Assembly (NCBI RefSeq): GCF_003952725.1
Contig: NZ_CP032509.1
Location: 2,442,001 to 2,506,000 of the forward strand
Direction of reading: 5' to 3'
From: Georhizobium profundi
GTDB taxonomy: Bacteria; Pseudomonadota; Alphaproteobacteria; Rhizobiales; Rhizobiaceae
DNA length: 64,000 nt
Below the pieces are notes generated by a model, which saw only the letters and a list, made by a program, of their open reading frames with translations, was not told the origin of the DNA and ran no database searches. Positions 1 to 64,000 of this stretch are shown piece by piece. The position numbers and the translations under genes were made by a program. Numbering within the stretch: the first letter of the stretch is position 1; each line of letters starts with the position of its first letter.

Positions 1-240
1 GACCGTTTCCCAGGCTGGTTTGCGCGACAGCTCTCAAATCAGGTCGATCGCAGTCCGGCTGCCCGCCGGCCGTCGGCAGATGGCATATATACCTTCACGA
101 TCGAGGAGCTGCAGGAGCACAATCGAAGCCTGATCTACTCGATCGGCCACCAGATTTCGCCGTTGATCGGCATTGCTGCAGTGCTCGTTTTCGGCGCGAT
201 CCTCTCCAATTTCACTGATTTTCCACCGCCCATGCCCTGA
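1..240 (+). CDS. Unidentified membrane protein, C-terminal fragment
   Basis: Frame 1 is open from the first base to the TGA at 238-240 and gives about 79 residues; the start lies upstream of the window. The visible part is a polar stretch, then one hydrophobic segment (residues about 55-72, ISPLIGIAAVLVFGAILS), then a short proline-rich tail. It is probably a prophage-encoded or prophage-adjacent membrane-anchored protein. I do not recognise the family. Confidence 0.5.
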   Translation, partial: DRFPGWFARQLSNQVDRSPAARRPSADGIYTFTIEELQEHNRSLIYSIGHQISPLIGIAAVLVFGAILSNFTDFPPPMP

Positions 241-462
241 TCAGAGGGCATTTATCCCGGCCGCACTTGACCCTCCTTACCCCTGCCCATGAGAGGAAAA
301 ACGGAGCCCGCGCGCGACCACGGAAACGCCCACGGATCAGGCGGTCGCCTCGATCCATGGACGCCACGATGGCCGGTGCGAGTAGCTGCGCGGGCACTTG
401 ATCAGGGGCAGGCCGTGACACGGTGGATGACTGCCGGCGAACGGGTGCGGGAGACGCATCCC

Positions 463-707
463 GGTTAGCTTCGGTAAGACACGGTTAGACGGGTTCTAAC
501 CGGATTTCATCAATCAAAACAATGCGGTAAGCCATGCGGTTAGAAGTTAGCCCGGTAAGCAAGAGTTTCATACGCGCGCGCGTGCATACACGCGAGACTA
601 TCTAACCATCTAACTTCTAACCCGTGGGTATATCTTCCTGAAAAGACAGGCATTTCGCGGTTAGATTGTGGTTAGAAACCGATGCGGCGCCGCCGGTCGG
701 TCTAACC
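463..707. repeat. Array of GGTTAGA/TCTAACC heptamers upstream of the terminase genes
   Basis: The stretch between 241 and 735 has no convincing gene but carries eight exact copies of one 7-mer in both orientations. GGTTAGA occurs at 483-489, 538-544, 659-665 and 670-676; TCTAACC occurs at 495-501, 601-607, 616-622 and 701-707. Shorter matches lie at 463-468 and 609-614. The pair at 483-501 is a perfect inverted repeat with a 5-base spacer. Such density in about 225 bases suggests a protein-binding array: a terminase (pac/cos) site, a replication origin or a late-gene operator. Position just before terS favours packaging, but this is inference. Confidence 0.7.
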
Positions 708-735
708 GCCATAGACAATTCGGGATCAATTCACG

Positions 736-1419
736 ATGGCCGACCAGGGCGACGACACGGCAGATCAGAGGTTTTTGACGGCTCACCGGCCGGGCGAAAA
801 TCCCGGCGCGGATCCGGAGCGGCCAGATCCGGAGCGGGCGGCGAAGGTCGGCGATCGGAAGGCGACGGCCGAGGCCGCGATCGAAGACCTGGCGCGGCAG
901 ATCGCCGGCGGCGACGAGGAGGCCGAGGCCGACCAGCTTGACCTGATGCTCGACCCTGACCTGCCCTTGTTCAAGGGGCCGGTGGCGCATGTGGCGAATA
1001 CCATCGAGAGCGCTCGCGGGCGCGGGAGGCCGGTCGGCTCGAAGAACAAGGCCAACCAACTCTTCCGCGATACGCTGATGCGGATGGGCTTCCGGCATCC
1101 CGGCTTGAACCTGGCGGCGCTGGCGAACGCGGATCCGCGCGAGCTGTCCGCCGAGCTCTCGCAGCCGCGATGGGACAAGAAGACGGAGCGGTGGATCGAG
1201 GCGAGCTGTACGCCGGGCGAGGCCATGAAGCTGATCAAGGATGCGAACGCCGAGCTGCTGCCCTACTTCGAGAGCAAGCGCCCGACCGAGGTCCACGTGC
1301 AGCGCCGCGAGCTCGGCGTGTTCATCATGGGCGAGATGGCCATCGACCAGGGCGACGACGAGGGCATGATCGACGTGACCAGGGCGCAAGAGCCGAAGTC
1401 AACGAATTCAGGCACTTAG
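736..1419 (+). CDS. terS: Terminase small subunit (phage DNA packaging)
   Basis: A 227-residue protein. The first ~85 residues are acidic and low complexity; next comes a basic GRGRPVGSKNKAN motif (about residues 95-107) of the GRPxGSKNK type common in phage small terminase subunits, then a helical region and a charged C-terminus. It should recognise phage DNA and hand it to the large subunit. It sits directly downstream of the GGTTAGA array, a plausible recognition site, and is followed by terL after a 366-base gap. Family assignment rests on motif and position; the sequence has no catalytic residues to check. Confidence 0.75.
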   Translation: MADQGDDTADQRFLTAHRPGENPGADPERPDPERAAKVGDRKATAEAAIEDLARQIAGGDEEAEADQLDLMLDPDLPLFKGPVAHVANTIESARGRGRPVGSKNKANQLFRDTLMRMGFRHPGLNLAALANADPRELSAELSQPRWDKKTERWIEASCTPGEAMKLIKDANAELLPYFESKRPTEVHVQRRELGVFIMGEMAIDQGDDEGMIDVTRAQEPKSTNSGT

Positions 1420-1785
1420 CCTTGTGGCAAATGGTGAAGATGACCCACGATCAGGCTATCGCATTGATCCTGTTGCGGAAATGGCCAGTAGCATACTGAT
1501 CTAAAATCAGTAGACCAAGACCGGGTTTCGACCTGGATTGAATGACCCCTCGGCCCTCGCTGGCCTATCGGCGAACCCGGGCCCCCGGTGCCGATCGGCA
1601 GGGGCGGGTGGCCGGCGACGCGGCTTCGAAACTCGCGGACGGCCCTGGTGGGGGGCCTATTCTGCCTCACACACACCTGCCTGAACAGACCGGCGGCACT
1701 CGACCGGTGGCCGGCGGTCTTAGTCTCGACCTCAAGCGGCGGGCGCGGGCACGCGCGATCCGCACGGGTGCCGAGGGTCCAGGGT
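1420..1785. other. terS-terL gap without a confident gene; tRNA-arm-like hairpin
   Basis: This 366-base gap contains a hairpin at 1494-1512 (TACTGA, 7-base loop, TCAGTA) with the geometry of a tRNA anticodon arm, followed by a T-loop-like GGTTTCGACC. No D arm or acceptor pairing can be built around it, and loop position 33 would be C rather than T. The terL frame stays open leftward to an ATG at 1588, but that extension has biased composition and no resemblance to terminases. Another frame opens at 1542 and overlaps terL. I support no gene here. Confidence 0.4.
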
Positions 1786-3375
1786 TTGGGAAATATCAAT
1801 CTGCAGCGCTACAAGCCGCCCGGGCCGGTCGGCGCGGCTTTCATCCAATCGCGCGGGCCGATCGACCTGATCATGGGCCCAGCAGGCAGCGGCAAGACGG
1901 TTGCTTCGGTGGTCAAGGGTCCGTCGCTCGCCTCGAGCTACTTCCCCGTCTGCAAGGATGGGTGGGTGAGGGTGAAGATCGCCTGCATCCGCGACACCTA
2001 TCGCGACTTCGCCCGCACGGCGCTCGCCTCCTGGTACGATGCGTTTCCCGTCTCGCATCCGTTCACGATCAGCCACGAAGGCGGCCAGGATCGGCCGATC
2101 AAGCACAATCTGCGCTGGCGCGCCATGCGCGGAAACCGCGAAGTCACGATCGACCTCATCATGGAAACCGGCGCGATCGGCGACCACAACGTCGAACAGT
2201 TCATCAAGGGCTATGAAGTTTCGGCCGCCTGGCTCAACGAGTGCGACATGCTCGACGAGCGCGTGCCGGGCCTCATGTTCCAGCGAACGGGCCGCTATCC
2301 GAAGGTCGAGGATATCGCACCTTCTGAGCTCGAGCGCGTGTCGCGCGACGGCCGCGAGACCTTCACCAAGATGGGGCTAACCATCGAAGAGGGCGAAACG
2401 ATCCTGCCGCGCATCGTGTGGGGCGATCTCAACCCGCCGGACATCGATAACTGGGTCTATCGCTTCTGCGTCGACCAGAAGACGAAGATGCCGGGTTTCA
2501 ACCTCTTTCGCCAGCCGTCCGGGCTGACCTCTAAGGCCGAGAACCGGGTCGGCAAGCCGCGCTCTTCATACGAGCTCGAGGCAGCAACGCAGCCCGAACA
2601 CATCGTGCGGCGCATGGTGCATGGCGAGTTCGGCTATTCCATGGATGGGAAGCCTGTCTATCCGGAGTTTTCGCTGCACCGGCACGTCGCGGACCAACCT
2701 CTGGATCCTCTGCAGGGCGTCCCGCTCGGCATAGGCCTGGACGCCGGCGGATCGCCGGCCGCGATCATCGGGCAATTTTTGCCGAATGGCTCGCTTCGGC
2801 TGCTTTCCGAGATCTGTGCCGAGCCTGGCACCGGTCCGTCACGCTTTTCCGAGATGATCTATGAAGTTCTCTCTTCACGCTTCCCCGGGATGCCTGTGTC
2901 CGAGGCATGGGGCGATCCGTCGGCGTTTTGGGGTGCGGATCGGCAGAATGGCGAGCTTGCCTTCATGGAAACCGTGGCGCGTGCGCTGTCGATCAACATC
3001 TTGCCGGCGCCGTCGAACGAACCGGCAATTCGGCAGGAAAGCGTGCGCTGGTATCTTGCCAAGACGATCGACGCCACGACGGAAGGCATGCTGATCTGCC
3101 CGACGATGACGACGATCATTGCCGGCTTCGCCGCTCACTACAAGCTGACGAAACAGGCCTCGGCTGGTAATACTGACATCCTGGCCGTGGTGAAGAACCG
3201 GTATTCGCACCCGCATGACGGCCTGCAGTATTTGACGCTGGGCCATCGCGGACGCGCCGGCGTTATCCAGGACGGCTCCGGCCTCGGCAGGCCGAACAAC
3301 GTGATCGGTCTTGGCCAGCGGCGCGGTCTTGCCCAGCCAAAGGCAAAATCGGACTTCGACGTGTGGAGCGTCTGA
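1786..3375 (+). CDS. terL: Terminase large subunit (ATPase/nuclease)
   Basis: The motor that drives DNA into the prohead and cuts it at headful or cos ends. With a TTG start at 1786 the protein is about 529 residues and begins GNINLQRYKPPGPVG. The Walker A motif GPAGSGKT is at residues 31-38. The C-terminal nuclease domain starts near GLDAGGSPAA (about 318), with further acidic positions in WGDPSAFWGAD and HDGLQYL. The frame is open further left (ATG 1588, GTG 1768), but those residues do not look like terminase. The stop overlaps the next start (GTG at 3363). Confidence 0.9.
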   Translation: MGNINLQRYKPPGPVGAAFIQSRGPIDLIMGPAGSGKTVASVVKGPSLASSYFPVCKDGWVRVKIACIRDTYRDFARTALASWYDAFPVSHPFTISHEGGQDRPIKHNLRWRAMRGNREVTIDLIMETGAIGDHNVEQFIKGYEVSAAWLNECDMLDERVPGLMFQRTGRYPKVEDIAPSELERVSRDGRETFTKMGLTIEEGETILPRIVWGDLNPPDIDNWVYRFCVDQKTKMPGFNLFRQPSGLTSKAENRVGKPRSSYELEAATQPEHIVRRMVHGEFGYSMDGKPVYPEFSLHRHVADQPLDPLQGVPLGIGLDAGGSPAAIIGQFLPNGSLRLLSEICAEPGTGPSRFSEMIYEVLSSRFPGMPVSEAWGDPSAFWGADRQNGELAFMETVARALSINILPAPSNEPAIRQESVRWYLAKTIDATTEGMLICPTMTTIIAGFAAHYKLTKQASAGNTDILAVVKNRYSHPHDGLQYLTLGHRGRAGVIQDGSGLGRPNNVIGLGQRRGLAQPKAKSDFDVWSV

Positions 3376-3857
3376 CCGTCACGGCGCCGGCATCGTTCGA
3401 CGATTGCCTCGAGGCGGCCGCGCCGTCGCGGTTCATTCGCCAGGCGCAGATCCTGATGCGGCTGAAATCCGACACGCTGGCGATCCGCGAGGGCGATGCG
3501 CTACTCGCCGTCGCCTATCTGTGGCCTCACTCCGACAGCGAGCGCGAGCTTTGCCTTGCCCTTCGACCAGCTGCCCGGCCGCACCTGGTCGCGCTTTGCC
3601 GCTTCGCTCACTTGACGCTTTCCCGCCTCGCCCATGCTGGCATCACGGTTTCGGCGCGTATCTCGCCGGGGCATCGGGCAGGCGAGCGCATGGCGCGCCT
3701 CGTCGGCATGTCCCCGGATCCTTCGTCGTCGGGCCTCTGGATGATCAAGGGGATCGTAGATGACGCAAGTGGTCGGACAGCTGTTCGGAGGCGGTCAGAA
3801 CAAGGCGGCAGCGCGCGAGGCGGCCCAGAGCCGCGAATTGCAGCGCATCGCGAATGA
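3363..3857 (+). CDS. gp13-like internal protein with acetyltransferase-like fold (DUF2833 type)
   Basis: A 164-residue protein starting at a GTG inside the end of terL. It has the layout of the small GNAT-like proteins (DUF2833; T7 gp13 group) next to terminase and portal genes of T7-like phages: a short N-terminal FDDCLEAAAPSRF segment, a strand with LAIREGDALLAVAYLW, and GHRAGERMARLVGM near the end. The role in such phages is in assembly or as a minor internal protein. The last third overlaps the next gene by 98 bases in another frame, so the true C-terminus is the least certain part. Assignment is by position and general pattern. Confidence 0.55.
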   Translation: MERLTVTAPASFDDCLEAAAPSRFIRQAQILMRLKSDTLAIREGDALLAVAYLWPHSDSERELCLALRPAARPHLVALCRFAHLTLSRLAHAGITVSARISPGHRAGERMARLVGMSPDPSSSGLWMIKGIVDDASGRTAVRRRSEQGGSARGGPEPRIAAHRE

Positions 3858-3978
3858 CCGCCAGCTGGCGGATGCCGGCCGGGGCGACGCCGAAAGCACG
3901 ATCAGCCGGCGCCGGCCTCGCGGCCGTCGCCTCTTCGAAGACGCCGAAGCGGCGCTTCCGAGCACGTTGGGCGGCTGA
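3760..3978 (+). CDS. Small conserved phage head-region protein
   Basis: A 72-residue polar protein beginning MTQVVGQLFGGGQNKAA and ending in a basic RRRPRGRRLF block and a PSTLGG tail. Similar small proteins with a glycine-rich start and an RRPRGRRL motif occur just before the portal gene in other alphaproteobacterial podoviruses. No enzymatic motif is visible. The start ATG at 3760 is preceded by AGGGGAT. It ends 5 bases before the portal start, so it is almost certainly co-translated. Function is unknown; a minor head or connector-associated role is a guess from position. Confidence 0.65.
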   Translation: MTQVVGQLFGGGQNKAAAREAAQSRELQRIANDRQLADAGRGDAESTISRRRPRGRRLFEDAEAALPSTLGG

Positions 3979-3983
3979 TCAGG

Positions 3984-5579
3984 ATGCAGTTTTCCGCGAT
4001 CAAGACCCGCAGCGACAAGATCTGGTCGAAGCGCGCACCATGGGATGCGCTTTACCGAGAGGCCTATGATTTCGCGGTGCCGATGCGCCGTCCAGGCGGC
4101 GATAGCAGCCAGGGCCTGCCACCCTCGAAGCTCTTCGACATGACCGCCCCGATGTCCGCGATGTTCTTCGCGGGCAATCTGCAACGCGATCTTTTTCCGT
4201 CGGGTCAGCCGACTTTCACGCTTGAGACCGGACCCGTCGCCGCCATGGCGATCGGTGCTGAAGGCGTCAAAGTCTATGATCGCTTTCTGCACAGCACGGC
4301 CAAGCTCATTCACCCGTTCTTCCTGGCGGGGGATTGGGATACGGCGATCCACGAAATGTGCATCGACCTGGCCGTCGGCACCGGCGCGATCATTCCGCTC
4401 AAGGGCAACCGCGACAACCCGGTTCATTTCGCCTGCATCCCTTTCGATCAGCTCGCGATCGGCGTCGATGCATGGGGCCGCGTGGTGCATGTGTCCTGGA
4501 AACAGATCTTCGAGATCGGTCAGATCGTCGAAAACTGGCCGAATGGCACCTATCCGGAAGACTTCAAGAACAAGGCCAAGTCGAGCCCGACGGATGAAAT
4601 CGAGCTCCGGCAGGATTTCGTCAAGGATCCGCAGCGCGGCTGGCACTTCTTCGCCTTCATCCCGGCGCATCATCAGCACATCACGCATGAGCGCTATCGC
4701 ACTCAGCCGATCGCCGTGCCGCGCTACTACCGCGTTCCAGGCGAAGCCTATGGGCGCGGCGTCATCCTGACAGCGTTGCCGTCGATCAAGACGCTGAACA
4801 AGGCGCAGGAGCTGGCGCTAAAGTCGGCAGCCATCAACATGCTCGGCATTTGGGGATATCGGGCCGGCGGTACGTTCAATCCGGACACGGTGCGCGTCGG
4901 ACCTGGCGAATTCTGGCCGATGCAGTCGACCGGCGGCATTCTCGGTCCGGACGTCCAGCGCATCGATCCGGCTTCCGGCCGCATGGATATCGCCAAGCTG
5001 ATCATCGGCGACATGCAGGAACAGGTGAAAAACGCCATGTTCGACACGCGGTTGCCGGACTACCAAGGCACGCCGCGTTCGGCGAGCGAGATCGCGGGAC
5101 GCCTGCGGCAGAAGGCAGACGTGCATATCGGCGCTTTCGGCCGTCTGGTGCGTGAGATCATGCCGGTTGTCGTGCCGCGCGTGGCCGAAATCCTCTACGA
5201 TCTCGGCTTCCTTCCACAGATGCCGTTCACGATCGACGAGCTCCTGGTGTCGATCAAGGTGCAGTCGCCCATGGCGGCGGCGCTCAATGCGGACCGGCTG
5301 GCCTCGATCGCCAACTACATCGAGTTCGTCGGTGCCGTCGCCGGGCCCGAGAGCGTCGAGCTCTACGCCAATATCGACAAGATGCTCGAACGTGTCGGTG
5401 ATGGGCTGCAGATCGACAAGGAGCTGATCCCGACCGAAGGCGAGCGCGCCCAGATCGAGCAGCGTATCCAGCAGCGCAAGGCCGCCCAGATAGCCGAGAT
5501 GTTCGGCGCCAAGATGGCCGAGCAGGCACCCCAGGCAATGATGCAGGCGGCCATGCAGCCGCAAAGGCAGGCAGCGTGA
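3984..5579 (+). CDS. Portal (head-to-tail connector) protein, T7 gp8 family
   Basis: A 531-residue protein forming the dodecameric ring at the unique capsid vertex through which DNA enters and leaves. The N-terminus (KTRSDKIWSKRAPWDALYREAYDFAVP) and the motif LFDMTAPMSAMFFAGNLQRDLFP are typical of the head-tail connector family (Pfam Head-tail_con). Length agrees with T7 gp8 (about 536). A glutamine/alanine-rich C-terminal helix ends the protein. The stop TGA overlaps the GTG of the next gene (GTGA at 5576-5579), showing translational coupling. Confidence 0.92.
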   Translation: MQFSAIKTRSDKIWSKRAPWDALYREAYDFAVPMRRPGGDSSQGLPPSKLFDMTAPMSAMFFAGNLQRDLFPSGQPTFTLETGPVAAMAIGAEGVKVYDRFLHSTAKLIHPFFLAGDWDTAIHEMCIDLAVGTGAIIPLKGNRDNPVHFACIPFDQLAIGVDAWGRVVHVSWKQIFEIGQIVENWPNGTYPEDFKNKAKSSPTDEIELRQDFVKDPQRGWHFFAFIPAHHQHITHERYRTQPIAVPRYYRVPGEAYGRGVILTALPSIKTLNKAQELALKSAAINMLGIWGYRAGGTFNPDTVRVGPGEFWPMQSTGGILGPDVQRIDPASGRMDIAKLIIGDMQEQVKNAMFDTRLPDYQGTPRSASEIAGRLRQKADVHIGAFGRLVREIMPVVVPRVAEILYDLGFLPQMPFTIDELLVSIKVQSPMAAALNADRLASIANYIEFVGAVAGPESVELYANIDKMLERVGDGLQIDKELIPTEGERAQIEQRIQQRKAAQIAEMFGAKMAEQAPQAMMQAAMQPQRQAA

Positions 5580-5953
5580 GCGGCGGCCCGATGTTTTCGC
5601 CGCGCGATGCGCAGCCGCTGGATCTGATGCTCAAGTCGATCGGCGGCGAGGGGTGGGACGGGATCGAAGGTCTCATCAACCCGCCCGAGATGCCGAGCGA
5701 ATATCAGCCCGACGAGATGGTGGCGATGTTCCTCGCGGGCATGGCGCGCAGCCATGAAGGCCGGATGACCATCGAATGGCTGATGGACATCACGCTGCGA
5801 CGCCCGCTGCGCGTCACAGGCAGGAGTTTCGAGGAAACAGCGCTTCTCTGTGCAGCCCGGCAAGGCAGCAATGGCGTTGGCGAAGCTGTCCTCAAAGCGA
5901 TCGCACTTGGCGATCGTCTGATTTCGCAACGGCAACATGGAGCTCGCCGATGA
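5576..5953 (+). CDS. Hypothetical phage protein between portal and scaffold
   Basis: A 125-residue protein starting at a GTG that overlaps the portal stop. It has an aspartate/proline-rich first third (PPEMPSEYQPDEMVAMFLAGMARS) and a helical second half (TIEWLMDITLRRPLRV). No known catalytic motif is seen. The 3' end overlaps the scaffold start by ATGA at 5950-5953, so it belongs to the same translationally coupled block. A head-assembly role is suggested only by position. Confidence 0.7.
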   Translation: MSGGPMFSPRDAQPLDLMLKSIGGEGWDGIEGLINPPEMPSEYQPDEMVAMFLAGMARSHEGRMTIEWLMDITLRRPLRVTGRSFEETALLCAARQGSNGVGEAVLKAIALGDRLISQRQHGARR

Positions 5954-6903
5954 AAAACCTGATCGATCGTATATTGCGCGCGCCGCCCGGCGAGGGTGAC
6001 GGCGCAGCGCCAGCCGGTGGCGCGGATCCCGCCGCCAATGGCGCGCCGCCCGCGGCAGGCGCTGGTGATCCGCCGGCGCCAAACTCTACAGATCCCGCCG
6101 GGGCTCCATCCGGCGGCGAACCTCCCGCCGGCGGTGCAAAACCTGATGGTGGCGCTGGCACCCCGCCGGCGGGAGCGTTTTACAAGCCCGATGGCCTGCC
6201 TGACCATTTGCTCGGCAAGTCCGATCGCGAGACAATCGACAACATGAAAAAGGCGCTGGATGGCTATCGCCAGCGCGACAATGAGCGTGGCGCGCCGACC
6301 GACGTCGAGAGCTACGCGAAATTTGGCGACGACCTGCCGGATCTGATCAAGCCGCACGTGGCCGAGATCTCGAACGATCCCTTCTTCAACAAGATGGCGG
6401 CCAAGGCGCTCGAGCGCGGCATGCCGGTGAAGGAGTTCCAGGCGACCGTTACGGACTTCATGAATTATGCGGCCGAGGCTGGCTTCCTCGAGCCGCCCGT
6501 CGACGTCGAAGCCGAGAAGGCCGCATTGACGCCGGAGAACGCCAAGCATCTACCGGCGGCTGAGCAGAAAGTCGCGCGCGAGCAGCGCATGAACGACAAT
6601 TTCGCCTGGCTCGATCAGCTCGCCGCGCGCAGTGACGGAACGGGCATTCCGTCGGATGTGGCCGACTATGCCAAGACGATGCTCGGCGACAGCGCCAAAG
6701 GCCATATGCTGATCGAATTCATGCGGGCGCAGTCTGGCGGTGGACAGGGGCCGTTGCCAGGCGACGGAGGGAAGGTGACAGGCGATGCCCGCGCCGAGCT
6801 GCAGCGCCGTTCGGCCTTGCCGGAAAACACGCCCGGCGATGCCAAGTTCGACAAGGCCTGCCATGACAAGCTGATGGCCGACTATCAGAAGCTCATCCCT
6901 TGA
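5950..6903 (+). CDS. Capsid assembly (scaffolding) protein
   Basis: A 317-residue protein read from the ATG at 5950, which overlaps the preceding stop as ATGA; the frame is open upstream but that part is antisense-like in composition. Residues 12-75 are a proline/alanine/glycine linker. The rest is charged and helical (SDRETIDNMKKALDGYRQRD, the NDPFFNKMAAKALERGMPVKEFQ region), as in scaffold proteins of T7-like phages. It would template prohead assembly and then leave. Position between portal and major capsid is the canonical one. Sequence alone would not prove the role. Confidence 0.8.
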   Translation: MKNLIDRILRAPPGEGDGAAPAGGADPAANGAPPAAGAGDPPAPNSTDPAGAPSGGEPPAGGAKPDGGAGTPPAGAFYKPDGLPDHLLGKSDRETIDNMKKALDGYRQRDNERGAPTDVESYAKFGDDLPDLIKPHVAEISNDPFFNKMAAKALERGMPVKEFQATVTDFMNYAAEAGFLEPPVDVEAEKAALTPENAKHLPAAEQKVAREQRMNDNFAWLDQLAARSDGTGIPSDVADYAKTMLGDSAKGHMLIEFMRAQSGGGQGPLPGDGGKVTGDARAELQRRSALPENTPGDAKFDKACHDKLMADYQKLIP

Positions 6904-6939
6904 GCGCCGCAGCTCACACATCGCGCACTTGACGCATCT

Positions 6940-6973
6940 CCGCCGGTGGCAGGCTCGACCTTGCTACCGGCGG
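6940..6973 (+). promoter_or_regulatory. Strong hairpin between scaffold and major capsid genes
   Basis: CCGCCGGTGGCA at 6940-6951 pairs with TGCTACCGGCGG at 6962-6973, 12 pairs with one G-U, leaving a 10-base loop. No T-run follows, so it is not an ordinary terminator. It lies in the 178-base untranslated gap before the capsid gene and may be an mRNA processing or 5'-end stabilising element. Confidence 0.5.
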
Positions 6974-7081
6974 AAGCGACCCGGCCAGAGCGGCGACTAT
7001 CCTTCACAGGACCCGCTGCCAGGCGCCGGCTAATCGGGCCACCCGGTGATCTCGTCAATCATCAACAGGGGTTCTCCCGAA

Positions 7082-8044
7082 ATGACTACCCAAGCACCAA
7101 ATTGGTATCGCGAAATCATCCGCGACAAAGTCCGCGCCCGCTACCAGGCAATGGGCGGCTATCTCGACGGCACGATGTCGCGCGGCGACGGCGGCGCCGG
7201 CGTGATCAAGTTCCCGGTCATCGGCCGCGTCGAGGCTTACGAGCTGTCCGGATCGATCCAGAAGGTCAAGAACACCAACCCGAACCTCGACATGATCACG
7301 GTCATGATCCGCGATTTCGAGGCGTCGGCCTGGATGCGCGTCCAGGATGCCCGTCGGCAGGGTCCGAACGAGCAGGCCGCAGTCGGCAAGCAGCTTTCGA
7401 ATGCGATCCGTCGCCAGAAAGACAAGCTGAAGCTGGAAGCTTTGCGCACCTTCGCTGATGGAACCTCTGCGCTGCAGGACGCACCGCAGACGGTTCAGAC
7501 CATCGGCGACGGTTCGGAAGTAATCGACGTGCTGCACGCGCTTCAGGCGGTTGACGCCATCCGTGGCACGGGTGCCGAGGACGAGGTTTTCTGGCCGATC
7601 CCGGAAAGCTGGTTCACGCAGCTCATGATGTACAAAGAATTCGCCAATGCCGATTATGTCGGCTCGGCAGATCTTCCTTTCGCCAAGGCGGCCAATGTCC
7701 GCAAGCGCACCTGGCGCAACATCCACGTGATGACGCTGCCGAACGAGTACTTCACCGACGGCACCGGCGCGAACGGCACAGGGACCAGCGGCAACGCTTT
7801 CGACCCGTCCGGCTATGTCGACACGTACATGTGGGCCATGGATGCTGTCGGCAACGAGGCGGAATGGGATCAGGAAAACATGTCCCTGACCACCCATGCC
7901 GACTATGAGGGCTCGCCGATGCTCGGCAAGGTCGGGCTCTCCGGAAACTCGGTCGGGATCCTGCCGGAAGGCGTGAAGCGTCTTCGCTTCAAGGGGATCA
8001 ACAACGCCGCCCGCATCCCGGTCCTCACCGAAACCGTCGCCTAA
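7082..8044 (+). CDS. Major capsid protein
   Basis: A 320-residue protein that should form the icosahedral shell. It is read from the ATG at 7082, which has AGGGG at about 7067-7071; an ATG 36 bases upstream is in frame but lacks a better ribosome site. The N-terminus (APNWYREIIRDKVRARYQAMGGYLDGTM) and the region FPVIGRVEAYELSG resemble podovirus coat proteins of the large phage-capsid group. Gene order (portal, scaffold, coat) is decisive. It is set off by hairpins on both sides, consistent with a need for high expression. Confidence 0.88.
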   Translation: MTTQAPNWYREIIRDKVRARYQAMGGYLDGTMSRGDGGAGVIKFPVIGRVEAYELSGSIQKVKNTNPNLDMITVMIRDFEASAWMRVQDARRQGPNEQAAVGKQLSNAIRRQKDKLKLEALRTFADGTSALQDAPQTVQTIGDGSEVIDVLHALQAVDAIRGTGAEDEVFWPIPESWFTQLMMYKEFANADYVGSADLPFAKAANVRKRTWRNIHVMTLPNEYFTDGTGANGTGTSGNAFDPSGYVDTYMWAMDAVGNEAEWDQENMSLTTHADYEGSPMLGKVGLSGNSVGILPEGVKRLRFKGINNAARIPVLTETVA

Positions 8045-8058
8045 TCATCGCGATCGTC

Positions 8059-8079
8059 GCCGGCGGCTTGTCCGCCGGC
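8059..8079 (+). terminator. Hairpin after the major capsid gene
   Basis: GCCGGCGG (8059-8066) and CCGCCGGC (8072-8079) form a perfect 8-base stem with a 5-base loop, 14 bases after the capsid stop. A C/T-rich stretch follows but no clean T-run, so it may be a partial terminator or an RNA-stabilising 3' hairpin. Confidence 0.5.
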
Positions 8080-8104
8080 ACGTCCCCCTTCACGGAGCAA
8101 GCCA

Positions 8105-8407
8105 ATGGCACACTCGAAAAAAGCGCTTTCGCGCTACGCGACGTCGGATCTCGGCGGCACCAACCAGACGAACTTCTACGTCTACTCCACCAACAGCACG
8201 GCAGCGGAAGTGCTGACTGCCGGCTACTTCAACGCCAGCCGGCCGACGCTGAAAAAGTCCGATGTCATCCACGCCGTCGTCGACAAGGACGGCACGCCGG
8301 ACATCCTGATGCTGCTCGTCACGGCCGTGCCGGCGACCGGCAACGTCACCGTCGCCGCTCAGACCGGCGCGACGGCTGCGGTCGAAGCGACCTATCCCAA
8401 CGCCTGA
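8105..8407 (+). CDS. Probable head decoration protein
   Basis: A 100-residue protein, rich in Thr, Ala, Val and Asn, without cysteines or charged clusters; the second half (HAVVDKDGTPDILMLLVTAVPATGNVTVAA) looks all-beta. It lies alone between a hairpin after the capsid gene and a terminator at 8416-8450, so it is likely made in similar amount to the capsid. Small beta proteins directly after the coat gene are often decoration or head-stabilising proteins. That is inference from position and composition; no family is recognised. Confidence 0.55.
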   Translation: MAHSKKALSRYATSDLGGTNQTNFYVYSTNSTAAEVLTAGYFNASRPTLKKSDVIHAVVDKDGTPDILMLLVTAVPATGNVTVAAQTGATAAVEATYPNA

Positions 8408-8415
8408 TGCAGAAC

Positions 8416-8450
8416 GGCGGCGCCTGACCAGGGCGCCGCCGCCTTCCTTT
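8416..8450 (+). terminator. Rho-independent terminator after the capsid block
   Basis: GGCGGCGCC (8416-8424) and GGCGCCGCC (8432-8440) form a 9-base perfect stem with a 7-base loop, followed by a pyrimidine-rich stretch with T-runs. It separates the head genes from the tail genes. Confidence 0.65.
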
Positions 8451-8469
8451 CTCGCGGGGCACGGCGCGG

Positions 8470-9126
8470 ATGTCTGACACGCTTATCGACAAGCCAACGA
8501 TCATCAATTGGGCGCTCTCGGATCTCGGGAGCTTTTCGACGTTCTCGACCGAAGACGACAGCGACCTTGCCGACCAGATCGAGAAGACCTGGCAGCGATG
8601 CGTCGATCATTGCTTCGGCCTGCATGATTGGACCTTCGCGCGCCGGACATTCAAGCTGAACCGACACGCTGCGCAGCCCGACAATGGCTGGCAATACGGG
8701 TTTGATCTGCCAGGCGGCATGATCGGAGATCCGCTGAAAATGCTGGAGCGCGCCGGGCAAAGCCCGCAGCCGCTCCGCCACTACGACATCGAGGGGCGTG
8801 CCGTTTACGCAAATGTGCCGCAGTGCTGGGCGCGCGTGCGCCAGCTGGTGCGGCCGGACGAATGGGATCCGGCATTCCGCGCCGCCTTCACGGTGGCCCT
8901 GGCGGGTTATCTCGCTGTGCCTGTCACCCACAACAGCGACGAACGCGACGCGCGCATGGTGCAGGCCTTCGGTACGCCCTCGAAAGAGGGAACCGGCGGC
9001 ATGTTCGGCCGCTTGATAGCGCAGAACCGCGCGGCCGCGCCCGTGGGGCAGCCGCTCTTGAACGATGATCCGCTGACGGCCGCCCGTGACAGTTTTGGCG
9101 GGATGCCCTGGCATGGGCGCTACTGA
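8470..9126 (+). CDS. Tail tubular protein A (T7 gp11-like)
   Basis: A 218-residue protein of the short-tail adaptor ring that joins the portal to the nozzle. Its N-terminus (DKPTIINWALSDLGS, then DLADQIEKTWQRCVDHCFGLHDWTFARR) is the characteristic pattern of gp11-like proteins: a helical start with W..C......  W.FA. The length is close to T7 gp11 (about 196). The TGA overlaps the ATG of the next gene (TGATG at 9124-9128). It is placed between the head block and tail tubular protein B, as expected. Confidence 0.88.
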   Translation: MSDTLIDKPTIINWALSDLGSFSTFSTEDDSDLADQIEKTWQRCVDHCFGLHDWTFARRTFKLNRHAAQPDNGWQYGFDLPGGMIGDPLKMLERAGQSPQPLRHYDIEGRAVYANVPQCWARVRQLVRPDEWDPAFRAAFTVALAGYLAVPVTHNSDERDARMVQAFGTPSKEGTGGMFGRLIAQNRAAAPVGQPLLNDDPLTAARDSFGGMPWHGRY

Positions 9127-11243
9127 TGACGACGGGGCCCCTCAAATCGTCCTGCAATGGCGGCGAGTTTTCCCGCGACGTTGCCGGCCGAATCGACATC
9201 AAACAGTATTATTCCGCCGGCTTGCGCTTCAAGAATGTGGAGCCAGTGCCGCAAGGCGGCTTCCGCCTAATGCCGGGCTCGCTGATGATCGACGAGGCAC
9301 GCTCGCCTCACGTGAAGCAGTGGACGTTGAACGTCTCGCCTGATCTCTCTTACACGTTCATCATCACGCCGGGCTGGGTCGATATCTACCGCAGCGATCG
9401 CATCAAGCGCGCCAGCCTGAACATCCCGGCGCTGACACTGGCACTGCTGCCGCAGCTCGGCTTCTATGGCGAGGCCAACACGTTCGGGATCTTCCACAAC
9501 GATCTTCGGTCGATCCGTATCGCCCGCAACCCGGCTGACGATACGATCTGGACGGTCGACGACTGGCCTTATGCCTCGATCCCGGAAGTCGATCTTGGCG
9601 GCACCTACACGCAAGTCATTGACATCTGGGAAGTAAATATTCGAGCGCTCGCCAGCTCGGAGATCTCGCTGTCCGTCACGGTCAATGGCGAAAGCACGCC
9701 GTCGATCGAGCTGCAGGACGCTCTAGGCGATCCTGCCACTTTCGGAGATGCCAGCGCCGATTGGAATGCTTTCGCGGATCGCATCCGCGACGCGATCAAC
9801 GATCTGCCGTCCATCCCTGGCGGCGTGACAATTGGACAAGGCGTTCGCGCCGGCGCCAGGATCATTTCGATTGCCTTTGATGGTGCATCGATCGGCGAAG
9901 AATACAGCCTTTCGGCGATTGTTACGAACACGTCGGACGCATCGGCGCTTGCCGTTCACACTCAGATCGGTCGCACCGACGGAGAGCCGCTGGTTTCAAC
10001 GTCGAAGGGCTGGTTTTCCGGCATGGACCTCGTCCAGGATCGTGCGACGTATTTTGCGCCGAAAGCACGACGCGCTGCCCTCGCGATGTCCCGCATCGCG
10101 GAATATTTCGATTTGAACATCCGCGCCCAAGGCGACAATGCCGCGCGCCTCGAGGCACTGCGCACCCAAACGTCCGAAGCCGTGCTCGCCGTCTACGAAG
10201 GCAAGTACATGCTTGTCTTCACCGACAAGAGCGAGTGGTTCGCGACGAACCGGACGTTCTCACGCAACGAGCCGGTGAATTTCGTGCGTGCTTCGTCCAA
10301 CGGGATCCGGCCTAACTGCCCGCCGGTCGAGATTGAGGGGCAGGTTTACTTCGTTTCGGGCGGCAACACGCCGGAAGGGGAAGACGAGCGACGCGGCCAG
10401 GTTCTCTATTCGGCCAGCTATGACGACGTCTCGACGAGCTACAACGCCAATCCGGAAAGCCTGCTCGCCAGTCATCTGGTCGGGACGATCGACGGATCCG
10501 CCCTGCAGCAAAAGAACCGCAATATCGATGCGCCGCGCTGGTTGATGAAGGACGAAGACGGCCGCCTGATCTCGGCGCTTGTCATCCGCAACCAGGATAT
10601 CCCGCTCGCCATGTGCCAGTGGGTTGCGGCGCTGAATGGACAAGTAAAGGGTCTCTCTGTCGATGGGCAGAACCAGGTGTGGATCACTGTCCAGCGCGGA
10701 TCTGTCATCACGACGGAAGTCATGGAAGACATGACCCGAAACCTCTTCCAGGGCGCCGTGCGCGGCTCAACGGATCTGGCAGGGCAGTTCGCCGGGTTGG
10801 ACCGATGGAACGGCCAGCAGGTTTGGGCGCGCGCGGATGGCTTTATCCTCGGGCCGTTCACCGTCTCGGGCGGCGCCATCGATCTCGGCGATCCCTATGA
10901 CGACGTCGTCGCCGGGCTTTGGCAGCCGCCTGTTTTCGAAAGCATGCCCTATGTCCGCGTGCTGCCCAATGACGAGATCCAGCGCCGGCCGGGACGGGTG
11001 CATTCGGTCAAGGCCTACGTCATCGACACGGAAAGCATCGCGATCGGCGCCAACGGGTCGCGGCCGCGCGACATTTCGCTGCTTTCGCCACAGGATCCGA
11101 CCGACGCGCCGATGCCAGCGAAGAGCCGCTATGTCGAGCCGATCGGCATTCCAGGGATGGTCATGGATCCGACCGTCGTCATTTCTCAAACGCGGCCGGG
11201 CATGCTCCGGGTCCGCGACTATGTTCCGGGGGTTAAGCTCTGA
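9126..11243 (+). CDS. Tail tubular protein B (T7 gp12-like nozzle)
   Basis: A 705-residue protein that would form the distal nozzle of the short tail. The N-terminus shows the family pattern: SSCNGGEFSRDVAGRIDI, then the KYYxxGL-like QYYSAGLRFKNVEPVP and GGFRLMPGS. The remainder is mostly beta, with a C-terminal receptor-platform-like part. Length is close to T7 gp12 (794). It overlaps the preceding and following genes by TGATG junctions, so the tail proteins are probably translated in sequence. Confidence 0.9.
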   Translation: MTTGPLKSSCNGGEFSRDVAGRIDIKQYYSAGLRFKNVEPVPQGGFRLMPGSLMIDEARSPHVKQWTLNVSPDLSYTFIITPGWVDIYRSDRIKRASLNIPALTLALLPQLGFYGEANTFGIFHNDLRSIRIARNPADDTIWTVDDWPYASIPEVDLGGTYTQVIDIWEVNIRALASSEISLSVTVNGESTPSIELQDALGDPATFGDASADWNAFADRIRDAINDLPSIPGGVTIGQGVRAGARIISIAFDGASIGEEYSLSAIVTNTSDASALAVHTQIGRTDGEPLVSTSKGWFSGMDLVQDRATYFAPKARRAALAMSRIAEYFDLNIRAQGDNAARLEALRTQTSEAVLAVYEGKYMLVFTDKSEWFATNRTFSRNEPVNFVRASSNGIRPNCPPVEIEGQVYFVSGGNTPEGEDERRGQVLYSASYDDVSTSYNANPESLLASHLVGTIDGSALQQKNRNIDAPRWLMKDEDGRLISALVIRNQDIPLAMCQWVAALNGQVKGLSVDGQNQVWITVQRGSVITTEVMEDMTRNLFQGAVRGSTDLAGQFAGLDRWNGQQVWARADGFILGPFTVSGGAIDLGDPYDDVVAGLWQPPVFESMPYVRVLPNDEIQRRPGRVHSVKAYVIDTESIAIGANGSRPRDISLLSPQDPTDAPMPAKSRYVEPIGIPGMVMDPTVVISQTRPGMLRVRDYVPGVKL

Positions 11244-11824
11244 TGCAGGCCGTGTTTGGACTTCTCTCGTCGGGCTTCCAGGCCGTGACCGGCGCTCTTA
11301 CCGGCGCTGCCGGGGCTGCCGGCGTCGGCGCCACCACAACAGCGGCCGGAGCAACGGCGGCAACGGCGGCCCAGACGCTCTCGCTCTCTCAGCTCATGCA
11401 GGGCGGCGCGACCGTGCTTTCGATGTTCTCCTCGATCCAGGCCGGCAATGCCGACGCCCAGCAAGCCAATCTGGCGGCGATCGATGCCGAGCGCGAAGTG
11501 CCGCTCGAAACCCTGCAGGGGATCAATCGGCGAGCGTCGATCAAGCGCCAGCTGATGGACAGTATCGGCACGCTTGACACGGCCTATGCAGGATCCGGCG
11601 TCGATCTCTCCTTCGGCACGCCGAGCGTCGCGCGATCGGAAGCTTTCCGCGAAGCAGATCGGGCGCTGAATTCCGACGCCATGACCGAACAGACGCGCGT
11701 CGGCCGTCTCAATGAGCGCGCCGCCAACTATCGCCGTGCAGCGGGGCGCGCGCGATCGCGCGGGTTCTTCGACGCGATCGGCACGGGCCTCAAGGGCGCC
11801 GCTTCCTTCCTGAACAGGGGCTGA
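11243..11824 (+). CDS. Internal virion protein (T7 gp14-like)
   Basis: A 193-residue protein with a long Ala/Gly/Thr-rich hydrophobic N-terminus (residues about 8-50) and a helical middle with QAGNADAQQANLAAIDAER and QGINRRASIKRQLMDSIGTLDTAYAGSGVDLSFGTPS. This combination is typical of gp14-like ejection proteins, which leave the head first and form a pore in the outer membrane. It is located directly after tail tubular protein B, as gp14 follows gp12/13 in T7. Confidence 0.8.
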   Translation: MQAVFGLLSSGFQAVTGALTGAAGAAGVGATTTAAGATAATAAQTLSLSQLMQGGATVLSMFSSIQAGNADAQQANLAAIDAEREVPLETLQGINRRASIKRQLMDSIGTLDTAYAGSGVDLSFGTPSVARSEAFREADRALNSDAMTEQTRVGRLNERAANYRRAAGRARSRGFFDAIGTGLKGAASFLNRG

Positions 11825-11828
11825 CACG

Positions 11829-14654
11829 ATGGCAAACCGCCGCATGGACCCTGTCCGCTATCGCCGTTTCGAGGCGCAGCCGCTTGTGCCGGAAGGCCTG
11901 CTTGCCGTTGCCCGGGAAGGCGGTGATCTGGAGCGCCGCGTCGCCCAGGGCCTTGCTCGCACGGCCGACTATTTCGGACAGCGTGCCGATCGGGCTGCCG
12001 AGACACTTGGCACGCTCGAGGGCCAGCAAGCCGCACTCGCCGGCATGCCGCAAGCGGGCATGATCACCGGCGACCTGGCGGCGCCATCGATGTCCGACGC
12101 GGCGCCGCGCGGGATCCGCGTCGGGCCGAAAGCGTCGAACGATAGAGCCGCCTATGCGCGGGATTACTTCATGCAGCGCCACGGCCTGGCGCCGCACATG
12201 GCGGCCGCGCTTGCCGGACACGGCATGCAGGAAAGCGGGTTCAATCTCGATGCCGTCGGCGACAACGGCACTGCTATGGGCGTCTACCAGTGGCGCGGCG
12301 ATCGCCTGACCAACCTGCAGCGCTTCGCAGCGCAGCGCGGCAGCAACTGGAAAGATCTCGACACTCAGCTCGACTTCACGATCCACGAGCTATCGACCAG
12401 CGAAAGCTATGCCGGCGAACAGCTGCGCAATGCCGGCAACCTGGAAGAAGCCGTCGCCGCCTTCATGCATTTCGAGCGGCCGGCCGGCTACACCCGCGCC
12501 AATCCACGCGCCGGCCATGGCTTTTCCAATCGGCTGGCCTTCGCCCAGGGCCTCGGAGGCGGTGCCGCCAGCGCAAGCGCCACGCCGGCATCCCAGGCGA
12601 TCGAGCGCCAGATCGACCCGGCATCGGTCGCGCCCGTATCGGTGACGCCGGTGAGCTTCACGCCGGGCAGTGGTGGAGACTTCCGGCCGACCGGTGCCGA
12701 CACCATACGCGGCCGGGCCTATGACATTGCTGGAACCCGCACCTATCTGGAGCGGCTTGACGGAGTGCTGCGCAGCGACATGCGCGCGGTGTTCGACGTG
12801 CATGGCGAGAACCCGGCGATGCTTTCCAAGGCGCTCGGCGAGCTGAAGACGGCGCATCTTGCCGAACACGTGTTTCCCGAGATCGCACCCGACTATGAAG
12901 TCGCCTTCCAGGCGCAGGCCGATCGCCTGGTGGAGGAAGCTCGAGGCCAGGCGCGCCGGCGGGCAGAAGAGCAGAACCGCGCCGACTTCCTGCAGCGGAC
13001 CTACGAGCTCGAAGAAGAAAAATCGCGGCTCCTGGTCAGCACGTCGATCGATCCGGATCTTGCCATGGCGGATCTGCAGTCGGCGCAGGCCTCCGTCGAC
13101 GCGCATTATGACAGCGCCGTCGCCCGTGGCGTCATGTCGCCGGTCGATGCCGAGAAGCTGAAGCGCCAGTCGCGCAGCGAAATGGTCGAAGGCTTCTATC
13201 TTCGCCAGGCGGACACGCTCGATGCCGACGGCGTCGCCACGATGCGGGAAGCCATGCAGGCCGACTATGCCGCCGGTCGGCTCGAAGGCGTCGACGCCGC
13301 CGGCTGGAACCGCATCGACACGCGATTGACGGCGCTCGCCGAGAACAAGCGCAGCCAGGACAGGCAGGCCGCGACGGCGCTCGCGAAGCGCGGAGACGAC
13401 ATCGCTGCACGGATCGCGGCCGGGCACCAGGTCGATGAAGCGGAGATCTCGCGCCTTCGTCTCGATGCCAGCACCAACAGCGTCGGATCCGCGATCGCCG
13501 ACGAGAGCATGGCGAAGATCGATATCGCCAGCGCAATCCGCGATCTGCCACCGGCCGAGGCCGCCCGCCGGGTCGAAGCGTTCCAGAACGAGCAGCTCGC
13601 ACTCGGCACGGAAGAGGGCGCCCGCGCCGCTGCCTTCGCCGGCGATGCCTTCACCCAGAAGATCCGCGCGCTCGAAGCCGATCCGATCACCTATGCCGAA
13701 CGACGCGGCCTGGTCGAAAGCGATCAGGGCCTTGCCGGCGTCGAAAATCCTGCAGGTTTCGCGCAGCTGATCGCCAAGCGCGCCAATCAGGCCGACGCGG
13801 TCTCGGACCGCTACGGCACGCGGCCGCGCTTCTTCAAGGCTGGCGAAGCTGATGCGCTCGCCGAAATGCTGACAGCCGACATGGCAGAAGGCGGCGGCGC
13901 GATGACGCAAGCGCTCCTTGAGGGCGCCGGCGATCGGGCGATCGACATGCTGCCCGAGCTCGCCGCCAGCGATCCGGCGCTTGCGCATCTGATCGGCGTG
14001 ACGGCGATGACGAGCGATATGGGCGTGATGCGCGAGGCGGGCAGGGCGCTCGCCGATCGACGCGCCAAGACCTCGAAAGTCACCATGCCATCGGCGGCGA
14101 AAATGGGACGCGCCGCGATCGCGGCCGCCGGTACCGCCATGGAGGCCTTGCCGGAAACCGAGCAGGCCGTGATCTCGACTGCCGGCCTCCTCTTCGAGCG
14201 CGCCGCGATCCGTGAAGGCTTCGATGTCGGCGAAATCGACACGCCGGGAACGCCGGCGGCGCTCGCCTTCGAGCATGCCATGCACCGCGCCCTTGGCGGC
14301 CGTGTGGTCAATGGCGAACGGCGGGGCGGCATCGGTCCGGTGAATGGCCGGCCGACACTGATCCCGCACGACATGAGCGCCGACGAGGTGCAGACCCGGT
14401 TGTCGCTCCTCAATGACGCCCAGCTCGAAAAGCTGCCGCCGATCCTGTCGGCAAACGGCGTGCCCGTTTCCGCCGCGCAGATCCGGGGCGCGACGCTCGT
14501 GTCGATCGGCGACGGGCAGTATCACGTGGCGACGGGTGACATGGCCACCGGCGATCCGCAATTCGTCATTGGCGAGAACGGTGCGCTGTGGACGCTGGAC
14601 GTGCGTGCGCTCGAGGATGACCGCGCAGCGCTTCGCCGCTGGTGGCGTCAATGA
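11829..14654 (+). CDS. Internal virion protein with lysozyme-like domain
   Basis: A 941-residue ejection protein. Residues about 105-250 form a phage tail-lysozyme domain (Phage_lysozyme2 type): AGHGMQESGFN with candidate catalytic Glu135, then VGDNGTAMGVYQW and later AFMHFERPAGY. This would open peptidoglycan locally during DNA entry, the job of the N-terminal domain of T7 gp16. The remaining ~650 residues are charged and helical with no recognised domain, as in structural ejection proteins. The stop overlaps the next start as ATGA at 14651-14654. Confidence 0.82.
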   Translation: MANRRMDPVRYRRFEAQPLVPEGLLAVAREGGDLERRVAQGLARTADYFGQRADRAAETLGTLEGQQAALAGMPQAGMITGDLAAPSMSDAAPRGIRVGPKASNDRAAYARDYFMQRHGLAPHMAAALAGHGMQESGFNLDAVGDNGTAMGVYQWRGDRLTNLQRFAAQRGSNWKDLDTQLDFTIHELSTSESYAGEQLRNAGNLEEAVAAFMHFERPAGYTRANPRAGHGFSNRLAFAQGLGGGAASASATPASQAIERQIDPASVAPVSVTPVSFTPGSGGDFRPTGADTIRGRAYDIAGTRTYLERLDGVLRSDMRAVFDVHGENPAMLSKALGELKTAHLAEHVFPEIAPDYEVAFQAQADRLVEEARGQARRRAEEQNRADFLQRTYELEEEKSRLLVSTSIDPDLAMADLQSAQASVDAHYDSAVARGVMSPVDAEKLKRQSRSEMVEGFYLRQADTLDADGVATMREAMQADYAAGRLEGVDAAGWNRIDTRLTALAENKRSQDRQAATALAKRGDDIAARIAAGHQVDEAEISRLRLDASTNSVGSAIADESMAKIDIASAIRDLPPAEAARRVEAFQNEQLALGTEEGARAAAFAGDAFTQKIRALEADPITYAERRGLVESDQGLAGVENPAGFAQLIAKRANQADAVSDRYGTRPRFFKAGEADALAEMLTADMAEGGGAMTQALLEGAGDRAIDMLPELAASDPALAHLIGVTAMTSDMGVMREAGRALADRRAKTSKVTMPSAAKMGRAAIAAAGTAMEALPETEQAVISTAGLLFERAAIREGFDVGEIDTPGTPAALAFEHAMHRALGGRVVNGERRGGIGPVNGRPTLIPHDMSADEVQTRLSLLNDAQLEKLPPILSANGVPVSAAQIRGATLVSIGDGQYHVATGDMATGDPQFVIGENGALWTLDVRALEDDRAALRRWWRQ

Positions 14655-16546
14655 GCGTTCTCGATCGGCGTCCGCGACTTCCGGACAATCTCACATTCGC
14701 CGGCGGCAAATCGGGCATGGCGGAGGTCTTCGGTGCAGACCTCGACTGGTTCGCGACGAGTGAAGAAAGCAATAGTGCCTATGTGGCGCTCGATCGCGCC
14801 TATGCCGACCGCATCGAGGCGGTGCGCAAGGCGACGGGTGTGCAGCTCGAGCATCCGCTTGTCGCTGCCGAAGCCGAGCGGCGCGCCATGGAGGCGACAC
14901 CGGAAAGTCCGTTGCGGCCGATGGCCGATCGCCGCGATAACGGCGCGTTCCTCCGGCAGCGCGAGGCCGAGTTCGCCACACGCCTATCCGAGCTTGCCGA
15001 AACCAATCCGACCGCGCGCGATGCAATTCGTGCCGACGTCCCAGTCATCGACGATGCGCGGAGGCTGGCATTCGAGAATGAGGAGACCGCAAAGCGCGTG
15101 TTCGACGCCGGCAGCGGCATCTCACGTTGGGTAGCACGTTTTGCGGCGGCCGGCGTCTCCATGCTGCGAGACCCCATACAGGTCGGCACTCTCGTCCTCG
15201 GCGGCGGGCCTGGTGCCGGCCGTACCGTGGCCGCCCGCATCCTCAGTGTCGCCGGCCGGGAAGCGGCGATCGCCGGCGGCACCGAACTTGCCATTCAGCC
15301 CATGGTGCAGAACTGGCGTCGCGAAGCTGGCCTTGATGCAGGCTTCGACGAGGCGCTCAAAAACGTGCTTCTGGCGACGGCGCTTGGCGGCGCGTTCGGG
15401 GGTGGCCTGCAGGCAGCCGGCGAAGGCCTGTCGCGTCTTGCGGGCAGGCGGCCGGTCGACGATATGGCCGAAGCCGTGCTTGCCGACAAGGATCTCGGTC
15501 CGCGTCTTTATCCGGTGCTGGAGCCTGCCCAGCTGCCCGACCGCCTTGCACCGATCCGCCAGAGCCTGCCGGCCGATGCGCGCGGCGCGCTCGACCAGGT
15601 GCAAGCCGATCGTTTTGTCGACCAGCGCCGGCCGGCCAGCGCTTCGCCCGAACAGCATGACCGGGCCCTTGCCGCCGCGATGCGCAATGTCGACGCTTAC
15701 GGCGACGCGCTGGCCATGACGCCGACCGATCCCGCCCAGGTGGCGCGCGTGGTCGATCGGCTCGTTTCCCAGGGCGCAGCGCCGGCCGAGGCGCCGCCGT
15801 CGATCGTCGACTTCCTGATCGGCGCCGGCGGGATTTCCGAGTTTCGCGGTGAGCTGGCGGCGATCGGCGCCAACCAGGTCTCGCAGCGGTTTCGTGGGCG
15901 GCTCGTGCGCGACAACGGCATGCCGCTCGATCGGGCACGCGAAGCTGCAGCGGAAGCCGGGCTTCTCGACGCGCGCTTCGGATCTTCAGAAAGGGCGCTT
16001 GAGCAATCGACCGTCGCGGATCTCCTGGACGCGATCGACGAAGATCTCCGCGTGCGTGCCAACCCGGGCGCGGCCGCCGACAGCGCGATCGACGGCGAGC
16101 GGGCAGCGGCCGAGCGCATGGTCGACGAAATCGTGCGTCTCGCGGGACCGGCGATCGACGACGAGCTGATCGAGCGTGCGGCACGGCTTGCCAATTCGGA
16201 AGGTCTTTCCGCGTTCGACGCGCTCGACCAGGTGTTGTCGCCGATCTACGAGACCACGCCGGCGCGGCCTGCAGGCGAGCGCACCGGTGATCCGCTGCCG
16301 GGCTGGTCCGACGAGGAGCTCGACGCAGCCAGCGCCGGCCGACCAATGGCGATTGAGGCCGACGGTCTGGACGATCCGCGCATGGTCGTCGACGACGATC
16401 TCCTGTCCGACGCAGATCTCATCGATTTGCCGGAAGGCTTCTTGATCGACGCCGGCGACGGCCAGCTGATCAGCGTTGCCGAATTCCAGGATGTGATGCG
16501 CCGCGCCGAACAGATGCGCATCGTGACAGAGGCTTGCCGCATATGA
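14651..16546 (+). CDS. Internal virion (ejection) protein
   Basis: A 631-residue protein read from the ATG at 14651, which overlaps the preceding stop; a GTG at 14642 is in frame but less likely. It is rich in Ala, Asp and Glu, with a moderately hydrophobic region at about residues 175-265 and an acidic C-terminal third. No enzymatic motif is found. Position between the lysozyme-bearing protein and another large helical protein marks it as part of the internal core set, comparable in role to T7 gp15. Similarity to gp15 itself is not visible. Confidence 0.65.
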   Translation: MSVLDRRPRLPDNLTFAGGKSGMAEVFGADLDWFATSEESNSAYVALDRAYADRIEAVRKATGVQLEHPLVAAEAERRAMEATPESPLRPMADRRDNGAFLRQREAEFATRLSELAETNPTARDAIRADVPVIDDARRLAFENEETAKRVFDAGSGISRWVARFAAAGVSMLRDPIQVGTLVLGGGPGAGRTVAARILSVAGREAAIAGGTELAIQPMVQNWRREAGLDAGFDEALKNVLLATALGGAFGGGLQAAGEGLSRLAGRRPVDDMAEAVLADKDLGPRLYPVLEPAQLPDRLAPIRQSLPADARGALDQVQADRFVDQRRPASASPEQHDRALAAAMRNVDAYGDALAMTPTDPAQVARVVDRLVSQGAAPAEAPPSIVDFLIGAGGISEFRGELAAIGANQVSQRFRGRLVRDNGMPLDRAREAAAEAGLLDARFGSSERALEQSTVADLLDAIDEDLRVRANPGAAADSAIDGERAAAERMVDEIVRLAGPAIDDELIERAARLANSEGLSAFDALDQVLSPIYETTPARPAGERTGDPLPGWSDEELDAASAGRPMAIEADGLDDPRMVVDDDLLSDADLIDLPEGFLIDAGDGQLISVAEFQDVMRRAEQMRIVTEACRI

Positions 16547-19071
16547 GTTTCCAGAGCTGTATCGACGAAGCCGTCAAGGGCGGCGAGCTGGCGGCCGCCG
16601 ACGGCGAGCGCCTGAAACAGGATTTTGACCGGCTGCGCGAGCGCAAGCGTCATTCTTCGGAAGCGACGGCCGATGCTGAAGCAAAGCGCGGCCTCGCCGA
16701 GCTGCTGAAGGCGGAAAGCGATCACCAGCGCCGCAAGGCAAAACTCGGTATTCGCGCCATCCGCCGGATCGAGCAGGATCTGAAACTCCACACCAATGCC
16801 AGCGGCCAGGTGGACGTCGCAGACGCGGCGCTTTCGATGCTCGAGCATTTCGGAACGGCGCGCTTCGCCAGCGTAGAGGGCCGCCGGCGCGCGATCGTCG
16901 GCATGGCACATGCGCAGATGGAGACATTCCTGCACCATTTCCGGCGCGGCGCCGTGCTCGGCGACAAGGGCCGTTGGAACCGGGCGCAACTGGACAACGT
17001 GGTGCGCGAGCTCTTCGGCCAGTCGACCGGCGACCAGGCGGCCGCAGGCTTGGCGAAGTCCTGGACTGAGACGGCCGAGTGGCTGCGCAAGCGCTTCAAC
17101 TCCGCCGGCGGCGCGATCGGCAAACTTGACGACTGGGGCCTGCCACAGGGCCATGATCCGCGCGCAGTGCGCAACAAGGGGCTCACCGCGTGGAAAGCCG
17201 ACATCAAGCCCATGCTCGATCCGAGCCGCATGCGCCACCCGCTGACAGGTGCCGCGATCGACGAGCGGGAGCTCGACGGGATCCTCGACGAGATATTCGA
17301 CGCAATCACGACGGATGGCTGGTCGCGCCGCGATCCTACTCGGGCGGCGGCCGGGCGCGGTGCATTGGCAAATCAGCGAGCCGAGCATCGTTTCCTCGTT
17401 TTCCGCGATGCCGACAGCTGGCTGTCCTACCAGCGCGATTACGGCAATGCGGATCCATTCGGAACGATGATGGGCCATGTCAACATGATGGCGAAGGACA
17501 TCGCCGCCATGGAAGTGCTCGGCCCGAACCCGTCGGGCACAGTGGAGTTCCTCAAGCAGTTCGTCGCCAAAGAAGGGGCACTTGCCGTAAACGGCCAGTC
17601 CAAGCGTTTCGGCGGCGTGACAGGCAACAAGGCGCAGAACCGAGCGAACACGTACCAGGATCGCATCGATGCGGTATGGGGCTCGATCCGCGGCACGCTC
17701 GAGACGCCGGTCAACGGCACTTGGGCCGCAGGCTTTGCCGGCGCGCGCTCGATCATCACGGCATCGGTTCTCGGCTCGGCGGCCGTGTCATCTGTCTCGG
17801 ATCTCGGCACACAGGCCATGGCGCGCCAGTTTACAGGTCTCGGCGCAACCGGCGTGCTGCCGGACATCGTGGAAGCCTTCAAGGGATCCACGCGCCAGGA
17901 GCTCGTGGCTGCCGGCCTGATCCTGGACGCGGCCGAGAACGTGCTGCACCAGCAGGCACGCTATGTCGGTACGCTGGGCGGCCCGCAATGGGCGAGCTAC
18001 CTGGCAGATCGCGTGCTGACAGTTTCCGGCCTCACACCCTGGACGCAGGCCGGGCGCCACGCTTTCGGCCTCGCTTTCATGCGTACTGCAGCTGAACAGG
18101 CGAGCAAGCCGATGGGCGAGCTGCCGGAAGCGTTTTCGAAGACGCTGAAGCGCTACGGCATCACCGACCATCAATGGGATCTGATGCGCAAAGCCAAGCT
18201 GCACACCATGGGCGGGCGCGACGGCGGATCGACCCAGATCCTGCGGCCGGTCGACGTTGCCGAGCGGATCGACCCGGCGCTCGCCGAACGCTATCTCGAG
18301 ATGATCCAGACCGAGACGGAATTCGCCATTCCAAACACCTCGCACCGATCCAAAACCGCGCTGATCAGCCAGAACCAGCCCGGCACATTCATCGGCGAGG
18401 TGCTCCGTTCCTTCGCGCAGTTCAAGAGCTTCGGCGCCGTCTTCATGCTGCTGCACGGCGCGCGCGTCCATCGCCAGATCGCCGGCGGCGGAGGATATGG
18501 ATCCACGAAAGGACTTGTGTCCGGCGCCTCCTATGCCGGCTCCTTGCTGATCTCGACGACGCTGCTCGGCGGGCTCGCCAATCAGTTGCTCAGCATGGCC
18601 AGCGGCCGCGACCCGCAGGACATGACCACACCCGGCTTTTGGGGCGCTGCGCTTCTGCGCGGTGGAGGGCTCGGCATCTACGGCGATTTCCTCTTCGGCG
18701 ACGTGAACAAGTATGGCGGCGGGTTTGCGACGACCCTTGCCGGGCCCGTGGTGCAGCGGGTCAACGACTTCTGGAACCTCACCGCCGGCAACGCGATCCA
18801 GCTCGCATCAGGCGAGAAGACCAATTTCGGTCGGGAGCTCGTGCGCTTCGCCAAAGGCAACGTGCCAGGCAGCAACATCTGGTATGCGCGGCTCGCCTTC
18901 GAGCGCACTGTTTTCGATCAGCTGCAGTACCTGGTGGATCCGGAAGCCAACAAGGCCTTCAAGCGGCAGCAGCAGACTTTCGCCCGCGAGCGCGGGCAGG
19001 AATTCTACTGGAAGCCTGGCGAAATGCTGCCGGGCAGGGCGCCGAACCTCGCCACGGCTGCCGGGCCGTGA
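16543..19071 (+). CDS. Large internal virion (ejection) protein
   Basis: An 842-residue protein starting at an ATG overlapping the preceding stop (ATGA at 16543-16546). The first ~250 residues are charged helices (ADGERLKQDFDRLRERKRH, HQRRKAKLGIRAIRRIEQDL). The middle and C-terminus include hydrophobic stretches (TASVLGSAAVSSVSDLGTQA; SYAGSLLISTTLLGGLANQL) that could insert into the inner membrane. Size, order and amphipathic character match the large ejection proteins of T7-like phages (gp16 C-terminal part). No catalytic domain is seen. Confidence 0.7.
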   Translation: MSFQSCIDEAVKGGELAAADGERLKQDFDRLRERKRHSSEATADAEAKRGLAELLKAESDHQRRKAKLGIRAIRRIEQDLKLHTNASGQVDVADAALSMLEHFGTARFASVEGRRRAIVGMAHAQMETFLHHFRRGAVLGDKGRWNRAQLDNVVRELFGQSTGDQAAAGLAKSWTETAEWLRKRFNSAGGAIGKLDDWGLPQGHDPRAVRNKGLTAWKADIKPMLDPSRMRHPLTGAAIDERELDGILDEIFDAITTDGWSRRDPTRAAAGRGALANQRAEHRFLVFRDADSWLSYQRDYGNADPFGTMMGHVNMMAKDIAAMEVLGPNPSGTVEFLKQFVAKEGALAVNGQSKRFGGVTGNKAQNRANTYQDRIDAVWGSIRGTLETPVNGTWAAGFAGARSIITASVLGSAAVSSVSDLGTQAMARQFTGLGATGVLPDIVEAFKGSTRQELVAAGLILDAAENVLHQQARYVGTLGGPQWASYLADRVLTVSGLTPWTQAGRHAFGLAFMRTAAEQASKPMGELPEAFSKTLKRYGITDHQWDLMRKAKLHTMGGRDGGSTQILRPVDVAERIDPALAERYLEMIQTETEFAIPNTSHRSKTALISQNQPGTFIGEVLRSFAQFKSFGAVFMLLHGARVHRQIAGGGGYGSTKGLVSGASYAGSLLISTTLLGGLANQLLSMASGRDPQDMTTPGFWGAALLRGGGLGIYGDFLFGDVNKYGGGFATTLAGPVVQRVNDFWNLTAGNAIQLASGEKTNFGRELVRFAKGNVPGSNIWYARLAFERTVFDQLQYLVDPEANKAFKRQQQTFARERGQEFYWKPGEMLPGRAPNLATAAGP

Positions 19072-19140
19072 GCGCTCGCACTTAACCCTCCAAACCGGCC
19101 CGCATGATCGGTGCATCTTAGCCGAGATGCGAGCCGGTCC

Positions 19141-21855
19141 ATGGTCCAGCCTTATCCACTTCCCCGACAGACGCGCGAAACGACGATCCTATTGGGAGAT
19201 GGCGGCCGCACGTATGGGCCTTTCGACTTCGAGATTTTCGACGAGGCCGACGTCGTCGTGCTGGTGCAGCCCCAGGGCGCCGACGGCTTCACGCGATCGC
19301 TGGACGTTTCCGTCGACAAGACGACGGACGATGCGCTTTCGCCTTTCACCATCACGTTCGACGAGGACCAGCCGGACAGCACGAAATACATCGTGCGCGC
19401 TGCCCGCGTGCATGAACGGTCGGTCGGCGTCAACAAGGGAAGTGCGCTCAGCCTGGATGCGCTCGAGCGCGAATTCTCCAAGATCGCGATCGTGCTGCAG
19501 GAGCTGCGCCGCGACAACGATCAGACGCTGCGCCTGCCGCCCGGGCTCGGTCTGCCTCTCATCGAGACGCCTCAGAACGACCGGCTGACCTACTGGGACA
19601 CGCGCCTAACCGGGTTCCCGCTCCTGCGCAACGGGCCGCCCGTCAACGAGATCGGGACGGGTGCGCAACGGCCGGTGCTGATCGATGAAGATTACGAGAT
19701 GACGCCTTTCGATGGCGGCGTGATCTTCAACTATTCGGCCGAGGCGCCGGCGACGGCGTTCCTTCCGCTTGGACTGCCGATCGGCACGGAACGGTCGTTC
19801 TCGAACGACAACGACACCCACGACCTTATCGTCCAGGTCGGCGACGGCACGATCGAGCCCATGGACGACACCGACGACGGGCGTGGCATCGTGCTACCGC
19901 AGACGACGGTGAAGGTGGCGAAGGTCGCCGCGAACCTCTGGCGGCAGGTTCCGCCCATGCTCGGCTACGAACCGGCGTCGCGCGTGTTCTTCGTGCCAAC
20001 CTTCGCGGATCTCGCGACGGCCTATATCCCGGCCGACGTGATGCGCCTTTACGTAGACCATTACGAAGGCACGCTGGCGAACAGCGGCGGTTGGTATGCC
20101 GCCGCCGATGCCGATCCCGGGCACGATATGGCGGCCCAGAACGAGATCGATGGACGCTGGTGGGTATTCGACGAGCCGGTACTCTATCTGCGCCAGGCCG
20201 GCGCAAAGATCGACGGCGTGACAGACGACAGCGCGGCGGCCACCCGCGCCTGGATGACGGGCCTGCCGACGCGGCAAGGTCCTGGCACGCTGTTGGTCGA
20301 TGGCGCGGCTTTGCAGGCAAAACATCCCTGGTCGTTCCATGGCGACGGGCCAGGCAAGTCCACGCTCAAATTCAAGAACATGGGCGGCTATGCCGGGCTG
20401 AACGGGATCGAGCTGATTGTCGATACCAGCGACCCCACATTGCTCGGCTCTCACACATCGTTCGGAAACTTCACCGTCTGGATCTCCGGACAGAACGGCA
20501 AGTCGTTCTTCAAGTCGCCGCGGGCGCAGGCTGGGGTTTGGCTTGGCGTAAAGCCTAGCTACATCGCCGACAACATCTACTGGCGGGGAGACAGCGCCGG
20601 TGACGCCGCCTATTTCGAGCTTTTCACGACGGCATGGGAATGCTGCCTCGATCTCGGCGAAGGCTGCAACCATTCCGTCACCCGCATGACGGGCGGCGGC
20701 AACTACGATTTTCGCCAGCAGCCGACGGAGGAGGCGGTCAAATGCACGTTCCTGCGCCTCGGTGGCAATGAAACCGGGCCGGGCGGTGTGCTGACATCGC
20801 ACCTCTCACATTGGTGGCTGCAGCATTACGGCAAGTCGATCGATATCGGCTGGCGGGTCATTCGCGGGCAGTGGCACTGCCTGGCAGTTCATCTCGGCTG
20901 GTGGGGCGTCTTTTCGCCAAACCCGCGCACGGGTCCCAACTGGGGCCTCGACGAGCTCGAAATGTCGGCCTGCAACCTCAACGTCCAGAAGGGCGGGATC
21001 AAGTTCGTCGGAACGACCGGCGGCATGACGTTTGATCAGGTGGACGTCACGCGCGCGGCCGGCGGCTTCGATCACGGTGAAGACTGGGTCGGTGTTGATG
21101 TGAATGGCGCTGTGCGCCTGACACTCGAGGGCGGGCGTGCCTACAACGCAGCAGTGGCCGGAGAGTACAGCGGCAATCACATCGGCTATCAGCTGGCCAA
21201 TGTGGAGAACCTGATGGCCGGCGGACAACTGATCCGCGCCAATGCCGCAAACCAGCTCACGACCGGCATGAAGATCATCAACCCCGGCAAGGGCGTGATC
21301 CGTGGGCTTGCCGTCGACGGAGTACTCACAGACCTGATCGAGTTTGCGGGTACGCCTCTGGGCTCCGGCGCCGCAGTCGGCTTCACGCTTATGGGCGTAC
21401 CGCGCGACGCGGCGGAGATCACCGGCCAGCGCATCAAATACTCCGGATCCTGTACCCGTCAGATGGTGCGCGATCTCGATGAACCGGAGGCAGTGGACAA
21501 TTCCGCCACCATGATTTCGGCCACGGGATCCGAAAACTACACCCCCGGCGTTTCTCCAAAGTGGCGCCGCATCACGCTCGCGGCCGGCACTGGCCCTTAC
21601 GTGTACGACATCAACATGCTGGCGACCGGCGCCCGCGGAGGGGAGCCGGTGGAGTTCACCTTCGCGTTTCTCTCGCCGAACGGCACCGTGCGGATCCTCG
21701 ACGCCAATGGCGTGGTGCAAGCGACGATCACGGATCCGGCAGGTACGAGCGTTGCGGCCAACACGCCGTTCTGGTCGGTGCGCGGCCGCTATCTCAACAC
21801 GTCGCCCGCGCTCTTCCGCGTCTCTTCACGCAAAAAATTTGATGGGTCGAATTGA
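19141..21855 (+). CDS. Tail fibre/tailspike with T7-fibre-like N-terminus and beta-helix
   Basis: A 904-residue receptor-binding protein. The first ~130 residues (PLPRQTRETTILLGDGGRTYGPFDFEIFDEADVVVLVQ) match the tail-attachment domain of T7-like fibres. From about residue 350 a pectin-lyase-type beta-helix begins (GAKIDGVTDDSAAATRAW, a common capsule-depolymerase entry motif). It probably binds or degrades a surface polysaccharide. A GTG at 19111 could add ten residues; ATG 19141 gives the usual fibre start. The next gene begins one base after its TGA, again a likely spike. Confidence 0.8.
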   Translation: MVQPYPLPRQTRETTILLGDGGRTYGPFDFEIFDEADVVVLVQPQGADGFTRSLDVSVDKTTDDALSPFTITFDEDQPDSTKYIVRAARVHERSVGVNKGSALSLDALEREFSKIAIVLQELRRDNDQTLRLPPGLGLPLIETPQNDRLTYWDTRLTGFPLLRNGPPVNEIGTGAQRPVLIDEDYEMTPFDGGVIFNYSAEAPATAFLPLGLPIGTERSFSNDNDTHDLIVQVGDGTIEPMDDTDDGRGIVLPQTTVKVAKVAANLWRQVPPMLGYEPASRVFFVPTFADLATAYIPADVMRLYVDHYEGTLANSGGWYAAADADPGHDMAAQNEIDGRWWVFDEPVLYLRQAGAKIDGVTDDSAAATRAWMTGLPTRQGPGTLLVDGAALQAKHPWSFHGDGPGKSTLKFKNMGGYAGLNGIELIVDTSDPTLLGSHTSFGNFTVWISGQNGKSFFKSPRAQAGVWLGVKPSYIADNIYWRGDSAGDAAYFELFTTAWECCLDLGEGCNHSVTRMTGGGNYDFRQQPTEEAVKCTFLRLGGNETGPGGVLTSHLSHWWLQHYGKSIDIGWRVIRGQWHCLAVHLGWWGVFSPNPRTGPNWGLDELEMSACNLNVQKGGIKFVGTTGGMTFDQVDVTRAAGGFDHGEDWVGVDVNGAVRLTLEGGRAYNAAVAGEYSGNHIGYQLANVENLMAGGQLIRANAANQLTTGMKIINPGKGVIRGLAVDGVLTDLIEFAGTPLGSGAAVGFTLMGVPRDAAEITGQRIKYSGSCTRQMVRDLDEPEAVDNSATMISATGSENYTPGVSPKWRRITLAAGTGPYVYDINMLATGARGGEPVEFTFAFLSPNGTVRILDANGVVQATITDPAGTSVAANTPFWSVRGRYLNTSPALFRVSSRKKFDGSN

Positions 21856-21856
21856 C

Positions 21857-23293
21857 ATGGCAACACCTTTCGCACGTGTCTCTGGTGCAAGCAGGCTGAA
21901 GGGCGCGGCCTTTCGCGAACCCAGTGATTTTGCCGACGGCCGCATTGTGCTCTCGCCGTTCCAGTTCCAAGGCAAAGGCAACGGGCTGCAGGACGACACC
22001 GGCGCCATCAACGCCATGTTCGACCGCTTTCGGGACATCGTCGGCGGCGGGGCCGAGCAGAAAGCCGCCGTCGAGATCAGCCTGTCCGGTGGCAAGTGGC
22101 GTGTCGACGAGACGATCGACGCCACTCGCATCTCGTCCTGGAACTGGAAGATGACCGGCGGCTCGATCTACGGCCACTGCGCCGGCAAGCCGATCATGGA
22201 TCTCAGCGGATCGCGCGGCTACGAAATCAACGGCGTCGGCTTCATCGGCGATCGTGACAACATGCCGCGCACAGCCTGGCAGGCGGCGCGCCTCGAGGAG
22301 AGCATGTTCTGCGACAACATCATGTTCCTCGACTGCTCTTCGAACGGCTTCTTTTCCGAAGCCGCATGGGTGGCCTACGGCCAGGAGACGGCAAACCATC
22401 ATCACTGCACCTGGTGGAACAATCACCACGACGCGCACATCGGCATCATCGAAGGTTTCGACGCGCATCCGTTCACGTCTGAATTCGGGACCGTGATCAC
22501 CGGGCCGACTAGCAACATCAACATTTCCATGACGGGCAATTGTGATCTTCGCTATCTGCCGTTCGGCAACCAGTGGGAAGTTCAAGGCGTGACGACCGGC
22601 GCGAACGCGGTTGTGACGGCGCCAGGGCACGAATTCGCGATCGGCGACCCGGTGTGCTTCGCCTATGTTGGTGGGATGCCGGAGCTCTCGAAGTTGATCG
22701 CGACCGTGACGGCCGTGACATCCGACACCTTCACGACGAACCTGAACACGACGACGCTCGGCACCTTTACCGATGGCGGCCTTTGCATACGCCGGCAGAC
22801 AAAGAGCACGCTCTACACGGCCCGCACCGAAGGCCTGTCGCTGCCGGATCTCTACATCGTCGCCTATGGCCAGCCGCAGATCCAGGTCGGTTTTCCTGAC
22901 ACCACGTTCCCGCTCTTCAAGCGGCTCCGCATGCCGAACGTTCTGTTCGAAGGTTCGGGGAACGAGAACAACGTCTATTTCGACAATGATCCCGTCGACG
23001 ACGCCAAGCTGCTCGGCTTCGAACTTTCGACCTACAATGCGAACGCGACCGTGTCGCTGCTCGGCATCGGGCCGGACGCCCTGTCGATCTACGGTCCGAC
23101 CATCGACGTCTCGAACGACCTGTGGGGGGTCGACATGGTCAACGATCCCGACCAGTGCTCCATGTACGGCGCACGAGTGGTTTATTCGACCCTCGCCAAG
23201 ACCCGCCATGCCGACATGCAACGCTTCAATGGGCACATCACGTCGATCCAGAGCGGCAACACCTATCCCGTTGGATTGGAGCCGGCGATCTGA
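21857..23293 (+). CDS. Second tailspike, beta-helix type
   Basis: A 478-residue protein beginning just after the preceding stop; an in-frame ATG at 21842 would overlap the upstream gene. The first ~55 residues contain FQGKGNGLQDDTGAINAMFDRF, the N-terminal capping motif of right-handed beta-helix spikes, followed by repeated short strands and many Asn/Gly turns. Catalytic residues cannot be assigned by eye. It has no tail-attachment domain of its own, so it may dock on the first spike, as in branched spike pairs. Two adjacent spikes suggest adaptation to surface polysaccharides. Confidence 0.75.
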   Translation: MATPFARVSGASRLKGAAFREPSDFADGRIVLSPFQFQGKGNGLQDDTGAINAMFDRFRDIVGGGAEQKAAVEISLSGGKWRVDETIDATRISSWNWKMTGGSIYGHCAGKPIMDLSGSRGYEINGVGFIGDRDNMPRTAWQAARLEESMFCDNIMFLDCSSNGFFSEAAWVAYGQETANHHHCTWWNNHHDAHIGIIEGFDAHPFTSEFGTVITGPTSNINISMTGNCDLRYLPFGNQWEVQGVTTGANAVVTAPGHEFAIGDPVCFAYVGGMPELSKLIATVTAVTSDTFTTNLNTTTLGTFTDGGLCIRRQTKSTLYTARTEGLSLPDLYIVAYGQPQIQVGFPDTTFPLFKRLRMPNVLFEGSGNENNVYFDNDPVDDAKLLGFELSTYNANATVSLLGIGPDALSIYGPTIDVSNDLWGVDMVNDPDQCSMYGARVVYSTLAKTRHADMQRFNGHITSIQSGNTYPVGLEPAI

Positions 23294-23308
23294 ACCGCAA
23301 TTGACCCC

Positions 23309-23322
23309 ATGCGCCGGCGCAT
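23309..23322. repeat. 14-base perfect palindrome after the second spike
   Basis: ATGCGCCGGCGCAT lies 16 bases after the spike stop and before the lysis genes. As RNA it could form a 5-base stem with a CCGG loop. It may be a protein site or a weak 3' hairpin. Confidence 0.35.
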
Positions 23323-23358
23323 ACCATCGGCCTCGTCATCAATGGCGGGGCCGTTTTC

Positions 23359-24162
23359 ATGGGCGATCGTTTCGAAGCAGTGCATGCCGACACGGCGCGA
23401 TGGGAAGGCGGCTGGTCCGATCACCCGGCCGACCCGGGCGGCAAGACGATGTATGGGATCACGCAAGCCGTCTATCACGCCTGGCTCAAAGGGCAGGGCA
23501 GGCCGATCCGGCCGGTGCGCGACATCACGCGGGGCGAGGCGCTGCAGATCTATCGCGCCCAATACTGGAACCCTACGGCTGTGCGCTACAACCTGTTTCC
23601 AGGCGTCGATCGCGCGACCTATGACGCGGCCGTCAACTCCGGCGTGAGCCGTGGGATCAATTGGCTGAAGGGCGCCGTAGGCTCGGATGATCACTCGGAA
23701 ACGGCGAAGCGGATCTGCCGTGCCCGGCTCTCCTTCGTCCAGGGCCTCACCAACTGGAAGGTGTTCGGCAAAGGCTGGGGCAACCGCATCGCCGACATCG
23801 AGGCCAAATCCGTCAGAGACGCCCTCCAAGCGATGGCAAGGCCTCCGGAGACCGTGAGCGACCGGCTGGAAGCTGAACGCGCGCAGGCGGCCGCCGAGGA
23901 GCGAAAAAAGGCCAACCAGGCGAAGACGGCCGGCGGCGGGTCGGCTGCGTCCGGCGCCGGCGCGACGCAGACCGACACGGTCGTTCCCGACCAGGCCGGC
24001 GACCTGGTGCTGGGCATGGCGCCCGACCAGCTGGCGGCCGCCGTGCTGATAGGCATCATGGCAATCGCCGCGATCGCGGCCGTCGCCTCGGTGATCCGCA
24101 AGCGCCAGGCGGCCGCCCGGGAACGCGCTTATGCGGCCGAGCTGCAGGCGGTGAAGCGATGA
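23359..24162 (+). CDS. Endolysin, GH108 N-acetylmuramidase with C-terminal membrane segment
   Basis: A 267-residue lysis enzyme. The N-terminal glycoside hydrolase 108 domain has the EGG motif with catalytic Glu16 (RWEGGWSDHPADPGGKTMYGIT). The peptidoglycan-binding half follows to about residue 160 (NSGVSRGINWLKGA). A charged linker leads to a hydrophobic segment at about residues 215-245, then RKRQ. There is no N-terminal signal, so the enzyme is probably tethered in the inner membrane by its C-terminus. It overlaps the holin gene as ATGA at 24159-24162. Confidence 0.88.
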   Translation: MGDRFEAVHADTARWEGGWSDHPADPGGKTMYGITQAVYHAWLKGQGRPIRPVRDITRGEALQIYRAQYWNPTAVRYNLFPGVDRATYDAAVNSGVSRGINWLKGAVGSDDHSETAKRICRARLSFVQGLTNWKVFGKGWGNRIADIEAKSVRDALQAMARPPETVSDRLEAERAQAAAEERKKANQAKTAGGGSAASGAGATQTDTVVPDQAGDLVLGMAPDQLAAAVLIGIMAIAAIAAVASVIRKRQAAARERAYAAELQAVKR

Positions 24163-24689
24163 GCGCGATCGGATCCATTCTCGCCGGCGTCGCCGTGAAG
24201 GTCGGTGCGCCGATCATCAAGGAGATCCTTGCCGACCGCTTCGGCCGAGGCGGGGACATAGCCGGCGACGTCATCGACACGATCGCCGGCAAGGTCGGCG
24301 TGCCGGTGGACGAGCTCGCGACGGTGCCGAGCTCGCAGCTCGAGGTGGCCGTTGCCCAGGCAGAAGCCGAGCACGGGCCGGAATGGCTGCAACTCTGGAC
24401 GGCGGGCCTCGCCTATCAGCAGGCCGTGCTTCAGGCCGACCAGGGCGAGCCGCTGGTGGCACGCGCCTGGCGATGGGGCTGGATGTACCTGCTCGGCTTC
24501 CTGTGGACGTGGACGCTCGTGCTCGTGCCGACCGTCAACGCGATGCTTAGCGCTGACATCCAGCCGCCGGAACGATCCGATCTTCTGACGCTGACGACCT
24601 GGTTCCTCGCGCTCTACATGGGCGGCCACACGGTGAAGGATCTCGGGCACGCGGCCAAAGAGGCCTGGCAGGCGAGGAAGATACCATGA
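24159..24689 (+). CDS. Holin of the GTA 3-TM type
   Basis: A 176-residue membrane protein that would permeabilise the inner membrane at the end of infection. It has an amphipathic glycine-rich N-terminus (SILAGVAVKVGAPIIKEILADRFG), a hydrophobic block at about 105-128 (RWGWMYLLGFLWTWTLVLVP), and a third around 148-160 (TWFLALYMGG). This pattern matches holins associated with gene transfer agents and alphaproteobacterial prophages. Translation is coupled to the endolysin upstream and to the next gene (ATGA at 24686-24689). Confidence 0.8.
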   Translation: MSAIGSILAGVAVKVGAPIIKEILADRFGRGGDIAGDVIDTIAGKVGVPVDELATVPSSQLEVAVAQAEAEHGPEWLQLWTAGLAYQQAVLQADQGEPLVARAWRWGWMYLLGFLWTWTLVLVPTVNAMLSADIQPPERSDLLTLTTWFLALYMGGHTVKDLGHAAKEAWQARKIP

Positions 24690-25027
24690 CCGACTACAGG
24701 CCGACCTTCGATATGCGCATCACCTTCGGGAATATCATCACGCTGGTGGCGATGGGGGCCGGCTTCATTTGGGGCTATGCCGACTTCAAGGCGCAGTTCG
24801 GCGAGGCGCGCGGCGCTATCCAGCGGGCCGAGGCGGCGCTTGCAACCAAAGCCAACCAGGCAGACGTCGGCCGCATCGACACCCGGGTCGTCTCCCTCGA
24901 GCTCGCACGCGACGATCTGCGGGAGCGCATGATCCGGGTGGAGCTGCAGCTGCAGCACCAGAACGAATTGCTGCAGGGGATCGCCGAGGCGGTCGGGGTG
25001 CCACGACCAGGGCGGACGGCGCGGTGA
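24686..25027 (+). CDS. Small membrane-anchored coiled-coil protein of the lysis cassette
   Basis: A 113-residue protein with one transmembrane helix (about residues 14-30, GNIITLVAMGAGFIWGY) and a long coiled coil (QRAEAALATKANQADVGRIDTRVVSLELARDDL). One N-terminal anchor plus a periplasmic coiled coil resembles inner-membrane spanins or XhlA-like accessory proteins. It is translationally coupled to the holin. No partner outer-membrane spanin lipoprotein is visible in or beside it. The lysis role is inferred from position. Confidence 0.6.
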   Translation: MTDYRPTFDMRITFGNIITLVAMGAGFIWGYADFKAQFGEARGAIQRAEAALATKANQADVGRIDTRVVSLELARDDLRERMIRVELQLQHQNELLQGIAEAVGVPRPGRTAR

Positions 25028-25100
25028 GAATCTGGTGGTTAACCAACAGTTGCATTGATCTTCTTGTGACCCGTAACGCGAGTCGCGGTATCAGTGGGCT

Positions 25101-25757
25101 ATGGAGACCTTCTTTCAGTCGCTCGAAGCTGTTTGGGAACTGGTGATGCAAGAGCCATTGGCCTTCTTCACTGTAGCCATTCTGATATTCAGCGGCGGCT
25201 GGCTGGTCGGCCGTTTTACCTTCAGCAACAGTCTGCAGATTGCTTCGCAGCGAAATGAGCAGCTGAAGGAACGTGTCGACGAGTATCGGGAAAAGCTGAG
25301 TGGAAAGTCCCCGGACGAAGCTCAAATCAGGTTTGAGCAGCTCGAAGCTCAGTTGAAGCTGTTGCAGCCCCGCCGACTAGACCCGGACCAAAAGCGCAAA
25401 CTTAAGCAAGCTCTAAGCAACACATCTGGCTCAATATCTGTAGCTCATGATGGGGTAGCGGCCGACGCTAAACTTTTCGCTGATGAACTCGCGATAGTAT
25501 TCGGAGAGGCCGGATGGAGAACTTCTCATGCAGTGGTGATGGGCTACAGTCCTCAGCCTAAGACAGGCGTCAGTTTTACCGTACAGGACGCGGAGCACCT
25601 TGACGCCGCCGAAATGGTGGTGCGCTCAGCTCTTATCGCGGCCGAAATCCCTTTCGACCTCAGAGTCTCTCCTCGGTCGCGAAGAACTTGGCCTGAGGGC
25701 ATGCAACACTTTGAGCCGGATGTCCGCCTCGTCATCACGAACCGGATCAATGAGTAG
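25101..25757 (+). CDS. Membrane-anchored protein of unknown function, possible prophage cargo
   Basis: A 218-residue protein with one transmembrane helix near residues 19-38 (PLAFFTVAILIFSGGWLVGR), a charged coiled coil (about 45-95), and a globular cytoplasmic-type domain containing ISVAHDGVAADAKLFADELAIVFGEAGWRT. It stands apart from the coupled lysis genes by 73 bases, and its base composition is visibly less GC-rich than its neighbours. These are signs of a moron, a host-benefit gene carried by the prophage. The family is not recognised; function could be sensing or phage exclusion, but that is a guess. Confidence 0.6.
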   Translation: METFFQSLEAVWELVMQEPLAFFTVAILIFSGGWLVGRFTFSNSLQIASQRNEQLKERVDEYREKLSGKSPDEAQIRFEQLEAQLKLLQPRRLDPDQKRKLKQALSNTSGSISVAHDGVAADAKLFADELAIVFGEAGWRTSHAVVMGYSPQPKTGVSFTVQDAEHLDAAEMVVRSALIAAEIPFDLRVSPRSRRTWPEGMQHFEPDVRLVITNRINE

Positions 25758-25796
25758 TGCTTGACCGAAACGGGAATTTGTTCCTATTTCGTTCTG

Positions 25797-26090
25797 ATGC
25801 AGCTCGAAACCCTCAGCGATGTCTGGACACATGGTGCGCGGATCGTGGTCCGCTGCGCGTTCGGCCGGCCGCCGACCATGAAGCGGCTGCAGCCTTGCGC
25901 CTATACCGCAACGCTCGACACCGAGACGCTCGTCTGCACGCGCGGTCGAGACTTTCCCGTCGCGCTGCTCGCCTCACGGATGCGCTGCCCTCGCTGCGGA
26001 TCCAGGCGCGTCAGTGTCATCTTCGACCTGCCGCCGAATCACCAGCGCCTGGGCGCGGCTGCCATGCTGAAGCGCCAGACTGACTGGTGA
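25797..26090 (+). CDS. Small protein with CxxC knuckle, prophage right end
   Basis: A 97-residue protein read from ATG 25797; an in-frame TTG at 25761 would add 12 residues. The N-terminal half (MQLETLSDVWTHGARIVVRCAFGR) is mixed; the C-terminal half has SRMRCPRCGSRRVSVIF, a zinc-knuckle-like CPRC followed by basic residues. Similar short proteins with this CPxCGSRRV motif occur in rhizobial genomes and their phages. It lies between the cargo gene and attR. No function can be assigned. Confidence 0.6.
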   Translation: MQLETLSDVWTHGARIVVRCAFGRPPTMKRLQPCAYTATLDTETLVCTRGRDFPVALLASRMRCPRCGSRRVSVIFDLPPNHQRLGAAAMLKRQTDW

Positions 26091-26177
26091 AGATACGCTG
26101 ATTGACAGTGCAGTGTTGCGTGTGGCATTTCTTCAGCGCTTCAAGTAATGCGCTGAATTGATTGAAATCAACAAGAA

Positions 26178-26222
26178 CTTTTAATCAGTAGGTCCAGGGT
26201 TCGACCCCCTGCGGGCTCACCA
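26178..26222 (+). other. attR: displaced 3' half of tRNA-Lys(UUU)
   Basis: The sequence from C26178 onward is a perfect tRNA 3' part: anticodon loop CTTTTAA (26178-26184), 3' anticodon strand TCAGT, variable loop, T arm CAGGG-TTCGACC-CCCTG, acceptor strand CGGGCTC, A, and CCA (26220-26222). The five bases before the loop (AAGAA) cannot pair with TCAGT, and no D arm or 5' acceptor precedes it. The homology therefore starts at the anticodon loop. This is what is left at the far junction when a phage integrates into a tRNA gene. The intact tRNA-Lys should be at the other end, left of the window. Confidence 0.85.
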
Positions 26223-26276
26223 TTTTCTGATATTATAACAACTTCGAGATTTCGCTCGTCGCCGTATTCCTCCGGG

Positions 26277-26474
26277 TCAATCCGGCGGCGTTCTTGTCGT
26301 CGATGGCAGCGAGTTGTCATGCCGTCCATCTGCTTTGCTCTTGGCCTTGCGCATGTCGACTTCGTGTTCCGCCGCTTCGGTTGCCATGGTGCGATCGGCG
26401 GGGTCCGACTGATCGACATCTGTCGGTTGGGCCGGACCACGATCATGCTGCGCTGAATTCCCGTCCTTCGACAT
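26277..26474 (-). CDS. Small hydrophilic hypothetical protein
   Basis: A 65-residue, strongly charged, low-complexity protein (many Asp, Lys, Ala, Gln) without hydrophobic segment or cysteines. It is a real-gene candidate because the ATG is preceded on its own strand by AGGAGA (26480-26485) at 5-base spacing, an optimal ribosome site. It is the first gene on the chromosomal side of attR, pointing back toward the prophage. Composition suggests an intrinsically disordered protein; no function is known to me. Confidence 0.55.
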   Translation of the reverse strand: MSKDGNSAQHDRGPAQPTDVDQSDPADRTMATEAAEHEVDMRKAKSKADGRHDNSLPSTTRTPPD

Positions 26475-26628
26475 CGTTTTCTCCTGTATCGGCGATAGTC
26501 GTCCAACACCGCAAGGCGGATGAGGTTCCGGAGCGGTACGGACACGGGCGCAGAGCCCCGACGTAATCCTGCGTAAAAATTTGGCAAATGCACTTGATTT
26601 GAGCGTTTAGGCGTCCGATATCGGGGTT

Positions 26629-26679
26629 GCGAAGACGGCTTCGCCAGCTCTGACAATGTAATCGAACGGGGACGGCCCC
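26629..26679 (+). promoter_or_regulatory. Guanidine-II (mini-ykkC) riboswitch
   Basis: Two hairpins each present an ACGG tetraloop: GCGAAG-ACGG-CTTCGC at 26629-26644 and GGGG-ACGG-CCCC at 26668-26679, separated by 23 bases. Paired ACGR tetraloop hairpins are the defining feature of the mini-ykkC class, which binds guanidinium. The second hairpin lies 10 bases before the GGAGG (26690-26694) of the downstream exporter gene, so ligand binding is expected to expose the ribosome site. The downstream gene is a Gdx/SugE exporter, the usual partner. Confidence 0.88.
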
Positions 26680-26699
26680 TTCCTTTGATGGAGGCGGGC

Positions 26700-27017
26700 A
26701 TGGCCTGGCTTATTCTTGTTGTTGCGGCACTTTTCGAAATCGGTTGGGCGGTCGGGCTGAAAAGCCTCGATGGGTTCTCGCGGCCGACCCCCGTCATCCT
26801 CACAATCGGCGCGATGGCGATCAGCATCTGGTTGCTGTCCATCGCCATGCGCGATCTGCCGCTTGGCACGGCCTATGCCGTGTGGACGGGCCTCGGTGCC
26901 GTCGGCACGGCGACGTTCGGCATTCTCTTTTTCGGGGAACTGGCATCGCCGGCCCGAATCGCCAGCATCGGCCTCATCGTTCTCGGCATCGCCGGGCTGA
27001 AGCTCGCGAGCAGCTGA
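26700..27017 (+). CDS. gdx: Guanidinium exporter, SMR family (Gdx/SugE)
   Basis: A 105-residue, four-helix small multidrug resistance protein that exchanges guanidinium for protons across the inner membrane. The start ATG 26700 has GGAGG at 5-base spacing and gives the canonical [21 protein letters not shown] start, with the conserved glutamate at residue 13 used for proton and substrate binding. Later motifs [14 protein letters not shown] and GELASPARI are typical of the Gdx rather than the EmrE branch. The guanidine-II riboswitch in its leader supports the substrate. A 15-base longer start at 26685 is possible but less likely. Confidence 0.9.
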
Positions 27018-27028
27018 TCATCAGAAGC

Positions 27029-27067
27029 AAACGGCCATCCGCGGATCTGTCCCGGGGATGGCCGTTT
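27029..27067. terminator. Inverted repeat between convergent gdx and tyrS
   Basis: AAACGGCCATCC (27029-27040) is repeated inverted as GGATGGCCGTTT (27056-27067), a 12-base perfect stem. A/T-rich ends on both strands suit a bidirectional terminator for the two convergent genes. Confidence 0.65.
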
Positions 27068-27131
27068 CAGTGTCCATCGCAGCCCTCGGCGCGAGGCTGA
27101 GGTCTGCAACTGTCTGCATTTGCCTTAGCGC

Positions 27132-28385
27132 TCAGGCGGCGCGAACGAGCATGTGTTTCTTGCGGCCGAGCGAGAGCTTGATCACGCCGTCGGCGTTGAG
27201 ATCTGACGCGCCGATGACATGCTTGTCATCGGCGACCGGCACGTCGTTGATCTTCACCGCGCCGCCCTGGACATGGCGGCGGGCTTCGCCGTTCGATGCG
27301 GCAAGGCCGGCGCGGACGTAGAGCGCGAGAACACCGATGCCGCTTTCGAGTTCGGGCAGAGGAATGTCGATCGACGGCAGAGTGTCTGCAAGCGCGCCTT
27401 CCTCGAAGGTCTTGCGTGCGGTTTCGGCTGCTTCCTCCGCGGCCGCGCGGCCGTGCAGCATCGCCGTCACCTCGGTTGCGAGGATCTTCTTGACCTCGTT
27501 GATCTCCGATCCGCCGAGGCTTGCGAGACGCGCGATCTCGTCCATCGGCATCGTCGTGTAGAGCTTGAGGAAGCGGGCGACGTCGGCGTCTTCCGTGTTG
27601 CGCCAGTACTGCCAGAAATCATAGGGGCTCAGCATATCGGCGTTGAGCCAGATGGCGCCACCGAGCGACTTGCCCATCTTGGCCCCGGAGGCGGTGGTGA
27701 GCAACGGCGAGGTCAGTGCGTAGAGCTGCGGCGTGCCCATGCGGTGGCCGAGATCGATGCCGTTGACGATGTTGCCCCACTGGTCGGAGCCGCCCATCTG
27801 CATCCGCACGCCGTGGCGCTTGTTGAGCTCCACGAAGTCGTAGGCCTGGAGGATCATGTAGTTGAATTCGAGGAAGGACAGGGACTGCTCGCGGTCGAGA
27901 CGCAGCTTCACGCTGTCGAAGGAGAGCATGCGGTTGACCGAGAAGTGGCGGCCGACATCGCGCAGGAATTCCACATAATTGATGCCGAGCAGCCAGTCGG
28001 CGTTGTTGACCATCATCGCATCGGTCGGGCCATCGCCGAACTGCAGGTAGGGCGCGAAGGCGCGGCGGATTCCCGCGAGGTTCTCGTCGATGCCCTCGGC
28101 CGTCAGAAGCTTGCGCGCCTCGTCCTTGAAGGAGGGGTCGCCGATCATGCCGGTGCCGCCGCCCATCAGCGCGATCGGCTTGTGGCCGGTCTGCTGCATC
28201 CAGTGCAGCATCATGATCTGGATGAGCGAGCCCACATGCAGGCTGGGCGCCGTCGGGTCGAAGCCGATATAGGCAGATACCGTTTCTGTCTGGAAAAGCT
28301 TGTCGAGGCCGGTATCATCCGAGATCTGGTGAATGAAGCCGCGCTCGTCGAGCGTGCGGAGGAAATCGGATTTGAACTTCGACAT
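27132..28385 (-). CDS. tyrS: Tyrosyl-tRNA synthetase
   Basis: A 417-residue class I synthetase that charges tRNA-Tyr. From the ATG at 28385 it starts [17 protein letters not shown]. The HIGH-like motif is SLHVGS in the first 70 residues, and the KMSKS-like motif is KMGKS in the middle. DQWGN in the active site is present, and the C-terminal S4 RNA-binding domain ([24 protein letters not shown]) is complete. Codons upstream to 28457 are open but lack family similarity. It is divergent from anmK. Confidence 0.97.
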
Positions 28386-28502
28386 GACAGGCTGTTCCAC
28401 GGGACTGGGAGGGACGGCCGACTTGGCGTGTGGGCCGATGGCGCGGGCGATTAGCACGCTTTCACGTGAAGTTCACCCCTTACGGCCGGGAAATCGAGCG
28501 TG

Positions 28503-29648
28503 ATGGGACGGGTTGAGTCAGAGAGCCGGCTGACGGCCGTCGGGCTGATGAGCGGCACGTCGCTCGATGGCATCGACATCGCGCTCGTCTCGACCGATGG
28601 CGAGGCGGTCGTGGAGCGTGGACCTGCGGCAGGCTATTCCTACGAGCCCGCGTTTCGGCGCCGCCTGGCGGATGCGCTGGAAACGGCCAAGGCCATCGTC
28701 AAGCGCGAGGATCGGCCGGACGATCTCGGTACGCTCGAGCGCGATCTGACGCTGCGCCATGCCGAGGCCGTACGCCGGTTTGTGACGGATAACGGTCTGC
28801 GGCTTTCCGATATCGACGTGATCGGGTTCCATGGGCAGACCGTGTTGCATCGGCCGGGGCAGGCGCTGACGGTGCAGCTCGGTCTCGGGCAACTGCTCGC
28901 GGACGAACTCGGTGTGCCCGTGGTCTATGACATGCGGGCCAATGACATGGCGCATGGCGGAGAGGGCGCGCCGCTGGTGCCGGTCTATCACCGTGCGCTC
29001 GCCGCCGCGCTCGAAGAGCGGCCTGTGGTTTTCGTCAATATCGGCGGCATTTCGAACGTCACCTATGTCGGCGAGAGCGGAGAACTGGTCGCCTTCGACA
29101 GCGGGCCCGGCAACACGCTGATCGATCAATGGGTGGAGCGGCATGCCGGGGTGCCGTTCGACCAGGGCGGTGCGATCGCCAGCGAGGGTGGCGTAATCTC
29201 GGCGCTTGCCGAGAGATATCTCGCTTCGGACTTTTTCACGGCAGATATTCGCCGGTCACTCGATCGCAACGATTTCCCGCCGCCGGGCGATCGCGAAGCT
29301 GAGCTCGCCGATGGTGCGCGCACGCTTGCGCATGTGAGCGCTGCCGCCATCATCAAGGCGGCCGATCACTTTCCCACACCTCCGAAGCGCTGGATCGTCT
29401 GCGGCGGTGGGCGGAAGAACCGGGTGATCGTGGAGGATCTGCGCACCATGGCGGCGGCATCCAGCGGCAAGGTCGCGGTGGCCGAGGATTTGGGTCTGGA
29501 CGGAGATGGCATGGAGGCGGAGGCCTGGGCCTATCTTGCCGTTCGCGCGCTGAAGGGGCTGGCGCTCACATTTCCCGGCACCACGCGGGTCAAAGCACCG
29601 GTCACAGGTGGCGTTACGGCCTATCCACATAGAGCCGAAAGCCCATGA
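28503..29648 (+). CDS. anmK: Anhydro-N-acetylmuramic acid kinase
   Basis: A 381-residue peptidoglycan-recycling enzyme that hydrolyses and phosphorylates 1,6-anhydro-MurNAc to MurNAc-6-phosphate. The N-terminal ATP-binding motif [16 protein letters not shown], the substrate loop HGQTVLHRP, and the GGISNVTY and [12 protein letters not shown] motifs are all present. The start is ATG 28503 or the adjacent GTG at 28500. It lies divergently next to tyrS, an arrangement frequent in alphaproteobacteria. Its 3' end overlaps the convergent GNAT gene by 35 bases. Confidence 0.96.
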
Positions 29649-30072
29649 AGCCTTCGTCGATGATATCCGCTTCGATCGGTTCGAAACCCATGCGGCGGAT
29701 GAGCGCCAGCGATGCCAAATTATCGGGTTCGACATAGCTGTCGATGTAGCGGACCTCGGGCGCCAATTCCGGGATGGTGCGCAGCAAGGCCGCGCGACCG
29801 ACGCCGCGGCCGCGGCTGTCGGGTCGGACGCTGATCAGCAGCGAGACGCGGTCAAAATCCTCGAAATCATATTGCACGACGGCGATCAGATCGACGTCCT
29901 GGACCAGCGTCAGGCAATAGCAGCGATTGCCCTGATCGGTGCGCGAAACGTGCTCCAGCCAGAAGCCGTCCGGCGGATCGATGCGGCGCCGCAGTTCCTC
30001 GTCCTCGAACCAGGCGGCGTAGATGGGAAGGTCTGCTGCTTCGAAGGGGCGGGCGTTGAGAGCGATGGTCAT
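29614..30072 (-). CDS. GNAT-family N-acetyltransferase
   Basis: A 152-residue protein read from the ATG at 30072. The acetyl-CoA-binding motif A is visible as [16 protein letters not shown] (about residues 81-97), followed by [19 protein letters not shown], the second-half signature. The N-terminal part ([23 protein letters not shown]) is typical of RimJ/RimL-like acetyltransferases. The substrate is unknown. It lies 20 bases downstream of the hydrolase gene on the same strand and probably shares its transcript; its 3' end overlaps anmK. Confidence 0.85.
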
Positions 30073-30092
30073 CGTCCGTTCCCGCCCGTCGA

Positions 30093-30770
30093 TCAGCGGA
30101 TACGCTTGGCGGCGGGCTCGGGTACCAGCTCGCCACGCAGGCGAGCATCGAGATAATCGGAGCATTCGCCCATCAGGGCATCCACCTGGCCGGAGAAGAA
30201 GTGGTTGGCACCGGGCATGGTCTTTTGCGTGATGAGAATGCCCTTCTGCGTCTTGAGCTTTTCGACCAGCCCCTGAACATCCTTTTCCGGAGCGACGCGG
30301 TCGGCATCGCCATGGATGATGAGGCCGGAGGAGGGGCAGGGTGCCAGGAACGAGAAGTCGTAAGTGTTGGGCTGCGGCGCGACCGAGATGAAGCCTTCTA
30401 TTTCGGGGCGGCGCATCAGGAGCTGCATGCCGATCCACGAGCCGAACGAATAGCCGGCAACCCAGCAGCTCTTGGAATCGGGATGGAGCGACTGCACCCA
30501 ATCGAGCGCGCCGGCGGCGTCGGACAATTCGCCCGCGCCATGGTCGAAGGCGCCCTGGCTACGGCCGATGCCGCGGAAATTGAAGCGCAAAGTCGTGAAA
30601 CCGCGCTGCTGGAACATATAGAAGAGCTGATAGACGATCTGGTTGTTCATCGTCCCGCCGAACTGCGGGTGGGGATGCAGGATGATCGCGATCGGCGCAT
30701 TTTTCTGCTTGGCCGGCTGATAGCGGCCTTCGAGACGGCCGGCAGGGCCGTTGAAGATGACTTCAGGCAT
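30093..30770 (-). CDS. Alpha/beta hydrolase
   Basis: A 225-residue cytoplasmic serine hydrolase of the small dienelactone-hydrolase-like group. The oxyanion region HPHPQFGGTMNN, the nucleophile elbow GYSFGS (Ser near 108), the acid site HGDADRVAPE, and the catalytic histidine in GANHFFSG are all recognisable. Proteins with this HPHPxxGGTMNN start are widespread in proteobacteria and uncharacterised as to substrate. It is the first gene of a two-gene unit with the GNAT. Confidence 0.88.
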   Translation of the reverse strand: MPEVIFNGPAGRLEGRYQPAKQKNAPIAIILHPHPQFGGTMNNQIVYQLFYMFQQRGFTTLRFNFRGIGRSQGAFDHGAGELSDAAGALDWVQSLHPDSKSCWVAGYSFGSWIGMQLLMRRPEIEGFISVAPQPNTYDFSFLAPCPSSGLIIHGDADRVAPEKDVQGLVEKLKTQKGILITQKTMPGANHFFSGQVDALMGECSDYLDARLRGELVPEPAAKRIR

Positions 30771-31038
30771 CGTAACTCCATCGCGATACGGCGCGTGCCC
30801 TCGACTGTCCTTGATGGATCAGCACATCCACCAGCGCCGGAAAGTTTGGCGCATCCAGATGCAGGGCAATGGTGAACGCAGACGCTCGCCTTGCGATCCG
30901 TCGTCGGACCGCGAATGATCGGTCGCCTCTCTTAAGGCAAGCGGCCTTCGCGTTTCAACAAAAATGCGCAAAGCCCTGCCGGGCGGGAAAAATGCTTGCG
31001 TCATGCTGTCCAAGCGCCACCGCCTGGCACCTCAAACC
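30771..31038. other. Divergent intergenic region upstream of the suf operon
   Basis: About 270 bases between the hydrolase start and the suf promoter. Short frames exist but have no ribosome site or family resemblance. I see no repeats or RNA motif in it. Confidence 0.4.
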
Positions 31039-31067
31039 TTGACGCCCGAGGGTCTGCGGCCTACAAC
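31039..31067 (+). promoter_or_regulatory. Promoter of the suf operon
   Basis: TTGACG (31039-31044) and TACAAC (31062-31067) are separated by exactly 17 bases, a good sigma-70-type promoter for an alphaproteobacterium. Transcription would begin around 31073, inside the Irr-type site. It is the only good candidate between the hydrolase and sufS2. Confidence 0.6.
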
Positions 31068-31069
31068 AG

Positions 31070-31086
31070 TTTAGAATGGTTCGAAA
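31070..31086. promoter_or_regulatory. Irr-type iron control element (ICE) at the suf promoter
   Basis: TTTAGAATGGTTCGAAA matches the rhizobial ICE consensus TTTAGAA-N3-TTCTAAA at 13 of 14 specified positions. It begins 3 bases after the -10 hexamer, so a bound Irr protein would block initiation. Iron-regulated suf operons under Irr (and RirA) are known in rhizobia. No clear RirA box is seen beside it. Confidence 0.7.
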
Positions 31087-31189
31087 CTGCGAGGCCATCC
31101 GCTTTCATGTGGTGGCGGCTCTCAAGAAGCAGTTCGAGACGCGATCAGAACCAACTGAATTTACGCAGCACACATCGATCTGGACCGAT

Positions 31190-32350
31190 ATGCCGGGCGA
31201 ACGCTCATATCTCGATTACAATGCGACGGCGCCATTGCTCGATGGCGTGCGCGAGGAGATGATCGCCGCTTTCTCGGTCGTGGGCAATCCGTCTTCTGTC
31301 CATACCGAAGGGCGAAAGGCCCGGAAGCTTATCGAAGATGGGCGCTCGAAGGTCGCCACGCTTGTCGGCGCGGATCCAGCCAATGTGATCTTCACGAGTG
31401 GCGCGAGCGAAGCGGCGAGCCACGTGCTGACGCCGGATTTTCGCATGGGCCGGTCGCCGCTTTCGATCGGGCGGCTTTATGTCTGCGCGATTGAACACCC
31501 TTGCGTGCTGTCGGGCGGGCGTTTTCCCGTCGACGCAATCGAGCGCCTGCCGGTCGATCGCAACGGTGTTCTGGATCTCGGAAGGCTTGAAGCCGCTCTG
31601 GGCGCGCACGATAGCTCGCTCGGGCTTCCGATGGTGGCGGTGGCGCTCGCCAACAACGAGACGGGCATCATCCAACCTATCGCGAGAATTTCTGCCCTGA
31701 CCCGCAAGGCGGGCGGCGTGCTCGTCGTGGATGCCGTGCAGGCTCCGGGGCGGCTGGCGATCGACATTGCCGCGCTCGGTGCGGATTTTCTCTTGCTGTC
31801 GGCGCACAAAATGGGTGGCCCGAAGGGTATCGGTGCGCTCGTCTCGCGCGGCCAGCAATTGATGCCTGTGCCACTCGTTGCCGGCGGCGGTCAGGAATCG
31901 GGTCATCGATCGGGCACGGAAAACCTGAGTGCTATTGTCGGTTTTGGTGTCGCAGCCCATATAGTAGGGGACGCTTTGACATCGGAAGCCGATCGGCTGC
32001 GTAGCTTGCGCGACCGGCTGGAGACGGGTCTGCTCAAGGTCGCTCCGGACGCCGAGATCGTGTCGTCGGGAGCCGAACGGTTGTGCAACACCACCTACGT
32101 GGCGCTGCCGGGCATGAAGGCCGAGACCATGCAGATTGGGTTCGATCTCGAGGGGCTTTCGGTATCCGCCGGCTCGGCCTGTTCGTCGGGCAAGGTGGGG
32201 CGAAGCCACGTGCTCGAAGCGCTCGGGCTGGACGCGGAAGCTGGAGCGGTCCGCATCAGTACCGGCTGGCAGACGGACGAAGCCGAGGTAGATCGCTGCA
32301 TCGACGCGTTTTCGCGGCTTGCGGCAAGACGGCGCAGAGTTGCGGCCTAG
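31190..32350 (+). CDS. sufS2: Cysteine desulfurase, IscS/NifS class (first gene of suf operon)
   Basis: A 386-residue PLP enzyme that releases sulfur from cysteine as an enzyme persulfide. The ATG 31190 gives MPGERSYLDYNATAPL, the family start; upstream codons are not conserved. The PLP lysine is K207 (SAHKMGGPKG) and the catalytic cysteine is C331 in SAGSACSSGKVGRSH, the group I (IscS/NifS) loop. It heads the operon and corresponds to sufS2 of Agrobacterium, while a group II SufS lies further down. The two may serve different sulfur acceptors or conditions. Confidence 0.92.
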   Translation: MPGERSYLDYNATAPLLDGVREEMIAAFSVVGNPSSVHTEGRKARKLIEDGRSKVATLVGADPANVIFTSGASEAASHVLTPDFRMGRSPLSIGRLYVCAIEHPCVLSGGRFPVDAIERLPVDRNGVLDLGRLEAALGAHDSSLGLPMVAVALANNETGIIQPIARISALTRKAGGVLVVDAVQAPGRLAIDIAALGADFLLLSAHKMGGPKGIGALVSRGQQLMPVPLVAGGGQESGHRSGTENLSAIVGFGVAAHIVGDALTSEADRLRSLRDRLETGLLKVAPDAEIVSSGAERLCNTTYVALPGMKAETMQIGFDLEGLSVSAGSACSSGKVGRSHVLEALGLDAEAGAVRISTGWQTDEAEVDRCIDAFSRLAARRRRVAA

Positions 32351-32425
32351 CATGGCTGCCTTGCACTGGAACTGATTTCGCCGGCGCCGGCTTTCTGTTA
32401 GCCAGCGTCGCAAACTGACAGGGAA

Positions 32426-32450
32426 ACCATCCGCCGCTTTCGGCGGTGGT
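32426..32450 (+). promoter_or_regulatory. Hairpin between sufS2 and sufB
   Basis: CCGCCG and CGGCGG around a CTTT loop, extended by ACCA/TGGT with one bulge, form a stable stem just upstream of the sufB ribosome site. It is likely an mRNA processing or attenuation element that sets different amounts of SufS2 and SufBCD. Confidence 0.4.
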
Positions 32451-32472
32451 GACAAAAAGACGGAGTATGGCG

Positions 32473-33942
<1,470 letters not shown>

Positions 33943-33993
33943 TTACAGCCGCCACTTCGAGCCAAAAGACAGACCAAGGGACGTCCAAAGACA

Positions 33994-34749
33994 ATGCTTG
34001 AAATCAGGAATCTCCACGCCCGCATCGCGGATACCGAAACCGAAATCATCCGGGGGCTGAATCTGACCGTCAAGGCGGGCGAAGTGGCGGCGATCATGGG
34101 GCCGAACGGGTCGGGCAAGTCGACGCTTTCCTATATCCTCGCAGGACGCTCAGACTACGAAGTCACCGAGGGCGACATTCTCTTCAATGGCGAGAGCATT
34201 CTGGAAATGGACGTGTCGGAGCGTGCTGCTTCGGGCCTTTTCCTTGCTTTCCAGTATCCGGTCGAAATTCCGGGTGTGGCGACGATGCAGTTCCTGAAGG
34301 TGGCGCTCAACGAGCAGCGCAAGGCGCGGGGCGAAGGCGAACTGTCGACGCCGGACTTTCTGCGCCTCGTCAAGGCATCTGCCGCCGATCTCCAGATCGA
34401 CATCGGCATGCTAAAGCGTCCGGTCAATGTCGGTTTTTCGGGTGGTGAGAAGAAGCGGGCCGAAATCCTGCAGATGGCGCTGCTTCAGCCAAAGCTCTGC
34501 GTTTTGGACGAGACCGATTCCGGCCTCGATATCGATGCGCTGAAGATCGTTGCCGATGGCGTCAACGCGCTGCGCTCGCCGGACCGCGCGATGGTCGTGA
34601 TCACGCACTATCAGCGCCTGCTCGAGCACATCGTGCCGGACACGGTTCACGTGCTCTACAAGGGGCAGGTCGTGAAGTCGGGCGGCAAGGACATCGCGCT
34701 CGAACTCGAAGAGAACGGTTACGCGGACATCATCGGCGCGGCCGCTTGA
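33994..34749 (+). CDS. sufC: SUF ABC ATPase SufC
   Basis: A 251-residue cytoplasmic ATPase that drives structural change of SufB/SufD during cluster assembly. Walker A is GPNGSGKST (about residues 36-44), the signature is FSGGEKKRAEI, and Walker B is LCVLDETDSGLD. The EKKR version of the signature and the length are typical of SufC, not of a transporter ATPase. sufD begins 28 bases downstream. Confidence 0.97.
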   Translation: MLEIRNLHARIADTETEIIRGLNLTVKAGEVAAIMGPNGSGKSTLSYILAGRSDYEVTEGDILFNGESILEMDVSERAASGLFLAFQYPVEIPGVATMQFLKVALNEQRKARGEGELSTPDFLRLVKASAADLQIDIGMLKRPVNVGFSGGEKKRAEILQMALLQPKLCVLDETDSGLDIDALKIVADGVNALRSPDRAMVVITHYQRLLEHIVPDTVHVLYKGQVVKSGGKDIALELEENGYADIIGAAA

Positions 34750-34777
34750 TGCACCTGGAACAAAGGAGCGCAAGCCG

Positions 34778-36034
34778 ATGACCATTCAAACAAAGCCGCC
34801 GCTGACGGCCGGCGAACAGGCCCTGTCGACGCATTTCGATGCGGTGAAGCAATCCCTGCCGGGTGGCGACGCAGCGCTGTCGCAGCGCAGCGCGCTGTTC
34901 GGTGCGTTGCTCAGCCGTGGACTGCCGACGCGTCGGGTGGAAAGCTGGCATTATACCGATTTCCGGTCGCTGCTGCGCGACGTGCCGCAAGGTGCGGGGC
35001 TGTCGCAGCATGTTGTCGAGCCGCTGATCGCCGGCGCTACGGTTCTGGCATCAAGCGCCCAGGACGGCGTTGTGCCTGCCGGCGTAAGCGTGGTCGACTT
35101 CCAGACGCGCCTTGCCGACGGATCGCTGACGCTTGCCGCACGGGGTGACGACGATGCTGTCGGTCATCTCAATGCGGCTTTTGCGGACACTGGCTTTGCG
35201 ATCACGATCGCAGATGGTTCGAAGGTCGAGGCGCCGATCGAGCTGCAGGCGGTCCATGATGGTGGCCAGGCGCATCTGCGTCACGAGGTTCACGTTGGCG
35301 CCAATGCCGGCGTGACGCTCGTCGAACGCCATCTGAATTCCGGCGATGCTCCAGCGCTCGTCTCGGCCGTGACGAACCTCAAGCTTGAGCGGGAGGCCAA
35401 CGTCACCTGGGTGATCGTCCAGGGGCAGGGCCGTGCAGACAGTCATCTCGGGCAGATCAATGTGTCGCTTGGCGAGGATGCGCGGCTGACGCTGTGCATC
35501 ATCAATGCCGGCGGCAAGCTCATTCGCCAGGAAGTGCATGTGGTGACGGCCGGCGAAGGCGCCGACTTCAAGCTGCGCGGCGTCAATCTGCTCGGCGGCG
35601 ACAGTCATACGGACGTGACGATGACGCTCGGCCATGACGTGCCGAACACGACCTCGACGGAAATCATCCGCAATGTCGTCTTCGACCGGGCGCGTGGCGT
35701 GTTCCAGGGCCAGATCCGCGTGGCGCCGCATGCGCAGAAGACTGATGCGCGGATGGCCTCCAATACGCTGCTTCTTTCCGACGAAGGCGAGTTCTCCACC
35801 AAGCCGGAACTCGAGATCTTTGCCGACGACGTTCAGTGCGCCCACGGTGCCACGGTTGCCGACATCGATGCGGTTCATCTTTTCTATCTGAAATCGCGTG
35901 GCATTCCGGAAGCCGTTGCACGGCGCATGCTGGTGCAGGCCTTCGTCAATGAGGTCGTCGAAGAGCTCGACGACGAGCCGCTGACCGACGCGCTGCATGG
36001 CGTGATCGAAACCTGGTTGGAAAAGCACGTTTGA
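34778..36034 (+). CDS. sufD: Fe-S assembly protein SufD
   Basis: A 418-residue partner of SufB in the SufBC2D scaffold. The C-terminal half has the conserved right-handed beta-helix core and the pattern DARMASNTLLLSDEGEFSTKPELEIFADDVQCAHGATVADID, where the SufD histidine of CAHGAT is present. The N-terminal helical part (RRVESWHYTDFRSLL) is also standard. The stop overlaps the sufS start (TGATG at 36032-36036), so the two proteins are translationally coupled. Confidence 0.96.
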   Translation: MTIQTKPPLTAGEQALSTHFDAVKQSLPGGDAALSQRSALFGALLSRGLPTRRVESWHYTDFRSLLRDVPQGAGLSQHVVEPLIAGATVLASSAQDGVVPAGVSVVDFQTRLADGSLTLAARGDDDAVGHLNAAFADTGFAITIADGSKVEAPIELQAVHDGGQAHLRHEVHVGANAGVTLVERHLNSGDAPALVSAVTNLKLEREANVTWVIVQGQGRADSHLGQINVSLGEDARLTLCIINAGGKLIRQEVHVVTAGEGADFKLRGVNLLGGDSHTDVTMTLGHDVPNTTSTEIIRNVVFDRARGVFQGQIRVAPHAQKTDARMASNTLLLSDEGEFSTKPELEIFADDVQCAHGATVADIDAVHLFYLKSRGIPEAVARRMLVQAFVNEVVEELDDEPLTDALHGVIETWLEKHV

Positions 36035-37275
36035 TGGACGCCCGCACCGCACGCAATGGCTATGACGTCGAAGCGATCCGCCGCGACTTCCCGATCCTTT
36101 CCCGGGAAGTCTACGGCAAGCCGCTGGTCTATCTCGACAATGGCGCATCGGCGCAGAAGCCGCAGGCGGTGATCGATGCGATCACGCACGCTTACTCGAA
36201 CGAGTATGCGAACGTGCATCGCGGGCTGCATTTCCTGTCGAATGCGGCGACCGATGCCTATGAGGCATCGCGCAGCAAGGTGAAGCGCTTCCTCAATGCT
36301 GCATCCGAAGACGAGATCGTCTTTACGAAGTCGACGACGGAGGCGATCAACACCGTCGCCTACGGTTACGGCATGCCGCATATCGGCGAGGGTGACGAGA
36401 TCGTGCTGACGATCATGGAGCATCACTCCAATATCGTGCCGTGGCATTTCATCCGCGAGCGGCAGGGCGCAAAGCTCGTCTGGGTGCCGGTCGGTGACGA
36501 CGGGTCCTTCGATCTCGATGCGTTTGCTGCGAGCCTCACGGAGCGCACGAAGCTGGTGGCGATCACCCACATGTCGAACGTGCTCGGCACCGTCATCCCG
36601 GTCAAGGAGGTTTGCCGCATCGCGCACGAGCGTGGCATCCCCGTGCTCGTCGATGGCAGCCAGGCGGCCGTTCACATGCCGGTGGATGTCCGCGACATCG
36701 ATTGCGATTTCTACGTCTTCACGGGGCACAAGGTGTACGGTCCGTCCGGCATCGGCGTGCTCTACGGCAAGACCGAGATGCTGAAGAAGATGCGGCCCTT
36801 CCAGGGCGGCGGCGAGATGATCGTCGACGTATCGGAAGAGGGTGTGACGTACAACGAGCCGCCGCATCGCTTCGAGGCCGGGACGCCGCCGATCGTTCAG
36901 GCGATCGGGCTCGGCGCTGCGCTCGACTACATGGACAGCATCGGCCGCGAAGCGATTGCCGCCCACGAAGCGGATCTGACGGCCTATGCGCGCGAGAAGC
37001 TTCAGTCAGTCAACGCGCTGCGCGTGATCGGCGATGCGCCGGGCAAGGGCGCAATCTTCTCCTTCGAGATCGAGGGCATCCACGCCCATGACGTGTCGAT
37101 GGTGATCGATCGCTCGGGCGTGGCGGTTCGAGCGGGTACCCACTGCGCGCAGCCGCTCTTGAAGCGTTTCGGCGTGACCTCCACATGCAGGGCATCCTTC
37201 GGGATGTACAACACGCGCAAGGAAGTGGATGTCCTTGTGGAAGCGCTTGAAAAAGCGCGTGCCTTCTTCGCCTGA
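36034..37275 (+). CDS. sufS: Cysteine desulfurase SufS (group II)
   Basis: A 413-residue PLP-dependent desulfurase providing sulfur to SufB. The PLP lysine is K233 (FTGHKVYGPSG). The catalytic cysteine is C371 in RAGTHCAQPLLKRFG, the group II signature. The start ATG 36034 overlaps the sufD stop. No sufE or sufU lies in the operon, so the acceptor protein is encoded elsewhere or the other desulfurase acts here. Named sufS1 in the Agrobacterium scheme. Confidence 0.96.
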   Translation: MDARTARNGYDVEAIRRDFPILSREVYGKPLVYLDNGASAQKPQAVIDAITHAYSNEYANVHRGLHFLSNAATDAYEASRSKVKRFLNAASEDEIVFTKSTTEAINTVAYGYGMPHIGEGDEIVLTIMEHHSNIVPWHFIRERQGAKLVWVPVGDDGSFDLDAFAASLTERTKLVAITHMSNVLGTVIPVKEVCRIAHERGIPVLVDGSQAAVHMPVDVRDIDCDFYVFTGHKVYGPSGIGVLYGKTEMLKKMRPFQGGGEMIVDVSEEGVTYNEPPHRFEAGTPPIVQAIGLGAALDYMDSIGREAIAAHEADLTAYAREKLQSVNALRVIGDAPGKGAIFSFEIEGIHAHDVSMVIDRSGVAVRAGTHCAQPLLKRFGVTSTCRASFGMYNTRKEVDVLVEALEKARAFFA

Positions 37276-37305
37276 GCGCGGAAACCACGAACAGGAACTG
37301 CCAGG

Positions 37306-37722
37306 ATGACCGAAACTACCGCCAAGCCAGACGATGCGAGCGTTGCACCGCCAGTGGCAACTGTCGATGCCGCCGAGGCATCCTCGTCGACCGTATCGGC
37401 CATCCCGCAGGAAGAGCTTGCGCGGATGACGGACGACATCATCGCGGCGCTGAAGACCGTGTACGATCCTGAAATCCCGGCCGATATCTACGAGCTTGGA
37501 CTGATCTACAAGATCGACATCGAGGATGACCGCATGGTCAAGGTCGACATGACGCTGACCGCGCCTGGATGTCCCGTCGCCGGAGAAATGCCGGGCTGGG
37601 TGGAAAACGCCGTTGGGACCGTCGAAGGCGTGTCGGGCGTCGACGTGAAGCTCACCTTCGATCCGCCGTGGACGCCTGCGCGCATGAGCGAAGAAGCTCA
37701 GGTCGCCGTCGGCTGGTATTGA
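37306..37722 (+). CDS. sufT: SUF-associated DUF59 (MIP18) protein, SufT/SufX
   Basis: A 138-residue protein with a non-conserved Ala/Thr/Ser-rich N-terminus (to about residue 45) and a complete DUF59 domain: YDPEIPADIYELGLIYKIDI, then TLTAPGCPVAGEMP with the conserved cysteine. Such proteins help in Fe-S cluster maturation or transfer. It is the sixth gene of the suf operon and corresponds to sufX of Agrobacterium. The extended N-terminus is common in alphaproteobacterial members. Confidence 0.92.
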   Translation: MTETTAKPDDASVAPPVATVDAAEASSSTVSAIPQEELARMTDDIIAALKTVYDPEIPADIYELGLIYKIDIEDDRMVKVDMTLTAPGCPVAGEMPGWVENAVGTVEGVSGVDVKLTFDPPWTPARMSEEAQVAVGWY

Positions 37723-37824
37723 CGGGAGAACCCGATGTCTTGCGGCCGACCCTGGCCGTGATTAGGTTGATACCGAAGCGCAGCTGATTTGCTGCGCAAA
37801 CGCCCTTCAGGGCAGGAGTTTCGA

Positions 37825-38223
37825 ATGGGTCAGTTCGCTGTCATGACCATGACCGACGCGGCTGCGAAGCGCGTAAAGGCGATCGTCGCCAACGCCAACC
37901 AGCCCGCCGAAGGAATCCGCGTCGGCATCAAGAAGGGTGGCTGCGCCGGTATGGAATACACGGTGGAACTCGTCGATGCGCCGTCGGCGAAGGACGATCT
38001 GATCGAAGCGGACGGTGCCCGCGTCTACGTTGCACCCGAGGCCGTGCTGTTCCTGCTCGGCACTCAGATGGATTACGAGACCACCAAGCTGCGTTCGGGG
38101 TTCGTGTTCAACAATCCCAACCAGACGTCCGCCTGTGGTTGCGGCGAGTCAGTCGAGTTGAAGCCAGCAGATCTGGAAGCGCTTGCCAAGCGCGGTGATG
38201 CCGTGATTCGCGGCGACGCTTGA
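37825..38223 (+). CDS. sufA: A-type Fe-S carrier protein SufA
   Basis: A 132-residue HesB/IscA-family carrier that accepts clusters from SufBCD and delivers them to target proteins. The three conserved cysteines are present in GGCAGMEY and SACGCGES. ATG 37825 has AGGAG at 37814-37818; codons before it are not conserved. It is the last gene of the operon, after a 102-base gap. Confidence 0.95.
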   Translation: MGQFAVMTMTDAAAKRVKAIVANANQPAEGIRVGIKKGGCAGMEYTVELVDAPSAKDDLIEADGARVYVAPEAVLFLLGTQMDYETTKLRSGFVFNNPNQTSACGCGESVELKPADLEALAKRGDAVIRGDA

Positions 38224-38319
38224 GAGCAGCGCAAGCGTTCACGCATTTGTGAGCAGCTCCGGAACAAAAGCGTCATGTTTCCGTTTGTTCGAGACCTGAA
38301 CAGCGGAGACAGCACGCTC

Positions 38320-38394
38320 ATGCATACCATCGTCTACATCGTCGGCCTTATCGTCGTCATAGGCTTCATCCTTTCGCTGCTCGGGCTCGTCTAG
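38320..38394 (+). CDS. 24-residue hydrophobic peptide
   Basis: ATG 38320 opens a frame of 24 codons that is almost entirely Ile, Val, Leu and Gly, a single transmembrane helix, ending with TAG at 38392. GGAG lies at 38305-38308, 11 bases upstream, a little far. Single-helix peptides of this size are common and mostly uncharacterised. It sits between sufA and the DUF3309 gene; whether it is made is unproven. Confidence 0.45.
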   Translation: MHTIVYIVGLIVVIGFILSLLGLV

Positions 38395-38465
38395 AACCCA
38401 AGATTGCGCGCTGGACGTTCGCAACAGGAACGATCCAGCCTGCGCGGTGACGGAAGGACATTGCC

Positions 38466-38612
38466 GTGGAACTCATCATTCTCATCTTGCTCGTGCTTCT
38501 GGTCATTGGCGCCTTGCCGCGCTGGGGCTACAGCCGAAGCTGGGGTTATGGCCCGTCCGGCGGTCTTGGCCTCGTGATCGTTGTGGTCCTGATCATTCTT
38601 CTTCTGACCTGA
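38466..38612 (+). CDS. DUF3309 small membrane protein
   Basis: A 48-residue protein with two hydrophobic helices around a central loop: GALPRWGYSRSWGYGPSGGLGL. This LPxWxYSRxWGYGPSGGLGL loop is the signature of DUF3309, found widely in rhizobia and other proteobacteria; function unknown. The start is GTG 38466, preceded by GGAAGGA (38452-38458) at 7-base spacing. It is probably monocistronic. Confidence 0.8.
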   Translation: MELIILILLVLLVIGALPRWGYSRSWGYGPSGGLGLVIVVVLIILLLT

Positions 38613-38786
38613 ACGGCATAGAGCACGTTTACCTCAAGCTCTATTGCAAGCGATCTTCGAGGCCGCTCTGCTAGACTATCCCGCCCTCCTATGCGATGTG
38701 GACCGACAGCGTAGGGCGGAATCCAGAAGGTTTACTTCAACGTCGCCCGACGACCTGTTCGGGTATAGACAGTGGAGGAAAACCCA

Positions 38787-39884
38787 ATGGATCGCCGTTC
38801 ATTCATCACAAAGGCTGGATTTGCCGGTGTTGGCGTCGCTGCAAGCTCGATGCTTGCGGCGCCGGCCATCGCTCAGGAAAATCAGACCTGGCGCATGGTC
38901 ACCACGTGGCCGAAGAACTTTCCTGGTCTTGGTGTCGGCGCACAGCGCCTTGCCGACCGCATCACCGCCGCTTCGGGCGGCCGTCTGACAATCCAGCTCT
39001 ACTCGGCAGGCGAGCTTGTCCCGCCGCTGCAGTCGCTGGACGCTGTCATCGACGGTTCGGCTGAGATGAGCCACGGCGCTGCCTATTACTGGCAGAACAA
39101 GAGCCAGGCTTTGAACTTCTTTACCGGCGTTCCGTTCGGCATGACCTCGCGCGAGCTGACCGGTTGGGTGCGCTACCTCGGTGGCCAGGAAATCTGGGAT
39201 GAGATCTACGACCAGTACGGCGTGCAGGGCTTCCTGTCCGGCGACACGGGGACGCAGGCCGGTGGCTGGTTCCGCAACGAGCTGACGGGCGTCGCAGACG
39301 TTCAGGGCCTTCGTTTCCGCACACCCGGCCTCGGCGGTCAGGTTTGGGAACGCCTCGGCGCTTCCGTTACCAACATGGCGGCGGGCGAGATCTTCCAGGC
39401 GCTGCAGTCGGGCACGCTCGACGCTGCTGAGTTCGTCGGTCCTTACAACGACCTCGCGCTCGGCTTCTATCAGATCGCCAAGAACTACTACTTCCCGAGC
39501 TTCATCGAGCCGGGCCTCGCAACCGAGCTCGTCGTCGACAAGGCCAAGTACACGGCACTGCCGGCCGACCTACAGGCGATCATCCGTGATTGCTGCCAGG
39601 CCGAGTACGATGCCGTTGCGGCCGATTTCGCCGCCAACGACCCGCGCGCGCTGCAGACGCTGGTCAACGACCACGGCGTCCAGATCCGCCAGTTCCCCGA
39701 GGAGATCATGGAAGCCGGTGCACAGGCCGCCACCGAGATCCTGACGGGTCTGCGCGATTCGGGTGATGAGCTGACAAAGAAAACCGCCGAGAGCTTCATC
39801 TCGGCGCTCAACATCGTTCGCCAGAAGACCCAGGGCACCGACTCGCTCTTCATCCAGGCACGCGAAAAGTACTTCCAGATCTGA
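38787..39884 (+). CDS. dctP: TRAP transporter substrate-binding protein (TakP-like)
   Basis: A 365-residue periplasmic binding protein. The ATG 38787, with GGAGG at 38774-38778, gives MDRRSFITKAGFAGVG, a twin-arginine signal (RRSFIT), cleaved near APAIAQ. The mature protein has the DctP-type fold, and its RFRTPGLGGQVWERLGASV and SGTLDAAEFVGPYND segments resemble the TakP/lactate group for 2-oxo or hydroxy acids. A terminator follows. The membrane subunits are encoded convergently on the other strand. Confidence 0.9.
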   Translation: MDRRSFITKAGFAGVGVAASSMLAAPAIAQENQTWRMVTTWPKNFPGLGVGAQRLADRITAASGGRLTIQLYSAGELVPPLQSLDAVIDGSAEMSHGAAYYWQNKSQALNFFTGVPFGMTSRELTGWVRYLGGQEIWDEIYDQYGVQGFLSGDTGTQAGGWFRNELTGVADVQGLRFRTPGLGGQVWERLGASVTNMAAGEIFQALQSGTLDAAEFVGPYNDLALGFYQIAKNYYFPSFIEPGLATELVVDKAKYTALPADLQAIIRDCCQAEYDAVAADFAANDPRALQTLVNDHGVQIRQFPEEIMEAGAQAATEILTGLRDSGDELTKKTAESFISALNIVRQKTQGTDSLFIQAREKYFQI

Positions 39885-39913
39885 GCGCCCACGCGCTCAT
39901 CTGACCAAACAGA

Positions 39914-39947
39914 AAAGCCCGGAGCGTCCTGCTCCGGGCTTTTTTTG
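39914..39947. terminator. Rho-independent terminator between dctP and dctM
   Basis: AAAGCCCGGAGC (39914-39925) and GCTCCGGGCTTT (39931-39942) form a 12-base perfect stem with a 5-base loop, followed on the + strand by more T. The A-run on the left makes it usable in both directions for the two convergent units. Confidence 0.88.
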
Positions 39948-39974
39948 TTCGGCGGAAAGACCGCGGCTTCGGGA

Positions 39975-41366
39975 TCAGCTGTAGATCCAGCGCGGCAGCC
40001 AGGTGGCCAGCTCCGGAAAGATGAACAGCAACGCGATCGCCACGACCTGCAGCCCGACGAACGGGATGACGCCGCGATAGATCATGCCCGTGGTGACCCG
40101 GTTGGGTGCCACGCCGCGCAGATAGAAGAGCGCAAAGCCGAAGGGCGGCGTCAGGAAGCTGGTCTGCAGGTTGACGCCGATCAAGACGCCGAGCCAGACG
40201 GGATCAACACCGAGATTGAGCAGCACCGGTGCCGTGATCGGCACGATGATGAAGATGATCTCGAATGTATCCAGGATGAAGCCGAGCACGAACATCATCA
40301 GCATGACGACGATGAGCGCGCCATAGACGCCGCCGGGCAGGGCGGTCAGGATGTCGTGGACCAGATTGTCGCCGCCCATGAGGCGGAAGACGATCGAGAA
40401 CACGGATGCGCCGAGCAGGATGATGAACACCATCGAGGTGATGGTTGCGGTGGAGATCGTGACTTCGCGCAGGACCTGGAACGACAGACGCCAGCGCAGT
40501 GCTGCAAGGATCGTTGCGCCGATGGCGCCTACCGAGGCTGCCTCCGTCGGCGTTGCGATGCCGCCGAGGATCGAGCCGAGCACGGCAATGATCAGCATGA
40601 GCGGCGGCACGAGCGCGGTGATGACTTCTTTCCAGAGGTCCTTCTTCTCCTCGGCCGGCACCGGCGTTGCCGGGCAGCTTTCAGGCGCCGTGATCGCCTT
40701 GAAGACCATCCACAGCAGATAGAGACCGACGAGCATGATGCCCGGGATGATGGCGCCGGCGAAGAGGTCGCCGACCGAAACGGGGGCGGGGGCGAAGTTG
40801 CCCTTGGCCATCTGCACCTGGGCGTTGATGCCTGACAGCATGTCGCCCATGAAGATCAGCACGGTCGATGGCGGGATGATCTGGCCAAGCGTGCCCGATG
40901 CACAGATGACGCCGGATGCGAGCTTGGGGTCATAGCCAGCGCGCAGCATGGCCGGCAGCGAGATGAGGCCCATGGTGACGACGGTTGCACCGACGACGCC
41001 GGTGGATGCCGCGAGCAGCGCGCCGACGAGGATCACGGAAATGCCAAGCCCGCCGCGCAGATTTCCGAAGAGCTTGCCCATGGTCAGGAGAAGCTGTTCG
41101 GCGATGCCCGATCGTTCGAGCATCACGCCCATGAAGATGAAGAGCGGGACAGCGACGAGGACCTCGTTCGTCATGAAGCCGAGGTAGCGGCTGGCGAGCG
41201 AGCCAAAATTCGATGGATCGAACACGCCGAAGAACATGCCGACCAGGCCGAAAATGAGCGACACGCCGGCAAGCGTGAAGGCAACCGGGAAGCCCAGCAT
41301 CAGCACGCCGATGATGCCGAAGAACATCGCCCCGGCGAGAATCTCGCCGATCAGTACAGGATCCAT
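39975..41366 (-). CDS. dctM: TRAP transporter large membrane subunit (DctM)
   Basis: A 463-residue protein with about a dozen hydrophobic helices that forms the sodium-coupled transport channel. Family motifs GALLAASTGVVGATVVTMGLISLPAMLRAGYD and GILATPTEAA-like GGIATPTEAASVGA are present, and an acidic loop lies near residues 220-240. It begins 6 bases after dctQ and converges with dctP. Length and topology agree with DctM. Confidence 0.94.
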   Translation of the reverse strand: MDPVLIGEILAGAMFFGIIGVLMLGFPVAFTLAGVSLIFGLVGMFFGVFDPSNFGSLASRYLGFMTNEVLVAVPLFIFMGVMLERSGIAEQLLLTMGKLFGNLRGGLGISVILVGALLAASTGVVGATVVTMGLISLPAMLRAGYDPKLASGVICASGTLGQIIPPSTVLIFMGDMLSGINAQVQMAKGNFAPAPVSVGDLFAGAIIPGIMLVGLYLLWMVFKAITAPESCPATPVPAEEKKDLWKEVITALVPPLMLIIAVLGSILGGIATPTEAASVGAIGATILAALRWRLSFQVLREVTISTATITSMVFIILLGASVFSIVFRLMGGDNLVHDILTALPGGVYGALIVVMLMMFVLGFILDTFEIIFIIVPITAPVLLNLGVDPVWLGVLIGVNLQTSFLTPPFGFALFYLRGVAPNRVTTGMIYRGVIPFVGLQVVAIALLFIFPELATWLPRWIYS

Positions 41367-41372
41367 TGTCGA

Positions 41373-41930
41373 TTACTCCCCTTCGCCCGGAAGGCGATAC
41401 CGCAGATCTGCGGGCAAAAGTTCTTCCCGTCCGGACAGAACGAGGATGCTGCGCCCGGCCATGGCGAGGCCCTGGAGCGCCACGACACCGGCGAAGACGA
41501 AGATGAAGGACTTCAGAATGTAGAGGCCGGGCATGCCGCCGAAATTGGCCGATCCTTCGCCAAGGCTCCACGAGCGCATCACGTAAGTCCAGCTGTAGAG
41601 AATGACGACGTAGCAGAAGGGCAGCAGGAACACGACGACGCCGAAGAGATCGATCATCGCCTTTCTCTGGATGGTAGCCGGCCGATAGAAGATGTCGACA
41701 CGGACGTGGTCGTCGCGCAGGAGCGCGAAGCCAGCGATGCCCATGAACATGGCGCCATTCAACCAGACATAGAGATCCTGCATCCAGATCAGCGATGTGG
41801 AGAAGAGATAGCGCTGGACGACGACGGTGAAGCAGACCAGCACGATGCCGAGCGAGAGCCAGGCAAGGATCTGACCGAGAAAGCCGTTGAAACGGCCGAT
41901 CGCCTTAACGATCGCGGCTAGGAACGACAT
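41373..41930 (-). CDS. dctQ: TRAP transporter small membrane subunit (DctQ)
   Basis: A 185-residue protein with four hydrophobic helices; IWMQDLYVWLNGAMFMGIAGFALLRDDHVRVDIF is the characteristic central motif (W/E-L..W...M..G...L..D.HVR.D). It joins DctM to the binding protein. It is the first gene of the dctQM pair; the 198 bases upstream to the DUF423 gene hold no gene that I can support. Confidence 0.92.
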   Translation of the reverse strand: MSFLAAIVKAIGRFNGFLGQILAWLSLGIVLVCFTVVVQRYLFSTSLIWMQDLYVWLNGAMFMGIAGFALLRDDHVRVDIFYRPATIQRKAMIDLFGVVVFLLPFCYVVILYSWTYVMRSWSLGEGSANFGGMPGLYILKSFIFVFAGVVALQGLAMAGRSILVLSGREELLPADLRYRLPGEGE

Positions 41931-42128
41931 TAGTTCAGCCTCTGAACCAAGAAGTTGAGAGCTTGAGACCGGGTTTGACGGCAGGCATGGGTGAGCGGCA
42001 AACTGCGCAGCCGCTCCTCCTCGGCCTGCACCATCATGCCCGGTCCGGCGATCCGGGTAGCAAACGCCCGGATTGACGGCACTCGATAGACCGACACGCG
42101 CGCAGACGCAACCGCCAGAGGTGGATTG

Positions 42129-42491
42129 TCAGCCGCGGCGCGTCGCCATCACCAGTCCGGCGATCGCAACGACGACCCAGCCGGCGATCATCCCGAAGCC
42201 GCCGATGGGTGCCGACAACGGAAAGAGCGCGCTGCCTGCCGTGGCGCGCAGCGTGAGATCGGCTGCAAACAGCATCGTGCCGAGCGCGAGCAGAAGGCCG
42301 GCGGGCAGCAACAGGCGCGATTTTTCGGAAAGAGAAGCGAGCCCAAGAAGAGCAGGCGCGTGTGCAAGCGACAGCGCAGCGGCGCTTGCAAGAAGGCGAG
42401 GCTCACCGCCGTGCGACGCGGCGGCTGCAAGCGCGACGCCGGCCGCACCGAGCAAACCGGCGGCTATGACCAGAATCGCGGCCCTTCGCAT
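42129..42491 (-). CDS. DUF423 membrane protein
   Basis: A 120-residue protein with four hydrophobic helices. The pattern AAAASHGGEPRLLASAAALSLAHAPALL and the ending APIGGFGMIAGWVVVAIAG are typical of DUF423 (YgdD-like) small inner-membrane proteins, whose function is not known. It starts 15 bases after the helicase gene stop and is probably co-transcribed with it. Confidence 0.82.
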   Translation of the reverse strand: MRRAAILVIAAGLLGAAGVALAAAASHGGEPRLLASAAALSLAHAPALLGLASLSEKSRLLLPAGLLLALGTMLFAADLTLRATAGSALFPLSAPIGGFGMIAGWVVVAIAGLVMATRRG

Positions 42492-42505
42492 CGAAGCGCG
42501 GCCGT

Positions 42506-44068
42506 TCAGGCGCGAGCGGCGATTGTCATGAAAGCGGGAATGTCGTCGCCAAAGCCGACAGGCGTGAACTCGTCGTCACGCTGCGAACGGCGGCGCTGGT
42601 TGTTGTCCCGAGCATTATCGCGGGCGTTGTCGCGACCGCGGTTGCGACGGTCGTCATTGGCGGCATCCTGGCGCTGCGGGCGTGGAGCCTCTTCGGCGAC
42701 AGCTGCGCGTTCCACAGGAGCGCGTTCTGCCGGCGCCCGTTCCGCAACCGGCGCTGCCGCCTGTTCCTGGACAGCTGGCGTGCCGGCGGCTGCCAGTTCG
42801 GCGGCGGCCTCGATCAATGCTTCCTCGCGGGCAGGACGGGTGCGCGGGCCATCCGACTTGCGGCCCGAGCGTTCCTTGCGACCAGAAGACTTGGCGCGAC
42901 CGCGCCGATCGTCTTCGTCCGGTGACTGCACGATGGTCGAGATGTCACCATCGAGCCACTCGATCTTCTGATCGATCAGCTTTTCGATCGCGTCCGTGTA
43001 CTTCGCCTCGCGCTTGGTCACGAGCGTGAAGGCCTTCCCGGACCTGCCGGCACGACCGGTGCGGCCGATGCGGTGGACGTAGTCTTCGGCATGGATCGGC
43101 ACGTCGAAATTGAAGACGTGGCTCACATCCGGAATGTCGAGCCCGCGTGCGGCGACGTCGGAGGCCACGAGAAGCTGCAGCTTTCCTTCACGGAAATTGT
43201 GCAGCATCGTCGTGCGGGACCGCTGGTCCATATCGCCGTGCAAAGCGCCTGCCGAGAATTCGTGGCGGGCGAGCGAGCGGAAGAGATCGGCCACATCGCG
43301 CTTGCGGTTGCAGAAGATGATCGCGTTCTTGAGGTCGTCCTGGGCGCGGATCAAGTCGCGCAATGCCGAACGCTTCTCGAAATCCTTGTTGCCGCAGGCA
43401 ACGAGACGCTGCGTGACGGTCGTGGCCGTGGACGAGCGGGTCGAGACTTCGACGCGGACCGGGTTCTGCAGGAAATTGTCGGCGAGCTTCTGAATTTCGG
43501 GCGGCATGGTGGCCGAGAAGAACAGAGTCTGGCGGGTAAACGGAATGAGCTTCACGATGCGCTCGATATCCGGGATGAAGCCCATGTCGAGCATGCGGTC
43601 GGCTTCGTCGATCACGAGGACTTCGACGCCGCTCATCAGAAGCTTGCCGCGCTCGCAATGGTCGAGCAGGCGGCCGGGGGTGCAGATGAGAACGTCTGCG
43701 CCACGTTCCAGCTTGCGATCCTGCTCATCGAAGGAAACGCCGCCGATCAGGAGCGCAACGTTGAGCTTGTGGTTTTTGCCGTACTTCTCGAAATTCTCGG
43801 CAACCTGTGCAGCCAGTTCGCGCGTCGGCTCAAGAATGAGCGTGCGCGGCATGCGCGCCCGGGCGCGGCCCTTTTCCAGCAGCGTCAGCATCGGCAGAAC
43901 GAAAGAAGCGGTCTTGCCGGTTCCCGTCTGAGCGATGCCGAGAACGTCGCGTCGTTCCAAGGCCGGTGGAATGGCCCCTTCCTGAATCGGTGTGGGTTCG
44001 CTATAGCCCGCGTCGGTGACTGCGGAGAGGACTTTCTGGCTCAGGCCAAGTTCGGAGAATTTGGTCAA
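42506..44068 (-). CDS. rhlE: DEAD-box RNA helicase (RhlE type)
   Basis: A 520-residue ATP-dependent RNA helicase. All core motifs are readable: Q motif PTPIQ, Walker A AQTGTGKT, PTRELA, DEAD (VIDEADRMLDMGF), SAT, DVAARGLDIP, and HRIGRTGRAG. The last ~150 residues are a disordered tail rich in Arg, Ala, Glu and Asp/Asn repeats (ARDNARDNNQRRRSQRDDE), which in such enzymes helps RNA binding. It should act in ribosome assembly or mRNA turnover. Confidence 0.93.
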   Translation of the reverse strand: MTKFSELGLSQKVLSAVTDAGYSEPTPIQEGAIPPALERRDVLGIAQTGTGKTASFVLPMLTLLEKGRARARMPRTLILEPTRELAAQVAENFEKYGKNHKLNVALLIGGVSFDEQDRKLERGADVLICTPGRLLDHCERGKLLMSGVEVLVIDEADRMLDMGFIPDIERIVKLIPFTRQTLFFSATMPPEIQKLADNFLQNPVRVEVSTRSSTATTVTQRLVACGNKDFEKRSALRDLIRAQDDLKNAIIFCNRKRDVADLFRSLARHEFSAGALHGDMDQRSRTTMLHNFREGKLQLLVASDVAARGLDIPDVSHVFNFDVPIHAEDYVHRIGRTGRAGRSGKAFTLVTKREAKYTDAIEKLIDQKIEWLDGDISTIVQSPDEDDRRGRAKSSGRKERSGRKSDGPRTRPAREEALIEAAAELAAAGTPAVQEQAAAPVAERAPAERAPVERAAVAEEAPRPQRQDAANDDRRNRGRDNARDNARDNNQRRRSQRDDEFTPVGFGDDIPAFMTIAARA

Positions 44069-44281
44069 GGGGAAACTTGTTTCCGTTCTGATCTCTTAGG
44101 ATCGGGGCTGACATCTATGTGTGCGGACAGTGGCGCAAACACATGAAGTTCGCACCTGGCAGCGCTAAGCGCTCAAGCGGCAATGACGCCTGGATGAGCG
44201 GGCACATAGGCCCTATACGGCGGAAAGTCAAGGAAGGCAGGCATTGCAGGCACTTCGTGCGCCCCTTCGGCGCACGGATGG

Positions 44282-45637
44282 TTACCGTGCGGCCAGAAGC
44301 GGCTCCAGCGATGCGCCTGCCTGGAGGAAGCGCGCCGGATCGACCGGCTCGTCATGGAAGCGAACCTCATAGTGGAGATGCGGACCGGTGGAGCGGCCGG
44401 TACTACCAGCACGGCCGATCAAGTCGCCACGCGAAACGGTCTGGCCCTCCGATACGAGAATGTCGGACAAATGGGCGTAGCGGGTGACGACGCCTTCGCC
44501 ATGGTCGATCTCCACCATCTTGCCGTAGCCGCCGCGCCGGCCTGCGCCGATGACCGTGCCGCTGCCGGCAGCTTCGATCGATTCACCTTTGGCGACGCGG
44601 AAATCGATGCCCGCATGGAAGGCAGCGCGCCGAAAGAACGGATCGCGCCGCGTGCCGTAACGGCTGGTGATGGGATGGCCTTCTGCCGGGTTGCCGAGCG
44701 GCATGCGCGCTGCATGGTCGCGGATCATGTCCAAACGATTCAGAGCGAGGTCGAGCTCGTCGAGCGTCGCGTCGAATGCGCCGCCGCCACGCCGGGGCAG
44801 ATAGGGGCCACCCATGGCCGTTTCATCGTTCAACGGAACATCGAGGCCCGTGTTGCGCAGGATGCCGGCAATCGCTTCGGCGGTGCCCGAAGCGTTGGCC
44901 GCCAGGGCACGCACCTTCTGCATCTGTTCCGTTTCAAGATCGTCCAGGGAGGAGCGCAATTCGAGGAACAGCCGGTCGGAGCGATCCGCCTGGCTGCGCG
45001 CCGTCGGAGCATAGGCACTCACCCTGCTGCTTGGCGGAGTGGTTGCCGTGGTCGTGCTGTCGGTGATCATGGCGATCGCATCGAGCGCATCGCCCGATCC
45101 GGAAAGGGCAGCGCGGCGTGCCGGACCGTCAGGACGCGGGGTCGGCAAGGGCGCTTCGATCTCGGGCGCAACGGCATCGCCCGCGCGCTCCAGGATCGCA
45201 TCGAGCCGGCCATGGCGCGAGGAAAGCGCCGCCTGGTGCGCCATCAGCTTCTCGACCTGGTCTTCCATCATGCGCTGATCCAGCATCTGGCGGCTGGTGA
45301 CACGATCGACCTGGGCACGCAACGCCGCGATGCGGTCTTCATAGACGTGCTGGATGCGGGCCTGGCGCGCAACGGAGGCGCCGATCAGATCGTCGCGGAG
45401 AATGAGATAGGTGGTCGCAACGAAGTAGCCGCCAAGCAGAAGCGCGGCAGCGCAGCCAGCGAGGCCCACGACCCAGGGACGGATCGTCATGTGGCGAATG
45501 CGTTCGCCGCTTGCGAGAATGAGCGTGTGCTCCGTCTTGCGCCGACCGAACGCTGAAACTTTTTGCGATTGCGCCAAGGTGCTGCCTCTGCCGCTGCCAG
45601 ACCAATGACGGCTATTAGACAATGTTAAGGTTAACAC
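44282..45637 (-). CDS. M23 family metallopeptidase, membrane-anchored, coiled coil
   Basis: A 451-residue protein with a cytoplasmic N-terminus, one transmembrane helix (about residues 55-77, VVGLAGCAAALLLGGYFVATTYLI), a coiled coil from about 85 to 145, and a C-terminal LytM/M23 domain with YGTRRDPF, HAGIDF and TGPHLHYEVR zinc motifs. It is expected to cut peptidoglycan cross-links or activate amidases at division. The start is uncertain: GTG 45637 has AAGGGGG upstream; TTG codons further in would trim about 20 residues. Confidence 0.88.
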   Translation of the reverse strand: MLTLTLSNSRHWSGSGRGSTLAQSQKVSAFGRRKTEHTLILASGERIRHMTIRPWVVGLAGCAAALLLGGYFVATTYLILRDDLIGASVARQARIQHVYEDRIAALRAQVDRVTSRQMLDQRMMEDQVEKLMAHQAALSSRHGRLDAILERAGDAVAPEIEAPLPTPRPDGPARRAALSGSGDALDAIAMITDSTTTATTPPSSRVSAYAPTARSQADRSDRLFLELRSSLDDLETEQMQKVRALAANASGTAEAIAGILRNTGLDVPLNDETAMGGPYLPRRGGGAFDATLDELDLALNRLDMIRDHAARMPLGNPAEGHPITSRYGTRRDPFFRRAAFHAGIDFRVAKGESIEAAGSGTVIGAGRRGGYGKMVEIDHGEGVVTRYAHLSDILVSEGQTVSRGDLIGRAGSTGRSTGPHLHYEVRFHDEPVDPARFLQAGASLEPLLAAR

Positions 45638-45673
45638 CCCCTTTCCGGCGGGGCAGTTTGGCCGGATGGTGTT

Positions 45674-46540
45674 TCAGGACATGCTGGTCGCGGTCAAAGC
45701 CCGATAGAACGAGGGCGAGAGCCCGGCTTCGGCTCGGGCCAGATCGTTGAATGGTGGTTTCAGCGGGCCGCGGAAATTCGCGCGCACCAATGCCTGGAAG
45801 GTCGCAGTCGGGTCACGGCCCTGGCGCTGGCAGAGGAAGCGGAACCATTTCGCGCCGACAGCCACGTGGGTCTTCTCGTCTTCATAGATGATGTCGAGGA
45901 TGGCAGCGCTTTCCATGTCTCCTGACTTGCGCATCTTGGCTTGGAGAGCGGGCGTCACGTCGAGCCCGCGCGCTTCCAGGATGAGCGGCACGACGGCAAG
46001 CCTTGCAGTCAGGTCGTTGCGCGTGTCGTGCGCCGCCTGCCAAAGGCCATCATGGGCGGGCAGATCGCCATAGTCCGCACCGAGCGCGCGAAGACGATCG
46101 CGTATTAGATTGAAATGCTTGGCTTCTTCAAAGGCGACCCGCATCCAGCCGTCGAAGAAGCTCTGCGGCATGCGGGCGCCGGCGAAGCGGGCCACGATAT
46201 CGAGCGCAAGATCGATCGCGTTGAGCTCGATATGGGCAATCGCATGCAGAAGCGCGATGCGGCCACGCTCCGAGTTGAGCGAGCGCCTCTTGACCTTCGT
46301 CGGCGGCACAAGTTCGGGCCGATCCGGGCGGCCCGGCCGATCGGGTACGCCAAGATCGAGCGGGCTTGAGAGCGACAGGCGACGCTGATGCCAGCGCCGC
46401 GCCGTTTCCTGAGTCAGCCAGGTTTTCTCGTCGAGATCGGCTGCTGCGATCGCGCGGGCAGCGCCGTCGCGAAGCGATCTTGCCGCATAATCTTCTTTCG
46501 AAGCAGGAGCATGCGTCGCCCGACTGATGTCTTGAGTCAC
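45674..46540 (-). CDS. DUF455 ferritin-like protein
   Basis: A 288-residue protein of the DUF455 group with a di-iron ferritin-like helical core. Metal-ligand candidates are in AIAHIELNAIDLALD, RVAFEEAKHFNL (the EExxH element) and IIYEDEKTHVAVG. Members may act in tRNA hydroxylation-like or oxidase chemistry, but the activity is not established. The gene ends the bcp transcription unit: its ATG lies 5 bases after the bcp stop. Confidence 0.85.
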   Translation of the reverse strand: MTQDISRATHAPASKEDYAARSLRDGAARAIAAADLDEKTWLTQETARRWHQRRLSLSSPLDLGVPDRPGRPDRPELVPPTKVKRRSLNSERGRIALLHAIAHIELNAIDLALDIVARFAGARMPQSFFDGWMRVAFEEAKHFNLIRDRLRALGADYGDLPAHDGLWQAAHDTRNDLTARLAVVPLILEARGLDVTPALQAKMRKSGDMESAAILDIIYEDEKTHVAVGAKWFRFLCQRQGRDPTATFQALVRANFRGPLKPPFNDLARAEAGLSPSFYRALTATSMS

Positions 46541-46544
46541 CTGC

Positions 46545-47012
<468 letters not shown>

Positions 47013-47230
47013 CGATGGTCTCCAATGCTGAAAGGGGGCGTGATGGACGCGATATATGGTCAAACCGCCTGCCGTCCAGCCGCTTCGATTTGGATGGTGC
47101 CGCACTTCGCGTCGAAAGCGTTTCCCCGAAGCGGCATTTTCGGCCACATTGCAGGGAACGCCGGTGCCAATCGGCGTGGTTTGGGTTCAACGGGGCTGAC
47201 AGGAACGAGCGGATCGGCAACACAGAGCGC

Positions 47231-50200
47231 ATGAACCCATCACCGAACACGGCATCCGTGGATGCGGCGGAAAAAAAGGCAAAACGCAGCCGGGCCAGGC
47301 GTCTGATGCGCTTTTCCCTGCTCGTGAGCGGCGTTTTGACGGGCATTCTGCTCGCCGTTTTCGCAGGTCTGCAGTTCGGCGCCTTTGATTCGCTCTTCGC
47401 CGGTCGGGCCCAATCGGCGCTCGCCACGATCGCAGGTCCCGAAACCATCGTGGAGGTCGACCGTGCCTCGGTGCGCGTCGGCCGGGACGGGCGCATCGCG
47501 ATCGAGGCCGATACGGTGTCGGTGCAGCGGTCGCCCCTGGCACTTCGTGAGCCGGCAGCCAGCGGGGCGCGAGACGATGCGTTCGGCGAGGCGCTGTCGT
47601 CCGTCGAGGCCGTGCGGCTGTTGCTCGATCCGATGCCGCTTCTGCGCGGCGAAATCAAAGTGGTCGAGGTAGAGATTTCTGGGGTCGTGCTCGACGCGAC
47701 GATGCTTGCCGGTGGGCCGGCGACGGACTGGAGCGCGCTGCGGGTCGATTCGCTGGAGCCGCTGACGGAAAGCGCGTTCGCGGCACTGGACCGGGCTCTC
47801 CAGCTGCTCCAGCGCAGCCGCACACGGTCGATTCTGCTGACCAATGCCGAATTGGCGAATACCGGGGCTGCCGACGCTCCGCGGATCGAGGAACTGCAGC
47901 TCGCGTTGTCCGATCGGGAAAACGTGACGCTCAGCGGGTCGTTCATGATCGGAGGGCAGACGATCGCGCTTGACGGACAGGCGCTGCGCCACGAGCGGGC
48001 CGATACGCTCGAACAGATTCTCGTGCGACTCACCGGCCTGCACACTTTCGGCAACGAGGCCTTCACGAACAGTCTGGACGATGAGCCGATCGAGCGGCAG
48101 CGGCAACGGTTCGGCGTCGAAAGCGAGACGGACATCTCGCTCAGTGCGCGACGGACACCAAAGCCCGACCAGCCGATGTTGAAGGCCCAGGTGTCGTTCA
48201 GCGAGGGCGACCTCACGCTTGGCGGGATCGTTTCGCCGCTGCGGGAGAGCCGTCTGGGGCTCGGTTACTTCAAGGAACAGGGCAAGATCGAGGTGCTGCC
48301 GTCGCGCATGACTGTCGCAGATACGACCATCCCGTTCAGTGGCGGGCTCGTCGATCTGTCTCGGCTCGGCGACGACGCCGCTGCGGGGATCGCGGCGGAG
48401 CTCGTCGTGGATCAGGCGATGTTCGACCCGACGGATACCGAGTTTGAAGCGCTTGCCGTGGACGGGAAAATCTCCGCCCGATTTCTCGGGGCAGACAGGA
48501 AGCTGATCTTCGACGAGATCGCGCTCGATACGGGACCGGGGACGGTCGTCGCCTCTGCCGCCATTGAATTTGGCGCGTCCTCACCCGCGATCAGCCTCGC
48601 CGGTGCGTTCGATCAGCTGGACACGGCTTCTCTCAAGCAGCTCTGGCCTCACTGGGTGGCGGTGCGTCCGCGCCAATGGGTGATCGACAATGTGGTCGGC
48701 GGCATCGGCTCCAATGGGCAGATTAGGCTCTATATCCCGGCTGGGCGCATGGCCGAGCAACCCGGGCGTCTGGACCTGGACGAAAACCAGCTGCAGATCT
48801 CCATGCGGGTCAGCGGACCCCGGGTGCATGTGGCGGGTGATATTCCGCCGCTGCGCGACACGCAGGCGAACGTCGTCTTTCGAGGGCGAGCCCTCGAAGT
48901 CGATATCGAAGCGGCCACCGCCTATTTTCCCTCGGGTCGGACGGTTGCTGTCGAGAACGGCACATTCGCGATCAGACGCACCGATCTTCGTCCGTTGATG
49001 GCGGATATGGATCTGCAGCTCGCCGGCGGCGCCGACGCCATGGCCGAGCTGATCTCCTATCGGCCGATCGCCGTTCTCGACCGGGTCGGCTATCAGCCCG
49101 AGGATCTCAGCGGTTCCATCGACGCTCATGTACAAGCGCGTTTCGGCCTGATCCGCGATCAGGACCCGCCTGTGCCCGCCTATGACGTGAAAATGGCGCT
49201 GACCGATGTTGCCGTCTCAAAACCCGTGGAAGGGCGCATGCTCTCGGCGGTGAACGGCAATCTGTCGGTCGACCCGCAAAAGGCGGTGCTCGAAGGAAAG
49301 GCCACGATCGACGGTGCGCCGCTCGACATCACTGTGACCCGTCCACTTGATCCCGAAGCGGGTGTCACTGCAGCCCGCAAGATCAGTGGCACTATCGGCG
49401 ACCGTGAACGGGCAGACCTGCTGCCGGGCCTTTCCGGTCTTCTCGCTGGGCCAATCACTTTGACCATGGAGCAGACCGGACCGGGCGAGGACAAGGTCGA
49501 GATCGATCTCTCAGGCGCGACGCTGATTCCGCCCGCAATCGGCTGGCGGAAGGAACCCGGCACGCGGGCATCGGTGAGTCTGACAATGCGCGCCCGCGAC
49601 GACGGTCTCGATCTGAACGACATCGTGCTAACGGGCGACGGCATCGCTGCCAGGGGCTCTGCACGCCTGACCGCCGGACAGTTGGCCACACTGGATCTAT
49701 CCAATGTACGGCTTTCGACCAGCGACGACTTCGACATTTCCATTGCAAAGGCCAGCGGTGGCGCATTCGACATCGATGTTCGGGGCCGATCCTTCGATGC
49801 GCGGCCGTTGATCCGCAAGCTGCGGGCTGGCTCCGAAGGTGGAAGCGGTGCTGGCGGTGGCGGGTCGCAACAGGTCTCTGTTTCTGCCGATGTCGCACAG
49901 GTGCTCGGTTTCGACGGGGAAGTGCTGTCCGGCGTATCGGTGCGCTATTCCGGCCGAGGAAGCCGCCCGATCGGGGTGGACCTGAAAGCCGTGACAGGAA
50001 GCGGCGAGGCGGCAGTGCTGACCTTTGCCGAGACAGATGGCATCGGACAAGCAAATCTGACGGCGGGCGATGCCGGCGCGCTTGCGCGCTTTGCCGATCT
50101 CTACCGGCGGGTCTCGGCCGGGCGCATCGAGGTGGCGCTGCAACGGTCCGGTGACGGACCTTTCCGTGGCAATGTGCGGATCGCGGATTTCGCAGTCATC

Positions 50201-50638
50201 AACGAGAATCACCTGAAAGAGCTGGTGACAGCACGCGCTTCCGGCGCGCCGGGGAGAGTCAGCGACGCGATCCAGAGTTCGGTCGACGTCAATTCCATGC
50301 GATTCGAGCGTGGCTACACGGATATCGAGATCACCAACGGAACCGTGGGCGTCGCAAACGGTGTGCTGCGCGGCCAAGAGATCGGACTGTCGTTCCAGGG
50401 CGTCGTCAGGGATGCAGGCGGCAACATGGCCGTGACCGGCACGTTCATGCCGGCCTATGGCCTCAACCGGCTTTTTGCGGAAATACCGCTGTTCGGCGCG
50501 TTGCTCGGCAACGGGCGAGACCGGGGCTTGATCGGGATCACGTTCCGCCTGGACGGGCAGGTGAGTGCGCCGCAACTGACGGTCAACCCGATCTCGGCGA
50601 TCGCGCCGGGCGTGTTCCGGCAGATCTTCGAGTTTTGA
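47231..50638 (+). CDS. Large AsmA/TamB-type envelope protein (DUF3971, YhdP-like)
   Basis: A 1135-residue protein with a short basic N-terminus, one transmembrane helix (about residues 32-52, LLVSGVLTGILLAVFAGLQF), and a long periplasmic beta-rich body. The middle contains the DUF3971 type (ARPRQWVIDNVVGGIGSNGQIRLY) and the end has the AsmA-like C-terminal pattern (GAPGRVSDAIQSSV; YGLNRLFAEIPLFGALLGNGRDRGLIGITFRLDG). Relatives bridge inner and outer membranes and take part in lipid transport. The frame is open upstream to 46976 but overlaps bcp there; ATG 47231 is chosen. Confidence 0.88.
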   Translation: MNPSPNTASVDAAEKKAKRSRARRLMRFSLLVSGVLTGILLAVFAGLQFGAFDSLFAGRAQSALATIAGPETIVEVDRASVRVGRDGRIAIEADTVSVQRSPLALREPAASGARDDAFGEALSSVEAVRLLLDPMPLLRGEIKVVEVEISGVVLDATMLAGGPATDWSALRVDSLEPLTESAFAALDRALQLLQRSRTRSILLTNAELANTGAADAPRIEELQLALSDRENVTLSGSFMIGGQTIALDGQALRHERADTLEQILVRLTGLHTFGNEAFTNSLDDEPIERQRQRFGVESETDISLSARRTPKPDQPMLKAQVSFSEGDLTLGGIVSPLRESRLGLGYFKEQGKIEVLPSRMTVADTTIPFSGGLVDLSRLGDDAAAGIAAELVVDQAMFDPTDTEFEALAVDGKISARFLGADRKLIFDEIALDTGPGTVVASAAIEFGASSPAISLAGAFDQLDTASLKQLWPHWVAVRPRQWVIDNVVGGIGSNGQIRLYIPAGRMAEQPGRLDLDENQLQISMRVSGPRVHVAGDIPPLRDTQANVVFRGRALEVDIEAATAYFPSGRTVAVENGTFAIRRTDLRPLMADMDLQLAGGADAMAELISYRPIAVLDRVGYQPEDLSGSIDAHVQARFGLIRDQDPPVPAYDVKMALTDVAVSKPVEGRMLSAVNGNLSVDPQKAVLEGKATIDGAPLDITVTRPLDPEAGVTAARKISGTIGDRERADLLPGLSGLLAGPITLTMEQTGPGEDKVEIDLSGATLIPPAIGWRKEPGTRASVSLTMRARDDGLDLNDIVLTGDGIAARGSARLTAGQLATLDLSNVRLSTSDDFDISIAKASGGAFDIDVRGRSFDARPLIRKLRAGSEGGSGAGGGGSQQVSVSADVAQVLGFDGEVLSGVSVRYSGRGSRPIGVDLKAVTGSGEAAVLTFAETDGIGQANLTAGDAGALARFADLYRRVSAGRIEVALQRSGDGPFRGNVRIADFAVINENHLKELVTARASGAPGRVSDAIQSSVDVNSMRFERGYTDIEITNGTVGVANGVLRGQEIGLSFQGVVRDAGGNMAVTGTFMPAYGLNRLFAEIPLFGALLGNGRDRGLIGITFRLDGQVSAPQLTVNPISAIAPGVFRQIFEF

Positions 50639-50695
50639 GGCTGGCGGACATTTTGGCCCCAAACTGGCGCAGCGATCTCCGCTGCGCCCAGAAGC

Positions 50696-51598
50696 TCAGG
50701 ATGCCTGCAGATGCCGGTGCGCCGCATAGAGCGCAATGGCTGCGGCGTTGGAGACGTTGAGCGACTTGATGGCACCCGGCATGTCGAGGCGCACCAGGCC
50801 GTCGACTGTCTCGCGCGTCTTCTGGCGCAGGCCTTTGCCTTCTGCCCCCAGCACGAGAGCGATCCGCTCGCCGACGAGCTTGGCTTCCAGCGGACCGTCG
50901 GCTTCCGAATCGAGGCCGAGCGTCAGGAAGCCGAGCGCCTGCAGTTCGCCGATCGCGTCGGCCAGATTCGTGATCTGGATATAGGGGATCAGTTCCAGCG
51001 CGCCGGATGCTGATTTGGCCATGACGCCGGATTCGGTCGGGCTGTGACGCTGGGTGGTGATGACCGCGCCGGCCCCGAATGCAACGGCGCTGCGCATGAT
51101 GGCGCCGACATTGTGCGGGTCCGTCACCTGGTCGAGAACCAGCAGAAGCGGGCTGTCCTTGAGATCGGCAAGGCGTCGCAAGGGCAGGGCATTCGCTTCG
51201 ACGACGACGCCCTGGTGGATCGCATCGTCGCCGAGCAGATCGTCGATGGCGCCGGGAGCGACCATCTCGACCGGGAAGGGCAGGCTTGCCGTGTCCTCCA
51301 CTTCGAGACGGGCGAGCGCGTTGCGCGTGACCCGCATGGACAGGATCGTGCGGGCAGGATTGTCGAGCGCGGCGCGCACCGTGTGCAGGCCGTACAGATA
51401 GACGCGGTCGGGCGGCAGCGGTGGGCCCGCGCCCTCCTTGCGCTTGCGCGGCGCATCACGCTTCTGGCCGCCATCATCCGCTTTGGTGTCGCGGTAGGCC
51501 CGGCGCAGGCGCGCATAGTGACTGTCTTTGGGTGAGCCCGCATCGCGCGGCCCACCTCCGCTTCCGCCGGCTGCGCCGGTTGTTTTCTTTGAGGTCAT
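50696..51598 (-). CDS. rlmB: 23S rRNA (guanosine-2'-O)-methyltransferase RlmB (SpoU family)
   Basis: A 300-residue SAM-dependent methyltransferase. The first ~65 residues are a basic disordered extension; then comes the substrate-binding domain (YGLHTVRAALDNP). The SPOUT knot motifs are DPHNVGAIMRSAVAFGA, ALVLGAEGKGLR and SLNVSNAAAIALY. It likely methylates a conserved guanosine of 23S rRNA; the exact site is inferred from the family. It is divergent from the tRNA-Tyr/tRNA-Gly unit. Confidence 0.93.
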   Translation of the reverse strand: MTSKKTTGAAGGSGGGPRDAGSPKDSHYARLRRAYRDTKADDGGQKRDAPRKRKEGAGPPLPPDRVYLYGLHTVRAALDNPARTILSMRVTRNALARLEVEDTASLPFPVEMVAPGAIDDLLGDDAIHQGVVVEANALPLRRLADLKDSPLLLVLDQVTDPHNVGAIMRSAVAFGAGAVITTQRHSPTESGVMAKSASGALELIPYIQITNLADAIGELQALGFLTLGLDSEADGPLEAKLVGERIALVLGAEGKGLRQKTRETVDGLVRLDMPGAIKSLNVSNAAAIALYAAHRHLQAS

Positions 51599-51696
51599 GG
51601 ATCGGCTTATAGACGGCGCCGAGGTGGCCGCAAAGCCTTTCGCCGATGCTGTTTGAGGCGCGCCTGCCCGTATCGCATTAATTTCGCGGGGATCGG

Positions 51697-51725
51697 TTGA
51701 CAGCTATCGGCCCGACCGGCATAAC
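51697..51725 (+). promoter_or_regulatory. Promoter of the tRNA-Tyr/tRNA-Gly unit
   Basis: A consensus TTGACA (51697-51702) and a CATAAC (51720-51725) are 17 bases apart, 82 bases upstream of the first tRNA. A consensus -35 with optimal spacing is typical of stable-RNA promoters. Confidence 0.65.
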
Positions 51726-51807
51726 CCGCCCCGGTTCGACGGAGCTTGCCCAGGGCAGCGATCGTCGCTCCAACGGCCACCCGCCAAGCGGGGCGCCGGC
51801 GAAGTTT

Positions 51808-51892
51808 GGAGAGGTGCCTGAGCGGTTAAAAGGGGCGGACTGTAAATCCGTTGGCTTAGCCTACGCTGGTTCGAATCCAGCCCTCTCCACCA
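51808..51892 (+). tRNA. tRNA-Tyr(GUA)
   Basis: An 85-base class II tRNA with a complete acceptor stem (GGAGAGG/CCTCTCC), anticodon loop CTGTAAA (anticodon GTA), a long variable arm, T arm with GGTTCGAATCC and an encoded CCA (51890-51892). It lies 20 bases before tRNA-Gly and shares its promoter. Confidence 0.97.
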
Positions 51893-51911
51893 CTTCGCCT
51901 GATGACTGCCC

Positions 51912-51985
51912 GCGGGTATAGCTCAATGGTAGAGCAGCAGCCTTCCAAGCTGAATATGCGGGTTCGATTCCCGCTACCCGCTCCA
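51912..51985 (+). tRNA. tRNA-Gly(UCC)
   Basis: A 74-base tRNA with acceptor stem GCGGGTA/TACCCGC, D arm AGCTCAATGGTAGAGC, anticodon loop CTTCCAA (anticodon TCC), T arm GGGTTCGATTCCC and encoded CCA (51983-51985). A small hairpin (CCCC/GGGG, 52002-52016) with a T-rich end follows. An integrase remnant begins about 110 bases later, so the 3' end of this tRNA may have been an integration site. Confidence 0.97.
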
Positions 51986-52093
51986 GCCGGTCTCGCAGAA
52001 ACCCCGAAAATGGGGGCTTTTGGCCTGTCGGAAGCGTCGTTGCGCTGACGCTTGGTATACTTTTGTGCACACTGTGCGATGTGCAGGTGCGCG

Positions 52094-52302
52094 ATGAGAC
52101 ACTCCCAGAAGGTCGATCCAGACCGTTTCCTGGTCCAGCAAAGCGGCATCTATTACTACTGGCGGCGGGTGCCAGCGAGATTCCTCCCACTCGACGGACG
52201 CACGGCGTCGGGCTTGATTCGGGCTTCGCTGAAGACCGATGACCTCGCCGAGGCGCGGGCCAAACGAGACGCGTTGGAAGCTGCAGATCAGGACTATTGG
52301 GT
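52094..52302 (+). pseudogene. Tyrosine integrase, N-terminal remnant
   Basis: From ATG 52094 about 69 residues resemble the N-terminus of phage/island integrases: SGIYYYWRRVPARF, then IRASLKTDDLAEARAKRDALEAADQDYW. The similarity stops at about 52300, where the sequence turns into a P-type ATPase in another frame. The catalytic domain (R...HxxR...Y) is missing. This is the relic of the enzyme that probably integrated an element at tRNA-Gly, truncated by a deletion. Confidence 0.75.
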
Positions 52303-52765
52303 TGCGACGCCCCTTCGCTGCACGTGGCCGATGTCGGCGTCTCGGTCGACGTGGCGAGGGAGGCCGCGTCTAGCATCCTTCTCAGAAACGACCTGGACGT
52401 GCTGGTGAAGGGCGTGCGCGAAGGGCGGCGGACCTTCGCCAATATCATGAAATACGTGATGATGGGGACGAGCTCGAACTTCGGGAACATGTTCTCCATG
52501 GCGGGCGGTGTGTCCTGCGGTTTCTACCCATGCTTCCCGTGCAGATATTGCTGAACAACCTACTCTACGACCTCTCGGAGCTTCCCATACCGCTCGAAAC
52601 GGTCGATCGGTGGCGGCCGCCGCTTTGCTTCCCTTCACGTCTGCCGGCGTCTGGCTTGGCTTCCAACCGCCGCCGCCACTGCTTCTCGTTGCGCTTGGTG
52701 GGATGACGGCGGCCTATCTGGACCTTGTCGAGTTCGTGAAACGCCGGTTCTATGGCTGCCATGGT
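52303..52765 (+). pseudogene. MgtA-type magnesium P-type ATPase, 3' remnant
   Basis: Three pieces in three frames match the C-terminal third of a magnesium-transporting ATPase: DAPSLHVADVGVSVDVAREAAS through KTFANI-like RRTFANIMKYVMMGTSSNFGN (to ~52515); LPMLPVQILLNNLLYDLSELPIP (52524-52607); and ALLPFTSAGVWLGFQPPPP through VEFVKRRF (to ~52755). Frame changes occur near 52515 and 52608; the membrane segment between the last two pieces is largely deleted. The 5' two thirds are replaced by the integrase remnant. The gene is dead. Confidence 0.85.
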
Positions 52766-53071
52766 CTCCAGGCGACTCGGCGCTCTGCATCCCGGCCCTG
52801 GGCTGACCGGGCTTGACCGGGCTTGCATGCAAACGGACCTAAAACCCTTTTGCGAAAACATTCCTCGCAATGCTCCGATGGCGAGGGCCACACTGCGCTC
52901 CAACTATACGGGCCGACGAGCATAAAACGCCTTGCTGGGCGTGGCTCCGCCAAGACGTAGCAGGGGCGATAGAACCGAAGCGCTGCGCTTCCGGCCTTCG
53001 CAACCGTGGTATCAGAATTCTTACCTGAACGGCGAAAGTCGCTGTGCATTCCTGAGAGATTCGATGGCCTA
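52766..53071. other. Non-coding stretch between pseudogenes and DUF982 unit
   Basis: About 300 bases with a 10-base tandem duplication near 52802-52821 (TGACCGGGCT twice). No convincing frame or further recognisable gene remnant is found. Confidence 0.4.
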
Positions 53072-53085
53072 ATTGACGCAGATCA
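53072..53085. promoter_or_regulatory. FixK/FNR-type box upstream of the DUF982 gene
   Basis: TTGAC-GCAG-ATCAA, 9 of 10 positions of TTGAT-N4-ATCAA. Its centre is 72 bases before the start codon. A -10-like GATACT lies at 53105-53110, the distance expected for a class II activator site centred near -41. Confidence 0.65.
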
Positions 53086-53150
53086 ATGCCGGGTATTGAG
53101 GCTGCGATACTCGAGGTGGTTTCAGCCTGCTTGTTCAGAAGGTGAAGCCT

Positions 53151-53453
53151 ATGGCGGATCGCTTGTTCGACAGACCTCTGTCCGTGCGCCACAACGAAAG
53201 CGTCACGGTCCAGATATGCAGTGTCCGGGACGCGCTCGATTTTCTCGAAGAAAAGATATTGGGCCGTCAGGATCGGGGATACGAGGTCCTTGTGCAGGAT
53301 TGTCACGACGTCCTGGAATACAGAAAGCCAATCCGAGCGCTGTATGATGCCTTCCTCCGTCTGGCACTCCACGAAGATCTTCTCGTCGATCCCGCGTCGA
53401 CAATCCTCTGGATGAGAGGAAAAAGGCGAGGGCGGGGATCCTCATCGCCCTAG
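53151..53453 (+). CDS. DUF982 protein
   Basis: A 100-residue soluble protein with the DUF982 pattern found almost only in rhizobia: FDRPLSVRHNESVTVQICSVRDALDFLEEKI, then YEVLVQDCHDVLEYRKPIRALYDAFLRLA. Its function is not established. ATG 53151 has AAGGTGA just upstream; a GTG at 53142 would add three residues. The FixK/FNR-type site in front suggests expression at low oxygen. It appears to be a single-gene unit. Confidence 0.8.
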   Translation: MADRLFDRPLSVRHNESVTVQICSVRDALDFLEEKILGRQDRGYEVLVQDCHDVLEYRKPIRALYDAFLRLALHEDLLVDPASTILWMRGKRRGRGSSSP

Positions 53454-53520
53454 CGTCGCCGTCAACGGGTTCTTCCGTCCTCGCGGCATGCGTCGGCGGG
53501 CGCCGTCAGGAACCCGCGAC

Positions 53521-53534
53521 TTGACGAACGACAA
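53521..53534. promoter_or_regulatory. Weak FixK/FNR-type box upstream of the lipoprotein gene
   Basis: TTGAC-GAAC-GACAA, 8 of 10 positions of the dyad TTGAC-N4-GTCAA or -ATCAA type. Its centre is 64 bases before the ATG, the same geometry as the better sites in this island. Alone it would not be convincing. Confidence 0.35.
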
Positions 53535-53591
53535 CGCGGCGACGCGCGTTTGATGGCACCATGCACCCTTGGACAGGCAAGGAGAGCACCC

Positions 53592-53804
53592 ATGCGATGG
53601 ATTGTGATCGCTGTGGCAGCCATGACGCTGTCGGCTTGCACGACTGAGGCAGCGCGGCACTACCAGGATTTGCCGGGCTACGCATACCGCACGGATCTGG
53701 CATGCAAGCGCACCGAAGCGCCATCCGAATTCGACGAGCGGTGCGATTGCCCGCGCCTGGGATTTGAAGGGTTCGATCCGCGCACCGCTTGCGCCATCAA
53801 CTGA
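53592..53804 (+). CDS. Small lipoprotein
   Basis: A 70-residue protein with a lipoprotein signal: MRWIVIAVAAMTLSAC, lipobox LSAC with lipidation at Cys16, then a short mature part with four cysteines (ACKR, RCDCPRLGF, TACAIN) that could form disulfides. AAGGAGAG precedes the ATG at 5-base spacing. It should reside in the periplasm attached to a membrane. No family is recognised. Confidence 0.75.
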   Translation: MRWIVIAVAAMTLSACTTEAARHYQDLPGYAYRTDLACKRTEAPSEFDERCDCPRLGFEGFDPRTACAIN

Positions 53805-53828
53805 CGCAATGGCTTGCGCCCATAAGAA

Positions 53829-53842
53829 CTGACTTCGATCAA
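53829..53842. promoter_or_regulatory. FixK/FNR-like box upstream of the ABC exporter operon
   Basis: CTGAC-TTCG-ATCAA keeps a perfect right half-site and 8 of 10 positions overall. Its centre is 59 bases before the GTG start, as with the other sites of the island. Confidence 0.5.
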
Positions 53843-53893
53843 TGAGTGGGATGGCGGTTCGCGCAATGGTAGCGGTTCGTTGGAGCTGCCGCC

Positions 53894-54601
53894 GTGACCG
53901 AGGAAGTCATCCGGGTCGAGAAGCTGACCAAGATCTACCGCTCGGGCGAAGTCGACGTGTCGGCACTCAGCGGCGTGGACCTGTCGCTTGAGCGCGGCGA
54001 AATCGCCGTCATGCTGGGACCATCGGGAAGTGGCAAATCCACCTTGCTCAACCTTATCGGCGGTCTGGACAGGGCGACCTCAGGCCGTATCTGGTTCAAT
54101 GGGACTGAACTCACGGAGGCGAGCGATCGGGCGCTGACGCGCTACCGCCGCGAGCACCTCGGCTTTGTCTTCCAGTTCTACAATCTCATCCCGAGCCTGA
54201 GCGCCTTGGAAAATGTCGCGCTCGTCACAGAGATCGCCCCGGAGCCCATGGCGCCGGACGAGGCGTTGGCGATGGTCGGCCTGAAAGACAGGATGCACCA
54301 TTTCCCGGCGCAACTCTCCGGCGGCGAGCAGCAACGCGTCGCGATTGCGCGAGCCATCGCCAAGCGTCCGGAACTCATGCTTTGCGACGAGCCGACCGGG
54401 GCCCTCGATTCCAAGACCGGGATCATCGTTCTCGAGGCGCTGACCCGGATCAATCGCGACATCGGAACGACGATCGCGATTATCACCCACAACGCCGTGA
54501 TCCGTGCGGTCGCCGATCAGGTCTTCACTTTCAAGGACGGGAGGATCGCTGACCATCAGCGCAACGCAAGCCGCCTGGAAGTGTCGCAGGTGAGTTGGTA
54601 G
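53894..54601 (+). CDS. ABC transporter ATP-binding protein (MacB/LolD-like)
   Basis: A 235-residue cytoplasmic ATPase that energises the FtsX-type permease downstream. Walker [10 protein letters not shown] (about 43-51), signature [14 protein letters not shown], Walker [13 protein letters not shown], and the switch histidine (IITHN) are intact. The start is GTG 53894 with GGAG 8 bases upstream. The permease start follows its stop immediately (54601/54602). The MacB/LolD subgroup usually moves lipoproteins, peptides or drugs across the envelope; the cargo here is unknown. Confidence 0.92.
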
Positions 54602-56955
54602 ATGGCAGTGCTCGACCGCAAGCTCGTCCGCGATCTACGGCGCATGTGGATACAGGTGCTTGCCGTTGCGCTGGTGATGGCGTGCGGGGTCGCGACCATC
54701 GTTCTCTCGATCGGCGCCTATCGCTCGCTGGAGGAAACGCGAAGCGCCTTTTACGATCGCTACCGCTTCGCCACCGTCTTCGCCCATGCCACGAGGGCAC
54801 CGCTCTCGCTGAAGGCCGACTTCGCAGGTCTGGACGGCGTCGCGGCGCTGGACCTGCGGATTTCAAGAACCGCCATTCTCGACATGGAAGGGATGCGAGA
54901 GCCGGCCTCCGCGACCGTTCTCTCGCTGCCGGCGAGCGTCGAAGGGCCGGTCAACCGGCTTTATTTGCGTGCCGGGCGGTGGCCTGAGGCGGAAAGCGAC
55001 GAGGCCGCCGTGCTCGCGAGCTTCGCCGAAGCGCACGCGCTCGTGCCCGGCAGCCACTTCGCTGCGATCCTCAATGGCCGCAAGCGGCGGCTGACCGTGA
55101 CGGCGATCGTCCTGTCGCCGGAATTTGTCTATGCGCTCGGTCCGGGAGACATGGTGCCGGAAGCCCGTCGCTTCGGCGTCATCTACTTGCCGCGGGACGA
55201 TCTCGAAGGGCTCTTCGGCATGCAAGGGGCGTTCAATGATCTCGTTCTGCGCACCCAGCGCAACGCCCAGCTGCCAGAGATCATCGACCGCATCGACGAT
55301 CTGCTGGCGCCTTATGGCGGCACCGGCGGGATCGAGCGAAAGGATCAGACGTCGCACGCGTTCCTTGATAACGAACTGGTGCAACCGCGCCCATGGCGAC
55401 CGTCATTCCGCCGGTGTTCCTCTTCGTATCGGCGTTTCTGGTCAACATGATCCTCGCGCGCCTCATCGCACTGGAGCGCGAGCAGATCGGGTTGATGAAG
55501 GCGGTCGGCTATGGAGCACCGGCCGTGGCCTGGCATTATGCCAAGATGACGCTTGCGATCGGTCTCGCCGGTATCGTCATCGGAGGTGTCGCCGGCACGC
55601 TCATGGGGCGTGGGCTGACCAGGCTCTACGGCGAGTTCTTTTCCTTTCCATTTCTCGTATTTCGCCAAAGCGCCGACTTGTACGTCGTCTCGGCTGCCGT
55701 GAGCGGCGTTGCCGCCCTTGGCGGTGGCGCGCAGGCAATTTGGAGCGTGCTGAGACTGCCGCCTGCGGTGGCGATGCAGCCCCCGGCACCCACGGTCTAT
55801 CGCCGGGTGATCGGCGGGCGCCTAAGCCGGATGATGTCGCAACTCGCCCTGATGGCGCTGCGCCATCTGTTGCGCTGGCCGCTGCGGTCGGGCCTCACCA
55901 CGCTCGGCACGTCGTTCGCCACCGCCTTGCTGGTGACGGCGCTATTCTCGTTCGATTCCGTGGCGAATATGGTCGAAAACGTCTTCTTCCGCACCGAAAG
56001 GCAGGATGCGACGCTGATCTATTCGGGCGAGCGGACAGGCACATCGGCAGGGGAAGTGGCGCGTCTGCCCGGTGTCTTGAGGGTGGAGAGCTTCCGCGCG
56101 GCGCCTGTCACGCTGACCAATGGACACCGCCAGCGCAGGCTGCTCATCGCAACGGTCGCCCCGGATGCCGATCTGGTGCGTGTGCTCGATCGTGATCTTA
56201 ATCCCGTGGTGCCGCCGCCCACGGGACTGACCCTTTCCGAACGCGTCGCCTCCATCCTGCATCTGTCAGTCGGCGACCTCGTCCAAGCCGATTTCCTGGA
56301 GTATCCAGGACGCACGGTCGCGCTCCCCGTGGTCTCGGTGGTACAAAGCTATGTCGGACTGGCCGTGTTCATGGCGCCCGACGCCCTCGACCGTACCATC
56401 GGCATGGGCCCCCGAAGAACCGGCGCGCGCGTCGCGCTTGATCACACGCGGCTCGGTGATTTTTATGCCGCGGTCAAATCGACGCCCGCCATCGGATCGG
56501 TGGCGCTGCAGATCGAGGCGCGCCGCAAGTTCAAGGAAACCATCGAACGCAACATCGCCATCATGACGACGGTCTATGTCAGCCTTGCGGTGATCATCAC
56601 GTTCGGCGTGGTCTACAACTCCGCGCGCATTCATCTGTCGGAACGCGCGCGTGATCTCGCCAGCCTCAAGGTGCTGGGCTTCACCAATGGCGAGGTGTCG
56701 ACCGTGCTTCTGCTCGAGCTCGCCATCATCGTTCTCCTGGCGCAGCCACTCGGCTGGGCGCTGGGATCGGGCTTCGCCTGGAGCGTCGTGCGCGGCTTCG
56801 AAAGCGATCTTTTCCGCATCCCCTTTGTCATCGACCGATCGACCTTCGCCATCGCGAGCCTCGTGGTGCTGCTGATCGCTGCTCTTTCGGCACTGGTGGT
56901 CCGGCTGCGCATCGACAGGCTGGATCTGGTCCGCGTTCTGAAGACGAGGGATTGA
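54602..56955 (+). pseudogene. FtsX-type ABC permease, split by a single-base frameshift
   Basis: The 5' part (54602 to about 55390) encodes an N-terminal transmembrane helix and periplasmic domain, ending at HAFLDNELVQ. The homologous continuation (ATVIPPVFLFVSAFLVNM, to 56955) lies in the -1 frame and starts near 55393. One missing base in the C-rich run CCGCGCCC around 55385-55392 explains it. Joined, the protein has about 784 residues with two FtsX domains, the normal size. No other lesion is seen, and the operon partners are intact, so a recent mutation or a sequence error are equally possible. Confidence 0.85.
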
Positions 56956-56958
56956 GCG

Positions 56959-58152
56959 ATGCGCAAACGCTGGCCGACACGGATCGTCTATGGGCTTGTC
57001 GGGCTCGGTCTTGCCGGTGCCGCATGGTGGGCGCTTCGCGAGCAGCCGGTGCAGGTGGATGTCGCCATCGTCAGGCAGGGCCCAATGGAAGTGCTGGTTC
57101 GCGAGGAGGGCGTCACGCGCGTGCGCGATGTGTATACCGTCTCTGCGCCCATCGCAGGTCACCTTGCCCGCGCGACGCTCCAAGAGGGCGATCGTGTGGA
57201 AGCGGGCAAGACGGTCGTGGCTGCGATCCATCCTCTCGATCCGCCGCTCATCGACCTTCGGTCCGAAGCCGAACTGCGATCGGCCCGCGAGGCAGCGATT
57301 TCCGCCGTTCGAATCGCGGAGGGCGATCTGCGGCGCGCAGAAACGGCGCTGAAGCTCGCCGAAGACGAAGAGGCAAGGGCGCTGAAGCTCTTCCGGCCCG
57401 GTGTCATTTCCGAAAGCGCACTGGAGCGCTTCACCAACGAAGTCGCGCTCGAAAAGGCGGCGGTAGAGGCTGCGCAGGCGATGGTTGCCTTGCGTCGTGC
57501 GGAATTGTCGAGCGCCGAGGCACGCCTCACGCAACCGACAGCCACGCGAGCAGACGAGGGGTGTTGCATGGAGCTGCGCGCACCCGTGTCGGGAACGGTG
57601 CTGGCCATCCATGCCCGAAGCGAGCAGGCAGTCACGCCAGGGGCGCCGATCCTGGATGCCGGCGACACCGCCAATCTCGAAATCGTCGTCGATCTCCTGA
57701 CAGATGACGCGGTGCGTATCAAAGCTGGCACCAGGGCCCGCATCGTCGGTTGGGGAGGGCAGGAACACCTGCCCGCTGCGGTGCGGCGGGTCGATCCGGC
57801 CGCTTTCACCAAGGTGTCCGCGCTAGGCATCGAGGAACAGCGGGTTCATGCGATCCTAGATCTTGAGCGACCGGAGCCCCGTCTCGGACACGGCTTTCGC
57901 GTCGTCGCCGAGATCGTGGCCTGGGAGTGTCCGCGATGCCTTCTGCTCCCCATCAGCGCGCTCTTCCGCGTCGGCGACCACTGGCAGGTCTTCCGCCTCG
58001 CGGACGGCAGGGCGCAAGCAGCCGATGTTACCGTCGGCCGCATGAACGAAGAGGTCGGCGAGGTGATTGGCGGACTTCAGGCAGGTGACGAAATCGTGCT
58101 TCATCCGACCGATGCGCTCTATGACGGACGAATGGTCGAGATGCGCGATTAA
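56959..58152 (+). CDS. HlyD-family periplasmic adaptor protein
   Basis: A 397-residue membrane fusion protein that couples the ABC exporter to the outer membrane or periplasm. It has an N-terminal transmembrane helix (about residues 7-25), a biotinyl-lipoyl half (REEGVTRVRDVYTVSAPIAGHLARATLQEGDRVEAGKTV), a helical hairpin from about 105 to 195, the second lipoyl half (LRAPVSGTVLAI), and a beta-barrel domain. An unusual CPRC pair lies at residues 324-327. The ATG follows the permease stop by three bases. Confidence 0.92.
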   Translation: MRKRWPTRIVYGLVGLGLAGAAWWALREQPVQVDVAIVRQGPMEVLVREEGVTRVRDVYTVSAPIAGHLARATLQEGDRVEAGKTVVAAIHPLDPPLIDLRSEAELRSAREAAISAVRIAEGDLRRAETALKLAEDEEARALKLFRPGVISESALERFTNEVALEKAAVEAAQAMVALRRAELSSAEARLTQPTATRADEGCCMELRAPVSGTVLAIHARSEQAVTPGAPILDAGDTANLEIVVDLLTDDAVRIKAGTRARIVGWGGQEHLPAAVRRVDPAAFTKVSALGIEEQRVHAILDLERPEPRLGHGFRVVAEIVAWECPRCLLLPISALFRVGDHWQVFRLADGRAQAADVTVGRMNEEVGEVIGGLQAGDEIVLHPTDALYDGRMVEMRD

Positions 58153-58172
58153 GCGTTCCTTCTCGGCGGCCG

Positions 58173-58186
58173 TTGATTGAGATCAA
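58173..58186. promoter_or_regulatory. Perfect FixK/FNR box upstream of the flavodoxin-fold gene
   Basis: TTGAT-TGAG-ATCAA matches the FNR/FixK consensus TTGAT-N4-ATCAA at all ten positions. Its centre is 56 bases before the ATG at 58236; with a site centred near -41, the leader would be about 15 bases. Confidence 0.8.
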
Positions 58187-58235
58187 GGCAGAACGGTTCG
58201 ACTGACGACAAGGTGGTCACGTTTAAGGGACGCCT

Positions 58236-58829
58236 ATGCCGCGCAAAGTCCTCATCATCGTCGGTCACCCCGACCCCAATCCCCAGCGGTTCTGTCGCGC
58301 GCTGGCTCAGTACTACGCTGAGGGTGCGCGAAGCTGCGGACATCTTGTCCGGGTAATCGATATCGCAGCGTTGGATTTTCCGCTGCTGCGCTCCGCGGCA
58401 GAGTTTGAAGCCTCTTCTCCGCCGCCGACCCTGGTGGACGCCGCTCGGGCAATCCAGGACGCCGACCACCTCGTCTTCATCTTTCCCCTCTGGCTCGGTA
58501 CCATGCCAGCGCTGCTGAAGGGCTTCCTCGAACAGGTGATGCGGCCAGGATTGGCCTTCGCCTATCCTGAGAAAGGCAAGCCGGGCTTCGCAAAGACCTT
58601 GCTCGACGGCCGCAGTGCCCGGGTGGTGGTGACGATGGGGATGCCAGCGCTCTTCTACCGCTTTTGGTATCTCGGCCACGGCATTGCCGGCTTCAGGCGC
58701 AACGTGCTCAGCTTCGTCGGGATCAAGCCCGTACGGGAGTCGTTGTTCGGCATGGTAGACGGCGTGAGTGTCCAGAAGCGCAAATCCTGGTTGGTCGCAA
58801 TGAGGAAGATGGGCGAAACGGCCAGCTGA
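58236..58829 (+). CDS. NAD(P)H dehydrogenase (quinone)-like flavodoxin-fold protein
   Basis: A 197-residue FMN/FAD-binding oxidoreductase of the NQO1/KefF/MdaB group. The N-terminus KVLIIVGHPDPNPQRFCRAL is the phosphate-binding loop, and FPLWLGTMPALLKGFLEQVM is the family core motif. It probably reduces quinones or other acceptors with NAD(P)H. AAGGGA precedes the ATG. A perfect FixK/FNR box in front suggests induction by low oxygen. Confidence 0.88.
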   Translation: MPRKVLIIVGHPDPNPQRFCRALAQYYAEGARSCGHLVRVIDIAALDFPLLRSAAEFEASSPPPTLVDAARAIQDADHLVFIFPLWLGTMPALLKGFLEQVMRPGLAFAYPEKGKPGFAKTLLDGRSARVVVTMGMPALFYRFWYLGHGIAGFRRNVLSFVGIKPVRESLFGMVDGVSVQKRKSWLVAMRKMGETAS

Positions 58830-59247
58830 AGGAAAACCGCTTGTGGTCGAATTGCTTCACTATTCCAGTCTTCGATCTGGAACGTTTCCGGACGGTTGGC
58901 CCAAATCTCCAACGATTTCCTGAGCTTAATGAGCTTAACAATCGAGACCGGAACGCTGCCGAACCTGAGAGTGCACTATCTCAAACCTGACCTGTGGCCT
59001 GTCGCTCCGATCTCCACCCGTGCCCGCGGATGGTTTGAAGGGCTGCCCGATCTTACGAAGCGGTGCCAGCGGCGGTCGAAACAGATGTTCGCGGGGGGCA
59101 ACAAATTGACTCTTGCGGCGCGGAGCCAGGGCCTGCGGATGTAATATGTCTGGCCGCTTGCGGTGTCCGGCTTTAGCGCCGGGCTGCCGGCGACACGAAG
59201 GTCGTACGCGGTATGTTGGCCGGTCGCCCGACGGGCTGACCGATGCG
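58830..59247. other. Intergenic region without a supported gene
   Basis: About 420 bases between the oxidoreductase and the BON gene, which is on the opposite strand. Short frames are present on both strands, but none has a ribosome site with a family-like protein. It may hold further decayed sequence. Confidence 0.4.
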
Positions 59248-59523
59248 TCAGGCCAGGGTGATGCGGTCCTCAACGGCCGTCACGCCCGGCGCCGACCATG
59301 CGGCGCGTTCAGCGGCCTGCCGGTCGGTCCACACTTTCACATGGCCCTCCAGCGTCACTCTTCCGTCGTGAACGTCGACCCGGATCGTTTGGGCCTCCAG
59401 TTCGGCATCGCGCTTGAAGACATCCTCGATGCGCTTCTTGATGTCGGTCGCCTCCGCCCGTGGCTTTCCCGCGACCGCGGCGCGGTCGGCCTGCGGTCGA
59501 GCGCCGTCGAAGCGATTCTTCAA
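59248..59523 (-). CDS. BON-domain protein (single domain)
   Basis: A 91-residue protein whose last ~65 residues are a complete BON domain: ATDIKKRIEDVFKRDAELEAQTIRVDVHDGRVTLEGHV, then AERAAWSAPGVTAVEDRITL. BON proteins bind membranes or phospholipids and are often made under osmotic or envelope stress. Related proteins usually have two or three such domains, so this may be a truncated copy. The only start is TTG 59523, but an AGG and a FixK/FNR-type dyad at the expected distance upstream support expression. Confidence 0.7.
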   Translation of the reverse strand: MKNRFDGARPQADRAAVAGKPRAEATDIKKRIEDVFKRDAELEAQTIRVDVHDGRVTLEGHVKVWTDRQAAERAAWSAPGVTAVEDRITLA

Positions 59524-59572
59524 AGCAGCCTAAAAAACCGGCGCTCATGCGCCGTCTGCGACGTACCGGCCA

Positions 59573-59586
59573 TTGACGCGCGTCAA
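59573..59586. promoter_or_regulatory. FixK/FNR-type dyad between the divergent BON and bactofilin-like genes
   Basis: TTGAC-GCGC-GTCAA is a perfect inverted repeat of the FixK type. Its centre is about 57 bases from the BON start codon and 68 from the GTG at 59648 on the other side, so one site could serve both genes. Confidence 0.7.
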
Positions 59587-59647
59587 GGCGGTCGAAACTG
59601 GCTGTGAGATGCTTCTCGAAGTTGCAGGCGCAAAGTCGGAGCGTGTC

Positions 59648-60829
59648 GTGAAACAACTTCCATGGATAAGCGCGAGCGGGGCGCTGCTTTGCCTGGGTCT
59701 GCTTGTGGCTGGGGCCGCGCACGCCCAGGAGGGTCCCATCGATGTCGGAGGTGACAGGTTCATTTCGATGTCGTCGGTGGACACAAGCGCCGGCAGCACG
59801 CGCGACATGTTCGCTGCCGGATTTTCGACGCGGGTGAGCGCCCGCGTGGAAGGCGACCTCCATGCGATCGGCTTTGATGTGGAACTGGATGGCCCGGTGG
59901 GCGCCGACCTCTATGCGGCCGGATTTTCGGTCGAGATCGACGCCCCGGTCGGCTCCGACCTGACCGCTTCGGCGGGTGATCTGGAATTGAGATCGGGCGC
60001 TGAAGTCGAGGGAAACGCCCGCATAACGGCTGGCTCGGCGCGGTTGGACGGCCCGATCGCGGGGAGTTTGATGGCAACCGCCGGATCGCTGCAACTGAAC
60101 GGCACGATCGCCGGCGATGCGCACCTGGCCGCAGGAGCCATAGCCTTTGGCAAGGAGGCACGGATCGGCGGCACATTGACCTATTCCGCGCCCAAGCCGA
60201 TCGACATCCCGTCGAGCGTGGTACCCTCCGAGCGGGTGCGCTATGAAAAACTTTTGCCAGGCATGATGGACGAGATGCGGAGCCGTCTCCACGAGCCTTT
60301 TCGCGAGATCTGGCCATCGATCCTCAGCGTTCTCGCCTTTTTCGTGCTGACGATCGCGTTCTTGGTTCTCGTCGCGGCGATTGCCCATGCATTCGCGCCG
60401 CGCACCACCGACACACTCCGTGCTCAGACGGTACGCCACCCGTTTCGTTCGATCCTTCTCGGGGGCCTCGGCCTTTCTATGCTGATCGGCCTCATCCCGG
60501 TCAGCGCAATGACGCTGGTCGGTATTCCCTTGATCCCGATCGTGGTCCTGTCGATCCTGGTGGTGTGGGTGGTCGGCTATCTGCTGGGCGTCCACGCGCT
60601 GACCTGGAGCATCGCTCACGCCTTCTCGTCGGCGCCGACTCGGCCACTGGGCCAGCTTTTCCGGCTGACGATCGGCCTGATCTGTTTGGCGCTCCTCAAT
60701 TTCATCCCATTTCTCGGATGGCTCGCCAATCTGACCGTCATCTTCCTTGGGCTCGGCGCCCTCATGCAATATGGCGCGGAGCGGGTAAGCCGCGCGCCAA
60801 GCGAGACTGCGCCAGGTGAGCCAACCTGA
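59648..60829 (+). CDS. Secreted bactofilin-like domain fused to a membrane domain
   Basis: A 393-residue protein. GTG 59648 with GGAG at 59638-59641 gives a clean signal peptide (VKQLPWISASGALLCLGLLVAGAAHA); an earlier in-frame ATG at 59609 would lie upstream of the transcription start predicted from the FixK/FNR site. Residues about 45-170 repeat short strands such as RVEGDLHAIGFDVELDGPVGADLYAAG, the beta-helix pattern of polymer-forming bactofilins. After a charged link, about four transmembrane helices fill residues 220-370. Function is unknown; an envelope stress role is inferred from the neighbours. Confidence 0.75.
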   Translation: MKQLPWISASGALLCLGLLVAGAAHAQEGPIDVGGDRFISMSSVDTSAGSTRDMFAAGFSTRVSARVEGDLHAIGFDVELDGPVGADLYAAGFSVEIDAPVGSDLTASAGDLELRSGAEVEGNARITAGSARLDGPIAGSLMATAGSLQLNGTIAGDAHLAAGAIAFGKEARIGGTLTYSAPKPIDIPSSVVPSERVRYEKLLPGMMDEMRSRLHEPFREIWPSILSVLAFFVLTIAFLVLVAAIAHAFAPRTTDTLRAQTVRHPFRSILLGGLGLSMLIGLIPVSAMTLVGIPLIPIVVLSILVVWVVGYLLGVHALTWSIAHAFSSAPTRPLGQLFRLTIGLICLALLNFIPFLGWLANLTVIFLGLGALMQYGAERVSRAPSETAPGEPT

Positions 60830-60881
60830 CGGCCACCGATGTCATTGGGCATCGGAAAAAGTGCAGCGCAAGCGACGAGCT

Positions 60882-60895
60882 TTGACGGCGATCAA
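60882..60895. promoter_or_regulatory. FixK/FNR-type box upstream of hsp20
   Basis: TTGAC-GGCG-ATCAA, 9 of 10 consensus positions. A GACAAT at 60917-60922 is a fitting -10. Its centre is 88 bases before the hsp20 ATG. Confidence 0.65.
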
Positions 60896-60975
60896 TGCCG
60901 CTTTCCGTGCGTTCGCAGACAATCTCACCATCAGCGGCGGATATCCGCCGCGTCACGATATTGGAGACGAGTATC

Positions 60976-61509
60976 ATGGCTGAAGCCGCTACAAAAATGC
61001 CTGTCAAAACCGAAAAGACTTCGGTTCCCTCCAATGAAAACGACTGGATGCCCTTCGACAGCCTGCGCCGCGAGATCGACCGGCTGTTCGAGGACTTCAG
61101 GCCGTTCGGATGGCCGTTGCCGACGCGCCGCTCCTCCTTCGCCATGGACATTCCAAGGGCGACGGATGGCTGGTCGATGAACCCGGCCTTCGATTTCGTC
61201 GAGAAGAATGCGGTATACGAGATCACGGCGGAATTGCCGGGCATCGATGAAAAGAACATCGAGATCAAGCTCAGCAACCACCTGCTCACCATACGAGGTG
61301 AGAAATCGGAATCGAAGGAAGAGAAGGACAAAGATTATTTCCTGTCCGAAAGGCGCTTCGGGTCGTTTCAACGCTCCTTCCGTGTTCCGGAGGGCGTCGA
61401 TACCGACAGGATCGATGCGAATTTCTCCAAGGGCTTGCTGACACTTCATCTTCCCAAATCAGCCGAGGCACGAAACGCGGAGAAGAAGATTGAAGTCAGG
61501 GCCTCCTGA
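60976..61509 (+). CDS. hsp20: Small heat shock protein Hsp20
   Basis: A 177-residue alpha-crystallin-type chaperone that holds unfolding proteins. ATG 60976 follows GGAGACGAG. The N-terminal arm has WMPFDSLRREIDRLFEDF; the alpha-crystallin domain runs from about 70 to 165 (VYEITAELPGIDEKNIEIKLSNHLLTIRGEK; FQRSFRVPEGVD; GLLTLHLPK). The C-terminal IEVRAS tail is short. No ROSE or other thermosensor is seen in the leader; a FixK/FNR box suggests oxygen control instead. The end overlaps the pseudogene on the other strand. Confidence 0.93.
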   Translation: MAEAATKMPVKTEKTSVPSNENDWMPFDSLRREIDRLFEDFRPFGWPLPTRRSSFAMDIPRATDGWSMNPAFDFVEKNAVYEITAELPGIDEKNIEIKLSNHLLTIRGEKSESKEEKDKDYFLSERRFGSFQRSFRVPEGVDTDRIDANFSKGLLTLHLPKSAEARNAEKKIEVRAS

Positions 61510-61735
61510 TCGACAATCGATTGTTGGCTTTGCGGAGGAGTTCAGCGGAACGATCGCGCGTGACCTTCATCGTTCCGGGCTCGTCCGGGTGCACCTCAAT
61601 CCTGAAGCCGATCTTTCGGCACATGGCGAGCATTTGGTCATTGTCGGAAAGGAGGCCCTCGATCCGCCCCGTCTTCTCGGCGCGTGCATGGTCGATGAGA
61701 TGGTGTCCTGTGGCGGGGGGATAGCGGACCGTGTC
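61496..61735 (-). pseudogene. GNAT acetyltransferase, C-terminal remnant
   Basis: About 70 residues in one minus-strand frame match the last third of a GNAT domain: HHLIDHARAEKTGRIEGLLSDNDQMLAMCRKIGFRIEV, then PDEPGTMKVTRD. Such C-terminal GNAT units also end protein-acetylating acyl-CoA synthetase-like enzymes. The acetyl-CoA-binding motif upstream is missing, and the next sequence is a different gene remnant in another frame. Confidence 0.7.
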
Positions 61736-62330
61736 TCTTGGCGAATGAACCAGAGCCCCGGCAGCGTCGGAAGCCAAAGCGTGAAGCCTCGTGGAATGAG
61801 CGTTGCGGCAATTGCCGGCTCGAGATCGCTTCCCATGGAATGCAGCAGGCCTACGCAGGCGCCCTCGAAGAAGCCAAGCCCGAGAGGGACTGGTGAAAAT
61901 GTCGCAGCGACGCTCGCGAGGCCGAAGCTAAGAATGCCGCTTCGAGGGCGAATGAGAGGCCAACGGCTCTTCCCGCGGCGAAAAGCGTCAGGACGTGGCA
62001 GCCAAATATCGCAGTCTGAAACAGAAAAGTCTCCGTCAGAAGCCGGACGTCTAGAAGCAGGCGACGATCCGCTTGGCTGATAATGGATTCGATCCGTGAC
62101 CAAGGGCTGGCGCTGTCGGCTTCTGACCGCCATCCACCGCGGGCCAGCAGGATCGCTGCGGCAAGGGAAAGCACTGTAAGCGCGGTGACGAACAGAAGCA
62201 TGAGGGACCGCCGAGATTGTTCCAAGTGACGGTCCAGCACCAGCAGGAAACTGAATGAGGCGACGGTTGCATAGGTTGCGTAGCAGGAGATTCCTTCGAC
62301 CACCATGCAGCTGCTGACAAGTGATGGCGG
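61735..62330 (-). pseudogene. UPF0104 (LPG synthase TM / flippase-like) membrane protein, frameshifted
   Basis: Two minus-strand frames together resemble the C-terminal half of a UPF0104 membrane protein. One frame reads VVEGISCYATYATVASFSFLL through TETFLFQTAIFGCHVLTLF and SFALEAAFLA (about 62320-61928). The next frame continues with ASVAATFSPVPLGLGFFEGAC and RGFTLWLPTLPGLWF (about 61925-61740). The frame break is near 61925. The N-terminal half is missing, cut off by the junction with the FtsH remnant near 62335. Confidence 0.75.
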
Positions 62331-62344
62331 AACCCTTCGCCGCT

Positions 62345-62807
62345 TCAGGCCATGCGCCACGAGGACGGTACCGGAGACTTGGCCTTCGATTTCCCGATGT
62401 TCACCAATCCGCCCAATCCCTGGGCTTGAGCCATGCTGCGCGAAATCAGAAGCCAGATGCCGAAGAAGATCAGCGTCGGTGCCACCCAGGACGCGAGAGT
62501 GGTCAACCAGTTGCTGTCGGAGCCGCCGGGCGACGTCGACACCGAGGCTTTCAAAGATCTCGGCTGCCGCCGGATCGACGCGTTGCGCCACAAAGCAATC
62601 GCGGCCGTTTATCGGGCTCCTGAACTGACCCTCGATCAGCGTTTCGGTGATGGTGACATTGACAATCTTGCCTTCTTTGGCGTCCTGAACAGCTTGCGAG
62701 TATGTGAGTTGCGCCACATCGCGCGAACCCAGCCAAGCCTGGAAGAGGAGGAGCAGCGCGAACGCGACGATGAAATATCCGAGGTTGAACGTCCACTTCC
62801 GATCCAT
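62345..62807 (-). pseudogene. ftsH: FtsH protease, N-terminal remnant, frameshifted
   Basis: From the ATG at 62807 the first frame reads MDRKWTFNLGYFIVAFALLL (first transmembrane helix) through YSQAVQDAKEGKIVNVTITETLIEGQF and VDPAAAEIFESLGVDVARR. The reading then moves to another frame near 62530: NWLTTLASWVAPTLIFFGIW (second helix) to LGGLVNIGKSKAK. Sequence for the AAA+ and protease domains is absent; the gene ends at GKSKAK, just before the ATPase domain would begin. It is a relic of an additional FtsH, not the housekeeping copy. Confidence 0.82.
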
Positions 62808-62884
62808 ATCGAGACCCGCCGCTTGCCCCGCGGCGAGGCTGGCCGCGACGTTCGCCATCAAGCAGAGGCGGGAGCGAACATGCA

Positions 62885-62898
62885 TTGACCCTCGTCGA
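62885..62898. promoter_or_regulatory. Degenerate FixK/FNR-type box upstream of the ftsH remnant
   Basis: TTGAC-CCTC-GTCGA matches the TTGAC-N4-GTCAA dyad at 9 of 10 positions and lies about 85 bases before the ftsH' ATG on the minus strand, comparable with the hsp20 site. It suggests that the decayed unit once belonged to the same regulon. Confidence 0.4.
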
Positions 62899-63194
62899 TC
62901 GGAGACGCGATGTCATGGGCGATCCATCTCGGAACGGACCCATCCTTGCGCTTGTCGGACATCCGCATACCACGTCGACGCCCTGGCAAGAACAGCGGGA
63001 TCGGACCGTGCGCGGACGAGATGTCGGCAAGACCAGGCGGGCTCGACGTGTTGCTCCCAGTGGGCCGAGCTATCGGCAGTGCAAGAGGTCGGAGGCGGGC
63101 ATGGGTGCCGAAATGAAGCGGCCTTGGGAATGTCTGGCAGATGCGTCGAAGGGAAGTCACTCGGGCGATCCGATAAAGAGCAAGGAGCTACCCC
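62899..63194. other. Intergenic region before the VIT-family gene
   Basis: About 300 bases. Frames on both strands are open but have no family resemblance. AAGGAG at 63181-63186 is the ribosome site of the downstream gene. I see no FixK/FNR box here. Confidence 0.4.
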
Positions 63195-63896
63195 ATGAGC
63201 CGCCTATCGCATTCGGAAATTCACATGGTGCATCGCATCGGCTGGCTGCGGGCGGCCGTTCTGGGAGCCAATGACGGCCTTGTCTCGACGGCGAGCCTGG
63301 TCGTCGGTGTCGCCGCGGCGGGGTCTGGAAAGCCGGAGGTCTTGGTCGCCGGGCTCGCCGGCCTTGTGGCGGGTGCGATGTCTATGGCGGCAGGCGAGTA
63401 TGTGTCTGTGAGTTCCCAGACCGATGCGGAGCAGGCCGATCTTGCACGAGAAACGCGCGAACTGGCGGAGATGCCCGAGGCGGAGCTCGAAGAGCTTACC
63501 CGGATCTATGTCGACCGGGGGCTCGATCGTGACTTGGCGGAAAAGGTGGCCACTCAGCTGACCGAGCGCGATGCGCTCGGAACGCATGCTCGCGACGAAC
63601 TCGGTATTTCCGAAACCGTGACAGCCCGCCCGATCCAGGCGGCCCTGGTGTCGGCCCTCACATTCGCAACGGGTGCGGTCGTTCCGCTGATTGTCGTTCT
63701 ATTGGTGCCGGCAACATCGATCGGTTTGTGGGTGGCGGTGTCGACGATCGTCGGTCTCGCGCTGCTTGGTGGTTTGGGTGCCTCCGCCGGCGGCGCAGGT
63801 GTCCTGTGGGGCGCTCTGAGGGTCACCCTTTGGGGCGCCCTCGCAATGGCTGCGACCGCCGCTGTCGGAGCCTTGTTCGGTGTCGCGGTGGGTTAG
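63195..63896 (+). CDS. VIT/CCC1-family transporter (iron/manganese)
   Basis: A 233-residue membrane protein with the VIT1/CCC1 pattern: a first helix with RAAVLGANDGLVSTASLVVGVAAAG, a second with VAGLAGLVAGAMSMAAGEYVSVSSQTDAEQADLARE, a cytoplasmic acidic loop (about 90-140) and three C-terminal helices. Relatives move Fe(II) or Mn(II) out of the cytoplasm. AAGGAG precedes the ATG. Length is normal and no lesion is seen, in contrast to its neighbours. The last 100 bases of the window hold no gene I can support. Confidence 0.92.
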   Translation: MSRLSHSEIHMVHRIGWLRAAVLGANDGLVSTASLVVGVAAAGSGKPEVLVAGLAGLVAGAMSMAAGEYVSVSSQTDAEQADLARETRELAEMPEAELEELTRIYVDRGLDRDLAEKVATQLTERDALGTHARDELGISETVTARPIQAALVSALTFATGAVVPLIVVLLVPATSIGLWVAVSTIVGLALLGGLGASAGGAGVLWGALRVTLWGALAMAATAAVGALFGVAVG

Positions 63897-64000
63897 CGAG
63901 CCGAAGCTGCTAGGGTGGGAGAGATGTTGCCTCTGCGCCGCCGTCGGGTTTGCGCCGAACGATTCCATTCCCAGATTGCCCGAGAAGCCTCGCTTTTCGG

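Follow-up and report, generated by a model that had tools for sequence, protein, structure and literature searches.

The tRNA-Gly island and its genes

The window analysed here is a 64,000-nucleotide stretch of the Georhizobium profundi genome, and it contains the left part of a 32.7-kb insertion at the 3′ end of a tRNA-Gly gene (Table 1). Mapping against a genome of the same genus (G024) revealed an empty site in that relative, and the right copy of the flanking direct repeat lies beyond the window, at window-equivalent positions 84681-84701. The features by which a tRNA island is recognized (insertion at a tRNA 3′ end, a flanking repeat and a relative with an empty site) are all present. The integrase beside the tRNA is represented only by a 118-aa N-terminal fragment with DUF6538, presumably a marker of phage-type integrases; in the right half of the island, the HMM scan covered only three proteins.

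The genes considered below occupy the left half of the island (about 53.0-67.7 kb in window coordinates). Of the products listed in the initial annotation, the ABC ATPase, HlyD adaptor, flavodoxin-fold oxidoreductase and Hsp20 were confirmed by profile searches, and the DUF982 and bactofilin matches fell below cut-off. The module is partly decayed in the present strain: the BON protein is truncated, the reading frame of the FtsX-type permease gene is interrupted near 55.39 kb, and FtsH and HtrA are partial. Residues 20-91 of the BON remnant share 94% identity with residues 144-215 of a second BON protein of the genome, which is 215 aa long. The GTG start of the bactofilin-like gene was picked by eye from the signal peptide, and relatives of this protein occur in 7 of 150 other genomes of the family. 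The putative lipoprotein has no match in Pfam or NCBIfam. The P-type ATPase fragment was recognized through an ORF of genome G125 whose product we judged by eye to be such an ATPase; the fragment alone has no Pfam match.

Table 1. Features of the island within the window (window positions; bits are profile scores, and distances run from the dyad centre to the start codon)
Feature	Position	Strand	Evidence or remark
tRNA-Gly (TCC)	51912..51985	+	3′ end is the island attachment site; ARAGORN, mapping against G024
Flanking direct repeat, left copy, core CGCTCCAGCCGGTC	51972..51992	+	blastn, 21 bp at 95%
Integrase-type N-terminal fragment (DUF6538)	52052..52408	+	directly after tRNA; Pfam PF20172, 36.4 bits
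P-type ATPase fragment	52297..52554	+	52% identical across 54 aa, aligned with residues 594-647 of a G125 ORF (856 aa)
Perfect FNR/FixK-type dyad TTGACGCAGATCAA	53073..53086		71.5 bp upstream of DUF982-like gene
DUF982-like small protein	53151..53453	+	Pfam PF06169, 17.0 bits, under cut-off 22.2
One-mismatch dyad TTGACGAACGACAA	53521..53534		64.5 bp upstream of lipoprotein gene
Small Cys-rich putative lipoprotein	53592..53804	+	ORF; lipoprotein call by eye
One-mismatch dyad CTGACTTCGATCAA	53829..53842		58.5 bp upstream of ABC gene
ABC exporter ATPase	53894..54601	+	Pfam PF00005, 122.5 bits
FtsX-type permease, N-terminal part	54602..55450	+	residues 1-264 of intact 787-aa G031 homologue
FtsX-type permease, C-terminal part, other frame	55393..56955	+	PF02687, 89.2 bits; residues 266-787 of G031 homologue
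HlyD/RND-type periplasmic adaptor	56959..58152	+	PF13437, 46.3 bits; TIGR01730, 108.9 bits, above cut-off
Perfect dyad TTGATTGAGATCAA	58173..58186		56.5 bp upstream of flavodoxin-fold gene
Flavodoxin-fold NAD(P)H oxidoreductase	58236..58829	+	PF02525, 119.8 bits
BON-domain protein, C-terminal remnant	59248..59523	-	PF04972, 59.5 bits
Perfect dyad TTGACGCGCGTCAA, between divergent genes	59573..59586		56.5 bp to BON, ~68.5 bp to bactofilin-like GTG
Bactofilin-like secreted/membrane protein	59648..60829	+	PF04519, 21.5 bits, under cut-off 27.9
Perfect dyad TTGACGGCGATCAA	60882..60895		87.5 bp upstream of Hsp20
Hsp20 small heat-shock protein	60976..61509	+	PF00011, 86.1 bits
FtsH N-terminal remnant joined to other membrane sequence	61851..62807	-	PF06480, 24.5 bits, slightly under cut-off 25.5
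One-mismatch dyad TTGACCCTCGTCGA	62885..62898		84.5 bp upstream of FtsH remnant start at 62807
VIT1-family membrane transporter	63195..63896	+	PF01988, 230.9 bits

Clustering and conservation of the dyads

A sequence scan recovered all seven dyads proposed in the initial annotation, the first of them at 53073 rather than 53072; four match TTGAY-N4-RTCAA perfectly and three have one mismatch. The array runs on past the window, with perfect dyads at window-equivalent positions 64085 (DUF378) and 64878 (phasin). With up to one mismatch allowed, 10 of the 14 listed island gene starts have a dyad 40-125 bp upstream, compared with 0 of 65 control genes, which include operon-internal ones with a lower chance of having a promoter (this count was 1 of 66 before exclusion of a gene at window base 1 that has no upstream sequence). 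No dyad was found in the same range before the VIT1 and CBS genes.

Chance matches, or a by-product of island composition, are a very improbable explanation of these sites because both the island shuffles and the counts for Hsp20 and ABC homologues contradict it. Specifically, the 14.7-kb island region holds six perfect dyads, whereas dinucleotide shuffles averaged 0.04 and none of 2000 reached six. Genome-wide there are 33 perfect sites (two for the reversed control; 17 and 18 perfect sites in two relatives of the same genus), and six of the 33 fall within 12 kb, which was matched by 0 of 20,000 random placements. Permuted half-sites yielded almost none, with a mean of 0.02 per 10 kb compared with 2.24 perfect dyads per 10 kb in 11 loci carrying regulators of the island type described below. 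The chance reading can draw on the count over the whole window with one mismatch allowed, where 22 matches against 13.5 expected, with 1 of 100 shuffles as high, are a modest excess. The dyads therefore stand at transcription-unit starts more often than chance allows, and the genome-wide enrichment that the initial annotation had left to be checked holds. Its statement that no comparable site occurs at 26-51 kb does not: perfect matches lie at 26158, 32513 and 40171. The second and third are inside sufB-like and TRAP-permease-like genes, respectively (both named by eye), and the first is intergenic, with no correctly oriented predicted gene start within 350 bp.

The conservation expected of functional sites was found for two of the genes. 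A perfect dyad occurs within 300 bp upstream of all 30 Hsp20 homologues examined (21 genera, own locus included; control 1/30). The same holds for 18 of the 20 operons homologous to the ABC exporter (control 0/20), the other two having none; it is to these two families that the unbiased conservation counts apply. The distance to the start codon varies among relatives, from 80 to 250 bp for Hsp20. Conservation did not extend to the bactofilin-like gene, for which only one of six other loci read (L096) has a dyad directly upstream and five (L088, L093, L097, L098 and L101) do not. As none of the 30 Hsp20 loci examined lacks the dyad, control of this chaperone by hypoxia becomes predictable and testable in many genomes.

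Candidate regulators in the island and the host

We identified an FNR-family regulator gene in the island, beyond the window and thus outside the view of the initial annotation. The encoded protein contains a cNMP-binding domain (PF00027, 50.1 bits), a Crp-type HTH (HTH_Crp_2, PF13545, 68.8 bits) and an intact recognition helix, T-V-E-S-V-S-R, of the E-x2-S-R type; its nearest solved structure by sequence is FixK2 (4i2o). No other type of regulator than this Crp/Fnr-type one was recognized in the left half of the island. The best NCBIfam model is FnrL, but we rejected an assignment as FnrL equivalog, as the score of 191.5 bits is below the curated cut-off of 300 and the protein falls outside the chromosomal FnrL clade (68 rows), which is separate in the tree from the island-regulator clade (18 rows), each with 100/99 support. 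FixK is without N-terminal iron-sulfur cysteines; identification as FixK was likewise rejected, the island copy being an intact open frame that retains four cysteines. These are arranged as C-x4-C-x2-C plus a central C, an unusual spacing that departs from the canonical FNR-type Fe-S sensor pattern (C-x2-C-x7-C plus one central), and nearly all chromosomal FnrL rows have C-x2-C-x7-C. The re-spaced motif was found in four of six close relatives read (here, Nitratireductor indicus, Mesorhizobium alhagi and G700), five of the six forming a sub-clade in the tree and G700 being assigned through 65% identity only. The regulator of a same-genus relative has lost most N-terminal cysteines.

Only degenerate (one-mismatch) dyads precede the regulator's own gene. 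For the copies in Aquibium and M. alhagi, the 140 bp examined contain no dyad even with one mismatch allowed, and a one-mismatch dyad lies at 141 bp in M. alhagi. Members of the island-regulator clade are located in dyad-rich stress loci of several genera, and the density at their loci given above exceeds the 1.15 perfect dyads per 10 kb of 69 other FNR loci, which are likewise dyad-richer than the genome average. The loci of two same-clade copies (L092 and L094) and of an order-level relative (L222) contain no perfect dyads.

The host genome also encodes FixL-, FixJ- and FixK-like proteins (genome positions 3622640-3625716; best NCBIfam models 335, 194.5 and 112 bits, all under cut-off), and the FixK-like protein (L018) shares the E-x2-S-R helix with the island regulator. 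With these genes available, it is plausible, at somewhat less than even odds, that only the chromosomal FixLJ-FixK system acts on the dyads and that the island protein, decayed or tuned to another signal, plays a minor role. The cysteine loss in the same-genus relative agrees with this, as do the Hsp20 loci: among the genomes with an Hsp20 dyad, the island-type regulator was found in few (G000, G086, G090, G031, G130 and, more weakly, G577), in samples that do not necessarily include all the others, so the dyad is no specific pointer to the island regulator. The association of island-clade regulators with dyad-rich stress loci and the higher dyad density there argue for a larger part, as do the intact frame, cysteines and recognition helix of the island copy.

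Alternatively, the signal might be nitric oxide or another redox cue, sensed by a DNR/NnrR-like family member, instead of oxygen. NO-sensing relatives bind a nearly identical dyad, and a third family protein (genome positions 933319-933882), whose helix reads E-x2-C-R, is encoded about 4 kb away from a universal-stress gene that has a perfect dyad. We consider this improbable, as none of the dyad-preceded island genes was recognized as a denitrification or NO gene, the sole NCBIfam match of the third protein at E≤1e-10 is FixK (66 bits, under cut-off), and dyads also stand upstream of ccoN and ccoG, whose models score over cut-off and which are typical low-oxygen genes.

A proposed accessory low-oxygen stress regulon and its counterparts

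Given the analyses above, we propose, with a probability of roughly 0.8, that the left half of the island is an accessory stress regulon under CRP/FNR-family regulators of the FNR/FixK class. The FixK/FNR-type regulon suggested by the initial annotation is upheld by the clustering, by the conservation and by the presence in the same genome of regulators with an E-x2-S-R helix, one of them within the island itself. We infer that oxygen is the signal: under low oxygen, one or more regulators would occupy the TTGAY-N4-RTCAA sites and switch on the transcription units. The candidate activators are the host FixLJ-FixK system and the island FNR-like protein, the targets of which probably overlap. 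Hsp20, the ABC/FtsX/HlyD exporter, the flavodoxin-fold reductase and the bactofilin-like, DUF378, phasin and CBS proteins may then protect envelope and proteins under oxygen-limited stress, and the envelope and redox stress role put forward earlier would fit this gene list. We speculate, as a tentative and rather unlikely extension, that the island carries its own sensor, that the FNR clade with C-x4-C-x2-C cysteines travels with stress modules, and that the module responds at another oxygen or redox threshold than does the host FixLJ-FixK, forming a portable low-oxygen response overlaid on each new host. The re-spaced cysteines offer a concrete, testable case in which a mobile regulon may alter the signal that it answers.

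The island fits a known pattern, in that similar dyad-rich modules occur on pSymA of S. meliloti and on a conjugative plasmid of S. fredii. The 590-639 kb region of pSymA in S. meliloti 1021, which we take to be FixK-controlled, has 12 TTGAN6TCAA dyads, 11 of them intergenic. It shares with the island Hsp20 (51%), directly followed by the ABC/FtsX/HlyD exporter (65/40/45%), as well as a PDZ protease (29%), CBS (29%), BON (49%) and phasin (40%), and also has USP- and P-type-ATPase-like genes (by eye). It differs in being on a symbiotic megaplasmid rather than in a tRNA island, in its unbroken exporter and in a Crp/Fnr regulator only 33% identical to that of the island. The stress module of the Sinorhizobium fredii CCBAU 45436 conjugative plasmid pSF45436d has 11 dyads in 24.5 kb, nine of them intergenic, together with Hsp20 (59%), BON, USP, FtsH, DUF2267, host-attachment, PolX and APH/ATPase genes; unlike the island it is plasmid-borne, and the genes listed for the stretch read include none of the Crp/Fnr family. 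Non-respiratory stress genes of the Rhizobiaceae thus probably make up an FNR/FixK-class regulon that recurs on islands and plasmids and in some cases brings a regulator of its own.

Alphaproteobacterial FnrL/FixK regulons have the same regulator family, the same recognition-helix residues and the same dyad consensus. Their core targets are respiration and haem genes, none of which was recognized in the left half of the island, and they differ from the island in that the latter has its own divergent regulator. The enterobacterial transmissible locus of stress tolerance, a mobile cluster with Hsp20, FtsH and HtrA-type genes and a Clp ATPase (ClpG/ClpK), has the first three in common with the island, where FtsH and HtrA are partial; we rejected an assignment to this locus, as no Clp ATPase was found among the left-half proteins scanned. 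The mycobacterial DosR dormancy regulon places Hsp20, universal stress proteins, CBS and P-type ATPase genes under one hypoxia regulator and resembles the island in outline only, a likeness to which related islands add phosphoribosyltransferase and APH/ATPase genes; we do not claim that the two control systems share ancestry. DosR belongs to the response regulators and recognizes another box, whereas the island regulator is FNR-type.

Dyads upstream of island genes

We identified an array of TTGAN6TCAA dyads in the left half of an island inserted at tRNA-Gly. Sequence comparisons provide good support for its interpretation as a putative accessory stress regulon of the FNR/FixK class. The initial annotation had placed seven dyads before island genes, and all seven are present in the window sequence, four as perfect matches and three with one mismatch (table). 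Each has a pyrimidine at position 5 and a purine at position 10 (the stricter form, TTGAY-N4-RTCAA), and the dyad centres lie 56.5-87.5 bp from the likely start codons. The array continues past the window end with two further perfect dyads, one preceding a DUF378 gene by 84.5 bp and the other a phasin gene by 119.5 bp. No perfect dyad was found in the right half of the island (20 kb from genome position 2512001).

Features of the island. Positions beyond 64,000 are window-equivalent, that is, the window numbering continued past its end.
Feature	Window or window-equivalent position	Other coordinates	Remark
tRNA-Tyr and tRNA-Gly	51808-51985		
Direct repeat, 21 bp, 95%	51972-51992 and 84681-84701		tRNA-Gly 3' end; just before tuf
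Perfect dyads	53073, 58173, 59573, 60882		TTGAN6TCAA
One-mismatch dyads	53521, 53829, 62885		
FtsX-type permease frameshift	55380-55450		single frameshift
BON remnant	59248-59523		C-terminal
FtsH remnant	61851-62807		N-terminal
Perfect dyads past the window end	64085, 64878		before DUF378 and phasin genes
Crp/Fnr regulator	66914-67681	genome 2508914-2509681; L028:15415-16182	outside the window
M41 peptidase remnant	about 83.7-84.3 kb	L029:13701-14339	FtsH C-terminal type; right island end

The genome (4.36 Mb, one contig) contains 66 TTGAN6TCAA sites versus 12 for the reversed control, and 33 of the stricter form versus 2; two genomes of the same genus have 17 and 18 of the latter. A comparison of the island with the rest of the chromosome bore out the proposed grouping: six of the 33 strict sites are clustered in a 12-kb stretch inside the island. 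When 33 sites were placed at random 20,000 times, no placement reached this count. In 2000 dinucleotide shuffles of the 14.7-kb island, the mean was 0.04 sites and six was never reached. When one mismatch is allowed, the whole window has 22 dyads against 13.5 expected, a modest excess only. That the dyads arose by chance or from base composition is nevertheless rejected on the strength of the shuffles, the random placements and the Hsp20 and ABC promoter tests described below. At the level of single genes, 10 of the 14 listed island gene starts (the FtsX parts and the PDZ remnant omitted) are preceded at 40-125 bp by a dyad that is perfect or has one mismatch, as are none of 65 control genes (46 from window positions 1-51.7 kb and 20 from L029, a locus that takes in the right island end, minus one window-edge gene).

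No comparable site had been noted at the promoters inspected at 26-51 kb, but the motif itself does occur in that stretch. Three perfect matches exist there, one inside a sufB-like gene, one inside a TRAP-permease-like gene and one intergenic. We reject them as competing promoter sites: two are coding, and no predicted gene start was found within 350 bp after the third. This intergenic match (TTGATTGAAATCAA, 26158-26171) directly follows a phage-like block. By eye, large co-directed open reading frames at window positions 1-26000 resemble a tailed-phage structural module. Elsewhere in the genome, promoter-like sites outside the island precede ccoN, ccoG, a universal-stress gene, a BON gene and an SPW-repeat-like gene, among others, and many other extra-island sites lie inside genes.

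Conservation before homologous genes

Of 297 genomes of the family, 39 match Hsp20 at E<=1e-30, and the loci of 30 of the 42 matches were examined. A perfect TTGAN6TCAA dyad occurs within 300 bp upstream in all 30 loci (21 genera by handle, that of G. profundi included), versus 1/30 in a control stretch of equal size located 600-900 bp past the start. HlyD matches are present in 70 of the 297 genomes. ABC/FtsX/HlyD operons were sampled from 20 of the first 26 HlyD matches after that of G. profundi, omitting genomes G031 and G130 (perfect dyads already seen) and G077, G144, G121 and G643. In 18 of these 20 operons the 300 bp preceding the ABC gene contain a perfect dyad (control, 0/20), and the G. 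profundi ABC promoter carries one with a single mismatch.

Across genera, the ABC, phasin, Hsp20 and BON promoter sequences are barely alignable. In the aligned rows, 16/18 have a perfect dyad and 2/18 a one-mismatch dyad, which serves as illustration, since most rows were picked for a known dyad (the phasin, Hsp20 and BON rows came mostly from genes already known to carry one). A bactofilin-like relative is present in 7 of 150 other family genomes. Of six other loci read for this gene, only one (L096) has a dyad directly upstream, and L088, L093, L097, L098 and L101 have none directly before it. Conservation in other genera supports the reading for Hsp20 and the ABC operon; the bactofilin-like loci speak against it.

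The island-encoded Crp/Fnr regulator

The island encodes a Crp/Fnr protein beyond the window end, with PF00027 and PF13545 above cut-off and FixK2 (4i2o) as its nearest solved structure by sequence. Nine proteins of the genome exceed 40 bits for HTH_Crp_2, and an E-x2-S-R-type helix is found in only three: the island regulator (E-x2-S-R), a FixK-like protein beside FixL/FixJ, and one with E-x2-C-R. Canonical FnrL seems to be absent from the genome, because no other protein in it matches the island regulator at E<=1e-20. FnrL is the best NCBIfam model of the island regulator, at 191.5 bits against a cut-off of 300 bits; on the basis of this score, of its clade and of the spacing of its cysteines, we reject its identification as canonical FnrL. 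A tree of 87 rows places 10 of the 11 island-type regulators, labelled 'island' beforehand by identity, in an 18-row clade (100/99) that also took in eight unlabelled rows, including copies without island context. A separate 68-row clade (100/99) is mainly chromosomal FnrL and includes the eleventh labelled row, L134 (Afifella). Nearly all rows of this chromosomal clade have C-x2-C-x7-C and a central cysteine, as do several island-type proteins (L091, L129, L131-L133). The spacing is C-x4-C-x2-C with a central cysteine in the G. profundi protein and those of N. indicus (L127), M. alhagi (L128) and G700 (L313). Two N-terminal cysteines are left in N. luteus and one in the same-genus genome G125.

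At 11 loci of island-type regulators, two of which (L091 and L095) represent one genus, perfect dyads number 43 over 192 kb, or 2.24 per 10 kb. The genes after them include Hsp20, phasin, BON, universal stress, host-attachment/baeRF, DUF2267, phosphoribosyltransferase, P-type-ATPase-like and ABC exporter genes. The regulator is present without a perfect dyad in L092, L094 and L222. The enrichment at regulator loci is in part general: 135 dyads occur over 1179 kb (1.15 per 10 kb) at 69 further FNR loci, most of them of chromosomal FnrL (though L144, L162 and L186 among them fall in the 18-row island-type clade), and 6 over 66 kb (0.91 per 10 kb) at four intermediate loci (L134-L137). Eleven permuted half-site controls averaged 0.01-0.02 per 10 kb. 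That dyads simply accompany any FNR gene is rejected as an explanation, as the Hsp20 and ABC tests are independent of regulator loci. At the order level, such a regulator occurs in at least 5 of 396 other genomes (strict cut-off, at most six candidates scored per genome). The island regulon may be controlled by oxygen, as initially proposed; FixK and the island regulator could each have a share in this control, and the island genes may confer a physiological benefit.

Systems of this kind are already known, and the newest part is the self-carried regulator with re-spaced cysteines. Plasmid pSF45436d of S. fredii, typed as conjugative, carries Hsp20, universal stress, FtsH, BON, PolX and DUF2267 genes; the 24.5-kb stretch has 11 dyads, of which 9 are intergenic. 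The 590-639 kb region of S. meliloti pSymA, which we take to be FixJ/FixK-dependent, has Hsp20, exporter, PDZ, CBS, BON, phasin and Crp/Fnr genes and 12 dyads (11 intergenic).

Island structure and decay

The insertion is about 32.7 kb, as judged from the flanking 21-bp repeat and from the same-genus genome G024, in which tuf lies 219 bp after the same tRNA-Gly with matching sequence, as in an empty site. Other sequence follows tRNA-Gly in G125 and G090, and the site may therefore have been used repeatedly. The tRNA genes are followed by a DUF6538 integrase-type fragment and a P-type ATPase fragment. By eye, the open reading frames of the right half include a branched-chain amino-acid transporter, an aconitase-like protein and other catabolic genes.

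Several island genes are decayed. FtsH and HtrA/PDZ are partial, and the FtsX-type permease is broken by a frameshift, whereas its homologues from G031 (787 aa) and Afifella (791 aa) each form one continuous reading frame. Over 72 aa, the BON remnant shares 94% identity with the C-terminal region of a 215-aa BON protein (genome position 1549030, with its own dyad), which suggests copying between loci.

Two further small stress loci with perfect dyads were also observed at genome positions 1544500-1553000 (L125; SPW-repeat-like, catalase-like and BON genes) and 926500-938000 (L115; universal stress). In the same-genus genome G125, similar genes are grouped with an island-type regulator (L087).
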